Assembly (NCBI GenBank): GCA_012932865.1
Contig: SAXG01000024.1
Span: 310,001 to 374,000, forward strand
Direction of reading: 5' to 3'
Source of the DNA: Amylostereum areolatum
Taxonomy: Eukaryota > Basidiomycota > Agaricomycetes > Russulales > Stereaceae
Length of the DNA: 64,000 nt
Under the pieces are notes generated by a model that did not search any database, had not been told where the DNA came from, and saw only the letters and a program-made list of their open reading frames with translations. Positions 1 to 64,000 of the stretch are shown here, piece by piece. Both the position numbers and the translations under genes were made by a program. How positions within the stretch are numbered: the first letter of the stretch is position 1; each line of letters starts with the position of its first letter.

Positions 1-359
1 CAACAGGCCGAGGAGGCTGAGGAAATCAGGGGTAGATGAATCGTGAATCTGGGGATAAAGTGCCTGTGATAGGCGACGACTTTGGGAATCTTTTGGTTCA
101 GAGTTTGCACTGCCGGGGCCAATCCCTTGATTAGGCCGACGAAAGTATCCCTGCTTAACCTTCCAACACGTTCCCTCGACCACCAGGACAAGCCGGTCCT
201 GCGTACCTTAACCCAGACGAGTTCGATTCAGACGACGACCCACTCAATACCGATCTTATCGTCGACTTTGAACTTTGGGATCAACCCAGTGACTACCACT
301 ATCAACCCGACAACTCCGATGCCCTCCTACTTCTCTTCGACGAGCTCCCACCGAACGAC

Positions 360-1652
360 ATGGACACTGATCAGCTCCAATTGCTCCTCCAAGGTCTTGG
401 TACCACGCTGGGGAGCCTCAATAACACGATGGCCAACATCAACACGGCGGTTGGCGACATCAACATCGCCATGGGAGATATCAATACGGCAATGAATGGT
501 GTCAACACGGCGCTTGGCGCAAACAACGGCCTTCTGACAACAGCCAACCAGACAAATCAGGTGCTGGGAACCGTTCTCCAAATGATGACAAACAGCCAAG
601 GCACGCTCGCGCACACCATTACCAACTTCAACCCGAACCCCGTAGGGCAGACCTCGGGGGGAGACAAGTCCGTGGTGCCCTCGCTGCCTAAGTTCAATGG
701 CAAAGGAAAAGGACTGGAAGCTCACCACTTCCTGGCTGCCTACCAGAGCTGGGCAATGACAATGGGGACAAAGCTCAACGTCCTCAATGCCAACACCCAC
801 CAATGGGAAATGGTGGACCGTCTGTGGATCCAGGTGGCCCTCAACTTCCTTATGGACAAGGCACGCACATGGGCGCTTCCCCACATCGAGGCCCTGAACG
901 TAGGCAACACCCCTTTTGCCAACTGGGGTGTGTTCATCGACGACTTCAAATGGCGCTTCATGCCGATCAACGTCTCCTTGGTCGCAAAGGAAGCGATCAA
1001 GAAGCTCTTCCAAGGGGATATGGACATTCCCCACTACAAGGCCCGCTTTGACGAGCACACGGCGCAAACTGGCTGGTTGGACAATGACCTCCACAACAGG
1101 TTCTACGATAACCTATCGGACCGCGTAAAGGATGGACTCGTCAACGTCCAAGCCAACACCGATACGTTGGCGGATCTGGCCAAGTGGGCAACAGAAGTTG
1201 ATTGTCAGCAGCGCAACCGCCACGACGAGAAGCGTGGCAAGGGGAGTGAGCCCTCGCGCCCCTCCGGGCAGTCTTCGGCTTCGGCCGACCCAGATGCCAT
1301 GCAGGTCGACGCGACTGGCAACGGCAAGACCCTCATCTCCTATCGCAAGGAAATGCAGGGGAAGTGTTACGGGTGCGGGTCGAAAGACCACACCAAGGCA
1401 AACGGTGGGCATGAGCGCAACATCTGTCGCCACTGCAGCAAGACGGGCCATTGAACCAACGTCTGCATGGACCGATACCTGGGCAAGCCTCAGCTGAAGA
1501 CGGTTGCAGGCACATCGGACAGCGACGCTACGGTCTCATCCGGCTCGACCTCCTCAGCTCCGGACAGCACAGTAGCAGATCTGTTGCAGAAGTTAATGAG
1601 CCAGCAAGCGGAGCTGGCAAAGCAGATGGAGGCGCTTAAGGCGTCTTTTTAG
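360..1652 (+). pseudogene. gag: A1 Gag with CCHC zinc knuckle, one nonsense codon
   Basis: Gag is the structural protein that packages element RNA into virus-like particles. One frame runs from 360 to 1652 and is broken by TGA at 1452-1454. The N-terminal part has repeated D-I-N-x-A-M/V segments (near 435-500), probably coiled coil. A capsid-like middle follows, then a zinc knuckle (CYGCGSKDH...GH) at about 1365-1454. The stop falls just after the knuckle His, where TGG to TGA would explain it. The frame is open upstream to about 156, so the true start may lie before the ATG at 360. The frame ends in a T-run and TAG, the layout used by the other Ty3 elements here. Confidence 0.8.
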
Positions 1653-3025
1653 AACAGACCCGTGCTAAAGCAGCTGCGGCCGGGTCGAGTGGTAAGCGCG
1701 GTACGGACTCCACGGTTTCTCCTACGGACTCTTGTAAAACTACACATGTTTCTTTTTCCTCTACGCCATTTTGTACGAATACAGACTACGATACGAAAAC
1801 AGAAAACACAAAAAAATCATCTACGCCTACGTCTTCCTGTTCCTCTTCTTCTCCTACGTCATCATCGGTTCCTACGGCTACGACTTATTTATCTGAATAT
1901 GAAAGCATTTCTTCTTGTACTATACCAGAAGTCCTCAAAGGAGGCAATCATTTACGTATTTATGTTTTGTTAAAAGGGAGAAACCGTACCGCGCGAGTGG
2001 CTGCCATGGTGGATTCAGGGGCGACGGGGTTATTTATTAGTAAGCGCTTCGTGGAGAAGCACAGGGTGAACGCGCAGCCTCTGGCTCATGGCATCCCCTT
2101 GTTCAACATTGATGGCACAAAGAACCAGGCTGGGAGCATTACACATTATGCCCAGCTGGAACTGTGCATCAGGGATAGACGAGAACGGGCCGAGTTCCTG
2201 GTAACAGATCTCGGACCTGAGGACATAATCCTTGGACTTCCGTGGCTTCGTAGGACAAACCCGGACATCGATTGGGCCAACGGAGAAGTACGGCTGGACG
2301 GAGAAACTCCAGAAGGAGAACCCTCCCCGCCGGACGAACCCTACTCCCGCATTAATGCCAATCGAAAGGAAAGGTGCTACCTCTTTAAGCAGGGGGTCCT
2401 AGACAACACCACCGATGAAGTCTAGTGCGCAGCGGGATATACGTACTCCCAGCATATCACGGAGGAAGCGGGGCGAGATAAGCACCAGCGCACTTTCAAA
2501 GAGATTGTCCCAGAACAATATCGGGACTTCTCAAAGGTCTTCTCGGAGGAAGAATCAGAACGACTTCCTGAGCACCGGCCATATGACCATGGGATCGATC
2601 TGAAGGATGACGCACCCAAGACCCTCCGATCAAAGGCATATCCCATGTCAGTCAACGAGCAGGCAGAGCTGGATAAGTTCATTGAAGACAATCTTCGAAA
2701 GGGGTACATCACCCCCTCGAAATCCCTGATGTCCTCACCGGTATTCTTCATCAAGAAGAAAGATGGGAAGCTGTGGTTGGTCCAGGACTACCGTAAGCTG
2801 AATGACATCACCGTAAAGAACCGGTATCCACTCCCGCTCACGTCCGATATCGTGAACCGGCTACACGGGGCAAAATATTTCACAAAGTTTGATGTTTGAT
2901 GGGGCTACAACAACGTCCGTATTAAGACGGGCGATGAGTGGAAAGCCGCCTTCTCTACAAATCGGGGGTTGTTTGAGCCGAGCGTAATGTTCTTTGGCCT
3001 CACCAACTCGCCGGTGACTTTCCAG
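1653..3025 (+). pseudogene. pol: A1 Pol part 1: protease and N-terminal reverse transcriptase
   Basis: This is in the -1 frame relative to gag. About 1653-1960 is low-complexity linker with stops. The aspartic protease motif DSGATG lies at about 2013-2030, with the flap-like GLPWL at about 2232. The frame is broken by TAG at 2423-2425, then resumes with the RT N-terminus (FFIKKKDGKL, VQDYRKLN, NRYPLP) and is broken again by TGA at 2897-2899, exactly where relatives read DVRWGYNN. The reading stops at TNSPVTFQ (3025), where A2 is inserted; it continues at 10543. Confidence 0.85.
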
Positions 3026-3484
3026 TGTCATGAACAGTCTATAATTTTCTTTTTTACTTTACATCGGTTACACGCTTTAGGACTTATTGGCTTATCACCG
3101 GTCCGGCTCCACTTCGGCCCGGACCCGGTTCATCTATATCCCACCCGGGCCCACATGACTCATCTCGGCCCGGGTCTGACTCCTTTCCCCTGACTCATGC
3201 CATACAGTACTGACTCATGCTGTGCTCTTTTACATACGACTGCTTACTTATACTTGGTCTGCTTACTAATCACCATGTATCAGTTGCTTACCTAAGTCTC
3301 TCTCCTCTCGTGTATATAAGGCTCGCTCTCGCTGTACATATTCCTTATCTCGAGCTAGTCAATTCTACCAACTTTGCTTCCTTTCCCTTGTCTGTCGCCG
3401 TGTCTGATCGGCTCCCCTCCGTCGTCCTCATCTTCTAGTCAGCTGTGTTGTAACTTGGTGCTGTCGCACTAGTCGTTGCTGACA
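3026..3484 (+). repeat. 5' LTR of A2
   Basis: Begins TGTCATGAAC and ends GCTGACA. It holds a TATA box (TGTATATAAG, 3311-3320) that would drive the element transcript. Its partner is 10085-10542. I see no TGG-type tRNA primer site directly after it (TAAGCTCGAG follows), so the priming mechanism is unclear. Confidence 0.95.
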
Positions 3485-3955
3485 TAAGCTCGAGATCTGT
3501 TTACTCTTGCACCACCCTACGACCGTCCCTACATACTGTAGCGTAGTAGTAGTAGTACCCGTCTGGTACTGACCTTGTTCTTCCCCCGTGCCGCCCTAGA
3601 CCGTTGCCCCCAGAGTACGCGACTCGTTACCCTGACATTGTGGTCGTGCGCACGTATACCGGTGCCGGCTTGACGTTTCCTCGAAACGTTACACCTACTC
3701 GAGACTCTCCAATACCAGGAGTTGAAAGCTCAGAGGTGACAGTAGAAGGTGCACCTTTGGTGTAGGAAACGAGTAAAAGCGGCGAAAGGAAAGCGGTTTA
3801 GGAAGTCTTTGGGCTTGTGTCCCCTAGACGAAGAGACAGCCAACAGGTCGAGAGGACTGAGGCAGACCGTCTTGCGATCTCATAACAGAACCACCTTCCC
3901 TCGACAAAATCTTCCCTTGCCGCACAGAGTAACCATTTCGACTGGGGGCTCGTGC
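3485..3955 (+). other. A2 untranslated leader
   Basis: About 470 bp between the 5' LTR and the first credible coding ATG. It contains a short GTA-rich run (GTAGTAGTAGTA near 3545). The reading frame is open from about 3749, but the ATG at 3956 has the better start context. No other gene is seen. Confidence 0.5.
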
Positions 3956-4357
3956 ATGGAAGATTGGCGCTCGCAAGTACAAGAATTCATCCCCATCAGC
4001 CACGACGCTATCATCTCCCTCATCAACGAATCTAAAGACCCTTGGGCCTGGCACAATTGGAAGGTCGCCCTCGGCGTAGAAGAACTTGAAGACTCCGTCA
4101 TAGACATCCACTTCTATCGCCTCAAAATAAGCGAACAAGGAAACGGAAACCTCTACGTCTACTCCTGCCCATACGTCACCTACCGCTACAAACTCGAGCA
4201 ACCCCCAAAGTCCTTCTACGCACCCAACGAGAAAATACCAGTGGACACTCGACACACCCACCACCTCCTTACACCAGGCAACACCCCCAGCCCCACACCA
4301 GAGCCAGAGGTCATCGACCTCACCCAGCCAGAGGTCATCGACCTCACCCACTTATAA
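3956..4357 (+). CDS. A2 pre-Gag ORF with two SUMO-interaction-like motifs
   Basis: A 133-codon ORF starting MEDWRSQVQEF and ending at TAA 4355-4357. It lies in the position of the pre-gag ORFs of D, B and F, though sequence likeness to those is weak. Its C-terminus holds a tandem repeat, EVIDLTQPEVIDLTHL, two copies of a hydrophobic V-I-D-L-T core with acidic residues before it, like SUMO-interacting motifs. The gag frame continues in the same frame after the TAA, so this could be an N-terminal Gag extension cut by a stop, or a separate product. Function is not known. Confidence 0.5.
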   Translation: MEDWRSQVQEFIPISHDAIISLINESKDPWAWHNWKVALGVEELEDSVIDIHFYRLKISEQGNGNLYVYSCPYVTYRYKLEQPPKSFYAPNEKIPVDTRHTHHLLTPGNTPSPTPEPEVIDLTQPEVIDLTHL

Positions 4358-5920
4358 ACAATCCCCTCGTTCGGACTCAATGGCTCCGACTCCAGTTCTG
4401 ACACCGACACCGACGTCGAGGACGGAAACTGCTACATATATCCCCTCCCTCTAGGCTTCACTGAACAAGGAAACGACTTCTTTGTCCAACTCGGAGACAC
4501 CACTGTCGAAGTCGCCTTCGTAGCAACCCAAACAAGTGGCATCAGTTGGTACTTCGCCAATGAAAGCCAAGACGACCTCACTGAAGCCGACTTCAACCTC
4601 ATCGCCGCCTCCGCCCTACCACCTGTCACCGACGAAGACTTCTCCGACCTCGACGAACCAATCATGGCTGCCCAGTGGGTCCGCACCGACCCCCAACCCC
4701 CTCTCCCCGCCGAACTTACCAACTGCACCGAAATTGGGGGAAGATGGAACATCGTCATCGGCCAAACGAGCTCTCCCATCCAACACATGAATAATGGCAC
4801 CGACAATGCATGGCTCATGGAAGTAAATGGCCAATGGGTAGCCATCCCTGCCGTACTTGTTGCCGCCCTTAACCTGCCACCCCCCACCGTCAACGTCACC
4901 ACCCCCCCCATCACCGTCAACCCCCCTGCGGTCACTGTTAGCGCCCCAGCAGCAGCAGCAGCCAGACCCCCTCGAAAGAAGGTCCACGCGAAAACTCCTG
5001 AAGGCTTCTCTGGGAAATGAGAGGACTTCAACGACTGGATGCGGTCATGCGAGGAGTACATGCGAGCCGCCGAGGATGACCTCGTGACGGACAAGGACAA
5101 AGTACTCTTCATCCTCACCTACATGATAGGGGAGGCAGCACGCACCTGGAAGGCCAAGTACGAAGATGCGCACCTAGCCAATGGAGCCATGGTTGCCTGG
5201 GTGGACTTCCACAAGGCACTCAAAAGCGCGTTCACTGACGTCAATGAGCAGCACCATGCCGCGGTCGAACTGGACGGGTTCAAACAGACAAAGGGTACCA
5301 CCGCCCATGAATACTTTGCCAGGTTTGAACAACTGGCAAGGAAGGCTGGGTACTCCACGGCGCAGGACCCCATCCACCTCATGCAGCTGCTTAAGCACAA
5401 CATCTACTACCGGACCATCGACTCCATCTATGACAGCGGTCACGTCCCTCAGAAATATGAGGACCTCAAGGAGCGCATCATTCTGATTGATGGACTGTGA
5501 CAGGAGCGGGAGGACCTGAAAACTCAACGCAGCGGCCCCGCGCAGAACCAAAAACCCAAAGGACAAGGGTCGTCCAATGGGCAGCAAGGGGGACAGGTCC
5601 CATGGCGCCGCGACGGAACCGGCACGGTACACGGTGGCAAAGGACAGCCGATGGACGTCAACCGTATCGACATTAAGGGCCGATGCTTCCGCTGTGGACA
5701 GAATGGCCACCAGGTGCGGGACTGCAGGGTGGATGTGAAGAACATCCGAGACATGTGGGGGAGGGACCGGTACACGGAACCACCAAAGTGGGAGGCTCGA
5801 GCACAGACGTTCGAGACGCCCACCGCCTGGGCTAGGAGCCTGTCGGCCGAAGATCGGAAAAGCGTGATGGACGCGCTTCAAGCTCAGCCGAAGGTGGAAG
5901 AGAAGAAGGAGGGTTTTTGA
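4358..5920 (+). pseudogene. gag: A2 Gag with CCHC knuckle, two TGA codons
   Basis: One frame (in phase with the pre-gag ORF) runs through an acidic start (SDSSSDTDTDVED), a Pro/Val-rich linker (about 4870-4970) and the capsid region (ARTWKAKYED, HEYFARFEQLARKAGY). It ends in a zinc knuckle, CFRCGQNGHQVRDC, at about 5687-5730. It is interrupted by TGA at 5018-5020 (GK*EDF, TGG to TGA likely) and at 5498-5500. It ends GGTTTTTGA at 5912-5920, where GGGTTTT makes a classical -1 slippery heptamer in the right phase for entry into pol. Confidence 0.8.
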
Positions 5921-8900
5921 GGGGGCTGACGATGTACACGGCATCTGAAGCCCAAGTTTCTGTTTCTCGCTCGTCTGGTTTTGTTGCGCCTCGGTGGCCT
6001 GGTTCTCGTTTACATATGCGCATTGTTGATTCGGACTGTACTACTACGGGGGATATCCCCATTATGACTTCTCTTACGGACTCTATTGGTACGGGCACGC
6101 GTCCCGTTGTTATTTTAGATACTCAGGCTTCAATTGGTGAGCCTTCGACTTTGGATACGGCATTGGTTTCGGCTTCAGTTTTGGATACAGCTTTGGATAC
6201 GGACTCGGTTTTGGATATGGACCCTGTGAAGTCAGGGACAATGCCGTGCGATGGAAGGGACACGGCGCCCAAATCATGTTATATGACACCTGGAATGGCT
6301 CAATGGACGCTTCGTCGCTTAAGGGAAGACAAACCCGAAAGTGCGATTGCAATCCTTCGCATCTGGACACACCATCAACGTCGTGACGAGGCTACTTATG
6401 AAGCCATCAAGGAGATAACTAGCATAGAAGATGAATTAGCATGCCAAGCTCTACTAGAGCTCGCCACTCCCATGCAGTTTATACGCTCCTCCAGCGCCAA
6501 GGAACAAATGGTCATTCCCACACAACTTGTGGTAGATTCCAAGCGCATTGTCAAAGCTCTCGCACTCCTGGACAGTGGTTGCACTGGCTCGTGTATCAAC
6601 ACAAAGTTTGTGCAGGAAAATCACATCCCCACGCGATGGACTGCTCGCCCAATCCCAGTACGAAATGCAGACGGCACTCTCAATGCAGGAGGTCCCATCA
6701 CGGAATATGTCACACTTCGCCTAAATATTCAAGACCATGAAGAAAACATTGACCTGGCGGTCTCCAATCTAGGAGATATGGACCTTTTCATTGGACATGA
6801 GTGGCTCAAGAAGCACAACCCTCACATCGACTGGAAATCTGGGTCAATTGAATTCGACCGATGCCCTATCAGCCGCTCTCGTCCCCCTCCCCTCCTCAAT
6901 ATTGATGATGATGAAGAAGAGGAGGAAGAGCCAGTCCACATGGAAAAAGACGAGCAGCTGTTTGCTTTCGACTGGGATGGTTACAAAGCGACATACCACA
7001 TCCGGACCCATGCATCAAACATTGCAATTGAAGAGCACGCTAAGAAAAAGGAACAGACCTTCTCTGAGCGAGTCCCAATGGCGTACCACGAATTCAAGGA
7101 CATCTTTGACAAAGACGACTTCGATAAGCTCCCTGAGCGACGCCCATGGGACCACGCCATTGAGCTCACTCCTAACTTCAAACCGGTCGATTGTAAAGTT
7201 TACCCCCTCACATTGGACGAGCAGAAGCAACTGGACGCCTTTTTGGAAGAGAACCTGAGATCTGGCCGGATCCAACCGTTCAAATCACCCATGGCCTCCC
7301 CATTCTTCTTCATCAAGAAAAAAGACAGCTCGTTACGCCCTGTGCAAGACTATCGAAAGCTCAATGAAATGACAATAAAGAATCGTTACCCGCTCCCACT
7401 CATCCAAGAGTTGGTTGATAAGCTTAAGGGAGCACGGCACTTTACCAAGCTCGATGTCCGATGGGGGTACAACAATGTTCGGATTAAAGAAGGGGACGAA
7501 TGGAAAGCTGTGTTCCGCACGAACAAAGGTCTCTACGAGCCTACAGTCATGTTCTTCGGACTCACCAACTCCCCATCTACGTTCCAAGCCATGATGAATG
7601 GCCTGTTCAAAGACTTGATCCACCAAGGAGTCGTGGTCATCTATTTGGACGACATCCTCATCTTCACACATACGCTAGAAGAACATCGTCGGATAGTCAA
7701 GGAGGTCCTTCGGATCCTGCGAGAAAACAAACTCTATCTGAAGCCAGAAAAGTGCGAGTTTGAGAAGGCAGAAATCGAATACCTGGGCATGATTGTCGGC
7801 GGAGGAAGGGTTCGCATGGATCCAGCAAAGGTCGCGGCAATCACCAATTGGCCAGCCCCCAAAACGAAGAAACAACTTCAATCGTTTTTGGGCTTTTGCA
7901 ACTTCTACCGTCGCTTTATCAAGGACTTCAGCGGCATTGCTCACCCAATGACTAAACTCACTGGGAAGACGGAATGGGTCTGGGACACCCCACAGCAGGA
8001 GGCTTTTGAGGAACTCAAGCGACGTATAACATCGCAGCCAGTTCTAGCAATCCCTACAGACGATGGGCAGTTCCGTGTCGAGGCGGACTCCTCTGACTAT
8101 GCCACGGGCGCGGTACTTTCGCAACAACAGGACAATGGCAAATGGCACCCGGTCGCCTTCCTCTCAAAGTCCCTCAGCGAAGCTGAGAGGAACTATGAGA
8201 TTTATGATAAGGAATTACTGGCTATCATGATGGCGCTAGAGGAATGGAGACAATACCTCATGGGGGCACGACAGGAGTTTGAAATCTGGTCGGATCATCG
8301 CAATCTCACGTACTTCCGCAAGGCGCAGAAGCTAAATTGGAGACAAGCACGATGGTTAACGGAGCTACAAGAGTATCATTGTACGCTACTCCACAAGCCT
8401 GGCAAAACAATGGGTAAACCCGATGCTATTTCCCGACTAGCGGGCCTTGAGAAGGGGGAGAAAGACAATGAAAACATCGTCCTCCTGAAACCAGAACTCT
8501 TTCGCGCCCTCAACCATGCAGGAATCGTAACCAACGGACCTGACAATGCCTTCATTGAGCGGATTCAGGAGGCTACCTTACTCCGAGACCATACAGTAGA
8601 ACGCGCCTTAGCACTCAAAGTAAAGGGATGGCTGGAACATGCAGATGGAACGGTCACCTGGCAACATAGACTCTATGTCCCAAGAGACAAAGGACTCCGT
8701 GCAGACATCATCCAGGCTCATCATGACGGCCCGCTTGTCGGTCATCCAGGACGATACAAGACCCATGAGCTCATCACGCGCAACTACTGGTGGCCTGCCA
8801 TTAGAGATGACGTCTGGAAATATGTCGAAGGATGTGAGACCTGCCAACGTACCAAGATTAGACATGATCGTATTGCCGCTCCACTCTACCCACATGACCC

Positions 8901-10092
8901 GCCACAAGCACCTTGGGAGCACGTATCCATTGACTTCGTCATGCCACTCCCGGTCTCGGATGGAAAAGACGCCATCTGCAATGTAAACTGCATGGGTACC
9001 AAGCAGGTGGTATTCTGGGCCACGACCAAAGACCTAACGGAAGACGAGCTTGCCTTCGAGTACCTACGAGAAGTAGTCCCCCATCATGGAATTCCTAGAA
9101 AGATTGTCAGTGACCGTGGCAGCGTCTTTGTCTCCAAGTTCACCACGGCATTGTTCCAACTGCTAGGCATTGAAGGGAATCCATCTACGGCGTACCACCC
9201 TCAGACGGACGGACAGACCGAACGCTCCAACATGACCATGGAAAACTACCTTCGCATCTTCGTCAATCAACAACAAGACAATTGGACACGTTACCTCCCA
9301 CTTGCCATGACCGCGCTCAACAACATGGTCCATAGTTCGATTGGGATGTCTCCCAACTTTGCCAACTATGGTCGAGAACTCTACCTGGGAACAAACCCTC
9401 GACGCGAGACAGACAACCCATCAGCAAACGAGTTTGCACAACGCCTGCGAGACATCTACGAGGAAGCCCGCTCTGCGCTAAAAGCAGCACAGGATGATCA
9501 AAAGCGCTTTTACGATCACAAGAAGGACGAACCAATAGATTACAAAATTGGCGACTTCGTCTGGCTGGAAGCCAAGACCAGAGATGGCCAAACCGTAATC
9601 AAAACGGCACGTCCTATGCAAAAGCTAGATGACAAGCGCTTCGGTCCTTTCGAAATCCTGGAAAAAGTCGGAGCATCGGCTTACAAGCTTCGCCTCCCTG
9701 CATCCTGGTCACGAAAACATCCGGTCTTCAACGAGTCCCTCCTATCTCCACACAACGGTCCCGCCTTTGACAACCAGAAAGCACCTGCACCTCCACCCCC
9801 AGAGTTAGTCCAAGGAGAGGAAGTCTATGAGGTCGAAAAGATTATAGACTCCAAGAAAGTTGGTCGCGGCTTCAAGTACCTTGTCAAATGGAAAGGCTAC
9901 CCAGACAATGACAATACTTGGGAACCTCTTGCCAATCTCCAGAATGCCAAGAAACGTATCGACGACTTCCACCGCGAGCACCCGGGTGCCCCGAAACCTG
10001 CACGCCTTAATCGTTGGGAACTCCTGGCGGAAGAGGAAGTTGGATCTGATTGCGACGAGGACGTCGAATCCAAGGAAGGGGTGATGTCATGA
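5917..10092 (+). CDS. pol: A2 Pol polyprotein (PR-RT-RNase H-IN-chromodomain), intact frame
   Basis: A single open frame of about 1390 codons in the -1 frame relative to gag, so the product is probably a Gag-Pol fusion made by -1 frameshifting at 5912-5918. Visible domains are: aspartic protease DSGCTG near residue 217; RT with FFIKKKDSSL, NRYPLP and catalytic YLDD near residue 576; RNase H starting VEADSSDYATG near 720; integrase HHCC finger (HPGRYKTHELITRNYWWP...CETCQ) near 943; and the D,D-35-E core (SIDFV, SDRGS, DGQTER) near 1004-1100. A chromodomain (YEVEKIIDSKKV...YLVKWKGYP..NTWEP) lies near 1305-1365 and probably guides insertion to methylated-histone chromatin. The segment after the first integrase Asp (CNVNCMGTKQVV) departs from the usual VVVDRLTK, perhaps a local mutation. 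The stop falls inside the 3' LTR. Confidence 0.92.
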   Translation: MRGLTMYTASEAQVSVSRSSGFVAPRWPGSRLHMRIVDSDCTTTGDIPIMTSLTDSIGTGTRPVVILDTQASIGEPSTLDTALVSASVLDTALDTDSVLDMDPVKSGTMPCDGRDTAPKSCYMTPGMAQWTLRRLREDKPESAIAILRIWTHHQRRDEATYEAIKEITSIEDELACQALLELATPMQFIRSSSAKEQMVIPTQLVVDSKRIVKALALLDSGCTGSCINTKFVQENHIPTRWTARPIPVRNADGTLNAGGPITEYVTLRLNIQDHEENIDLAVSNLGDMDLFIGHEWLKKHNPHIDWKSGSIEFDRCPISRSRPPPLLNIDDDEEEEEEPVHMEKDEQLFAFDWDGYKATYHIRTHASNIAIEEHAKKKEQTFSERVPMAYHEFKDIFDKDDFDKLPERRPWDHAIELTPNFKPVDCKVYPLTLDEQKQLDAFLEENLRSGRIQPFKSPMASPFFFIKKKDSSLRPVQDYRKLNEMTIKNRYPLPLIQELVDKLKGARHFTKLDVRWGYNNVRIKEGDEWKAVFRTNKGLYEPTVMFFGLTNSPSTFQAMMNGLFKDLIHQGVVVIYLDDILIFTHTLEEHRRIVKEVLRILRENKLYLKPEKCEFEKAEIEYLGMIVGGGRVRMDPAKVAAITNWPAPKTKKQLQSFLGFCNFYRRFIKDFSGIAHPMTKLTGKTEWVWDTPQQEAFEELKRRITSQPVLAIPTDDGQFRVEADSSDYATGAVLSQQQDNGKWHPVAFLSKSLSEAERNYEIYDKELLAIMMALEEWRQYLMGARQEFEIWSDHRNLTYFRKAQKLNWRQARWLTELQEYHCTLLHKPGKTMGKPDAISRLAGLEKGEKDNENIVLLKPELFRALNHAGIVTNGPDNAFIERIQEATLLRDHTVERALALKVKGWLEHADGTVTWQHRLYVPRDKGLRADIIQAHHDGPLVGHPGRYKTHELITRNYWWPAIRDDVWKYVEGCETCQRTKIRHDRIAAPLYPHDPPQAPWEHVSIDFVMPLPVSDGKDAICNVNCMGTKQVVFWATTKDLTEDELAFEYLREVVPHHGIPRKIVSDRGSVFVSKFTTALFQLLGIEGNPSTAYHPQTDGQTERSNMTMENYLRIFVNQQQDNWTRYLPLAMTALNNMVHSSIGMSPNFANYGRELYLGTNPRRETDNPSANEFAQRLRDIYEEARSALKAAQDDQKRFYDHKKDEPIDYKIGDFVWLEAKTRDGQTVIKTARPMQKLDDKRFGPFEILEKVGASAYKLRLPASWSRKHPVFNESLLSPHNGPAFDNQKAPAPPPPELVQGEEVYEVEKIIDSKKVGRGFKYLVKWKGYPDNDNTWEPLANLQNAKKRIDDFHREHPGAPKPARLNRWELLAEEEVGSDCDEDVESKEGVMS
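10072..10084 (+). other. A2 polypurine tract
   Basis: AAGGAAGGGGTGA directly abuts the 3' LTR start at 10085. It is the expected primer site for plus-strand DNA synthesis. It is still inside the pol reading frame. Confidence 0.8.
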
Positions 10093-10542
10093 ATGGTCTA
10101 TAATTTTCTTTTTTACTTTACATCGGTTACACGCTTTAGGACTTATTGGCTTATCACCGGTCCGGCTCCACTTCGGCCCGGACCCGGTTCATCTATATCC
10201 CACCCGGGCCCACATGACTCATCTCGGCCCGGGTCTGACTCCTTTCCCCTGACTCATGCCATACAGTACTGACTCATGCTGTGCTCTTTTACATACGACT
10301 GCTTACTTATACTTGGTCTGCTTACTGATCGCCGTGTATTGGTTGCTTACCTAAGTCTCTCTCCTCTCATGTATATAAGGCTCCCTCTCGCTGTACATAT
10401 TCCCTATCTCAAGCTAGTCAATTCTACCGACTTTGCTTGCTTTCCCTCGTCTTTCGCCGTGTCTGATCGGCTCCCCTCTGTCGTCCTCTTCCTCTGTCAG
10501 CTTTGTCGTAACTTGGTGCTGTCGCACTAGTCGTTGCTGACA
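10085..10542 (+). repeat. 3' LTR of A2
   Basis: A 458-bp partner of 3026-3484, from TGTCATGAAT to GCTGACA, with a TATA box near 10371-10380. The pol stop codon (TGA) is LTR bases 6-8. It is followed by the duplicated target TCCAG. Confidence 0.95.
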
Positions 10543-11301
10543 TCCAGGCCCTGATGAACTCGGTCTTCTCGGATCTGATCACAAAGGGGCTCGTCGCGGT
10601 ATATCTAGACGACATCCTCATCTTTACGAAAACACTAGAAGAACACCGCAAGGTCGTACGTGAAGTCCTGAAATGGCTACAGGACAACGACCTCTACCTA
10701 CGCCCTGAGAAATGCGAATTTGAGAAAACCGAGATTGAATACCTCGGACTAGTGATACGAGAAGGAGAAGTGAGCATGGACCCTGCCAAGGTCCGCGCGG
10801 TGAAGGAATTGCCGACCCCGCGCAACCTACGTGAAGTTCGTGCGTTCATTGGGTTCGCCAACTTCTATCGCCGGTTCATCAAGGACTTCGCTAAGCACGC
10901 AAGGCCCTTGCATGACCTCACTAAGAAGGACACCCCCTGGAAGTGGGATACGGAGCAGCAGGACACCTTCAACCGACTTAAAGAAGCCTTTGTGTCGGAA
11001 CCCATCCTAATCATGTGGGAACCGGACCGCCCAACACGGGTTGAATCAGATGCGTCCGGATATGCTACCAGCGGGATACTCTCCCAAAAGCTCGAGTCAG
11101 ATGGCCTTTGGCACTCGGTTGTGTTCCGGTCTGAATCAATGTCGGAAACTGAACGCAATTACGAAATCTACGACCGGGAGATGCTTGGAGTCATACGTGC
11201 CCTCGAAGACTGGCGGCACTTCCTAGAAGGACTGCCTCAGCCTTTTGAAATTGTAACCGACCATCGTAATCTAGAGTACTGGAAAACCACGCGAGACCTT
11301 A
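10543..11301 (+). pseudogene. pol: A1 Pol part 2: C-terminal RT and RNase H
   Basis: Continues A1 RT after A2: ALMNSVFSDL, catalytic YLDD (about 10600), PEKCEFEKTEIEYLG, then RNase H (VESDASGYATSGILSQ, YDREMLGVIRALEDWRHFLEG, TDHRNLEYWKTTRDL). The reading is cut at 11301 by the fold-back element. Catalytic residues are visible, but the gene is broken elsewhere. Confidence 0.88.
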
Positions 11302-12033
11302 TTGCCATTTGCAGTAAAGTTGGCACGCAACGCGCGCCGCGACTTTTTGCGCTTCTTGAGTCCCCCCAAAGATGTACCTCTAGCTCCTCCAACTCCTACT
11401 CGATTCCCGTAAATAATAGTGCGTTTTGATCGTACAGTCGAGGCGATTTGCGCCCCGTAGTTTTTGTTCCGAAAACGTGAATGTTATGTGATGTCAGAAA
11501 CACCCCCTCCCCAGAGGAAGATGTCCCTCCTGCATCAGAAGGAGTGCACCTCCCTTTGAACTGAGCACACAGAAAACATTTTATATATCACAGTGCGTGA
11601 GCCCCATGGTTATTCATTCCAGATTATGAGTGAACATTGTTCTATCCTCAAGCTCTTGTACATACAACCTTATGGTTCTCTTTCAAGCAACTCCAGTCCT
11701 TATCACATATATATGGACCCAAAAACCATGGGGCTCACAAACTGTAATATATAAAATGTTTTCTGTGTGCTCAGTTCAAAGGGAGGTGCACTCCTTCTGA
11801 TGCAGGAGGGACATCTTCCTCTGGGGAGGGGGTGTTTCTGACATCACATAACATTCACGTTTTCGGAACAAAAACTACGGGGCGCAAATCGCCTCGACTG
11901 TACGATCAAAACGCACTATTATTTACGGGAATCGAGTAGAAGTTGGAGGAGCTAGAGGTACATCTTTGGGGGGACTCAAGAAGCGCAAAAAGTTGCGGCG
12001 CACGTCGCGCGCCAACTTTACTGCAAACGGCAA
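11302..12033. mobile_element. 732-bp fold-back element with 310-bp inverted arms, TA target duplication
   Basis: The arms 11302-11611 and 11724-12033 are near-perfect inverted repeats starting TTGCCATTTGCAGTAAAGTT and ending in its complement. A spacer of about 112 bp carries no ORF. TA dinucleotides flank it (11300-11301 and 12034-12035), as for Tc1/mariner-type insertions. It lies between RNase H and the rest of A1 pol. It codes for nothing and would need a transposase in trans. Its transcript would form a long hairpin. Confidence 0.85.
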
Positions 12034-13813
12034 TAATTGAAGACAGGCGCACTGGTCGATCTGGCTCAGTCGGTTTGATTTCAAAATGACTCATAAGGCC
12101 GGAAGCTCGATGCAGGCAGACCCGCTCTCAAGGCTTAACACGCACGCGGTCTCAGATTCCGAGGACAACCGCGGCATGACAACGCTGAAGCCTGAGCACT
12201 TCGCAGGCATTGCTGCCACCCACTTCCACCCAGACGACCTCGCAGAGCGCATATGGAAGGGGAGCGAGCGAGAGGCTGAAGTGGTCCATGGCTTGGACAT
12301 GCTTCGAAAGAAAGGCCCTCGTAAGCTGACCAATGGCGCCCTGGAATGGGAGGAGGACAATGGGCTCGTGTACTATAAAGGGAAGCTGTACATCCCCGCC
12401 GATAAGGACCTTCGGACCGAGATTCTCAGATCCTGTCACGATGTGGTCACGGCGGGGCACCCTGGAAAACACGGGACCCTCGAGCTGGTCAGCCACCATT
12501 ACTGGTGGCCGAGCATGGCGACATTTGTCACTAAGTACGTGGCAGGGTGCGATACGTGTCAGCACTACAAACCGGTGCAGCATCCACAAAGTCAGCTGCA
12601 GCCGCATGAAGTCCCTGAAGGTGCGTGGCAGACAGTCGGGGTGGATCTCATCACCCAGCTGCCCCCTTCTAATGGCTATAATGTGATCGCCACCTACGTG
12701 GACCATTACACTAAGCAGGTCCACGCTATCCCCACGACTTCGGACGTCACTGCTGACGGTGTCGCGGACTTACACTATAAGGAGATATTCCGACTCCACG
12801 GACTACCTAAGAAGTTTGTCTCAGACCGGGGTCCTCAGTTCGTGGCCCGTATGATGCATGCCCTTTACGAATGGTTAGGCATAGACGCCGGTCTTACGAC
12901 CACCTACCACCCTGCGGCCAATGGACAGACAGAGCGCATGAACAAGGAAGTCGAACAGCAACTGCGCATGTTCTGTAACCAAAGGCAGGATGATTGGGCA
13001 GATTTCCTGCCCACCGCCGAGTTCGTTATCAATTCACGCCTTAATGTGGCAACGGGACACACACCCTTTGAATTGATCTATGGATACACCCCGGACTTTA
13101 CAGTTCCGGTCGGCGGAGGAACGCGCATGCTGAAGCTAGACCAGTACCTCCGCAAGCTGCGTGAAGCACGCGAAGACGCCAAAGCTACCATGCAACTCGA
13201 TAAGGAGAACATGAAAAACTCCCGAGCTCCGGAACGGACTTGCCCTCACGAATTCAAAGTAGAGGATAAGGTCATGCTTGCATCGAAGAACATCTCGATC
13301 CACCAAGCGAGCCGTAAGCTAGGCCCGTGCCAACTCGGTCCTTACGAAGTGATGGAGCGGGTTGGTGATCTTGATTATCGACTCAAGCTTCCCCCACAGC
13401 TCAAAGTCCACAACATCTTTCATGTGGACAAGCTCTTGCCATGGAAGGGCAACGAGGTTAATGGGCAACTGCCACCGCCGCCACCTCCGGTCGAAGTTGA
13501 CGGAGAAGAGGAATACGAGGTAGAGAAGATAATTGACAGCTGGATCTTCCGGCGTCAACTCCAATACCTGGTGCGGTGGAAGGGATACGGCCCGGGCGAT
13601 AATAGCTGGGAACCGGCAAAAAACGTCAATGCGGAAGATGCCGTCCGGGACTTCTACGCACAGAATCCATCGGCCCCGCGAAAACTAAACGCCGCGCTCT
13701 TTGTGTCGCTGCCTTGGGGGTTAAGGGAAAACTTTACCGATGGCAATGGTACTGATTACGAATGGGAGACGGGTTGCCATACGGGCTTAGCCTGTCGGGT
13801 CGCCAGGCCTTAG
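12034..13813 (+). pseudogene. pol: A1 Pol part 3: end of RNase H, integrase, chromodomain
   Basis: Resumes A1 pol (RQAHWSIWLSRFDF). An in-frame TGA lies at about 12038-12040, where relatives read RRQA, so CGA to TGA is likely. A long open stretch from 12086 holds the HHCC finger (HPGKHGTLELVSHHYWWP...CDTCQ) and integrase residues D (VGVDLI), D (SDRGPQF) and E (GQTERM). A chromodomain (YEVEKIIDSWIF...YLVRWKGYG..NSWEP) lies at about 13515-13690. After the stop, GGAGGGGGGTAA (13813-13824) is the polypurine tract. Confidence 0.88.
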
Positions 13814-13824
13814 GAGGGGGGTAA

Positions 13825-14379
13825 TGTGACGACACGCGTCAATAGCCCCTATCTTTTTCCTCAAAGGGACTTACGCCCTTTTCATTTTGTTACCACGGTG
13901 GAAGGACATTGTTTTGGACTGGGGATTATGGCTGGGTTGGTCACGTGACTAAGCACGTGTTTCTCTTCACATGACGTATCACCTGATTTCGGACTTTGGA
14001 ACTCCGCTTACACGCACAGCATAGAATCAGCGCACAGGATTGGTAGAATACAATTACTGTACTTAGGATATTATGTGGGTCAAGGGGCTCTGAAGTGGGT
14101 CACCCTAGTAGTATAAAAGGAGTGCATGTAGCGAGCCTAGTCCTCATCTCGACCTCTTGGTCTTTGGACTAGGTAAGCAGTGTTTCTACTGTATCTTAGA
14201 ACTGCGACTAATGCTAAACTTGGTCTTTGGACTAGTCGTTTGCAGTGCCTAAGTAGTGCCCCTGCGGCTTTGCACGCTGACCTGTGTAGTCGCGCTCGAG
14301 GAGGTTGACTTCGAGTTTCTTTCTTATTTTTGTTGTGTGTTGTTGTCGTTGTCGGCACGTGATCGACTCTGTCGTCACA
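13825..14379 (+). repeat. 3' LTR of A1
   Basis: A 555-bp LTR with terminal inverted TGTGACGAC / GTCGTCACA. The TATA box GTATAAAAGG is at 14111-14120. A GACCTCTTGGTCTTTGGACTAG-like segment repeats near 14150 and 14220. The CACGTG-type motifs near 13940-13975 could be E-box-like sites. The expected 5-bp target copy CGAAA follows at 14380-14384, but the 5' copy is outside the window. Confidence 0.85.
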
Positions 14380-14850
14380 CGAAAGCATGAAATGATACCA
14401 GTCAATGGCCTTTTTCCACGCATTCTGCCCTTGAATGGTGTCCGTCATCTTGATCCAGAAGGTGACGACCTAGAATGGTAGTACGTGCACACCATCGAGG
14501 TCCAAACCCCTCAAGCTGTGATGCCCACCCACAAAATTTGAGGTAAGTCGAGAGTGGAGCTGGACCAAAATATCTAGCGGGGGGATGGCTATGGCGTCGA
14601 AGGGAATAATGTTGGTAGTTGGTAGGTCAAAGGAGAAGAGGTCGGCGATGTTGGCTTCGGCAGACAAGAGGCTTGACCGAACAGATGGGAGCTTCAGTTA
14701 TAAAAGCTTATCGATTGGGATGGCATCATCAGGAATAAGAGCAGCGTAGAAGAGGGGAACCTCAAGATTAACACGATGATCTGTGCATTTGGAAGGCGTA
14801 GGAGCGAGGGAGAATTTGGGAGTCAACATTGGTTGAAGTTTGGGAGGATA
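14380..14850 (-). pseudogene. Decayed protein-coding remnant, unknown family
   Basis: Read on the minus strand from about 14840, the sequence gives protein-like stretches in one frame (IADLFSFDLPTTNII, then WIKMTDTIQGQNAWKKAIDWY) broken by stops near 14700 and 14470. The LTR of A1 abuts it. I do not recognise the family. It may be an old host gene exon or the edge of another element. Confidence 0.3.
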
Positions 14851-15261
14851 GTAGGCAAGAGAAATGTGGGAGGCTTACCAAGCTGCAAAAAAACCCTGCA
14901 CCTTTATATTTATGGCCACTGTCTCGCCTAGAACAATAGTGCGGCCACATCTGTATTTTACCATGTCTCAGAGGCATGTATTAAGGTGGTGGCACACTAC
15001 CTTGGCGTGTCGGTGGAGCCGGCAAGTCCATTGTTCATATGTCACATGTCACACTGTGGTTTGAACCGAACTCCCGGTGGTACACAAGTTCAGTAACGGG
15101 TAACGGTATTTTCAATTGAACTTATGGTCGTAGCGATTCTAATATCACTCTTACCGCGCTCATAGACACTGTACGTTTCTCCCTTCTTTCCACATGCTCC
15201 ATCTCACATCTACATAGGGGAACATCCGTGGCCCCCAGGACGTGATTTCCAAAAAGGTACA
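14851..15261. other. Non-coding stretch
   Basis: No supported gene. The frames are short and there is no motif. It includes a poly-A run near 14886 and mixed AT-rich sequence. Probably decayed transposon or intergenic DNA. Confidence 0.4.
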
Positions 15262-15406
15262 GTAAGGTAGCCTCCTGAATCCGCTCAATGAAGACATTGT
15301 CAGGTCCATTGGTTATAATTCCTGCATGGTTGAGGGCGCAAAAGAGTTCTGGTTTTAGGAGGATGATGTTTTCATTGTCTTTCTCCCCCTTCTCAAGGCC
15401 CACTAG
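15262..15406 (-). pseudogene. Fragment of A2-type pol
   Basis: About 145 bp whose minus-strand translation (GLEKGEKDNENIILLKPEL, NGPDNVFIERIQEATLL) matches A2 Pol between RNase H and integrase (A2 bases about 8440-8585) with few changes. Element D begins at 15407 within it. Everything else of this A2 copy is missing here. Confidence 0.85.
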
Positions 15407-15828
15407 TGTCATGGATTGCTCCATTTCTCTCTTTGTTTGCAGACCTCGTACACGCAACACGTCACGGCACATGACTTTCCTTCGCATCACATGCTTTAAC
15501 AACCTCATTGCCCGGACTTCCGAGCAGGGTTCTGCATCCTTATCTATGCCATCATTGCTCCGGACCTCTGTCCTCCACCCCATGACTCCTTTCTTATTAT
15601 TCCCCTGCTTGCACCACTATCACATCACATCACACCATCGTTCCCACTTGTATATAAGGACGGTATCTCTTTTCCCTTTTCCTTAGACTGTCCATCTCGT
15701 CATACAGTACTGTAGCGCACGTTGCACTACCCTAGACCCTAGCACTCTCCAATCTATTGTTTCTTCTCGCTCCTCCCATTGTTGTGACTTAGGCGGTTCC
15801 ATGGGTCTTATAAACTGTGTTTCTCACA
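15407..15828 (+). repeat. 5' LTR of D
   Basis: From TGTCATGGATTGCTCC to TTTCTCACA, 422 bp, aligning with the LTRs of C and F. The last pentamer is TCACA instead of TGACA. TATA box TATATAAGGA at 15651-15660. A TGG at 15831 (CCTGGACAGTC) two bases downstream could be the tRNA primer site. Confidence 0.85.
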
Positions 15829-15893
15829 CCTGGACAGTCTACCCCTACGCCTACCTCGCACCCCTCTCTCCACCTATCTCTGCCGTCTCTACA

Positions 15894-16445
15894 ATGTTAA
15901 AACCTCTCACCATGGACCTCCCAAATGCACCAGTCTTCCTCCCATTCAACGGAAAGCCGATCACCCCCTGCGACGACGCACCACTCCCCTACCATTGGTC
16001 CGACGCTGTCACTGTCAACTCCCTCGTCCCCGTACAGAACCTCTGCAAAAAGGATCCTTGGACCGCGCACGGCCTCAACTTCCGCATCTTCGAGTGGAGG
16101 TGGCATAAGGATCACGGTACCGTCGTCCTCGCTCTATACGTTCGGATCACTACGTGCATCAACGTAGATCTCGAACACCTCGAGTTCACCCTCCACGCCC
16201 CCACCTACCACACGTACCTCATCCAGAACGCCCCTAACCCGATCCTCTAGACCAGCTTCACCTCCGTCTCCCAGTTTAATCGCTGGACCCCCGAATCTAC
16301 CCCGCCACCAGTCCTCCATCTCACCATCAAGGGTAAGACCCTTCGTCGTCGCCACCATGAACACAAGGTCCGCCAGGCATTAAAAGCCGGCTACCTCACC
16401 CAGAAAGTCCTTGGTCGTCACCCCGTTGTGGCCAACTTCTTCTAG
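15894..16445 (+). pseudogene. D pre-Gag ORF
   Basis: From ATG 15894 (second ATG 15912 in a good context) the frame gives NAPVFLPFNGKPITP, PWTAHGLNFRIFEWRWHKDH and LALYVRITTC. It then meets TAG at 16248-16250 and continues in phase to KVLGRHPVVANFF and TAG at 16443-16445. F (57.9-58.3 kb) has a close copy. B has a diverged one with the shared RIYEWRW and a -FF-stop ending. No known domain is recognised. Conservation of sequence and of the FF-TAG end suggests a real product of this Ty3 lineage. Confidence 0.6.
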
Positions 16446-16807
16446 AACCATCGCTTCCCAACCCTTCACCCGTCCCTCTACCCCCAAGTCCCCCCCGGGC
16501 ATCTTTCGCGACTACTTCCCACACAAATACTGTATCCTCACTTCCTCGGAAACCAAGAGATCAGTACACTGGGACCATAACCCCCCCGAAGAAAGTAGGC
16601 AAGACTGGTACCTCTACGAAAGTGACGGCAGATACCTCATAGACGACGACTTCGACACCACTGTCGACATCCTCGCCGCCTTCTACGACCCACCTTCATC
16701 TTCTTCCCCACCGCCCCACCAATCTACTGTCCTCCTCCCCCTAAGAGAATCAAGTTCGACAATGTCACCAGGAAGTGGTACATGTATTGACGAAACCGGC
16801 AGGGAAC
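16446..16807 (+). pseudogene. gag: N-terminal fragment of D Gag
   Basis: In the frame starting near 16411 the sequence reads FRDYFPHKYCILTS, RSVHWDHNPPEES, DWYLYESDGRYLID and LAAFYDPP. B Gag has the same pattern of HW...WYF and acidic residues at its N-terminus. It is cut by the B LTR at 16808 before any capsid or zinc knuckle. Confidence 0.55.
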
Positions 16808-17179
16808 TGTTAGGGATCGGTCCAGCGACTGGCAGATCACCCAAGTCGCCCAAAGAGAGAGAGAAAAGAGGATGGATTGGCAGGAGAGGGTCCAAGTCCA
16901 GGTGTAGGGCCAAAGCAGTACGTGGGGAATGAAGAGGACGATCTAAGGAAAAGGGACGCAGAGGAGAGCCTTATATATGTACAGGATCGATGATGTGAGA
17001 ATAGTGCGAGCGGGAGAGAACAATAAGGAAAAGGAAGGGGGAGGACGTGGTCCAGAGCGATGATGTCATAGAAGGAAAGATAAGAGGAGTCAGGCTGACA
17101 ACGTCATGTGATGGGAAATGTAATCATGTGACTGAACGCGATGCAATGAAAAGGGAAAGGATTGAGGCGATCCGTGACA
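16808..17179 (-). repeat. 3' LTR of B
   Basis: 372 bp. On the plus strand it runs from TGTTAGGGATCGG to ATCCGTGACA. The TATA box (complement of CTTATATATG) lies near 16970-16980. The polypurine tract (complement of TTACCCCCTCTTTAA, 17180-17194) adjoins it. Partner 23527-23898; same family as 59159-59530. Confidence 0.93.
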
Positions 17180-20100
17180 TTACCCCCTCTTTAAGGCGCA
17201 CTTTCGCTGGGAACGCAAGTTCATTGTCCATCATAGATGCAAGAAATTCAGCCTAGGTCAGACCCAATGATTTTAGTAATCATGGGGCATTGGGACGAAG
17301 GCAGTGGAACTCAGCAATAGCATCCTTGGCATGCATTAATGTAGAGGCTAGTCTCCATTTGTTCTTAGAGTCGGAGTATCCAAGCCATTTGACGAGGTAT
17401 TCAATGCCGCATTTGTTACGTGTGGGTCATGAGTCGAGGATGGCTTCAATCTCGTACTCCTCGTCTTCATCAACCAGTTCTGGAGGCAGTTGAGTGAAGT
17501 TGGGACCATGGGCATCCATCTCTTTGTACACTGAGAGAAGCGAGGCGTAGAAGACAGGGTGGATACGCCATTTAGGAGGGAGTTGAAGGTGGTAAGTTAC
17601 TGGTCTGAGGACGTCAGTGATGGTGAATGGGCCATGTCATTTTGCTGCAAGCTTAGCTTTTGGACATGTGGTCTTCAGGTTCTTACCATCCAGCCAGACC
17701 TTGTCACCAACTTCAAAGTGCACTCCTTCCTGTGTTGAGTCGCCATTGTAGCGCTTCATCAGGTTGCATGCCGTTTCAAGACTGGCCTGCAATTCCTTGC
17801 GTATTTCTTCGAGGTGCTGGAAGTGTTCTTCGATGGCAAGGTTTTTGGAGATGGGGTTGACAGAGGGGATCATTGTCGGTAAGAAACCGTAAAGCAGCTC
17901 GAATGGGGCGCGACCTGTAGCTGAATGGACATGAATGTTGTGTGAAAATTCGACAAAGGGGAGGTACTTCACCCAGTCGTCCTGCTGATAGTTGCAGAAT
18001 GCCCGAAGGTACCGCTCGAACTCTTGGTTTGCCCGTTTGCTTTCACCATCCATTTGAGGGTGGTACACTGTGCTCATTGAAGCCTTGATTCCGAGTTTGG
18101 CACAAGTCTCTTGCATAACCTTGCTTGCATACTGTGGGCCACGGTCAGAGATCATCTGCTTCCACAGCCCGTAGTGTTGCCACACACGGTCCAGCAAGAT
18201 GTCGACGGTGCCATTGCTGTCGATCTTTTTGGTGCACGATGCAATGCAGATGGCCTTGGAGAGGTGGTCTACGATCATGCAGATAGCGTTGTATCCATCC
18301 GAGGGAGGCAGATCAGTAACAAAGTTGGTTGTGATCACCTCGAACGGGCGTTCTGGGACGGCGTTAGGGATCATGTCGACATGGGGGTGCTGGGGACGGT
18401 TCTTGGTCGCTTGGCAAACAGCGCATCCTTCAACATAGTCGCGTACAAAGACCAACATCCCTGGCCACCAGTATTCTCGGCTGAGGAGTTCATACGTCTT
18501 GTGGCGACCTGGATGTCCTGCCATTGGTGAGTCGTGGAATGACTTGACAATGTCACGACATAGCTCAATGTCTGCAGGTACATAGACCTTCCCTCTGAAC
18601 AGAATCATCCCGTCTTCCAGGTTCCATTCTTGAAGGTCCTTAACAAGCGATCGTGGCCCGTTGCGAAGGATAGCGTCCATGGCTTGTACAACTTCAGCGT
18701 CTTTGGTACGCACATCTCGGATGTGTCGGCGTAGGTCAGCGTCGCCTATGGTGGTTACAGCACGCGACCGAGTAGCGCAGATACGGAAGTACTTGGCATC
18801 TAGGAGGACACATTCCTTGTTGTCGTTCTCGACCCCCTCTTTAAGATCAGGGCATCTGGACAATGGATCTGGTCGATGGTGAAGGCCCGGCTTGTGCGTT
18901 AGTGTGAAATCGAAGCGCGTGAGGAATAATGCCCAGTGGGCCTGCCGACGACTCAGCTTTTGTGCTTCCTTGAAGTACTCCAGGTTCTTGTGGTCTGTCC
19001 AAATCTTGACTGGATGAGTTGTGCCTTCTAGGTAGTGCCGCCAAGCTTCAAGTGCCCGAATAATTGCCAGCAGTTCCTTGTCGTAGATGTCGTAGTTGCG
19101 TTCCGGCTCAGTAAGCAACTTGGACAGGTAGGCAACAGGATGGAGGTGACCATCTTGGCCGCATTGCGAGAGGATGCCTCCGGTTGCGAAGTCTGAGGCA
19201 TCAACTTCTACCAAGTACGGTTTCGACGGGTCAGGGAGAATCAGGACAGGGGATGAGGTGAACACAGCTTTGAGGGCAGCGAAGGCGTCTTGACACTCTG
19301 CAGTCCAGTTCCATAGATGGTCCTTTTTGGTCAGTTCAAACAGGGGGCGTGCAACCTTGGAGAAGTCCTTGATGAAGCGACGGTAGAAGTTTCCAAACCC
19401 GAGGAATGACTGGACATCCTTGATGTTACAAGGGGTGGGCCACTCCGTAATGCCTGCTACCTTGACAGGGTCCATAGCAATCTGGTCGTGCGATATAATC
19501 AAGCCAAGGTACTCAACAGAATCCTGTTCGAAGACACATTTCTCTGGCTTGAGGAAGAGGTCATTGTCCTTCAGGCGTTGCAGCACCTGCGTCATCAGTT
19601 CACGGTGTTCTTCGAGTGTCTCTGTGAAGACAAGAATGTCGTCTATGTAAATGACGACCTTGCCATTGTCGATGAGATCCTTGAAAAGTTCATTCATCAT
19701 TGCCTGGAACGTCGCAGGAGAATTCATAAGGCCAAAGAACATCATCAGAGGTTCGTACAGCCCGCGGTTCGTTTTGAAAGCGGCCTTCCACTTGTCTCCT
19801 TCCTTGATATGGACATTGTTGTATCCCCAGTGGACGTCTATCTTGGAGAAGACCTTGGCACCCTTGAGTTTGTCGACAAGCTCAGAGATGAGTGGGAGCG
19901 GGTATTCGTTTTTGACAGTGCCTTTATTCAATGCTCGATAGTCCTGTACAGGACAAAGCTTCCCATCCTTTTTCTTGACAAAGAAGAAGGGACTCGCCAT
20001 GGATGATTTCGACGGGCTAATGTACCCCTTCTTGACATGTTCATCGAGGAAGCTGTCCAGCTCTTGCTGCTCGGATGGGGTCAAAGGATACACCTTGCAA

Positions 20101-21202
20101 GCCTTTGGTTGGAAGTCTGGTTTCAGGTCAATAGCATGGTCCCAGGGATGTCGCTCAGGTAGATGTTCAGACGTAGCTTTGTCGAACACCGACTTGAACG
20201 AGCGATATTGCTCAGGGACCATATCTTCAAATGTTTTCGTCTTGACATCAGCCGCCTGTTCTGCAAGCTGTTGCGCCTTGGTGAAGGTGGCACGTATGGC
20301 AAGGTCGTTGGACTGTTCTTCTTGTGCTAGTTGTTCAAGGGTGACTTCCTTTACGACTCCCACAGCATGTAGGCCATCTTGGGTCCATGAAGCCAGGACA
20401 ATGTCCGACTGCTCGTTGTCGTCTTCTGTGAACCACTTTGCACCTGAAGGTGTACGACGGGGAGAACAAACACGAGCATATTGTACACAGCGGGCAGGGA
20501 TCATGTACTTTGTGTTGCTTGGGTGGTTGGTCACTGTGTAGACACGAGGTTCTTCGACTTTAACCTCGTCGGCTTCAATGACATCAATGGGCGGTTGTGG
20601 CCCAGACCTACGTTCAGGTTTGATATGAAGCTTCTTGACCAGAGGTTTGTGTAGGATGCAGGTGGGTGGGCAGCGCATCATGTCGACTTCTTCTCCATCC
20701 CAGTTGATTTCTGGGTTATGCTCCTTCAACCAGTCAGTTCCTACGATCATGTCGTGATCACCGATGTCTGTGACAAAGAATTCGGCCGTTTCTTCATGAT
20801 ACGATTCTGTGGATTGCGTGTAGATGCGAACACGCTGGGTAGTCGAATGACGTACCCATCCCATTATGTTCTCCATCCCATCTACATTGCGGACAGGGAA
20901 CGGGCGGTCAAGGGCATCTAATGAGGGCCCTTTCTTTTCTGCAAATCTTTGGTTAATGATAATGCCTTCAGCACCGCTATCCAGTAGCGCTTCAGCATCG
21001 ATTTTTCTTCCAGTGACTTGTCCAATCAGTTTGACATCCAGCAATATTGAGGGTGTGTGCCTATTCTTTGTGACCGTTAACAGTTTCAAGCAGGTTGGAA
21101 GGACACACTTACTGGATTGCATGGATGATAGTACAGAGAAACGATTTGATGATGCCATAGAAAAACCTTTGCCACCCACAGACGACACGACTGGGGGGCA
21201 TT
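17180..21202 (-). pseudogene. pol: B Pol (PR-RT-RNase H-IN-chromodomain), inactive
   Basis: In the -1 frame after gag. It is open from about 21200 to 17637, about 1180 codons. Protease DSGAEG lies near 20975, RT YIDD at 19639-19650, RNase H VDASDFATGG near 19195 and the HHCC finger near 18430-18530. Integrase has lost two catalytic residues. The first Asp is Asn (TTNF, 18324-18326; B2 has Asp), and the Glu of TDGESER is Lys (18036-18038). TGA at 17637-17639 (LAAK*) and 17427-17429 and TAG near 17255 break the tail and chromodomain (YLVKWLGY). The frame runs into the 3' LTR without its own stop, as in C. Confidence 0.88.
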
Positions 21203-22917
21203 CTAAAAATTCAAACCACTAGCAAGATCCTTCAACATCGCTGCAGCCTCCTCACGCTCCTCCTTGCTGGACCTCTTCATCTTGTTGATCAGGATCAACA
21301 TCTCTTTGACTGGATCCGCATTTGAGGTTGTTGCCGCTTGAGGGGACGAGGGAGCATGTGCGGAGGGTACTCCTGAGTTTGAGTCAGTTTCCAACGCTCC
21401 TACACGTCTTCCGCTGCTCAAGTCCTTGTTCAGGCAGTCGCGCAGCATGTGACCTGGTTGGCGACAGAGGAAACAACCACCTTCCTTGCGCAGGTGTTCA
21501 CGCTCAGCATCAGTGAGACGTCCTAGACGCCCTCCTTGGGTGCTGACTGCTCCAACATGTGGTCCACTGCTGGTGGAGGATGAGGGTCGTGCGCTAGTGG
21601 TCAATGGCAAGGTCTTCTGCTTACGGTCTGCAGGCGATGCGAGCCAGCAGTTGCGGAGAAAGGCTTCATTGAGCGTGCATGCACCAACCTTCCAGTCGTC
21701 AAGGGTGGTAGAGAGTGGCCAAGTCCTCTCGCATTCCTTGTGAAGGCCACTGTTCAATCCTTCTTTGAAGAAGTAGAGAACAGACTCACCTTGGAATCCC
21801 GAGCATGGGAGGAGGGACTCAAATTCAGTGATGTACTGCTGCACGGGGAGGTCACCCTGCCTGAGGTCTGCAAGGGCATTCTGAGAGGTGATGGTCTCGT
21901 CAAACTGCTTGAAGTCCTTGTCGAACTGGGCGAGGACCTCCGTGAGGGTGAGCCACTTTGCACAAGTGGTTGTACCCGCTGGCTTGTTATCCTCGGCATC
22001 AAGGATCTCCTCCTGGCGCAGCTCTGCCTATACGCCGGCGACTGAACCTTCCATTAGGGAAAGCATCAGCTGTATCTGGTCGTTGTCGCTTGCATACTTC
22101 TTGCTATTTGCCCTAAGGAACATGCAGACAGCATTTTTGAAGCGATGCGACTCCTTGCGATCACTGGTGAATGGCTTAGGCTTAACGCCTATCTCGCCGG
22201 TGGAGGGGGTGGGGGTGGTCGGGGCTGGTTGGGACATGGTGGTTGCGGGCGGTTGAAATGGGGGAAGAGGGTTAACAGGGGACGCAGGGGACTGATGGGC
22301 ACTTTGAACAGCTGGAGAACCTGGGGTAGAGGGGGGCAGGAGAACTGCGAGTGCGTTACGGAAGGATGCGACACGTTCATTGTGTGCAAGAGTGATCCTG
22401 TAGAATGCTTCTGCAGCGACCTCGAGTTCTTTGTCTAAGAGGAATGGTTTTTCACCTGTGGCCCAGGTCCAACAATCAATGTCTGCATTGTAGAAGCTGG
22501 GATACCACTCTACGACTGCGCATCCGTTCTTCTTGTAGGCGTACCACTTCTTTGTACGCTCGTCGAATCTGATACCAAGGGGAACAGACCAAGGCTGGTC
22601 TCGTTGCGGTGGAGGTGCAGGGGAGCCTTCTTCTTGAGGAGCAGTGGCACCTTCTTCTCATTTGGGGGTCTGGGGGTTATAGATATGGTCGTGCTCCTGC
22701 ACCGCAACGTCGATATCAGTCTGTTCGACGTAAGGGAAACCTTCCTCGTCATTGAAGTACCACTGGGCAGTGACTCCGTCGTCGTGTGTCCAATGTGCGG
22801 TTCGTCATCCACCAAGGGTGAGGGCGTAGTACTCGCCTGGGGTAGCTCTGCGAGTGAAGCCGAGAGGGAAGTCTGGAGTGGTGGCACGGGGGGAGGATTC
22901 GGAAGCAATGGTGGTGT
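21203..22917 (-). pseudogene. gag: B Gag with CCHC knuckle
   Basis: Read from about 22800 downwards: TAHWTHDDGVTAQWYF, RTKKWYAYKKNG, a Pro-rich linker (22200-22350), capsid-like HRFKNAVCMFLRANSKKY, and the knuckle CFLCRQPGHMLRDC near 21430-21475. TAG at 22028-22030 replaces the Gln expected between GV and AELRQ, and a TGA lies near 22660. It ends AATTTTTAG at 21203, the T-run before the gag stop that the other elements share, with pol in the -1 frame. Confidence 0.8.
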
Positions 22918-23526
22918 CTAGAAAAAGTCCGCCGCGATGGGGCGACAGCCTAAGAGGCGAGCAGTGAGGTAGGAGGCCTTGAGAGCCTGGTGGATCTTGT
23001 GCTGATGATGACGCTGTTGCAGCTCCTTGCGGCTGGTGATCGTTTGACAAAGTGGTGGTGGCGGAGTAGATTCAGGCGTAGGGAGGGCAAAGTTATAGAT
23101 GGTGGGGAAGCTTTGACGGACGAGTGATGGTGGCAGATGGGTGTTGGAATAGGTGTGCCAGGTGGGGGAGTGGATGGAAAACCCAAAGTGGTTCTGATCT
23201 ATATCAAAGCGCACAACAACGCGAGCGTAGAGGCAGAGGATCATCTGTCTACCATGACCGTGATTCCAGCGCCACTCGTAAATGCGGCAGTTGATACCGT
23301 GGAGTTTCCAGGTGTGCTCTTTGCAGAGGAGCTCAAGGGCACGTAGGTGATCGATAGTGATGGCGTCTTCTCAAGGCCAAGGGAAGGGAGCGTCACGATT
23401 GGAGTTGAAGGTTTGGAGGTTGAATGCAATGAAGATAGGTTGATCAAGTGGTTCCAGGATGGGGGATTTAACATCGTAAAGACGGCAAGGGATGTGGTGA
23501 GGTGGGTGTGGGGGAGATCGTCCTAG
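22918..23526 (-). pseudogene. B pre-Gag ORF
   Basis: Frame reading CRLYDVKSPILEPLDQP, then a TGA near 23370, then LHGINCRIYEWRWNHGHG, TWHTYSNTHLPPSLVRQ and RPIAADFF-TAG (22918-22920). It is collinear with the D pre-gag ORF. The open frame extends upstream into the 5' LTR without a clear ATG, so the start is unknown. Function unknown. Confidence 0.55.
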
Positions 23527-23898
23527 TGTTAGGGATTGGTCCAGCGACTGGCAGATCACCCAAGTCACCCAAAGAGAGAGAGAAAAGAGGATGGATTGGC
23601 AGGAGAGGGTCCAAGTCTAGGCGTAGGGCCGAAGCAGTACGTGGGGAATGAAGAGGACGATCTAAGGAAAAGGGGCGCAGAGGAGAGCCTTATATATGTA
23701 CAGGATCAATGATGCAAGAATGGTGCGAGCGGGAGAGAACAATAAGGAAAAGGAAGGGGGAGGTCGTGGTCCAGAGCGATGATATCATAGATGGAAAGAT
23801 AAGAGGAGTCATGTTGACGACGTCATGTGATGGGAAATGTAATCATGTGACTGAACATGATGCAACAAAAAGGGAAAGAATTGAGGCAATCTGTGACA
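23527..23898 (-). repeat. 5' LTR of B
   Basis: 372 bp; on the plus strand TGTTAGGGATTGG to ATCTGTGACA. TATA near 23690-23700. Its right edge abuts the inverted repeat at 23899. Confidence 0.93.
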
Positions 23899-24033
23899 GA
23901 AGTCCATTTAAGCCCGGTTCTCACGCATTCGAAATGCGCGTCGGAAGTACAAATATCAGAAAGTTGTTGTAACTAAGTCTACAAATCTGATATGATCGAT
24001 TTGTAATGTCCATTAGCTCGAAGTGAAGTCAAT
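23899..24033. repeat. Outer inverted repeat, left copy (IR-1)
   Basis: 135 bp nearly identical (about 5 mismatches) to the reverse complement of 56820-56954. The right copy has four more terminal bases (GGCA); here they are replaced by the B LTR end. It contains a small palindrome (ACGCATTCGAAATGCGCGT). Confidence 0.85.
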
Positions 24034-24574
24034 CAAAACGTGTTGTGTGGAATGTGTATTCGACGGGAAAAAACACATTAGACACGTGAGGTTTTGGACT
24101 GCTTATGACCGGCTTGAAATGACTTATTTGTGATAGGACTTATCACGGAGCAAATTGAACTGATACTTCTCGTTTTGGTAGGAATCAAATGCAACATTTT
24201 GAGCCTGTGTTCTCTGAGATAAAACACATTAGAAATCTGTTCCTCAGGAACTAATGAACGGCTAGATTGAGGACTTGTGCACTTAAGGGTTGATACAGGC
24301 AAGGGCTCACCATATTCCCACACAGGTGCACAGGGCTTGAGTCCAGCCATTCATGAGTTCTTGAGGAACAGATTTCTAATGTGTTTTATCTCAGAGAACA
24401 CAGGCTCAAAATGTTGCATTTGATTCCTACCAAAACGAGAAGTATCAGTTCAATTTGCTCCGTGATAAGTCCTATCACAAATAAGTCATTTCAAGCCGGT
24501 CATAAGCAGTCCAAAACCTCACGTGTCTAATGTGTTTTTTCCCGTCGAATACACATTCCACACGACACATTTTG
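24034..24574. mobile_element. 540-bp fold-back element inside IR-1 region
   Basis: Two inverted arms of about 220-250 bp centred near 24304 (GTGTATTCGACGGG at 24054 pairs with CCCGTCGAATACAC at 24541). The middle of about 50-100 bp is also partly paired. No ORF. It interrupts the sequence that continues past IR-1 on the right side (GTCAATTCCTGGTCCC), so it looks like an insertion. Confidence 0.75.
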
Positions 24575-24841
24575 AAAACAGGGCCCTGCGGGCATACCTG
24601 GTCCCGGTCGGTGCAAACACATACTGCATGTCATATGCAAAGCATGCAAGTTAGAATGTCATACGGAAAGTATGATTTGGCCACTACATATATAGTGGCA
24701 AGGGTCTCAGTCCAACAAAAATCCGAGATCACAATTTTGCAATGAGAGCCGCAACCGAGAAAACCTTTAGGGCAGGCCAAGCGCGCAAGAAAAACCCAAC
24801 CAACCACGGACAGGATCACGTGACAATTTCAAACACCATTT
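24575..24841. other. Spacer between IR-1 and IR-2
   Basis: No gene. Short CCTGGTCCC (about 24598) and a CACGTGA-type motif near 24818 have rough counterparts between the right-hand copies (56693-56819). Confidence 0.4.
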
Positions 24842-24899
24842 ACCGGGGGCAGGATTCCATTTGAGCCTGATTCCCACGGATTCAAAACTGGAGTGAAAG
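24842..24899. repeat. Inner inverted repeat, left copy (IR-2)
   Basis: 58 bp starting ACCGGGGGCAGGATTCC. It matches the reverse complement of 56635-56692 at 57 of 58 positions. It shares the core GGCAG-A-TCCATTTGAGCC-G-TTC-CACG-ATT with IR-1. It faces right, towards KDZ1. Confidence 0.85.
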
Positions 24900-25983
24900 C
24901 AGGCTCCTTCCCACCATCTCTGAGAGGGTCGCTCTGAACTACTAGGGTGGAGGAGGACAAGATGATAATGTATATATCACGTGTAATAGTCATGTGCTTT
25001 GAAATTATATGACCACTTTCCATTTTAAGCCTGTTTAGATTTTGAAAGTTTGAACGCGACCTCTCAGAGACGGCTGGCACAAAACATTGGTAAACAACAG
25101 CCACCGCGGCGCCACCCACCCATTTGGGCAGCCACCGCCGGCAATGGGTCCGGTGAGCACCTGATCATCCCACATCTCCGGGATGATTAGCCGCGTCTCA
25201 GGGACGCTGATGGGGCAGCTAGCAGGCCTAAAAACGCCTTTAGGGTTGGACCCAGGTTGTTCCCAGCGCACCTAGGTACACGGCAGCGCTCGGCAGCCTC
25301 GGAAGGCCCCAAGGCCTTTCCGTCGTTGTCCCTGGATCCCGTGCCCTCGGCCCACGTCTCCTCCCGCCTTCCGAGGTGTCCCCAACGCTTCGGCAACGTC
25401 CGAAAGGGCGTGCCCGTCGTCTGCCTGCCCCCCGATGGCGACGGCGACGACTCTCCCCTTCCCCCTCCTTGTTCTACATATATTTTTATATCAGTAGAAT
25501 CGCATTTTTTCGTAGATTACGAATATATCACTAGTTTTAAAGCGCCGGCACTATGTAAGCAAGCACGCGGCCTTGTTTGTCCCCCCCCCAAAGGCAGTTA
25601 TCACGTGCATGTTGAACCCGGCAACGGCAACATCCGTGATATCCGGGGTATCCGTGATCTCCGGAGAACCCGGCTCGGCATCTTCGGCAACGCGGTAAAA
25701 ATTGACAAGTCGTGCTCGCCGTGGGGAACAGCGACGACGACGTTTCTCCCTTTGTATGCCACATAAACTACGAGTTATATACATGTACAGAATCACATTC
25801 GTTCGTATAGTACATTAGAAACAATGTAAGCCTGCATTTTAGCCTATATTACGGCTCTAACTATGATATAATAGTACCGACTTTGCGCACGACGTGTTTG
25901 TTGATTGCTGCACGTGATGTTGCGCGTCAAGCGCGAATCGACGCGTTCTCGTCTACTTACCGTCTCCTCACCCTCTCCACTCA
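24900..25983. other. Non-coding region upstream of KDZ1
   Basis: GC-rich in 25080-25450, AT-rich afterwards. No convincing ORF. Holds an imperfect tandem repeat TCCGTGATATCCGGGG (25635-25670) and several CACGTG cores (about 25602, 25912). It probably includes the promoter side of KDZ1. Confidence 0.4.
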
Positions 25984-27726
25984 TGAACATCGCACAGGCC
26001 AATCGTATCACATCAAAGTTCGTCAACAGGTACTCCGGAAGCGGCTCCTCATTGGCGGCCAAAAAGCGGAAGCTTCATGACATCCAGGAAGAGCGGGCGG
26101 CACTATAAATATGGAGAAAGGATCGGGAACACGGTGCGTGGTACAATGGTGACTACTGAACGGAACACTACTGACGACAACAGCAGCCCTGTGTGTGGCG
26201 ATTCAGGGACAACTTGCCGATGCAGGCTTTGAAGCAGGATCCATGCCAGACCTCGATGATCTCGCAGGGTTTGCGGATCACATCCCCCTCGCGCAAGACC
26301 AAGATATGGAATGGGACGATGAAGTTGACGAGGAGGACAACACCCCGGGCCTCACATTCAAGGATATTGCGTGGCATAAGGCTCGCCTTCGTGCAATCAT
26401 AAGGTGCGTAGCTATCTACCCGTGCACGTACATGCCACTTATCTCTGTTCCTCCCAAGTTTATACGGAGGTCGCATAAAGTCCCAGGACCAATGCAAGTG
26501 GTCTGATCGAAGGGCAGTCACGAATGCTGAGTGGGAGGCAATACTTCCCACCCTTGTCAACCCATACCTCCGTTGGCGATACGGGGCCAGAGCAGGGACT
26601 CCGTCGTCGGATGACCGCGACACTTGTGAATCGCATTTTTTCGATGTGCGCGTCTACGGCCTCTCTGGTGAGTATGCACCGCTAATTTCCTTGGCACCTT
26701 GCTGATCAACGTAGTTTTCTCACCTACGAAGCAGTCCGTCGAGCAGCAACCGGGCGAAAGCCCAAGCGTGGCCTTAGTTCGACGAGGGTACCTGGGAGCC
26801 ACCCCTAACCGGCCGTCCACCGCGTTTTCGTTGGAACTGCTGGAATTCTACCATCAGCTCCAATGACGGAACCCCTCCCTTGGCATTCAGCCCTTTGCGC
26901 GCATGATATGCGCCATACAACTAGTGAGTACTCCACGCTGTGTACACCCTCGAATGGCTGCGTTTATAAATACCAGGTTCCTTATGCAGCAGCTCTTCAA
27001 GAACAGCTCTCGGCTGCGTTTGACGCATACCTCAACCTTACACGTCGGCTCGACAAGCTTGCGGCGGATGAGCTGGGCTGGGACGGCCCCGACTAGCACC
27101 TGTTGGCCAGCTGCCTGTGTTGTGGGTTCAAGGTGGGGCCTACACACATTGATCACATTACAAAAGCACTGACTAGAATTATGCAGCAGCCAAACGAGGA
27201 TGTCCTCGTTCCGGCCCGTCTCCATGCGATGGACGGCTGCAGCTCTCACAAGCGGCAACACGACGCTGGCCACGCCGATGCTCGAGTATTTGACAGCTCC
27301 TACTTCTTCACCCCCAACAGGTTGATGTGTTCAAGGACGAAGTCAAGCGTCGACGCCCTGCGAAGGACCCCGAAGCAGGCATGCTCCTACCTAGCAAGAC
27401 AGTCAAATGTACCGAAAATTGGAAGGCAGCGAACACAACAGAGATGCACGAAGGCGTCGCCGAGGTCTTCGAGCAGACCGGTGTCTTTGTTTGCGCGTGT
27501 CGGCATGGCATTGTTGAGTTCGTGGAGGAAATCATCTAGAGCGGCGAACTGTATGTACCCCTCCCACTTTCCAATGCACTGACTGACCTATGCATTTCAG
27601 TGCGAAGTATCCGCTGTGCATCGTCGATACCATACTCCGGGTGTTTGGCGACGATCAAGGCCTTGGCTACGACATCGGGTGCTCCATGGACGCCACCGTC
27701 GAGCACAGCTCTCTCAATGCGCGCGT
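25984..27726 (+). pseudogene. KDZ transposase KDZ1, N-terminal part (split gene)
   Basis: A KDZ-type (Kyakuja-Dileera-Zisupton) DNA transposase in several exons. Recognisable pieces: a basic N-terminus from ATG 25984; acidic QDMEWDDEVDEED (about 26310); NAEWEAILPTLVNPYLRWRYG (about 26530); the CxC-type metal motif CLCCGFKVG (27112-27138); HAMDGCSSHKR with a catalytic-type Asp (about 27225); CACRHGIVE (27497); and GYDIGCSMDATVEHSSLNARV (27665-27726). Stops at 26864 (TGA), 27094 (TAG) and 27537 (TAG, Gln in KDZ2) kill it. It ends exactly at a MITE. The rest of the gene is at 36063-36593 on the other strand. Confidence 0.82.
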
Positions 27727-27921
27727 CAGAGCATGACACGAGTTGATCCACGGATATCCGCGGGTTTTTTTGACAGGTACCTGTGGTCTCAGAATCAATA
27801 CCTCAATCCTTACAGGTATCAGGCACACAGGTACCTGTATCCGCGGGTTGGATACCTGCGGGTGTGCCTGAAGGGTACCCAAACAGGTACCCACAGGTAT
27901 AGCAACTCGTGTCATGCTCTG
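27727..27921. mobile_element. hAT-type MITE, 195 bp, with swapped target duplications
   Basis: Terminal inverted repeats CAGAGCATGACACGAGTTG / complement, with CAG...CTG ends and 8-bp flanks typical of hAT elements. The left flank is GCGCGCGT (27719-27726); the right flank is GCCCACAG (27922-27929). They differ from each other but match the flanks of the second copy (36594-37122). The core is rich in the palindrome CAGGTACCTGT. No ORF. Confidence 0.9.
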
Positions 27922-30900
27922 GCCCACAGTAATGGTCAACTTGGCGAAAGCGGAGAAGGTCAAAATGACTACGGCGGACATTATGCACCAACATTTTGGA
28001 CACGTCTCTCATGGTACACTCACAAAGTTAACATCAGACGTTGTCAAAGGAGTGCACATTGACCCAGCATCTCGTCCCTCTGATCACTGCCATGGTTGTC
28101 AGATGGGAAAGTCAACACATCAAATGTTCCCGGTTTCAGAGGAACGCGCTACGCGGGTGTTGGGAAAGATTCATTCTGACCTAGGGGGACCCATGCGTAT
28201 AAAATCGATCCAAGGAAATACCTATATGGCTACGTTCCTCGACGATAGTTCGTCTTTCGGTGCTATCTACTATCTGAAGGCTAAAAGCGAGTTCGTGAAA
28301 GTGTTCGAGCACTTCAGAGTGTGGGCCGAAAATCAGACGGGCGAAAAGATAGGAATCTTCCACTCCGATCATGGAGGGGAGTTCACTAGTCGGGAACTCG
28401 AGGATTGGTTCAAAGAACTGGGAATAGAACATCACATGTCTGTGCCGTACACGCCACAACTCAATGGACGAGCGGAACGATTCAATCGTACAATCCTTGA
28501 AAAGGCAATGGCTATGCTTCACCACGCTGGCCTTAGCTTAGGATTCTGGCAGTATGCAGTCGAAGCTGCTGTCCACATCTACAATTGTACACCGACTCGG
28601 ATCAACAGTGGCACACTCCGCTTGAGCGCTGGACAAAGGGAAAGGATATTCCCAATGGCACGTACCTTAGGGTATTTGGTTGCGCTGCTAAGGCATTCAT
28701 AGTCAAGGACAAACGTCACAAGCTACAAGGAAAGACATTCCCTGCGACATTCATTGGCTATGAACCCGGTGCCAGTGGGTATCAGTTGTGGGTAAAGGAA
28801 AAGAGAACCATGGTCATTGCTGCCTATGGCGAGGTAGACTTTGACGAAACCTCTTTCCCGGCAAAACCAAGTTTGCCAGCTCTGGTTCAGCCCCCACCTG
28901 TTGTGCGTCTGGAAGATTTAGTTCCAGATGTCGAAATTCCTGAGAAGCATCGTCACGCTCGACCATCGGCACCTACTCAAGCTGATCCTGGTCCTGCAGC
29001 AGACGAAGAAAAGAAAGACAGCGGTGAGGAAGAAGTTGAAACCCCACCATCCAAGCATGAAGAGGAAGAGGTCAAGGAGATGGAGTCTGTCATCTCTGAC
29101 CTCACCACCCTTTCTCCATCCCCTTCACCACCACAAACTCCACTGCATACTCCTGCAGTGGGAGTTACACCGCTCCCACAAACTCCTCAAACTAGTCGGT
29201 ACCACGATGCTCTAGCAAACCCCCCACATGCAGACTACTCCCCACCTTCGCATGAGCCTGTCACGCCTGAACAAAGGCCGCGACGGAATCGTGCAGGTTT
29301 GAGCCCGCGCTACAATAATCCAGACAATGCGCATGGTACAGGGAGGTCTAGCCAGGTCGATGCAACTATGGGCAGACGAGGAGGTTGTCGTCATGTAATG
29401 GGAGGAATGCCTTTGCTTTTGGCTTTGCTAGATACAGCAGCATTGCCTGACCCACAGTCTTTTGGGGAAGCAATAGCATCGCATGAAGCGGCGCAGTGGA
29501 GGGAAGCGTGTCAATATGAGAAAAATGCGCTAGACAAAATGGGAACCTGGAGATTGGTGGACAGACCCAAGGATGCGAACATTATCACTTGCAAATGGGT
29601 CTTCAAGCGTAAATCAGACATGCTATTTTGTGCTCGCATGGTCGCTAGAGGCTTCAAACAGGAGTATGGCAAGGATTATACGGAAACCTTCAGCCCTGTT
29701 GCCTGGTTCGAAACAATTCATTTCTGCCTTGTGTTGGCTGCACAAGAAGATTGGGAAATACATGGCATGTACATCAAGTCAGTGTTCCTGCATGGGCAAC
29801 TGGAGGAAGAAATCTACATGGAGCAACCGGAAGGTTTCGTAGATCCTACACATCTGGAGAAAGTTGTCTTACTACTGAAGGCCATCTATGGTCTTAAACA
29901 AGCTGCTAGGCAGTGGAACACAGTAATTGACGCACTCCTAAAGGAGTTGGGCTTTGTCCGTACTTATTCGGACACAGGATTATACGTCTATCGTCGACAG
30001 GAGGGGAACACAGTCATCATTTTGATACTGTATGTCGACGACATGGCGTTAATGGGGAACTCGCTTAGCGAAATCAAGTGCATCAAAAGTGCCATCGCTA
30101 GTCGGTTTAAGATGATGGACCTAGGGGAATTGTCTTCTTTCCTTGGGATTTGAATCATTCGCGACAGAAAGCAGAAGACAATTGAGATAGATCAAAAGCG
30201 GAACATAGCAGAAATGCTTGCCCGTTTCGAGATGTCTGAAGCGAACCCCACTCGCACTCCCCTGCCATCCGGTATTGTCCTTGAAAAGGCAACCAAAGAT
30301 GCAGACCCGCACACTAGGACGTACTACCAGTCTCTCATTGGCAGTCTCATGTACATCACCATTGGTTCTCGTCCAGACATTGCGTATGCGGTCACACGGC
30401 TGGCACAGTTCAGCTCAAACCCCACTTTGGCCCATCTGAAAGCGGTGAAGTACGTTCTGCGGTACATTGTTGGTACACAGGACTATCGCATTCGCTACAA
30501 TGGCAAAGTGAAGGACAAGCTATTTGGTTTCTCTGATGCGGATTGGGCGGAGAATAGGGATAATCATCACTCGACATCTGCATATGTCTTCATCTACTCC
30601 GGCGGTGCCATCGCCTGGATGTCAAAGAAGCAGAGTACGTCGCAATGGCAGAAGCGGCAAAACAGATGGCTTTGTACAGGAACCTCTATCAAGAGATCGG
30701 CTACCCGAGTCAAGTGCCTTTTACCTTGTATGGTGACAACCGGGGCACACTTATTAGTGCACAAAACCCTGTCACTGGTAAAAGTCTAAAGCACATTGAT
30801 ATTCATTGGCATTACATTCGGGAATGTGTCGATGATGGAGTGGTTTCCTTGGTTCATGCCCCTTCAGCGGATATAGTGGCAGATGCTCTGACCAAGCCTG

Positions 30901-30968
30901 TCCCTTATGACACACACATTCATTTGAGTGGGAGGATGGGTTTAGTGGAAGCAAAGGACAGTCGCTAG
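27922..30968 (+). pseudogene. pol: Ty1/Copia Pol (integrase, RT, RNase H)
   Basis: The integrase zinc finger MHQHFGHVSH...CHGCQMGK starts near 27981. The core has D (HSDLGG), D (HSDHGGEF) and E (NGRAERFNRTI). A one-base deletion near 28600-28640 shifts the frame. A Pro/Glu-rich linker follows (28920-29330), then RT with CKWVFKRK, VARGFKQEYG and catalytic YVDDM (30030). TGA at 30151-30153 replaces Arg of LGIRIIRD. RNase H FSDADWAENRDNHHST follows; about 31 bases are missing near 30635 (KKQ...EYVAMAEA). It ends with HIDIHWHYIRE and TAG 30966. The N-terminal gag-protease half of this element is at 37123-38485 on the opposite strand. Confidence 0.9.
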
Positions 30969-30994
30969 CTTTCGATCATCCCATTAAGTGGGAG

Positions 30995-31351
30995 TGTTGA
31001 AGATAGTAATGCGGACGATCTCTAGCTTCAACTACATTATGTAATATGTGATGGAAAGGAACGGAAGGTTCTGGGAAGAACCGTAACAATATGGAATCGG
31101 CTGTGCGAGGCTGTGCGGAGCACGTGATTCTTACTATACGCTTTCACATGAAAGCTGTGGTGGATGACTGAGCGCACTCTTGGCGCTGATTAATTATGCT
31201 ACACTATGGCACCACTTTCTTACAGCTTTTATGATTGGCTCTTATGGCACAGCGGTTTGGGTATATAAGGCTCTCGTATTTTGTCCTGCCTCCTCACTCG
31301 AAGTATCCCTTCGACTGAGTGTCTCACTGACTTGGATAAGTCTGTTCAACA
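30995..31351 (+). repeat. 3' LTR of the Copia element
   Basis: 357 bp from TGTTGAAGATAG to TCTGTTCAACA. Preceded by the purine tract AAGTGGGAG. TATA box GTATATAAGG at 31261-31270. The other LTR is 39236-39707 in opposite orientation. It is followed by CCAAC, which does not match the flank of the other LTR. Confidence 0.92.
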
Positions 31352-31656
31352 CCAACACCTCGACCCGCCCTGCAAAGCTGACAGACGACGAGCGTGCAAA
31401 GATGATGCGTGAGGGCAAGTGCTTCATGTGTCGACAGGCCGGTCATGTCTCCCGCGACTGCCCCAACCGCGACTCGAGTGCACGATGGGTAGGCGCAGTG
31501 GAGACTGGATCTAAGGCTCCACCCACCGCGAAAGCAGCTCCCGACCTGTCCAAAACCATTGTGGCGATCACTCGCCAGCTGAATGATCTGGACGCAGAAG
31601 GCAAGGTGCAGGCAGTAGCACTGTTGAAGGACATCCTGGAATCACAGGATTTTTGA
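31352..31656 (+). pseudogene. gag: C-terminal Gag of C with zinc knuckle
   Basis: Reads STRPAKLTDDERAKMM, then CFMCRQAGHVSRDC (about 31421-31462), a Gly/Thr linker and an end LLKDILESQDF. Ends GATTTTTGA at 31648-31656. B Gag has the same order (LTDAEREHLRKEGGC...). All of gag upstream is missing. Confidence 0.85.
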
Positions 31657-34600
31657 AACACCCCCCAGTCGCGTCATCTGGTGGAGGCAAAGGACTTTTG
31701 GTATCATCGTCGAATCGTTTTGCTGTATTATCATCTATGTATACCTGTGAGCAATCGTATCCCTCGTGTTTGTATCTGTCTACCGTCACCAAGAACAGGC
31801 AAACACTATTGATCACGCTCAAGGTCAAGCTGATTGGATGAGTTACCAAAAGAGAAATCGACGCAGACGCGCTGCTTGATAGCGGCGCAGAAGGAATTAT
31901 CCTGAATCGAAGCTTTGTTGAATGCAAGAAGCTTACCACAAGAAGACTAGAAAACCCGTTCCCCGTGCGTAATGTGGACGGCACCGAGAACATCATGGGC
32001 TGGGTACGCGATACAACGACCCAGCGGATCCGGATATACTCGCAAGATTCAAAGGCATAACATGAGGAAGAAGCTGAGTTCTTCATCACCGACATTGGCG
32101 ATCATGACATGATCCTTGGAACAGACTGGCTCGACGAGCACAATCCCACCATAGACTGGCAACAAGACCGTGTTGACATGCTCCGCTGCCCTCCCTCATG
32201 CACTCTGTCCAAACCTCCTGTGACAAACCTCGCAACCAAGCCACAGAAACCATCATCGGTCCAATCACAGCGTAAGGTTGAAGTAGGTAAAACCCCAAGG
32301 ACACCTCTCATTCTGGACGATCCCTTCCCAGAGCCGACATATGTCTCCTGGACCCCAGTCCCCACTTATGTCATTCCTGCGTGCAGAGTCAAAGGTGTTC
32401 GTGTTTGCACAGTCCATCGCTCCCCTCTACCTGCGCGACTCTTCACTGAAGATGATGACGAGTGGCCCACAGTATTCCGAGACTGGGAGATCAATGGACT
32501 ACGCCGCGCTGGAATCCTCCCTGAAACCAACGGTCTTAATCCAGAAGCAGTACCCATCCGCATGGGCTTCACAAAAGTGCAGGAGCTTGCAGAGCATTCG
32601 AAGGAGAACACACACCCGCAAACCTTTGAAGACCTAGTGCCCCCTCTGTACTGCAACTTCTCACCTGTATTTGACAAGAAGACCTCCAAGCGACTTCCTG
32701 ACCGACGACCATGGGATCATGCTATTGACATAAAAGATGGCTTTGAACTCAAACCGTGCAAAATCTACCCCCTCTCACCTTCCGAGCAGATCAAACTCGA
32801 CACCTTCCTCGACGACCACCTGAAGAAGGGCTATATCCGCCCATTGAAGTCGCCTCAGGCGAGTCCGTTCTTCTTTGTGAAGAAAAAGGATGGAAAGCTA
32901 TGTCCCGTACAGGACTATCGAGAATTAAACAAGGGCACTGTCAAGAATGAATACCCCTTGCCACTGATCTCTGAAATTGTCGACCGTCTCAAAGGTGCAA
33001 AGATCTTCTCAAAGATGGATGTTTGCTGGGGCTACAACAATGTCTGCATCAAGGAAGGCGACGAGTGGAAGGCTGCGTTCAAGACGAATCGCGGTCTCTT
33101 TGAACCTACGGTGATGTTTTTCGGACTTATGAACTCCCCTGCACATTTCAGGCAATGATGAACGAACTGTTCAAGGATCTCATCGACTCGGGCAAGGTCA
33201 TTATCTACATGAACGACATCTTGGTGTTCACTCGCACCATGGACGAACACCGTGCCATAGTGCAGCAGGTTCTGCAACGTTTGCAAGACAACGACCTCTT
33301 CCTCAAACCAGAGAAATGTGTCTTTGAGCAAGACTCCATTGAATACCTCGGACTCATCATCTCGCACGACAAGATCGCTATGGACCCCATCAAGGTAGCA
33401 GGTATTCAGGACTGGCTGACACCACAAATGGTCAAAGATATGCAATCCTTCCTCGGCTTTGGCAACTTCTACCGACATTTCATCAAGGACTTCTCCAAGG
33501 TTGCACGACCCCTATTTGACCCGACAAAGAAGGACTGCACATGGGACTGGTCGACGGACTGCCAAACTGTGTTTGACGCACTGAAAGCTGTGTTTACTTC
33601 CTCCCCCGTCTTGGTCATGCCTGACCCAAAGAAGCCTTACCTCGTTGAAGTCGACGCCTCGGACTTTGCTACTGGAGGTATACTCTCGCAGAAAGGCGAC
33701 AACGGTCACTGGCATCCAGTGGCGTATCTGTCCAAGGCCCTATCGGAACCGGAACGGAACTACGACATCTACGACAAGGAGCTACTTGCGATCATCCGTG
33801 CGCTCGAAGCCTGGCGCCACTACCTTGAAGGCGCCCCGGACACTGTCGAAATCTGGACAGATCACAAGAACCTGGAGCACTTCAAGACGGCACAGAAGCT
33901 GAGCCGTCAACAGGCACGTTGGGCTCTGTTCCTCACTCGATTTGACTTTTCGCTCATTCACAAACCAGGAGTATCCCATCGCCCAGACCCAATGTCTCGA
34001 CGACCTGATCACAAGCACGGCGTTGAAAATGACAACAAGGAGCACATCTTGCTCGACCCCAAGTACTTCCAGATACGTGCAACAAGGCCAGGAGCAGTAA
34101 CCTCCCTCGGCGACGTCGAACTCCGACGACGTATCCGCAACTGCAAAACCAAGGACATCGAGGTCGTTCAAGCCCAGGACACCATCTTACGAAACGGACC
34201 ATGTACGCTTGTCAAGAACCTCCAGGAATGGAACTACGAAGAAGGCCTAGTCCTGTTCAGGGGAAAGGTATATGTCCCTGCAGACGATGAGTTGCTACGC
34301 GACATTGTCAAAATGTACCATGAATCGCCCCTGGCTGGACACCCTGGTCGCTTCAAGACTTATGAACTTGTGAGTCGTGAATATTGGTGGCCTGGCATGT
34401 CTGTCTTTGTCCGCGACTTCGTAGCAGGATGCGCAACCTGCCAGTCGACGAAGACACAGAGCAGCCGACCCCACGTCGACATGATCCCGAACGAAGTACC
34501 CGATCGACCATTTGGCGTCATCTCTACCGACTTCATTGTCGAGCTCCCTGACTGCGAAGGCTATAATGCCGTCAATGTCGTGGTTGATCGCCTCACCAAG

Positions 34601-35782
34601 ATGGTGGTTACCACCCCATGCACGACAAAGATCACCAGCGACAGCACGGCCGACATTCTCTTCGATAAGGTATACCGACACTACGGCTTAGCGGACAAGA
34701 TCATCTTGGATCGTGGACCCCAATTTGCTGGACAGGTGATGCGTACACTCAATGAGAAGCTCGGGATCAAGTCTGCCCTCAGCACAGCGTATCACCCACA
34801 GACAGACGGCCAAACCGAACGCGAGAACCAGAACCTTGAGCAGTTCCTGCGAGTATTCTGCAACTACCGTCAGGATGACTGGGTGAAGTGGTTGCCCTTC
34901 TTCGAGTTTTCTCACAACTCCCGCACCCATGCAGCTACTGGAAAGGCTCCCTTTGAAGTCCTCTACGGCTTCCTCCCCAAAATGTACCCATCCGTAAACC
35001 CGTCCTCAAAAGTCCCTGCAGTTGAAGAACGCCTCCGTCGACTTGAAGAAGTCCGACAGGAGATCAAGGCCAGCCTTGCCCTTGCATCTGACTTAATGAA
35101 ACACTACAATGGTGACACAATCAGCAAATCGACACTGTTCGCCGTCGGAGACAAGGTCTGGCTCGAAGGCAAAAATCTGAAGATGATGAGGCCGAAAGCT
35201 AAGCTTGCTGCCAAACGATTTGGACCCTTCGAGATTGTTGACGTCATTAGCCCAGTGAACTACCGCCTGAAGCTGCCGAAGACGTGGAGAATCCACCCAG
35301 TCTTCCATGCTTCGCTGCTCACCGCGTACAAGGAGACAACGGCACATGGTCCAAACTATGAACAACCGCCACCTGACCTTGTTGATGATGAAGAAGAATA
35401 TGACGTGCCGACCTGCAACAAGAAAGGCATACAATACCTCGTCAAATGGGCAGGCTATCCTGACTCCGAGAATACCTGGCTCCCTCGCTCCTCGCTCTCA
35501 AAGGTCACCGACATGATCGATGCCTTCCACAAACGCCATCCAAACGCACCCCGCCCTGTGTGTTCCCTCGGCATCTCCTTTGACAATTTTCTCGCATCTA
35601 CCCTTGCAGATGACATCGCGCTCCAGGCGAAAGCGCGTCTTAAAGGGGGGGTAATGTCACGGATCGCTCCATTTCTCTCTTTGTTTGCAGACCTCATACA
35701 CGCGACACGTCACAGCACATCACATGCTTCAACGACGTCATTGCCTGGACTTCCGAGCGGGGTTCCGCATCCTTATCTATGA
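31653..35782 (+). pseudogene. pol: C Pol (PR-RT-RNase H-IN-chromodomain), inactive
   Basis: -1 frame after gag. Stops at 31839 (TGA, LIGRVT in relatives) and 32058 (TAA). Protease DSGAEG lies near 31880. A one-base deletion near 33147 (NSPA-TFQA) shifts the frame. RT reads YMND at 33206-33217 instead of YMDD, so the catalytic Asp is lost (GAC to AAC). From 33155 the frame is open for 875 codons: RNase H VEVDASDFATGG, HHCC finger (HPGRFKTYELVSREYWWP...CATCQ), integrase D (STDFI), D (LDRGPQF), E (GQTER), and a chromodomain-like end with YLVKWAGYPDSENTW. The frame has no stop before the 3' LTR and ends inside it. Confidence 0.9.
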
Positions 35783-36062
35783 CATCATTGCTCCGGACCT
35801 TCGTCCTCCGCCCCATGACTCCTTTCTTATTGTTCTCCCCGCTCGCACCACTATCGCATCGCATCGCACCATCGTCCCCACTTGTATATAAGGACAGTGT
35901 TTCTCTTCCCTTTTCCCTAGACTGTCCATCTCGTCATACAGTACTGTAGCGCACATTGCACTACCCTAGACCCCGGCACTCTCAAATCTATTGCTTCTTC
36001 TCGCTCCTCCCATCGTCGCGACTTAGGCGGTTCCATCGGTCTCATAAACTGCGTTTCTGACA
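35655..36062 (+). repeat. 3' LTR of C
   Basis: 408 bp, TGTCACGGATCGCTCC to TTTCTGACA; polypurine tract AAAGGGGGGGTAA just before. TATATAAGG at about 35885-35893. Closely related to the D and F LTRs. Confidence 0.93.
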
Positions 36063-36593
36063 CCCACGTACTTTTTGTCATCCAGTTTTTTCAGCCCTTC
36101 TACATATGCAATGTGGAGCGTATCTTCTTCTGGCTCTGACTGGAGGTGCTGCAGGTATTGCCGTTTCTCGAGAATCCATGCATCGAAGTCGTGTTCGGAA
36201 TACCCGGACGTCTTCGTGAAAGCCGTCATGTCGACGGCGTACTCTGCAAGCGCGGCGATGGCCTGTTTGTAGTTGTTGTAGACAAAGTTGCCTGTCGACG
36301 AGGTCAGTAGACGACGCGTAGACAGAGGCGGGCTTACTGAGCTCTCCGTACCGATCTTGATCCCATTGTCGGAGGTGAAGGTCTATGAACTGTTTCCAAT
36401 GGAACCGAGACGCATGTCGAATGGGCCTTGCAACTCGGTTGAGGCTGGAGAAAATCCGTTCACACGTTTCTAGATCTTCGCGGACGACGCCTTTGCGAGT
36501 GAGTGGGTGGTAGTGGAGCTGGCATAGGTGGTTGTGGGCGTATCCATAGAAAGCATTGACCAGGAGCTGTAGCCGGTGTTCGATCACGCGCGC
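36063..36593 (-). pseudogene. KDZ transposase KDZ1, C-terminal part (inverted)
   Basis: On the minus strand from 36593 the reading starts ARVIEHRLQLLVNAFYGYAHN and continues LCQLHYHPL, HASRFHWKQFIDLHLRQWD and YGELSK. An intron follows (about 36289-36335), then NFVYNNYKQAIAALAEYAVD and LHIAYVEGLKKLDDKKYVG, where the C LTR cuts in. KDZ2 has the same blocks in the same order. It continues KDZ1 precisely: the N-terminal half ends ...LNARV at the other MITE. Confidence 0.85.
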
Positions 36594-37122
36594 CAGAGCA
36601 TGACACGAGTTGCTATACCTGTGGGTACCTGTTTGGGTACCCTTCAGGCACACCCGCAGGTATCCAACCCGCGGATACAGGTACCTGTGTGCCTGATACC
36701 TATAAGGATTGAGGTATTGATTCTGAGACAACAGGTAACCTGCAAAGGTACCTGTGAGAAACCTGTGGGCCTAAAATTGATGCCTGAGCCATCATTTTTG
36801 CTCTTTTAACGAGCTTCTACCCTCCTAAACTCTACAGAATGCATCTTCCACCACTTCTATGGTCTACTATACCCTTGATAACCTATCCAACTACCATATT
36901 TGTTACCTATATGACCATTTAAAGTGACCAAGGTGGACATGAGCTGTGATACCTGTGGGTACCTGTTTGGGTACCCTCCAGGCACACCCGCGGGTTTCCA
37001 ACCCGTGGGTACAGGTACCTGCGTGCCTGATACCTGTAAGGATTGAGGTATTGATTTTGAGACCACAGGTACCTGTCAAAAAAACCCGCGGATATCCGCG
37101 GATCAACTCGTGTCATGCTCTG
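36594..37122. mobile_element. hAT-type MITE, 529 bp, second copy with swapped flanks
   Basis: The same 19-bp terminal inverted repeats as 27727-27921. The left flank ACGCGCGC (36586-36593) is the complement of GCGCGCGT; the right flank CTGTGGGC (37123-37130) is the complement of GCCCACAG. It holds two direct copies of the CAGGTACC-rich core (36594-36775 and 36945-37122) around a unique 160-bp AT-rich middle. No ORF. Confidence 0.88.
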
Positions 37123-38485
37123 CTGTGGGCGCAGGGTGTAACGTGATCCAGTATACATTTTCCTGCTTTGTGATGTGCCCCACAGTAGTGTCTCCCTTTG
37201 AAATGGTGCGTCTGCCAGACCCACGGAGTTCGATGGTGAAACCCCGTTCCTCAAGCATGCCAACCAAAATGAACCGGTGCATAGCGAGAGGGGCATGGAG
37301 GACCTTGTTCAGGGTAACCTCCGTTTGTTTCCCTTCAACAACAGAGACCGCGCGCACCGTGCCAATGCCTATATAGGTCATCTGGCCGCCATTTCCGAGT
37401 GTTATTGGACGTGAGTCCTTTAACGGTGTGTACGACTCAAAATTGCCTCGGTGCGGGGTTACATGTTGTGAACAGCCAGAATCCAACATCCAACGGGTGT
37501 GCCCAGGGGCGATATACCAGGAAACCTTCATGTCATTGGCATCTGAAGACGAAGACGCCTGCAAGGTATTTACAGTAGGTCCCCCGCCACCACCCCCTCC
37601 ACCTTTCTTCTTCGCCTCTTCCTCATCCTTCTTGCGCTTGTGACATTCAGCCCTTTTGTGGCCAGGCTTGTCGCAGTAGTAACATTTGAGGTCCTTGTTG
37701 TTTTTCTTCTGCGCAGATGACGACGATGAGGATCCCCCTCCCTTTCCTTTTCCTCCTGCCTTGGAGGACGCGAGGGTAGCGACTTTACCCTTGCGACGAG
37801 ACTCCTCCTCGATGATGCGAATGAAGATGTCTTCAGAATTCGCCTTGGTGATGTCAGGGAAGGAGTTGAGGATGACAGGAACTAACTCCTGGAAGGAGTC
37901 AGGGAGAGCCTTGAGGACGATGAAGGCGTGGAACATGTCAGATAGTCCGAGACCATTATCGCCTAGGACATTGTACTCCTCCGTCATCTTGTCGATTTGA
38001 GGACGAAGGGGCTCCGACTCGGAGAGGCGATGTTGTTGGTAGAGATCGAAGCTGGTGAATGCGGTCATGATGCCAGGTTTGGAGTAGATCCCCTCCAGGA
38101 CCTCCCAGGCGCCATAGGACAATGTGCAGTACTCTATCTTGCTGCGCACAGCAGTGACGCAAGCAAGCTTGAGAAGACCAAAGGCTGCATCATCATCGTC
38201 TTCCCAGTCTCCTCTGACTTCATTGTAGTCTTTGCCAGAGAGAGTGGAGAGTTCCAACTTGGGCGCCGATGTAATTTGGATGGTAAGTTCATCCATGGCT
38301 TCCGCATCCTTCTTCTTCTTCTCAAAGCCAGTGATCTTTGTGCTCGTCGAGGGACGAGGCTTCTGGCCATTGACGACACGCCACAGTTTCCTGCTCTGTA
38401 GCAGGTCCTGCATGTTGCGCGACCAAGATTTCCAGTTCGTTGCATCAAGTTTGACGAAGCTGGAAGGGAGCGAGTTTGAAGACAT
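37123..38485 (-). CDS. gag: Copia Gag and protease (separated from its Pol)
   Basis: From ATG 38485 (MSSNSLPSSFVKLDATNWKS) the open frame reads a UBN2-type Gag (W..W...M..LL, LKALPDSFQELV) and a lysine/serine-rich stretch. Next come the knuckle CYYCDKPGHKRAEC (about 37645-37690), a poly-Gly tract, and the protease site WMLDSGCSQHV (about 37465). It ends at the MITE (LHPAPT). Downstream integrase sequence is at 27922. The open frame is intact, so Gag could still be made, with MITE-encoded residues at its end. Confidence 0.88.
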
Positions 38486-39223
38486 GATAAGTCTTGGTGG
38501 CGATAATCTGGGTTGAGAAGCAGTCAGACCCAGATCCCCAAAGTCGCAAAGAGGCAGCAACCCTCCCCTGTGTCTGTACTCTAAACCAGAAACCCAAAGG
38601 TTCCTGCTCTGCCTCGACGTCCATGCGCGCCTATAGTACTTGTATGAACAGATATAGTATGTGATGCGCAGTTGTAACAGGTGCTCCAGGGTGGATTGAC
38701 TACCTCCCTCTGGATTAGGACACCTAAACCGGTCCGCACTTAAGGGCACCAGCCAACCGTTCACAAGCACCTATAGCGTCACGCTAGGCTCCCCTAGCGC
38801 TTGCCTAATTACCTAAGTATAGTAATTATGGACTGGCTTAGCGACAACACGAGCGTCGCCAGAGGCCCTTCCTGCCAGCTTCCTCAAGTGAGGTCACTTG
38901 GTTTCAGGGTGCTACGACACTGCACGTCCTAAGACGTCTTCAGGGGGGGTGGGAACGAAATGCCCGCACGCAACCTGGGTAAGTAAAAGACCATGCCCCT
39001 AATGGGCCAAACTGTATCGTAGCGTGCAGAGGGACGGAGGACAAGAGGACTCGCAACGGCTTCTGCCCGCTTCAGGGCTCCCTCGCCGTGCTCGCGTTAC
39101 CCCTTCAGGGTGAGGACACAATGCAAGGCCCGGGGCCAAGCAAATTGGGGAGTGAGTGGGACAAATGAATGTTATTCGCCTTTGAAGAACTTTGTACGAC
39201 TTGAGGGCTAGATAGATAGGCCA
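38486..39223 (-). other. Copia 5' leader
   Basis: About 740 bp between primer site and gag ATG. No supported coding sequence; contains repeated CTTCAGG/CCTAGCG motifs. Probably holds the packaging signal. Confidence 0.5.
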
Positions 39224-39235
39224 GGGCCCATAACC
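39224..39235 (-). other. Copia primer-binding site, internal initiator-tRNA type
   Basis: Minus-strand GGTTATGGGCCC directly follows the LTR. It resembles the complement of the anticodon stem-loop of initiator tRNA-Met, as in Drosophila copia, which is primed by a half tRNA. The assignment is from memory of that family. Confidence 0.55.
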
Positions 39236-39707
39236 TGTTGAACAGACTTATCCAAGTCAGTGAGACGCTCAGTCGAAGGGATACTTCGAGTTATATATTA
39301 TACCTTATCCAAGTCAGTGAGACGCTATAGTAAGGTATGTAAGTCAAAGAGAAATAGGTAGAAAGTATAAAGGATTGCTCACCTCAGTCGAAGGGATACT
39401 TCGAGTGAGGAGGCAGGACGGAATACGAGAGCCTTATATACCCAAACCGCTGTGCCATAAGAGCCAATCATAAAAGCTGTAAGAAAGTGGTGCCATAGTG
39501 TAGCATAATTAATCAGCGCCAAGAGTGCGCTCAGTCATCCACCACAGCTTTCATGTGAAAGCGTACAGTAAGAATCACGTGCTCCGCACAGCCTCGCACA
39601 GCCAATTCCATATTGTTCCGGTTCTTCCCAGAACCTTCCGTTCCTTTCCATCACATATTACATAATGTAGTTGAAGCTAGATATAGTCCGCATTACTATC
39701 TTCAACA
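39236..39707 (-). repeat. 5' LTR of the Copia element
   Basis: 472 bp; on the plus strand TGTTGAACAGAC to ATCTTCAACA. It matches 30995-31351 but carries about 115 extra bp near 39270-39390, with a partial duplication of the CAGTCGAAGGGATACTTCGAG and TTATCCAAGTCAGTGAGACG segments. TATA at 39431-39440. Its right edge lies inside an exon of the HMG-like gene. Confidence 0.9.
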
Positions 39708-40727
39708 GATGTCGTCTAGAATGGCCCGGCTCAGCAAAATGAACCGGCGGCTGCAAAGGAGAACTTACTGAAAGAGTCCTGTATGATTAGGCGGCAGAAC
39801 TTGACGTCCTCGTTTATGGATTTTTTGCCTCGAGAACCAGAGTCTGAGAGTCGACATCAAGGTCAGTCGGTCGTCGACAGTAGCAGAAGGTAACGCACCA
39901 TCGTCTATGCCGGAGCAGACGTATGCCTCGAACGACATGGCCATCTGGCTGGGGGTCGTGTTGTATACAAGGCGGAGCCAGCCCTTAACCCTCTCCGACA
40001 TGATGAGAGCAGGGGCCTGGTGGTGAAACAGGTTCGACTTGACCGTGATGCAGATGGCCTCGCACTGGTCGCGAAGCGTTGCGGTGCCGATCTACCGAGA
40101 GCGTCAGAGAGGGGGAAAGGCGGCAAGGACACCGATGAGAGACGTACGTCACGTTCGATGGCATTGAAGGTCGAAACAAAGTCCCTTTGAATGGCCTTAG
40201 GGTTGGAGCGCATCCCCACAACGCGCTCGCGGCGACGGGCGATGGCCTCCGCAACGAGAACATCCTTCGCCTCTTTGGTGAGGGCGTTGTAAGCTGCCGT
40301 GAGTCCCAGGCCGTCCTCGGCTAGGAGCTTGGGGACGGTGAGCTTTTTGCCCACTCGAAGGTCTGACAACCAAATGGGTGAGAGTCGAGACACAGCAGAT
40401 GAAACCGAGAAGGGTACTCACTTTTGTTTTTCTTTCTGAGCGCATCCGTTATGAACGCCGTCCACGGGGTTATCGTGTGCTCCTTCATCACGTGCCTGGT
40501 ACCCTGATGGGCCATGCCCATGACCGCACCTACGGAGCTAGAGGGTCGAGGTAAGAAAAAAGATGCAACATACAAAAGGCCAAAACATACCGCCCATGGT
40601 CCTTCGCAATAGCCTTGGCTCCTTCAGCGAACGTAGAAGAGAGTTCGGCCATAGCAGAGCCATAGCTGGTTGCGCACGCGCGGCGACAGATTTGCTGCTC
40701 ATGGGTGAGGGCTTGGCTGCGGGGCAT
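39708..40727 (-). pseudogene. HMG-box-like gene, 3' end cut by Copia
   Basis: Spliced gene from ATG 40727 (MPRSQALTHEQQICRRACAT). After an intron at about 40560-40613 it reads HTITPWTAFITDALRKKNK; after another, VPKLLAEDGLGLTAAYNALTKEAKDVLVAEAI, which has the look of an HMG-box-like helical domain. It continues CEAICITVKSNLFHHQAPA, SQMAMSFEAYVCSG, INEDVKFCRLIIQDSF and FILLSRAILDDI. There the Copia LTR begins, so the rest is lost. Genes of this kind sit beside TET/JBP and KDZ genes in mushrooms (from memory). Role inferred: chromatin-binding accessory protein. Confidence 0.5.
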
Positions 40728-40968
40728 GGAGGAAGGGTCGGCTGCTGGACGTTTGGTGACAAATACACGGGGCGGGCTGAGGTGCAATTGCTGGGGTGGG
40801 CCATTATATAAATTCTTGGGCAAATAGGTGGGATTGGTCAGCGGCTCGTTGGGCCTTGTTTGACAGGAAATTCAAAAAGAAAAGAAAGTTTTAACGTGTG
40901 GTGCAGCCGCGCCACTGTGACGGTAAGTACAGGATCTGAGACACGGCACGGCACAAGCCCTGCTAGCC

Positions 40969-42760
40969 CTACGCGCCTGAATGATGAACATGGCGCTCAG
41001 CCTCCCACCAAACCAGCTCCTCACGGTCGCGACGGAGATCCTTGAACTTAGAGAACCGAGAGAGCTGGGCTGCCCACTGGGATCCCGAACATACGTCATA
41101 CTCGGCCTTCTCTTTGGCAGACAGTGAGCTGGATGGTCAAAAGCCGTGGCCGGCCCATCGCATGATTCCCCCTGCACAGTATTGCGTGAGGGAGAACCGT
41201 TTCTCACCAGGCCGTATGTCCGTGTTTGCATGGCCGCACCCAGCAGATGGCAAGCCAATGGACAATGCGGCTGGGAACCGAATGCGAAGCATCAAGTCCC
41301 AGAGGACCAGGTCGCCGCCATAGTCAGCATCAAAGTCTCCTAAGGCTGTCACGACGCACGGAATGCCAGGGAAGTTTGCGCAGTCATTGTGCAGGAAGAA
41401 AACCGTGTCGGGCCCTAGGTTGAAAGTGCAGGCCGGGTAGTCGCTGTTGCAGAAGTTTTTTTTGAGAGACGGAATGTGCTTGTACAGTTCTTCGAGGGCG
41501 TTGACCATGTGCTTGTGAACCTTCGGAAAGTAGGACGATAGCCCAGCTAAATAAGCATGAGCGAGCATCGACCACAGGTCAAGACGGAAGGCGTGCACCT
41601 GAGCCAAAGTCGGCCACCCGCTGCGCATCCTTATCATTGAGGAGCTCGTCTGCGAGCTTGGCCTTGACGCCTTTGACACTGAGAGGGCACGGAGCCTGGA
41701 AGTTACCGTAGTAAGCACCAGTCGAGTGAACGTCGTCTACAACTCACCTTCTGGCCGCCGCCGTAGGACGTCCCGACCGAGATGGTACCGAAATCCCCCC
41801 GTCATCCCCCCTTCAGCACGTGTTCGATGCGACGGCGCCCGTCGTCAAGCTTGGAGGCGAGGCGGGCCATGGCCGTCGTATATTGATCCTTGAAGGGGAC
41901 CGTCTCGTCCTCGTGCAGGCGGCCAAGGAGGACAATGATGATACGGTCCTCATCGTCGAGGATGACGTACGAGGTGCTGAGAGGGCATGAGCGACGAGGG
42001 AGAGGGGGGGTGAAGGACGACTTACACGCCGTCCCAGGCAAAGTACTGAAACCCCATCGTGTCCAGCTCCCGCCCCGTCCAACGCCGCTTCGTGAGGTCT
42101 GTGAGAGGCCGCGCGACGTATGCGCCCTTTGTGATGCGATACCTGACCGCGTCGAAGCCCAACGCGCGGATCGCCTGCGTGGCAGTGTTCCGCTCTGACA
42201 GGTTTGCGCGGTACTTCACCCGGGGGGGAAGAAACCCGGCCGACTCCTGCTGCCGTTGCCGCCTACATCTGCACGCTGAGCCTGCCTGGCTGCTTGCCTT
42301 CTGCGCGGTGTCTCGCTTCCGCTGGGTCGACAGCTTCTTGCTTTGCCTGACGGGCCTGGGCGCGGTGTGAGGGGCGGAGCGGTGTGGCGTAGGCAGGGCG
42401 CGGTGGGCGGGGGTAAGGCCTCTCGAACATGCCGCAACATCGTCGGAGGGCCGGGGGCTGCAGCTGTCGTCTGAGACATCGTATTCGTCGCCCTCCGGCG
42501 CGGAGGCGGCGAGGGATTCGCTGGAAGAGGCCGGCAAGAGCGTGAGAGGCGAGACGGACCCGACGGAGTTGACCTCGTCCAGGTCGTGGCCTTGAAGCTC
42601 CGCCTCCTCTCGCAGACCGGCGACGCGACCCTCCCTGGCCACGGCCTTGCGAAGGAGCGCCCCGAACCTTAAGTTCGTCTTGAAGGGCAGCGCGCACGCG
42701 ATCGCGGCGTAGACGCAACCGGATCGTGTGAGGCGGTGCGTTGAGTCCTGCAGGGGAGAG
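40969..42760 (-). pseudogene. TET/JBP-like 2-oxoglutarate/Fe(II) dioxygenase, two nonsense codons
   Basis: A family that oxidises 5-methylcytosine in DNA. The N-terminal part (42640-42300) is low-complexity and basic. Then RRWTGRELDTMGFQYFAWDG leads, across introns, to FGTISVGTSYGGGQK and to the double-stranded beta-helix. There LGPDTVFFLHNDCANFPG holds the HxD iron ligands (about 41400), followed by ALGDFDADYGGDLVLWDL and CGHANTDIRPGEKRFSLTQY with the distal His and the Arg for 2-oxoglutarate (about 41200). The C-terminus is FSKFKDLRRDREELV, TAG at 40969. TGA codons at 41802 and 41137 interrupt it; both could be CGA to TGA. The 5' exons upstream of 42760 are unclear. Confidence 0.75.
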
Positions 42761-43639
42761 CGTCAGTATGGCGGTGGTGGATCAGCGAGACAATCTGAGA
42801 GGAGGGCGAGAGGTGCGAGAGGGATGGCGGGAGATGCAGCCTGCGCGTGTTCCAGGGCCCGGCCACGTTGGGCGGCATGCGGCATGCGGCCGGCCGCATT
42901 CAACGACGCGCCGGGACGCGTCGCGTCAGACAAGGCGCGTCGGCGCGTCGCGTTCATCGACGCGGGGCATGTGCTAGTGCGTCGGACAACGCATGGGCTT
43001 CCTAGGCCCTCGCCCTCTACAGTGCCTATGCGAGACTCATCCGAGGACGAGGGCCAGTATTTCCCAAGCGCCGTTCGACACGCTCGCACAACCCACGGCG
43101 CGACTTGGCGGCGGGAAGAAACACAGAGACAAATAGGACGTGCTTACCAGCGTTGCATGGGGGCCTGGATGGCCTGGACGGGCCATGGGCGACGTGAAAA
43201 AATGTGCGTAGAGGCGTGCAAAGGGGCTGGGGAACGCGCGGGGCGGGCGAAGGAGAAAGTTCAATACTTATGGGTCCCTGTTTGACAGGGCTACAGCTTC
43301 ACACACTCGTTAACGGCAGCGGGGATCACACGTGGATCTCCAGTCGAATGCGCCGGGGGAGCGCCCGCATTCAATGAGAGACGGAGCCATTTTAGTTGTC
43401 TACAGGAAGGCATGCATACTCGGTGTAGAATATCGTACGACGGGATATGTACACAGCGGATATAAAATAAACAGCATACAGGACGTGTAGGCATGGCAGG
43501 TACAGTTGACGTGTTGGCGAGTTAGGGAGTCGGAGGAGGGACCTACTAGCGACGGCAGTCAGCGGCGCGGATCGTCTCGGTGAAGAATAGCAGCGAGGCA
43601 TACTAAGGAGGGGGAAGCACTGAACAGGCCAGGAAACCT
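42761..43639. other. Region upstream of the TET/JBP-like gene
   Basis: GC-rich, with open but low-complexity frames on both strands. Minus-strand KYWPSSSDESRIGTVEGEG (about 43010-43060) might be a 5' exon of the dioxygenase gene. No firm gene call. Confidence 0.35.
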
Positions 43640-44133
43640 AGCAGCACCGATCGGCCCTACTTGCTAGAGCTTGCGGAGCTGGCTGCATTTGCGGTTCGGG
43701 ACTTGGGGATCGTCGGGGCACACGGCGTACTTGACTGAGCCGCGATGACACCCCGCTTCCTGTACCAGCACAGTGAGGGCTAGGAGTAATGCCCACAACT
43801 TGACTTTACTCACCTTGAAGTACGCGGGCGGACCTCACGCTGTCGCACATCCTCCTGCTCCTGTCTCAGAGCCTTGCTGATCTTCCTCCGCCCCTTCCCT
43901 TTGGTAAAATGGTAGTCCGCCTGGACACGACGAACATGATCTATATTTCTAAGAGCCAGCCGTAAGCATCGCGCAAAATGTCGAGGGAATCAGCACGCAC
44001 CAAAAGTAATAGGCCTGGGAGTGCATTATCACACCAAGTGCCTCTCGTCTTGAGCGATGACCTCAGAATCAGACTCATCCTCTGAATTAGATGAGAATGA
44101 GATCGACTCTAGGTCTGGGTCGCAGGAGGCCAT
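43640..44133 (-). CDS. Small spliced gene of unknown function
   Basis: From ATG 44133: MASCDPDLESISFSSNSEDE, an acidic Ser-rich start. A probable exon follows near 43825-43920 (ADYHFTKGKGRRKISKALRQ..EDVRQREVRPRTSR), basic and helical, then a GTGAGT donor and a last exon to about 43660. Exon joints are tentative. It lies in the same orientation and row as KDZ2 and the dioxygenase gene. I do not recognise it. Confidence 0.35.
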
Positions 44134-44460
44134 ATAAAAGTTGTTGAAGAGGTGTGACGTCGAAAAGCGTGTGGGTGTATGAGGGCGGTGGTGGCGGTAA
44201 GGAGCAAACAGTGGGAGCTTCAAGACGTGGCGCGACTTCTGCACCTTCGTGCGACACCTACGAGCGCGCCGAATTCAACACATTTATTATGGTCCCTCTG
44301 TCCACTGCATTCGCTCCCTTCAATGAATACACGAGAAATCTTGTTAAATATGCCCCTTTCCGTTGCAATAAGTTTTACAAGGTTACATTCACATTTAATT
44401 TTTTTTGAACTGGCAGGCTGCAGTGCGCGACGATGTTCCTATCTCATTACGAGAACTGTA
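44134..44460. other. Intergenic spacer
   Basis: AT-rich in 44280-44410 (TTTAATTTTTTTT). No supported gene. Likely promoter of the small gene and 3' end of the next gene. Confidence 0.4.
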
Positions 44461-45691
44461 CTATACATTGATGAGGTGCTCATCGTCCTGCGGACCTTGC
44501 AGGACAATGTAGTCTCTAACAACAGGGAGCTCGACGAGTCTACCCTGCTGTCGATACATAACGTACATGGTTAGTGCGGCGTCATAGCTCAGACACCCCG
44601 TCGCGTAGCCCCCATTACACAAATCCCTCATCGGTTCGACAGTTCCCCTTGAGATATGATCAGAAAATGCATATGAGACTGACAAGGGATGAACTCACCA
44701 CGAAGGATAGATTCCAGGGGCTACGCCCTTCCACAGGACATACCAAGGAAATCGCCCTCGACCGCGAAGGTTGACGTCGTCGTTCGGCTCGATTGCGGGG
44801 ATAAAGTTCTCATATTCTTTGTCTAGCAGTGTCCACGGCGTTGCACACTCATTTCGACGGGCTGGTCGATATCGCTGGCCAGGGACAAGATGTAGGAAAG
44901 GGAATGGGTCAACGTTGAGATTTTGGACTGCATCCCAATATTCAGGAGGCGGCGAGGGTGTGCGCAAAGGGACGGGAGAAGGAATGGGCAAGGGTACGGG
45001 TGAGGGTACGGGTGAGGGTACAGGCGAGGGTACAGGTGACGCCTGCGTTGGCGAGGATCCACGAGAGAGGCCGGGGTCAGGCTCTGAGCGGGCGTATGCT
45101 GTTGTAAATGACGAGGTTGATGAGGTTGCTGAGCTAGGGCTTGACGGGGGACTTGGTGACGCGCATGGTCCATGGATAAGGAAGCTTCGTCGACGCCCTG
45201 TATATGTTCTCTGCCGAGATGGACCTGGGGCAGAGGAGCTTGGTCCATGTAGGCCATGCTGAAAGACGTTGACGATGTCAGTAAACCTACAGTGATGAAG
45301 AAAAGCATGACGCACCATGGTCCGAGACGCTAGATATGTCCGATCGACCTCAAACGAAAAGTGGGTGGGCGTTGATGCCCTTGATGAACGCTGATCCATG
45401 AAGATCAACCCATTAGGCGTACACTCGTTAGATAGAAACAATGTGACGCACCATGGTCCCATCGACGGTCTCCTCCACCTCGAATGAAAGGTGAGAGATG
45501 CTTGATGTGTCGAGGCCACTGTGCCGTGGGGGGGACCCGTCCGAGTCGTCGTTGTCAGAGCTTGTCAGATCGATGACCAGATCCTCTCCTGGAAGATCTT
45601 GGTAGGTTGTTGTCGGCGACGTTTGCGCTGCTCGGCTGACATAACGGCGCGCGCGAAGATGACGGAGAGGCTGTGGTTGTGAGTATGACAT
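44461..45691 (-). CDS. Gene with SUMO-interaction-like motif and viroplasmin/RNase H1-N-like domain
   Basis: Starts MSYSQPQPLRHLRARR at 45691 and holds EDLVIDLTSSDNDDSD (about 45560), a V-I-D-L-T core followed by Ser/Asp residues. Two successive exons end in related SFEV...TMV segments (about 45470 and 45340), which looks like an exon duplication. A proline-rich tandem repeat (PVPSPVPSPVPS) covers 44970-45045. The C-terminal part RFPWYVLWKGVAPGIYPSW, an intron, then GGYATGCLSYDAALTMYV fits the fold of the caulimovirus viroplasmin/RNase H1 N-terminal domain, which binds RNA-DNA hybrids. Stop TAG at 44461-44463. Its nearness to the KDZ2 3' end suggests shared mobility. Confidence 0.55.
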
Positions 45692-45755
45692 GGGTGATGA
45701 GGATGTTGCTGGAGGGGTGAGGCCTTGAGGACTGAGATCAATTGTCCGACATCTA

Positions 45756-48700
45756 CATCACCCCCGACTCTGAGCAGACAAATCAAATTGGCAAGGGACA
45801 GAAATTACAGAATGTCATACTAGTGTTAATCCGTCTAAGAGCTCACCCGCGCGAACGAGCTCGTCATTCAGAGCCTTGTCATTGTGTGCATCGACCTCCT
45901 CCTCAGCATCATCAGTTACATTGGTCGTGTCCATACTGTCAACGGAGGGACGCGGTCCCGTGTATTCTGGCATCTTGTACAGCTTCTGCAATCGGGAGCG
46001 ATGTCGGTCATTGAGAATGCGGTGTTGCGAGGCCAAACATTGGAAATGCGCGGACATTTGGGGGTCAATGCCCTGAAGTTCGGATGCTTTAGTGATTAGC
46101 TCGCGATCCTCGTGGTCAATCCACGCCTGAAGCCAAGAAGCCTCGATATTACACCACACTAGCTCCTCCTTCGCGCGGAGGGTTTTGAAATACTTTGTCG
46201 CCATTTCACAGTTCTTCAGTATTGCCCAGTCCTTGCTGAGGACCTCCTGTCGTGACTCCTTGAGAAGGTCGAACTCACCCAGCCAGACCATGTCGCACAC
46301 TTGCTTGTAGTCGAGAAGTGGCCTAGGCGGAGACTGTTTGGGAGCAAGTTGATTGTATTGTTCCATCGATGCATGAACAGCCGCTGAACGCTTGGTGATT
46401 GCTGCGGCAATATGCTTTCGAAGTTTATACCCTAGCAACAAATGTAAGTTCAAAATACATAGAATCGAAATGGAGAGGCAGACCAGTCTCGGAGAGATTC
46501 GCTTTGGTCAGCTCCAGTAGGCGTTGCACTACAAGACCTTCGAGCTCCTCTACAGCACGAATAAATGTGCAACGGTGGATGTACTCCACTGTCTCGATGT
46601 ACTCGGGCGACATTTTTGTCCACTGTTCTGCAATGCCTAGCGCGCGCTCTGTACTGTCTGCAACACGTACGGCAATGTTGAGCTTCCGTGCGGCGGCGGC
46701 ACGCTCAGCTTGTGCAGCGCGCGTCTTCGGGGTACGTTTGGCGGAGGAGGTTGCACCTTGCGAGAAGGACGACTGGTCGTAGGTGACGACCTCAAAGGTG
46801 GACAGTAGTTGTTCGTGGACTATCCTAGATGTCCAAAGCTTAGCATGGCTCATAGTAGACCAGAATGCCAGCTCATGTCGCAGCATCAAGATCTTGCAGG
46901 CCTTGAACGTACTCAACCCATAGCATGTCGTGCTGAGGCTCGCTTTTTGAGCGACATGAGATAAGCAACCTCCTCCCCCTTCCAGTGTTCGAAATTGGCT
47001 GCCGAAAAGCCGGTGACCCTCGAGAATGCTTCCAGCTCGACGGTATACTCCTTGAGGAGCCTGACTGCCGAACAGTAATTGTTGTATACAAAGTTACCTA
47101 GAAGTACGGTTAGTAAGCCATGGCCAACTTGTGAAGTTGAGGAATTTACATACTGAGCTCGCCGTATTGATCCTCGTCTTGCTGCCGGAGATGAAGATCG
47201 ATGAATTGCTTCCAGTGGTAGTACGATGCGTGGCGGACGAGGGTGGCGACACGATTAGAGCTTGAGAACATACGCTTGCAGCCCTCAAAGTCTTCCATGC
47301 CAACGCCGGGCAGGAGCAGAGGGTGGTATTGTAGCTGGCAGAGTCGGTTATGTTGGTAGCCATGGAAGGCGTTGACGTGGACTTGGAGGTTCGTGGCCGC
47401 TGCACGTTCGCCGAGGGAGCTCCTATCCACAGTGCCGTTGGCTGAGCAGCCGATGTCGTACCCAATGGATTGATCTTGCCCCAAGTCGTCCATGATTTCG
47501 TTGAGGACAGTGAGGAAGTATTTGGCACTGGTGAGGGATGCTCAGTCCGTTAGCAGGAGAAGGCGAGAAGATTACTCACAGCTCTCCACTCTGGTACATC
47601 TCCACAGCATACTCGCACAGGCCATGTCGACAGATGCAGACAAAGAGATCTGTCTGTGCAAAGACCTCGGTTATGGACTTGCCTGTTGCCCCGGCGTTCG
47701 ACGTTGTCCAGTTATCGGTGCATGGAATCTTTGTTTTGCCTCTTCGAGTGGTGGTTCCATCCGCGGTGTCCGTTGAATTGCTGTGGACTTCGTTTGCAAA
47801 ACGGTCGACCTGGTCGCGCGCGAGGAAGTAGTCGCTGTCAAATGTTCGCTCCATGGTACTTCCTGTGCCTCGAAGTCGCTTTTGCGAGTTGTTGCCATCC
47901 ATGGCGTGCATTCGTGCAGGAACCAGCTTTGTTTCGTCCGGCTGCTACTTGAAGTCAGATGAACATGTTCAAAGCTATACTTATTGACTTACTTCAAACC
48001 CACAGCATGGGCAGCCGTACTTGATGTACCAGTGGCGGTCGCGTCCTAAGACGTCGTCTACTCTCTGTTTGAGGTCCTTGAGAATGCTGTGGTAGGTGTC
48101 GAAGGCGCCAGAAAGGTTGTCTTGGATAGTTGAGACGTAAGGTATCTAATGCATCGGAGGTTAGCGTGGTGTTCGTACGAGTCATAGAATGACGCACGGT
48201 GTGAAAGGCGCACAGTGTCTTCGCAAAGCCTTGGATCCCGACGCCTGGCTGGCGGTGACGAAGCTGGTGATAGAGCTCGAGGAGTGGAAGGCTGAATGCA
48301 CGTGACGGGAAGAACGGTGTTCCACCTACGACACCGTGTCGAACGACGGCGACGGCAACGGATTCACCTGGCTCCTGAGAGATGATGCGCGAGGCAGCAC
48401 CTATGCAAACAAATGAGCATGCACAAATGGGAGAAGAGAGAGACGTACTTTCAAGGCCAATGACATATATTGAAAAAGACGAGCTTGCCTCATCAGCACA
48501 AGCATCGCCGGGCGCACCATAACGCCAGGTCAAGAACACGTTGAGGAGCTGAGGCGCGAGGGCTATCCACTCCGCATCTGTAGCGCAACGGTTGGCGAGA
48601 CGATGGTTCCGAGGCATTCTATTGCGGCGAGGTTCTCTCCCCAATAGCCTACACAGTGTGAGGGGAAAAATAGAACGACAATGTACTAAACGCACCGGAG

Positions 48701-49149
48701 AATCGCCTCCACCCTAGTTTCGTTCAACCGCCCATCCTCTCCTGATGCACCACGAGTGTCGATGCCATCGATATCTTCGGCTTCATCTTCCCAGTCGCTG
48801 TCATTGTCATCCTCCGGGTGGGGTCCACTGAACGCAGAGAAGTCTGGTTGATCGTATATGAAGTCATCTGGATTAGCACCAGACTCAATTGCCGACTCAA
48901 CAAAGATAGTCGTGCGATGGGTTGAAATAAGAGCTAAATAAGAGTGAGCAGGAAAGAGATACACGGGATGTTTGACGTACCAGCCAGCTCCAGTCTACCC
49001 TGCTCATCCGCTACTCGCTTCTCCTCCGCCATTGCTGTCTGGGTGAGCATCACACTCTTTGCGACCGATCGAGAGGCGAAAGATGCCGCCGAGGGGAGCG
49101 TGCTGGCCTTGAGCTTCCTTGAGAGCGCGCTCGACTTGTTTTTTGCCAT
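45756..49149 (-). CDS. KDZ-type transposase KDZ2, apparently readable
   Basis: A multi-exon DNA transposase gene. From ATG 49149: MAKNKSSALSRKLKAS, then IYDQPDFSAFSGPHPEDDND (48850), NRCATDAEWIALAPQLLNVF..WRYG (48590) and VAVAVVRHGVVGG..FFPSRAFSLPLLELYHQL. The CxC metal motif GCPCCGFE lies near 48000-48018, HAMDGNNSQKR (catalytic-type Asp) near 47905, CICRHGLCEYAVEMYQSGEL near 47600, SIGYDIGCSANG near 47455, FHWKQFID-type YYHWKQFIDLHLRQQ near 47205 and NFVYNNYCSAVRLLKEY near 47090. A helical C-terminal half runs to about 45815. Introns are 45-65 bp with GT-AG ends. I found no in-frame stop in the exons. The 3' end is uncertain. Confidence 0.8.
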
Positions 49150-49612
49150 GGTAAGTGAGCAGGAGGGTGGCTATTGCAGGTAAGGGGGGGAGACACGGGA
49201 GACACGTCTGTTGACCGGTCACGTGCGCTGAGGCATTCAGCTCACTGTCAATTGGCCTCGGGCCACTGCCCACTATACATGCATTAGATAACAATAAAGA
49301 GGGCATGATACCAATGTACTCACCGAAGCGATTCTGTCAGTGTAATATAGTATATGTGCGGTGAAGGGGGAGGTGGGGGGGGAGGGCGCGTCGTCGCTGT
49401 GCCCAACGACGACGATGACAGGTACAATGGCAACAACGACAGGTACGACGACCCAGGCGGGCCATCAGAGATAGCGAAGAAGCGCTAAGGAACCGGGAAA
49501 AAAGACCCGGATAATGTGGCCGATCTGATCTGATCTGGCATGATTGCGTCATTTCTTCGACTTGGGGCTTTTTTTCTCCAAGTCGAACTCATCACGTGGC
49601 TGTCAAGCCTGC
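49150..49612. other. Region 5' of KDZ2
   Basis: No gene. It holds a C/G-rich run (49370-49390), GATCTGATCTGATCTGGC tandem (about 49523), and an inverted CGACTTGGGG/CTCCAAGTCG hairpin with a T-run (49558-49587). Likely KDZ2 promoter. Ends in CCTGC, the target copy of element E. Confidence 0.4.
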
Positions 49613-50081
49613 TGTTACAACTCGATCAAGGTATTCCATTTCCTATTGCCTTATTAGGAAGGACATCGCTAAATGACGGATTACGACTGTGCCCCAGCTC
49701 GTAACCCTCTCAACGACGCAGCCACGACTGTGCCCCAGTCGCGTCCCCGTAGATACCTGCTACGACCGTTACCAAATGTACATATATTTACTCGATCTCC
49801 TTTCTTATAAAAGGAGACTCAACAAACGAGCTATTCCCCAGCTCGTTCTCTTTGTAAATACAGGACTGTTCTAAATAAGAACCTCCTCTTAAGAATACTG
49901 AAGAGAACCTAAAGCAAATAAAGTCGAAAGCTCACCTAAGTCTTCCGTGAAGACTTACTGCTTCGCTTACCGACCTTAGCCTTCGCATAACCGAGACGTC
50001 TGGATCACCTGATCCCACTTCTCACACGCAAGAGTACTGTAGCCTGAGCCGCTTGTCACCTGATAAGGACCGTCCTTAACA
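49613..50081 (+). repeat. 5' LTR of E
   Basis: TGTTACAACTCGATC to GTCCTTAACA. TATA box TTATAAAAGG at 49805-49814; AATAAA signals near 49915. The pol frame starts four bases after its end, with no primer site left. Confidence 0.92.
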
Positions 50082-50085
50082 GATC

Positions 50086-52170
50086 ATGCCTGACGAAAAC
50101 AAACCATTCCGTATAGAAAGTGATGCCTCCGATTTCGTGTATGGAGCTATTCTATCACAACCAGATGAGATCGGAAGATGGCACCCGGTCGCGTACCTGT
50201 CCAAATCACTGTCACCCGTGGAACAGAATTACGAGATATACGACAAAGAACTTTTAGGAGTAGTAAAAGCCTTAGAACACTGGCGACACTATCTAGAAGG
50301 AGCGAACTACAAAATCGAAATCTGGACAGATCATAAAAATCTAGAATATTTTACAACAGCCCAGAAACTCAATCGACGGCAAGCACGATGGAGCTTGTAT
50401 CTGTCCCACTTTGACTACACCCTGGTACACAAACCGGGAAGTACAAATAAAGTGGACGGACTTTCTAGAAGATCAGATCATAAGGAAGACATTCCAGACA
50501 ACGACGAACGAATCCTACTCCATCCTTTGATATTCAAGGCTAGAGCCACCGGAAGGGGAACAGTCGAAGCAATCGGAGATAAAGAACTTCTCAAAGAACT
50601 AAGGAACTTCTCACACCTAGATGATGAAGTCTGGACAGTGCTAGATACAATCAAAAGATCGGGACCACGTACCCTTGCAAAAGGAATCGAAGATTGGAAC
50701 TTTGAGAATGATTTGATCATCAGAAAAGGAAAGATCTACGTACCACAGAATCTCGAACTTCGACGCATGATCCTAAAATCGCATCATGATCTCCAGACGA
50801 TTGGACATCCAGGCGAAATGAAAACTCTAGAACTGGTACAAAGAAACTTTTGGTGGCCAAAGATGATTTCCTTCGTAAAAGGCTATGTTCAAGGATGCCC
50901 CGTATGCCAGTCAACGAAGAATGTCACGCATCCGGCAAAACATCCATTACAACCTACGGAAATACCAGAACGACCATGGGAAACGATCACATCAGATTTC
51001 ATCACAGATCTTCCGATCTCCAATGGATTTGATTTGATCAACGTAGTCGTCGACAGGTTCACCAAAACCGCAGTATTCACACCGTGCCTTAAGACAATCA
51101 ATGCAGAAGAAACAGCTGATCTTCTGATCGACAACGTATACAGACAATTCGGACTGTGGAAAAGAATGATATCAGACAGAGGTCCTCAATTCATATCCAA
51201 AGTATTCCAATCCATTTGCGAAAGCCTTGGAATTGTCTCGTCGCTCAGTACAGCGTACCATCCCCAAACAGATGGCGAAACAGAAAGAGTGAATCAAGAA
51301 TTAGAACAATATCTTCGAGCATTCTGCAACGGAGATCAAACGAATTGGGCAAAACTTTTACCAAAAGCAGAATTCGCACACAATATACGGCAACATTCAG
51401 CTACGAAAACTTCCCCATTTGAACTCCTACATGGATACCAACCAGTTTTCAACCCAACAATACCAACCGATCCGCGAATACCGACAGCCAAAGAAAGGAT
51501 AAAGAACTTTAAGGATGCATGGGACAACACAGAAGCAAGTCTGGAAATAGCTGCTAAATTGATGAAAATGCAGCATGATCAAACGTTCACACTAAGAGAT
51601 CAACTCAAACAGGGCGACCAAGTATGGCTAGACGGAAAAAATCTTAACACGGTATACCCAAAAACCAAGCTAGCACCAAAACGGTTCGGCCCGTTCAAAA
51701 TTGAAAAGGTTATAGGACCAGTAACCTATCGCTTGGAACTACCAATAAAATGGAAAATACACCCAGTCTTTCACGCGGCACTGTTAATTCCGTTCAAAGA
51801 GACAGAGCAATATGGCAAAGCTTATGAAAAACCGCCTCCAGAACTAGTAAACAACGAAGAACTCTATGAACTAGAAACAATAATAGCCTCAAAACTAGAC
51901 AAGCGGTATTCCGAACCATTACACTACTTCGTAAAATGGAAAGGCTACCCAGACTCCGGTAACACATGGGAACCTGCATCTAATCTCGAAGGATCAAAGA
52001 CTGCGATTGCAGAGTTCCACCGGAATAACCCTAAAGCACCGAGGTCGCTACCACAGCCAATCAAGGATACCAACACAGAATCTACTGATTCCGACGAGAT
52101 TGCCGTAACACAGCAAGAGCAAAGGCCAGCACGACGAAAGAAACGCAAGATGAAAGTAAAACACTGGTGA
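50086..52170 (+). CDS. pol: E Pol remainder: RNase H, integrase, chromodomain
   Basis: An uninterrupted frame of 694 codons from ATG 50086 (MPDENKPFRIESDASDFVYG), which begins at the RNase H domain. Motifs: YDKELLGVVKALEHWRHYLE; TDHKNLEYF; HHCC finger (HPGEMKTLELVQRNFWWP...CPVCQ) near 50800-50915; integrase D (TSDFITDLP), D (SDRGPQF), E (GETERVNQ); chromodomain-like LHYFVKWKGYPDSGNTWEP near 51915-51975. The tail is basic (RRKKRKMKV). RT is missing, so the ATG is the RNase H linker Met placed next to the LTR by deletion. It might still be translated from the LTR promoter. Confidence 0.9.
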   Translation: MPDENKPFRIESDASDFVYGAILSQPDEIGRWHPVAYLSKSLSPVEQNYEIYDKELLGVVKALEHWRHYLEGANYKIEIWTDHKNLEYFTTAQKLNRRQARWSLYLSHFDYTLVHKPGSTNKVDGLSRRSDHKEDIPDNDERILLHPLIFKARATGRGTVEAIGDKELLKELRNFSHLDDEVWTVLDTIKRSGPRTLAKGIEDWNFENDLIIRKGKIYVPQNLELRRMILKSHHDLQTIGHPGEMKTLELVQRNFWWPKMISFVKGYVQGCPVCQSTKNVTHPAKHPLQPTEIPERPWETITSDFITDLPISNGFDLINVVVDRFTKTAVFTPCLKTINAEETADLLIDNVYRQFGLWKRMISDRGPQFISKVFQSICESLGIVSSLSTAYHPQTDGETERVNQELEQYLRAFCNGDQTNWAKLLPKAEFAHNIRQHSATKTSPFELLHGYQPVFNPTIPTDPRIPTAKERIKNFKDAWDNTEASLEIAAKLMKMQHDQTFTLRDQLKQGDQVWLDGKNLNTVYPKTKLAPKRFGPFKIEKVIGPVTYRLELPIKWKIHPVFHAALLIPFKETEQYGKAYEKPPPELVNNEELYELETIIASKLDKRYSEPLHYFVKWKGYPDSGNTWEPASNLEGSKTAIAEFHRNNPKAPRSLPQPIKDTNTESTDSDEIAVTQQEQRPARRKKRKMKVKHW

Positions 52171-52611
52171 GACTCAACACCATTCAGGCAAATGCACTGC
52201 CAATGAAGAGGGGATAAAAACCCTATGGCTCCAACAAGACAGATCACTAATGTCCACCACCCCAAACGCAGCCAACACTTCCTCTACCAATCCAATTGTC
52301 ACACCCAGCAATGGAACAATCGACCGCCTCCACCTCGTCTGCAATAGGATACACCACACTCAACAGGAACGCGCTCTCTGCGGAGACTGCTTTATCGCTT
52401 GATCGGCAGCAATCCTCGCAATCAAGCAAGTACCTCCTCCATCTAGGTCAGGACCAGACGGAAGATCAAGGGGTAAGCCGCTTAGAATCACACAGAAGAA
52501 CCCTAACTGAAGCACCCGGATTCCTCACAGGTGCTAATGTGATCCCCATCGCCCGGAGCAACGGAAGTCCCACCACCTGATTCCCCGATACTAGAAAGCT
52601 AGATAGCCCGC
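52171..52611 (+). other. E post-pol spacer with short frames
   Basis: Two overlapping frames look partly coding (ATG 52252 MSTTPNAANTSSTNPIV; another reads SSAIGYTTLNRNALSAETAL). A TATA-like GGGGATAAAAACC is at 52208-52220. No family recognised. Confidence 0.35.
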
Positions 52612-52947
52612 ATGATAGCCGGAGTAGCGCTTGAACAGGCCAGGGAACGGATCGACGACCTCAGGAGGGAGTCGGCCGACGTCCAGAACATCTTGGAGAA
52701 TCACATCAAGATGCTCAACGGAGAACTCCTCCAGCTAGACTCGAGGTACCTGACGCTCTCGACCGAGATGGAGGAACGAGAGGTCAAACTTCTTCGACGA
52801 TTCCGGAAGCTAGCGCAGCGGCTATACTCAACGTCGCAGAACTCCGAAAATTCCTCACTGAAGTCGGACACAGAGTCAACTGGCTCAATTGGGAAAGACA
52901 CACCTTCCGTGCCGCCTACGAAGGAGAAATCCTCCGAAGGCGAATGA
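52612..52947 (+). CDS. E post-pol ORF 1, coiled-coil protein
   Basis: 112-codon ORF MIAGVALEQARERIDDLRRE with heptad-like leucines (LEN HIKML NGELLQLDSRYL). Towards its end another frame becomes more protein-like (about 52820-53038: LRKFLTEVGHRVNWLNWERH, IDLIFYGYHISPGY). A frameshift is therefore likely near 52820. Function unknown; a Gag-like or structural role is possible. Confidence 0.45.
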   Translation: MIAGVALEQARERIDDLRRESADVQNILENHIKMLNGELLQLDSRYLTLSTEMEEREVKLLRRFRKLAQRLYSTSQNSENSSLKSDTESTGSIGKDTPSVPPTKEKSSEGE

Positions 52948-53007
52948 AAACTACCGGAGTTCCCCATATGTCGCCACGCGACGGCCCTGACATCGACCTC
53001 ATCTTCT

Positions 53008-54246
53008 ATGGATATCACATCTCCCCGGGCTATACTATATGACCCGATCCCATCACATCCACCCTCGCCAGACCCCCGTCTCTTCCTAATGCCCCTCCGT
53101 GACCCGTCACCGCTTCTACACCGCCAGGGTCCCTACCCATCCCCGGACTCACCCAGACTAACCCCATCCAGCCTCCCGTCGCTGGAAACAGCGTACCCGG
53201 AAAGCACACCGGACAGCCCCTGGTTTCCCCAGAGCCCAGACAACCGACCGGAAGACCCCCAACGGAAAGTTTGCGACAGGTACCTAGGACATCTTCTTTG
53301 CTGCCAGCAGTGCCTAGACCACCAACTCCATTCCCAGTTTCTACTGACGACACTCCCATGCCATGGCACGGGGGTCCCCCTGCCTATCCCTCATTCTTAC
53401 ACTTGCACCCCGACCACGTTTGAGATCCCATCACCCAAGATCCCCGAATCACCCCACAGCGACGTAAACATGATTCTGTTGACCCCGACGGAAGACCGCT
53501 CAAGCGGACCAGAGACGCCGGCTTCCCCGATGAATCGGGTGATGGAGAACTTCAGAGAACTCCAGAAGATAGTCGATCAAATGATGGAGAACCGCACTCG
53601 CCGGAACCAAGAGCACGACTCAACGGACGAGTCGGACAGTTAGGCGGATGAATCGGACAGTTCGGCGGACGAGTCGGACAGTTCGGCGGACGAGTCGGAC
53701 AGTTCGATGGACAACAAAGCGGAAGAAACAGCCGAGAATCCCTCGGACCAATGGAACAACGACCCGACCACGTGGACGCAGAAGGAGTGGAACGCAATTC
53801 CCGTGAAGCCACGGAAACACTGCTGGAAATGTGGCGAGCGAGGCCATCTCCGCCGAGATTGCCCCCGTCGCAAGAACGGTCCCCCTCACTTCCCCCAATC
53901 ACGATCCTGCTACCCTCTCCGATCACAGACTCCTCTTCATCACCCACGCCCGAGCCGTCCGGATATCAGTTACGGTCCAGGAACACTGATGTCCCACCCC
54001 CACCTCCAACGTACTGACGCTACCACCCACGCCCACAGACAGCTTCTGGGATTCCTCACGTGACGTGAGAGCCTGACGCACGAAGCCGCCCAACATGCCA
54101 CCGAACAGTGGTTGTACTGGGAAGACACGGTACTCCGCACTCAGCAGGAACCCCCTTCGCGCTTCAACCACTCTTGGCGCGTCGATGATCTCTTCTGGAA
54201 AGAAGAAGATTGGGACCTGCAGGAAGCAGAAGAATCGAAAGATCAC
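53008..54246 (+). pseudogene. E post-pol ORF 2, CCHC zinc-knuckle protein
   Basis: One frame (same phase as ORF 1) with TAG at 53641 and TGA at 54061. The Pro/Ser-rich N-terminus is followed by three 21-bp repeats coding ADESDSS (53641-53706), WNNDPTTWTQKEWNAIPV, and the knuckle CWKCGERGHLRRDC (53821-53862). After the TGA the frame stays protein-like (ATEQWLYWEDTVLRTQQEP, FWKEEDWDLQEAEE) and ends at a good splice donor (TGG|GTAAGC, about 54244). A CCHC protein downstream of pol is unusual. It could be displaced Gag or an acquired gene. Confidence 0.5.
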
Positions 54247-54309
54247 TGGCCGGAGCCTTGGTAAGCACACAGACAAACATTTATCCATCATACACACTCG
54301 GACTTTCTC

Positions 54310-54506
54310 TTTCTCCCCATCATCATGTCTTAACATTCATCGTTACGATACTTCTCGGACTAATCATGGACTGCGCCCTCATTTGCACGCATATTTTCCT
54401 TGGACTTCTCTACCGTACAGATTCCTATCGCTATGAGGAAGGCGAAGTGCTTGGTATTCTCCCTGCGACGCGCTGGAAGTGTCGCTTACTTACGACTAGT
54501 GTCTGA
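54310..54506 (+). CDS. E post-pol ORF 3, hydrophobic peptide
   Basis: Open frame with a membrane-spanning-like stretch (LTFIVTILLGLIMDCALICT) followed by LYRTDSYRYEEGEVLGILP and a stop at 54504-54506. The start is uncertain; it may be the second exon after the donor at about 54244. No family recognised. Confidence 0.4.
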
Positions 54507-54652
54507 TTATATACGAATTCTCGCCTACGATTGATGGCAATGATTACATCACTGCCCCTCCGTATCGCGAGGATAAAAGGGAAAGCCACAAGGACAACGA
54601 CATCCTCAGACATCGTCTAAAAAACCAACTTGCACCACCCAAACCAACCAAT

Positions 54653-55036
54653 ATGTCCTCTACTCTCGCCCCCTCTTTGCGCAACCTCTCCACCATCGAC
54701 TGCACTCCTCCTACCACCCCTCCTCCCTCTCCCGTCCTTTCACGCACTCTCATGCCCGACCCACGCAATGAAGAACTCCTTCGCCATCTCAAGCAAGTTA
54801 CAGAACTCCTAAACCGTCCGGACGTCGCACGCGCCATGAAGAGGCCGAGAAGCCTCGACGAAGAAGCGATGCAGGAGTCGAAGCGGAGATGCGGCATCAA
54901 AGGGCTCTTCCAGAAACACGGGCCCTGGTTCAAAAGCCCGGACCATGCAATGACGGCTAGGATAGGACACCGGTTAGGATTTCCCACGATAGACAAGGAG
55001 GATCTAAAAGTGGTGGAGGCGTTGCTGAAGCGGTAG
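54653..55036 (+). CDS. E post-pol ORF 4, 127-aa basic protein
   Basis: ATG 54653 in a good context (CCAATATGTCC). Ser/Thr/Pro-rich start, then LLRHLKQVTELLNRPDVARA, a KRPRSLDEEAMQESKRR nuclear-signal-like segment and GHRLGFPTIDKEDLKVVEAL. Complete ORF with TAG at 55034. Unknown function. Confidence 0.5.
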   Translation: MSSTLAPSLRNLSTIDCTPPTTPPPSPVLSRTLMPDPRNEELLRHLKQVTELLNRPDVARAMKRPRSLDEEAMQESKRRCGIKGLFQKHGPWFKSPDHAMTARIGHRLGFPTIDKEDLKVVEALLKR

Positions 55037-55042
55037 AATAAT

Positions 55043-55480
55043 ATGACAAATTCTATCGCCTGGTTTCGGATAAGGATAAAAAGGGCGAACATCAAAGCAA
55101 AGAGAATTAGAAGCACAATGCAGCCCACCCAGTCGCCTGATCTTATGATGTTCACTACAACCACCCCTCGCTCGATCATCATCGTCCTAAGTGTGATCGT
55201 AGGACTTACAATCCTTACCTTCCTCGCATCCTCTATCTTCCTCCAACGGTGGCGTCGAACAAGCGATCAAGAACTCGTTCAAGAAATCCCCATGGAAGCG
55301 ATCCGGTTCACGAATCAACAGGACATCGATTCTAGAGAGGGGGCTAGTGTTACAACTCGATCAAGGTATTTCATTTCCTATTGCCTTATTAGGAAGGACG
55401 TCGCTAAACGACAGATTACGACTGTGCCCCAGCTCGTAACCGTCTCAACAACGCAGCCACGACTGTGCCCCAGCTCATAA
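55043..55480 (+). CDS. E post-pol ORF 5, single-pass membrane protein reaching into the 3' LTR
   Basis: Six bases after ORF 4. A basic start (RIRIKRANIKAKRIR) and a Thr/Pro stretch lead to a clear transmembrane segment, SIIIVLSVIVGLTILTFLAS (about 55174-55235). QRWRR and an acidic tail follow (QELVQEIPMEAIRF). The frame crosses the purine tract (GAGAGGGGGCTAG) and continues into the LTR. The position after pol and the membrane anchor recall env genes, but there is no signal peptide or fusion motif I can see. Confidence 0.5.
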   Translation: MTNSIAWFRIRIKRANIKAKRIRSTMQPTQSPDLMMFTTTTPRSIIIVLSVIVGLTILTFLASSIFLQRWRRTSDQELVQEIPMEAIRFTNQQDIDSREGASVTTRSRYFISYCLIRKDVAKRQITTVPQLVTVSTTQPRLCPSS

Positions 55481-55857
55481 CCGTCTCAACGACGCAGCCA
55501 CGACTGTGCCCCAGTCGCATCCCCGTAGATACCTGATACGACCGTTACCAAATGTACACTTATTTACTCGATCTCCTTTCTTATAAAAGGAGACTCAACG
55601 AACGAGCTATTTCCCAGCTCGTTCTCTTTGTAAATACAGGACTGTTCTAAATAAGAACCTCCTCTTAAGAATACTGAAGAGAACCTAAAGCAAATAAAGT
55701 CGAAAGCTCACCTAAGTCTTCCGTGAAGACTTACTGCTTCGCTTACCGACCTTAGCCTTCGCATAACCGAGACGTCTGGATCACCTGATCCCACTTCTCA
55801 CACGCAAGAGTACTGTAGCCTGAGCCGCTTGTCACCTGATAAGGACCGTCCTTAACA
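55348..55857 (+). repeat. 3' LTR of E
   Basis: 510 bp, same ends as 49613-50081. It has one extra copy of the CTCAACGACGCAGCCACGAC/CTGTGCCCCAGCTC segment near 55430-55500, which explains the length difference. TATA TTATAAAAGG near 55580. Confidence 0.92.
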
Positions 55858-56634
55858 CCCGCCGCCAGCAGTAAACTGTGAGCGCCGCCTTGTGGCGGCA
55901 TGGCGCACTTACCTAATGTACATAGCTGTAATCTACTGACAAATCCAATTCGTTTAGTGTATACACATTGGGGGCGCAGGCACGGGAGGAGGGAGGAACG
56001 AAGGGGACGGCGGGGGCAGGGGCGGGAGACGATGACGACGAGGGTGGGACACTGCTCCGGCTGACTCCGAAGGTTTCGGAGGCGCTCAGAGATAGGGCGG
56101 GAGCACGGGACGGGCAGGAAGAGCCCTAGGCACCGGATTGATGGTCGGGCACGGCCTTGGAGACGTTCCCGGGCCCGACCATTGCTAGGAGCATTGCTGG
56201 GGTGCTGAGGTGAGCCTAATCTAAAGCAAGTCTTTGAGGGACACCGGCCCCACTTACCGAGAGACTTGTATTTGATAACCATAGCGATCAGATGAATTCA
56301 TATGGTTTTACACTCAGATTAGCCCCCAGAAAAGGAACTTGATACAGATTCCCTATGAGCAACCTGTATCAAATGGGTAAGAATCGGTAGAAAATCAATT
56401 TCAAACCTATCATTTTTGATTGATAACTGGTCTCTACGGATATTTATGGTATCAGAAAGGTACATGAAGCCAAAACATGTGACTCAAACAATGCATTTGC
56501 AATCTGTATTCGATGGCAGAACATACATTCGAAGCCACACATTTCTAGTTGCTTCATTCTAGCTTACTGTGCATGTGAAACCCATGCTTTCACCATGTGT
56601 AGTCGGCTAAATAACATTGTATCAAAATTTGTCC
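55858..56634. other. Non-coding stretch right of E
   Basis: GC-rich part 55960-56220 with a GCCGCC-TTGT-GGCGGC hairpin (about 55886-55901), then AT-rich sequence with repeated CATTC/AATGCA motifs. No supported gene. Probably the continuation of the KDZ2 upstream region, since it carries the other target copy of E. Confidence 0.4.
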
Positions 56635-56692
56635 CTTTCACTCCAGTTTTGAATCCGTGGGAATCGGGCTCAAATGGAATCCTGCCCCCGGT
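56635..56692. repeat. Inner inverted repeat, right copy (IR-2)
   Basis: Reverse complement of 24842-24899 with one mismatch; ends CCTGCCCCCGGT. Flank CATTG compared with CATTT on the left, a weak hint of a 5-bp duplication. Confidence 0.85.
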
Positions 56693-56819
56693 CATTGGGC
56701 AAAGCATCCGCAAAAGAAAGCGCGAATTGCCACTGCTAATTAATCATGTGACTGGTCACATGGGGGCGATCAAGCTCCACAATTAATGAAATGAGACCTG
56801 CTCCCTGTTGGGACCAGGA
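56693..56819. other. Spacer between right IR-2 and IR-1
   Basis: About 127 bp, no gene; contains ATGTGACTGGTCACAT, a short palindrome at 56746-56761. Confidence 0.4.
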
Positions 56820-56958
56820 ATTGACTTCACTTCGAGCTAATGGACATTACATATTGATCATATCAGATTTGTAGACTTAGTTACAACAACTTTCTGATAT
56901 TTGTAATTCCGACGCGCATTTCAAATGCGTGAGAACCGGGCTCAAATGGACTTCTGCC
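56820..56958. repeat. Outer inverted repeat, right copy (IR-1)
   Basis: Reverse complement of 23899-24033 plus the terminal GGCA (as TGCC at 56955-56958). Carries the ACGCGCATTTCAAATGCGT palindrome. The right flank is TAGTCTCTCG. Confidence 0.85.
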
Positions 56959-57467
56959 TAGTCTCTCGTAGCCAGACTTCAAACAGAAGATAAAGTCATT
57001 CTGTTTAAAGTCTGTTCATATGCGCGGGGGGTGGACCGTTGCTCGACCTTCAGTTGTCGCGACATGGCGATAGAGATTTTCTCACACTTCTCATTGGCTA
57101 TGCTACGTATCCCAACCAATTCCGATACTTCTCCGTGTCGTCCGATGACTCCGATCGAGTGCTCAAACCTCCAAGCCATCGCCTTTGCTCAACTCTGTAC
57201 AGCACATCACGGAAAACCATATGCTTAACGCCAGTAAAGGTAAATCAGGTGTACCCGCATATCTGAACATGTCTATCTTGAGGCCAAAGTCGAGGTAGAT
57301 GCTGTTTTAACTAGGATTGAAAAGTCAGTCTGAGACAAGTAATGCACGCTGTCACGCGAACTTCTTGTTTGCGGACAAAGTTGTTAGGAATAAGTACCGT
57401 CCAAAGCCGAGTTGACAGGGCTCAAAATATTGTACCTCCCTTTATACTTGTTATACAAGTCTGATAG
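56959..57467. other. Non-coding stretch
   Basis: No supported gene. An inverted repeat (AGACTTCAAACAGA ... TCTGTTTAAAGTCT) spans about 56973-57012. The rest is AT-rich intergenic-like DNA. Confidence 0.4.
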
Positions 57468-57890
57468 TGTCACGGATCGCTCCATTTCTCTCTTCATTTG
57501 CAGACCTCGTACACGTGACGCGTCATGGCACATGACTTTCCCTTGCATCACATGCTTCAACGACGTCATTGCCCGGACTTCCGAGCGGGGTTCCGCATCC
57601 TTATCTATGACATCATTGCTCCGGACCTTCGTCCTCCGCCCCATGACTCCTTTCTTATTGTTCCCCCCGCTCGCACCACTATCGCATCGCATCGCACCAT
57701 CGTACCCACTTGTATATAAGGACAGTGTTCCTCTTCCCTTTTCCCTAGACTGTCCATCTTGTCATACGGTACTGTAGCGCACGTTGCACTACCCTAGACC
57801 CCGGCACTCTCGAATCTATTGTTTCTCCTTGCTCCTCCCATCATCGCGACTTAGGCGGTTCCATCAGTCTCATAAACTGCGTTTCTGACA
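57468..57890 (+). repeat. 5' LTR of F
   Basis: 423 bp, TGTCACGGATCGCTCC to TTTCTGACA. TATA TGTATATAAG at 57711-57720. Followed by CCTGGACAGTC as in D, the possible primer site. Confidence 0.92.
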
Positions 57891-57944
57891 CCTGGACAGT
57901 CTACCCCTACACCTACCTTGCACCTCTCCCCCCATCTACCTCTG

Positions 57945-58263
57945 CCGTCTCTACGACGTTAAAAGCCCCTACACCACGGATTTCCCAAACGCACCGGTCT
58001 TCCTCCCGTTCAACGGTAAACCAATCACCCCCCGAGACGACGCACCCCTACCCTACCCCTGGTCCGACGCTGTCACTGTCAACTGCCTCGTCCCCATCCA
58101 GAACCTCTGCAAGAAGGACCCGTGGACTGCACACGGCCTCAACTTCCGCATTTTCGAGTGGAGGTGGCATAAGGATCACGGTACGGTCGTCCTCGCCCTG
58201 TACACCCGGATCACTACGTGCATCAACATAGATCTCGAGCGCCTTGAATTCACCCTCCACGCC
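57945..58263 (+). pseudogene. F pre-Gag ORF fragment
   Basis: Frame reads LCRLYDVKSPYTTDFPNAPV, FLPFNGKPITP, PWTAHGLNFRIFEWRWHKDH and TTCINIDLERLEFTLHA, very close to D. No good ATG at the start, as in B. Truncated. Confidence 0.6.
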
Positions 58264-58930
58264 CTATCATTGTTGAAACCACCTACCTTTACGTCCGTAC
58301 GCCTACGCTACGTCCGTAAGACCCTCATCCGATGCCCGCCACATCCTCTACACCTCTCTACCCACTCCCAAAAACTCCCTTGTTGGAACTAGTGGCCTAG
58401 TGAAAACATACATCTACAACCTCCTGTTATAAACTACCCCTGCAACAACGAACACCTAGGCAATCCGGAAAGCTCGAAACCCCGATCCGTCTAGTAAGTG
58501 AGAAACCACCTTTTTGCCTGACAACGCACCTGTACTTGCCAAGAAAGGGAACTTCCAAGTTCTCAGCATCAAAAGTAACAGAATTTGACTAGGGCTAGGG
58601 TACAACCAGAACAACTGTCTTCTGGTAAGGTCAGCCACGGAGACTAGGGCTAGGGCATGTAGAGGTCAAAAGGTTGACTTCCAGCTCTTCGAGACCGGGA
58701 CCGACTCGCCGAGGACAGATACCCGAGTAGCAGTACTTCAGTCCCGCTGTCCAAATCATGCACACCTCTCCGGCGACTGATTTAGGATGTGAAGACGCAC
58801 CACGTTCCATAGCTCACGACCCGGTAAATGCCTCATGATTGATCAAGTTCCGCACATACTGCAGCTATATGTACTAGTAGTAGCTTCATTGAGTCAGTAC
58901 TTCCCTCAAGAGTCAACACTCACTGTGGGT
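58264..58930. other. Non-coding stretch
   Basis: No gene found. Two TGTTG-starting segments (about 58272 and 58381) could be old LTR edges. GACTAGGGCTAGGG is repeated near 58589 and 58642. Confidence 0.35.
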
Positions 58931-59158
58931 TGTCAGCAATGACTAGTGCGACGGCACCAAGTTACAATACAGCTGACTAGAAGATGAGGACGACGGAGGG
59001 GAGCCGATCAGACACAGCGACAGACAAGGGAAAGCAAGCAAAGTCAGTAGGATTGACTAGCTCGAGATAAGGAATGTGTACAGCGAGAGCGAGCCTTATA
59101 TACACAAGAGGAGAGAGACTTAGGTAAGCAACCGATACACGGTGATCAGTAAGCAGAC
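58931..59158 (-). repeat. Truncated A2-type LTR
   Basis: Reverse complement of the 3' half of the A2 LTR (TGTCAGCAATGACTAG on the plus strand to GTAAGCAGAC). It stops where B2 inserts. TATA near 59097-59104. Confidence 0.88.
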
Positions 59159-59530
59159 TGTTAGGGATCGGTCCAGCGACTGGCAGATCACCCAAGTCAC
59201 CCAAAGAGAGAGAGAAAAGAGGATGGATTGACAGGAGAGGGTCCAAGTCTAGGCGTAGGGCCGAAGCAGTACGTGGGGAACGAAGAGGACGATCTAAGGA
59301 AAAGGGGTGCAGAGGAGAGCCTTATATATGTACAGTCTCGATGATGCGAGAATGGTGCAAGCGGGAGAGAACAATAAGGAAAAGGAAGGGGAAGGACGTG
59401 GTCCGGAGCAATGATGTCATAGATGGAAAGATAAGAGGAATCAGGCCGACGACGTCATGTGATGGGAAATGTAATCATGTGACTGAACGTGATGCAACGA
59501 AAAGGGAAAGGATTGAGGCGATCCGTGACA
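59159..59530 (-). repeat. 3' LTR of B2
   Basis: 372 bp like 16808-17179; TGTTAGGGATCGG to ATCCGTGACA on the plus strand. Polypurine tract complement TTACCCCCTCTTTAA at 59531-59545. Confidence 0.93.
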
Positions 59531-62500
59531 TTACCCCCTCTTTAAGGCGCGCTTTCGCCAAGAGCGGAAGTTCATCGTCCATCGTGGATGCAAGAAATCC
59601 GGCCTGGGTCAGACCCAATGATTTTAGTGATTGCGGGGCATTGGGACGAAGGCGGTGGAACTCAGTGATAGCATCCTTGGCATGCGTTAATGCAGAGGCC
59701 GGTCTCCATTCATTCTCAGAGTCGGGATATCCAAGCCATTTGACGAGGTATTCAATGCCGTGTTTGTTGCGTGTGGGTCATGAGTCGAGGATGGCTTCAA
59801 TCTCGTACTCCTCGTCTTCATCAATCAGTTCTGGAGGCGGTTGAGTGAAGTTGGGGCCATGGGCATCCGTCTCTTTGTACGCTGAGAGAAGCGAGGCATG
59901 GAAGACAGGGTGGATACGCCATTTAGGGGGGAGTTGAAGGTGGTAAGTCACTGGTCCGAGGACGTCAGTGATGGTGAATGGGCCGTGTCATTTTGCTGCG
60001 AGCTTAGCTTTTGGACGTGTGGTCTTCAGGTTCTTACCATCCAGCCAGACTTTGTCACCAACTTCAAAACGCACTCCTTCCTGTGTCGAGTCGCCATTGT
60101 AGCGCTTCATCAGGTTGCGTGCCGTTTCAAGACTGGCCTGCGATTCCTTGCATATTTCTTCAAGGTGCTGGAAGCGTTCTTCGACGGCAAGGTTCTTGGA
60201 GATGGGGTTGACAGAGGGGATCATTGTCGGTAAGAAACCGTAAAGCAGCTCGAATGGGGCGCGACCTGTAGCTGAATGGACACAAATGTTGTGTGAAAAT
60301 CCGATGAAGGGGAGGTACTTCACCCAGTCGTCCTGCTGATAGTTGCAGAATGCCCGAAGGTACTGCTCGAACTCTTGGTTCGCCCGTTCGCTTTCACCAT
60401 CTGTTTGAGGGTGGTACGCTGTGCTCATTGAAGCCTTGATTCCGAGTTTGGCGCAAGTCTCCTGCATAATCTTGCTTGCATACTGTGGGCCGCGGTCGGA
60501 GATCATCTGTTTCCACAGCCCGTAGTGTCGCCACACACGGTCCAGCAAGATGTCGACGGTGCCATTGCTGTCGATTCTTTTGGTGCACGGTGCAATGCAG
60601 ATGGCCTTGGAGAGGCGGTCTACAATCATGCAGATAGCATTGTATCCATCCGAGGGAGGTAGATCAGTGACAAAGTCGGTTGTGATCACCTCGAATGGGC
60701 ATTCTGGGACAGCATTAGGGATCATGTCGACATGGGGGTGCTGGGGGCGGTTCTTGGTCGCTTGGAAAACAGCGCATCCTTCAACATAGTCGCGTACAAA
60801 GACCGACATCCCTGGCCACCAGTATTCTCGGCTGAGGAGTTCATACGTCTTGTGGCGACCTGGATGTCCTGCCATTGGTGAGTCGTGGAATGACTTGACA
60901 ATGTCACGACGTAGCTTGATGTCTGCAGGTACATAGACCTTCCCTCTGAACAGAATCATCCCGTCTTCCAGGTTCCATTCTTGAAGGTCCTTAACAAGCG
61001 ATCGTGGCCCATTGCGAAGGATAGCGTCCATGGCTTGTACAACTTCAGCGTCTTTGGTACGCGCATCTTGGATGCATCGGAGTAGGTCAGCGTCGCCTAT
61101 GGTGGCTACAGTGCGCGACCGAGTAGCGCGGATACGGAAGTACTTGGGATCTAGGAGGACACGTTCCTTGTTATCGTTCTCGACCCCCTCTTTAAGGTCA
61201 GGGCGTCTGGACAATGGATCTGGTCGATGGTGAAGGCCCGGCTTGTGCGTTAGTGTGAAATCGAAGCGCGTGAGGAATAATGCCCAGCGGGCCTGCCGAC
61301 GACTCAGCTTTTGTGCTTCCTTGAAGTACTCCAGGTTCTTGTGGTCTGTCCAAATCTCGACTGGATGAGTTGCACCTTCCAGGTAGTGCCGCCAAGCTTC
61401 AAGTGCCCGAATAATTGCCAGTAGTTCCTTGTCGTAGATGTCGTAGTTGCGTTCCGGCTCAGTAAGCGACTTGGACAGGTAGGCAACAGGATGGAGGTGA
61501 CCATCTTGGCCGCATTGCGAGAGGATGCCTCCGGTTGCGAAGTCTGAGGCATCAACTTCTACCAAGTACGGTTTCGATGGGTCAGGAAGAATCAGGACAG
61601 GGGACGAGGTAAATGCAGCTTTGAGGGCAGTGAAGGCGTCTTGACACTCTGCAGTCCAGTTCCATGGATGGTCCTTTTTGGTCAGTTCAAATAGGGGGCG
61701 TGCAACCTTGGAGAAGTCCTTGATGAAGCGACGGTAGAAGTTTCCAAACCCGAGGAATGACTGGACATCCTTGACGTTACGAGGGGTGGGGCCACTCCAT
61801 AATGCCTGCTACCTTGACAGGGTCCATAGCAATCTGGTCGTGCGAGATAATCAAGCCGAGGTACTCAACAGAATCCTGTTCGAAGACACATTTCTCTGGC
61901 TTGAGGAAGAGGTCATTGTCCTTCAGGCGTTGCAGCACCTGCATCATCAGTTCACGGTGTTCTTTGAGTGTCTCTGTGAAGACAAGGATGTCGTCCATGT
62001 AAATGACGACCTTGCCACCGTTGATGAGATCCTTGAAAAGTTCATTCATCATTGCCTGGAATGTTGCAGGAGAATTCATAAGGCCAAAGAACATCACCAG
62101 AGGTTCGTACCGCCCGCGGTTCATTTTGAAAGCGGCCTTCCACTCGTCTCCTTCCTTGATACGGACGTTGTTGTATTCCCAGCGGACGTCCATCTTGGAG
62201 AAGACCTTGGCACCCTTGAGTTTGTCGACAAGCTCGGAGATGAGTGGGAGCGGGTATTCGTTCTTGACAGTGCCTTTATTCAACGCTTGATAGTCCTATA
62301 CAGGACGAAGCTTCCCATCCTTTTTCTTGACAAAGAAGAAGGGACTCGCCATGGATGATTTCGACGGGCGAATGTACCCCTTCTTGACGTGTTCATCGAG
62401 GAAGCTGTCCAGCTCTTGCTGCTCGGATGGGGTCAAAGGATAGACCTTGCAAGCCTTTGGTTGGAAGTCTGGTTTCAGGTCAATAGCATGGTCCCAGGGA

Positions 62501-63553
62501 CGTCGCTCAGGTAGACGTTCAGACGTAGCTTTGTCGAACACCGACTTGAACGAGCGATATTGCTCAGGGACCATATCTTCAAATGTTTTCGTCTTGACAT
62601 CAGCCGCCTGTTCTGCAAGCTGTTGCGCCTTGGTGAAGGTGGCACGTATGGCAAGGTCGTTGGACTGTTCTTCTTGTGCTAGTTGTTCAAGGGTGACTTC
62701 CTTTACGACTCCCGCAGCACGTAGGCCGTCTTGGGTCCATGACGCCAGGACAACGTCCGACTGCTCGTCGTCATCTTCTGTGAACCACCTTGTGCCTGAA
62801 GGTGTACGGCGGGGAGAACGAACACGAGCATGCTGTACACGGTGGGCAGGGATCACGTACTTCATGTTGCTTGGGTGGTTGGCCACCGTGTGGACACGGG
62901 GTTCTTCGACTTCAACCTCGTCAGCTTCAACAACGTCAATGGGTGGTTGCGGCCCAGACCGATGTTCAGGTTTGATGCGAAGCTTCTTGACCGGAGGTTT
63001 GTGTAGGATGCAAGTGGGTGGGCAGCGTGTCATGTCGACTTCTTCTCCATCCCAGTTGATTTCTGGGTTATGCTCCTTCAACCAGTCAGTTCCTAGGATC
63101 ATGTCGTGATCACCGATGTCCGTGACAAAGAATTCGGCTGTTTCTTCATGATATGATTCTCAGGATTGCGCGTAGATGCAAACACGCTGGGTAGTCGAAT
63201 GACGTACCCATCCCATTATGTTCTCCATCCCATCTACATTGCGGACAGGGAACGGGCGGTCGAGGGTATCTAACGAGAGCCCTTTCTTCTCTGCAAATCT
63301 TCGGTTAATTATAATGCCTTCAGCACCGCTATCCAGCAGCACTTCAGCATCGGTTTTTCTTCCAGTGACTCGTCCAATCAGTTCGACATCCAGCAATATT
63401 GAGGGCGTGTGCCTATTCTTCGTGACCGTTGACAATTTCAAGCAGGTTGGAAGGACATGCTCACTGGATTGCATGGATGATAGTACAGAGAAACGATTTG
63501 ATGATGCCATAGAAAAACCTTTGCCACCCACAGACGACGCGACTGGGAGGCGT
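59531..63553 (-). pseudogene. pol: B2 Pol, inactive
   Basis: Same order as B: protease DSGAEG near 63330, RT YMDD at 61990-62001, RNase H VDASDFATGG near 61550, HHCC finger near 60785-60880. Here the integrase Asp (TTDF) and Glu (GESER) are present. Broken by a TGA near 63163, TAG near 62295 (Gln in VQDYRAL), an extra G near 61789 (frameshift), and TGA at 59988-59990 and 59778-59780. The last two are at the same codons as in B. Confidence 0.88.
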
Positions 63554-63554
63554 T

Positions 63555-64000
63555 CTAAAAATCCAAACCGCCAGCGAGATCCTTCAACATCGCCGCGGCC
63601 TCCTCACGCTCCTCCTTGCCCAACTTCTTCATCTTGTTGATCAGGACCGACATCTCCTTGACTGGATCCGCATTTGAGGTTGTTGCCGCTTGAGGGGACG
63701 AGGGAGCATGCGCGGAGGGTACTCCTGAGTTTGAGTCAGTTTCTAATGCTCCTACACGTCTTCCACTGCTCGAGTCCTTGTTCGGGCAGTCACACAGCAT
63801 GTGACCTGGTTGGCGACAGAGGAAACAACCACCTTCCTTGCGCAGGCGCTCACGCTCAGCATCAGTGAGACATCCCGGACGCCCTCCTTGGGTGCTGACT
63901 GCTCCAACGCGTGGTCCACTGCTGGTGGAGGATGAGGGTCGTGCATTAGTGGTCGATGACGAGGTCTTCTGCTTCTGGTCTGCAGGCGATGCGAGCCGGA
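63555..64000 (-). pseudogene. gag: B2 Gag, C-terminal part
   Basis: Knuckle CFLCRQPGHMLCDC near 63785-63830, then RRVGALETDSNSGVPSAHAP and MLKDLAGGLDF, ending in GATTTTTAG. Continues beyond the window. The Arg of RDC in B is Cys here. Confidence 0.85.

Follow-up and report, generated by a model that had tools for sequence, protein, structure and literature searches.

In the fungus Amylostereum areolatum, a segment of 8,672 bp bounded by two MITEs of one family is very probably inverted relative to its flanks, and we regard this inversion as real. It lies at 27922–36593 of the window, that is, of the whole stretch of 64,000 nucleotides that was analysed (contig SAXG01000024.1, positions 310,001 to 374,000). 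Both breakpoints carry homologous copies in opposite orientation, the short MITE1 (27727–27921) and the longer MITE2 (36594–37122). MITE1 is flanked by GCGCGCGT on the left and GCCCACAG on the right, and MITE2 by ACGCGCGC on the left and CTGTGGGC on the right; when reverse-complemented, ACGCGCGC and CTGTGGGC are exactly GCGCGCGT and GCCCACAG, so that the 8-bp flanks of the two elements are swapped. A preliminary description of this DNA had reported these exact-complement flanks, and its coordinates proved correct to the base, as did its statement that a flip of 27922–36593 gives each MITE a matching 8-bp duplication (GCGCGCGT at KDZ and GCCCACAG at Copia). Its wording that the inversion was "caught in the act" is rhetorical, as the sequence shows an event already completed. 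The features of the locus are collected in Table 1.

Table 1. Features at the inverted segment, in coordinates of the window.
Feature	Position	Strand	Remarks
Inverted segment, 8,672 bp	27922..36593	.	
TSD1 copy, GCGCGCGT	27719..27726	+	KDZ side, left of MITE1
MITE1, 195-bp short form (L head + R tail), ends CAGAGCATGACACGAGTTG	27727..27921	+	
TSD2 copy, GCCCACAG	27922..27929	+	Copia side, right of MITE1
TSD1 copy as reverse complement, ACGCGCGC	36586..36593	+	left of MITE2
MITE2, 529-bp standard family form (L unit, spacer, R unit)	36594..37122	-	
TSD2 copy as reverse complement, CTGTGGGC	37123..37130	+	right of MITE2
KDZ transposase 5' piece	27465..27726	+	Pfam KDZ 71-137; in-frame stop before SGEL
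KDZ transposase 3' piece	36066..36593	-	Pfam KDZ 144-217; bounded by Gypsy LTR
Copia gag + protease part	37123..38770	-	Retrotran_gag_2, Pol_BBD
Copia integrase + reverse transcriptase part	27922..30789	+	rve, RVT_2; faces away from gag part
Copia 5' LTR, 472-bp type	39236..39707	-	
Copia 3' LTR, 357-bp type	30995..31351	+	
5'-truncated Gypsy, chromodomain integrase + 3' LTR	31352..36063	+	host site of Copia 3' end
Repeat X	39708..43850	-	host site of Copia 5' end; uninterrupted at C110 and C1

The probability that both specific 8-mers would recur at MITE2 by chance, calculated from the base composition of the window, was about 3.6 x 10−10. Elsewhere in the genome (57,130,172 bases in 182 contigs were searched), 13 complete copies of the family were available for comparison, corresponding to about 10 independent sites, as three sites occur twice on different contigs; four loci showing one MITE end only (L051 and L053–L055) were left out of the count. 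The 8-bp duplications were identical in 10 of these copies, with one mismatch in another and two mismatches in the remaining two. As duplications are thus identical or nearly so in the outside copies, the crosswise-matching flanks on the neighbouring MITE1 and MITE2 are not background. All 16 duplication bases at the two elements still match, CpG sites included, and on this basis the inversion locus looks young. A composite transposon, in which 27727–37122 had moved as one unit, was also considered and rejected, since its outer flanks (GCGCGCGT and CTGTGGGC) differ, and its inner flanks as well.

The preliminary description had further proposed that the flip rejoins both a Copia element and the KDZ transposase gene KDZ1, and the two rejoinings were borne out by relatives of each. 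For Copia, the halves at 27922–28960 and 37123–38160 were searched separately in the fungus's own genome. The first piece gave 38 matches outside the window, 30 of them reaching the junction; the 8 that stopped short were excluded. In 25 of these 30 matches the second piece followed on the opposite strand with an overlap of exactly 8 bp, which is the signature of an empty target site. The other five consisted of one copy on C34 without a partner and four matches starting 15–17 bases inside, with other offsets. Direct reading of the 18 non-window loci with a Copia half found both halves in 16 (14 distinct copies), and the 8-bp overlap was present in every one of these 16; the empty site was exactly CTGTGGGC in 14 of them and showed a point difference in two. 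The LTRs of the window Copia, which are now inverted to each other, become direct repeats once 27922–36593 is flipped.

For KDZ, the left piece matches Pfam KDZ (PF18758) positions 71–137 through residues 1–67 of its 70, and the right piece matches positions 144–217, starting at its residue 5. As these Pfam stretches are neighbours, the two pieces adjoin when the duplication is counted once. A read-through search provided 64 relatives, to which the pieces were aligned apart; both were present in 60 and one was missing in 4. In 47 of these 60 the two pieces met at the junction with an offset of 0; another 8 had an offset of +1 or +2, and the remaining 5 one between −8 and −25, deviations that are read here as alignment slippage. 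No bases were gained or lost at either the KDZ or the Copia junction. The flip does not restore working genes, as KDZ1 is degenerate and Copia joins two host sites: even when rejoined, KDZ1 keeps a MITE inside it and is interrupted by an in-frame stop ahead of SGEL, and its 3' part still contains a Gypsy LTR. A small intron appears to be present in the 5' piece at about 27545–27601. Searches of the assembly with both KDZ pieces found neither an uninverted nor a MITE-free allele of the site, and no second strong match to a KDZ piece, the next matches being 101 bp at 75% and 254 bp at 70%. An uninverted allele may be hidden, because heterozygous contigs were removed from the published assembly (PMC7227769).

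The MITE family has a standard form of 514–529 bp, in which a spacer separates an L unit from an R unit; L and R are direct repeats 88–90% alike. Ten of 11 other copies fall within this range of length, and one, of 175 bp, does not. MITE1 consists of an L head (about 1–62) joined to an R tail (about 79–195) and is 334 bp shorter than MITE2, which is what a deletion between the internal L and R repeats would give. In a pattern search of the assembly it was the sole short form with exact ends, the 175-bp copy (L052, on C165) being a diverged short form with altered ends. Since the assembly contains no second short form with exact ends, the shortening of MITE1 may have happened at its present site, after the inversion event.

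The features expected of hAT-type MITEs were found in this family: an 8-bp duplication, short terminal inverted repeats (19 bp, identical in MITE1 and MITE2) and a short multicopy form without evident transposase. Its putative assignment to hAT is based on the duplication and on the ends, whose CAGAG we take to fit the hAT consensus. The genome contains 31 matches to the MITE ends, against none for a reversed-pattern control, and 58 matches to the hAT dimerisation domain (Dimer_Tnp_hAT). Two 3.07-kb relatives (C2:508917-511984 and C41:45499-48563) have the MITE ends and an 8-bp duplication; among the ORFs of at least 80 aa in the C2 relative, judged by eye, no transposase-like gene was evident. 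No hAT transposase element with MITE ends was found in the assembly, the nearest of the 58 domain matches lying about 73 kb from the 31 end matches. The lack of such a partner is weak evidence, contigs having been removed from the published assembly (PMC7227769).

With moderate confidence, we attribute the inversion to ectopic recombination between the two MITEs. One MITE would initially have resided inside the KDZ transposase gene, flanked at either end by GCGCGCGT, and the other, 8.7 kb away and in opposite orientation, inside Copia, flanked at either end by GCCCACAG. A crossover between them, either in the 110-bp identical stretch or elsewhere in the approximately 187 bp that can be aligned at 94% identity, would then have flipped the intervening DNA and exchanged one flank of each MITE. 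The identical stretch is the longest exact match between the elements and pairs 27814–27923 with 36701–36592, two flank bases included. Homologous (ectopic) recombination, and not a transposase, is the agent that we infer, and the unequal lengths of the MITEs (195 and 529 bp), as of two pre-existing elements, favour it. No functional effect of the inversion is evident, since the MITE insertions would already have broken both host genes.

MITE1 and MITE2 were the closest of 66 pairs compared, with 2 differences in 179 sites where the median was 11. This closeness suggests one origin, which fits a hybrid element insertion as well. A comparison on 12 sequences was made for chimerism, for which L052 (large deletion) and the truncated L051 and L053–L055 were dropped and the two 3-kb relatives left out; the two differences in 179 shared sites were too few for crossover mapping. 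According to a rough hand estimate, about 0.04 pairs located this near each other would be expected among approximately 16 insertions in 57 Mb, a figure that would favour a local origin were the family not clustered. It is clustered in the genome, as a second close pair sits 7 kb apart on C2. Apart from one repeat-unit deletion of 334 bp, the two MITEs differ at just 2 of 179 bases, so that the sequence alone does not decide between recombination and faulty transposition.

The faulty transposition in question, hybrid element insertion, is a credible alternative to which we assign a lower probability. It would start from a single MITE, in KDZ or in Copia, followed by one aberrant hAT transposition in which the left end from one sister chromatid and the right end from the other are inserted together at a second site. 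The segment would thereby invert and a MITE would be left at both ends, with MITE1 later losing 334 bp between its L and R repeats. In a toy derivation, this process and recombination yielded one and the same order of flanks, t1 L R t2' b' t1' R' L' t2. The assertion in the preliminary description that no single insertion gives this arrangement is therefore incorrect, since a hybrid element insertion needs one pre-existing MITE and produces the same flanks (PMC2775673; toy derivation). Of the history proposed there, two intact insertions followed by ectopic recombination, the inversion stands, while that history is not a necessary one, as hybrid element insertion fits too.

The outcome of hybrid element insertion has been described as strikingly similar to that of recombination, the two being separated by whether the copies are identical or chimeric (Delprat et al. 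2009, PMC2775673). Identical copies at birth are its prediction, and the lengths of 195 and 529 bp found here demand an extra deletion; the gap between the copies could be explained by one repeat-unit deletion and two substitutions. That MITE1 and MITE2 are the closest of the 66 pairs, with 2 of 179 sites differing besides that deletion, speaks for hybrid element insertion, and so does the presence in the genome of the 58 hAT dimerisation-domain matches. However, the closeness is weak evidence, as L044 is 3/179 away from each of MITE1, MITE2 and L047, and none of the 58 matches falls within 70 kb of the 31 MITE end matches.

An assembly artefact, in which the inverted MITEs caused the contig to be put together in the wrong orientation, is very improbable. 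The published assembly, which matches the genome searched here closely though not completely, was obtained from PacBio (74x) and Illumina data and comprises 57,567,124 bases in 248 scaffolds; SSPACE was used for scaffolding and PBJelly for closing gaps, and heterozygous contigs were taken out, according to the parts of the genome report covered here (PMC7227769). Such steps could be taken in support of an artefact, as could a run of 25 N in L070, probably an assembly gap. Against it, the window is free of N, the exact match between MITE1 and MITE2 extends over 110 bp at most, and the 74x PacBio coverage came from fragments of more than 7 kb (PMC7227769), well above the length of either MITE plus flanks. 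As fragments of this size span each MITE together with its flanks, misassembly at the MITE junctions is unlikely.

Other ways of rejoining the DNA (transposition with reversed ends, replication template switching, or two excisions with backwards religation of the middle) are, taken together, the least probable. Excision and religation by a transposase usually leaves footprints, yet both junctions here are exact. A template switch inside the MITEs would yield the same product as recombination, from which it is inseparable here. Alternative hAT transposition does produce inversions in maize (PMC8225341); from that paper, in the parts covered, and our own working, reversed-ends transposition would be expected to involve two separate insertions, loss of the intervening fragment and a third, new duplication. 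By contrast, the locus has only two duplications, which are exchanged, and its KDZ and Copia sequences have lost no bases.

Ectopic recombination between the MITEs, which we favour, was probably not the first such event at this locus. The window Copia appears to join two different host sites, as judged from two different empty sites. Its 5' LTR (472 bp) abuts repeat X at GACGACATC, and its 3' LTR (357 bp) abuts a Gypsy gag at CCAACACC. Repeat X is uninterrupted at C110 and C1, a third copy on C56 not reaching the site, and the Gypsy gag is uninterrupted in the 5 Gypsy copies read. The two LTRs are set apart by 8 substitutions (hand count of the alignment) and a stretch of 115 bp; each type also recurs in other copies, the short one in L077 and the long one in L078. 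The window Copia is thus a probable recombinant of two insertions, a finding new to this analysis, and an earlier Copia–Copia recombination likely deleted the DNA between them. The missing side of repeat X is present only at the two intact X copies; a deletion without a surviving reciprocal product of the Copia recombination is the likeliest reading. Seven 3' stretches from other Copia copies (L076, L078, L080, L082, L084, L086 and L088), taken as a control for host duplications, all lacked the 3' end and gave no baseline, so that the joining of two sites is judged from the empty sites. Flipping 27922–36593 restores Copia internally, without its host duplication. With this likely earlier Copia–Copia recombination counted, two or more ectopic exchanges have probably taken place at the locus.

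Regarding other contents of the window, no RNA families or tRNAs were detected in it (the tRNA scan was run on the bacterial code setting). The nearest proteins to one of its ORFs came from A. chailletii, the best with 93% identity over 70% of the query.

The locus is a clear example of a type of rearrangement already known from flies. Exchanged target duplications are strong evidence for an inversion caused by transposons, and few worked cases were found in print. In wording searches of open-licence papers, the hits concerned Drosophila inversion breakpoints, a Drosophila foldback element and maize, and none was fungal, most subscription papers being outside these searches. The case described here is fungal and young-looking, and it comes with a multicopy Copia in which the empty site can be read many times over. 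It also illustrates that swapped duplications by themselves do not tell recombination apart from hybrid transposition. Should hybrid element insertion be the true origin, this would be a natural transposase-driven inversion in a fungus, with flanks so similar in appearance that it is taken for a textbook case of ectopic recombination.

Among the systems available for comparison, the impala element of Fusarium presumably belongs to a transposon family different from that of the MITEs described here. It is comparable in that a fungal DNA transposon causes rearrangements by non-standard transposition (Hua-Van et al. 2002, cited in PMC8225341). The alternative transposition of Ac/fAc in maize resembles our case in the hAT superfamily involved, the 8-bp duplications and the element at each end of the inversion; unlike it, the process starts from two directly oriented elements, a fragment is lost and a new duplication is made (PMC8225341). 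Large inversions in Atlantic cod likewise have hAT-type MITEs with internal repeats at their breakpoints and are ascribed to ectopic recombination, but they are large-scale and involve tandem MITE arrays, and exchange of target duplications does not figure in the parts of that paper covered here (PMC12368964). The remaining system is the Galileo-mediated inversion 2z3 (also 2j and 2q7) of Drosophila buzzatii (Delprat et al. 2009, PMC2775673). As here, oppositely oriented copies of one DNA transposon family sit at its breakpoints and the duplications are exchanged. The Galileo case differs in that its copies were shown to be chimeric and the uninverted chromosome was available. Galileo makes a 7-bp duplication in a fly, whereas the duplication here is of 8 bp, in a fungus, and the inverted segment is of 8.7 kb within transposons.

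The two LTRs of the window's Copia retrotransposon differ in length, and the element is flanked by Gypsy gag on one side and by repeat X on the other, host sites mutually unrelated. From this pairing of unequal LTRs with two unrelated host sites, it appears that recombination between two Copia insertions produced the element. In contig C56, a repeat X copy and a related Gypsy element lie 281 bp apart, close to the point at which the window Copia entered X; this is possibly an insertion hot spot.

Coordinates of the features described
Feature	Sequence	Position	Strand
Copia LTR, 357 bp	window	30995-31351	
Copia LTR, 472 bp	window	39236-39707	
ORF within repeat X	window	41137-41718	-
Inverted repeat pair, 250 bp, 96% complementary, arms separated by 43 bp	window	24033-24575	
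Related Gypsy with nearby repeat X copy	L068 (contig C56)	2284-8781	
3.07-kb element with MITE-family ends	L041 (contig C2)	218-3285	
3.07-kb element with MITE-family ends	L042 (contig C41)	200-3264	

The 3.07-kb elements in C2 and C41 have the ends of the MITE family and carry an identical 8-bp duplication; no evident transposase was found among the ORFs of at least 80 aa in the C2 copy. Identical duplications also flank the insertions in stretches L048 and L049 (contigs C117 and C32). As the matching insertions of each pair lie on one large and one small contig, the assembly seems to retain some second-haplotype or duplicated contigs. The inverted repeat pair in the window looks like a foldback element.

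A Pfam search with the repeat X ORF returned no match. The ORF has seven relatives, each annotated as hypothetical or left unnamed; Amylostereum and Artomyces account for four. The ORF may resemble fungal TET/JBP-like dioxygenases, which travel with KDZ transposons.
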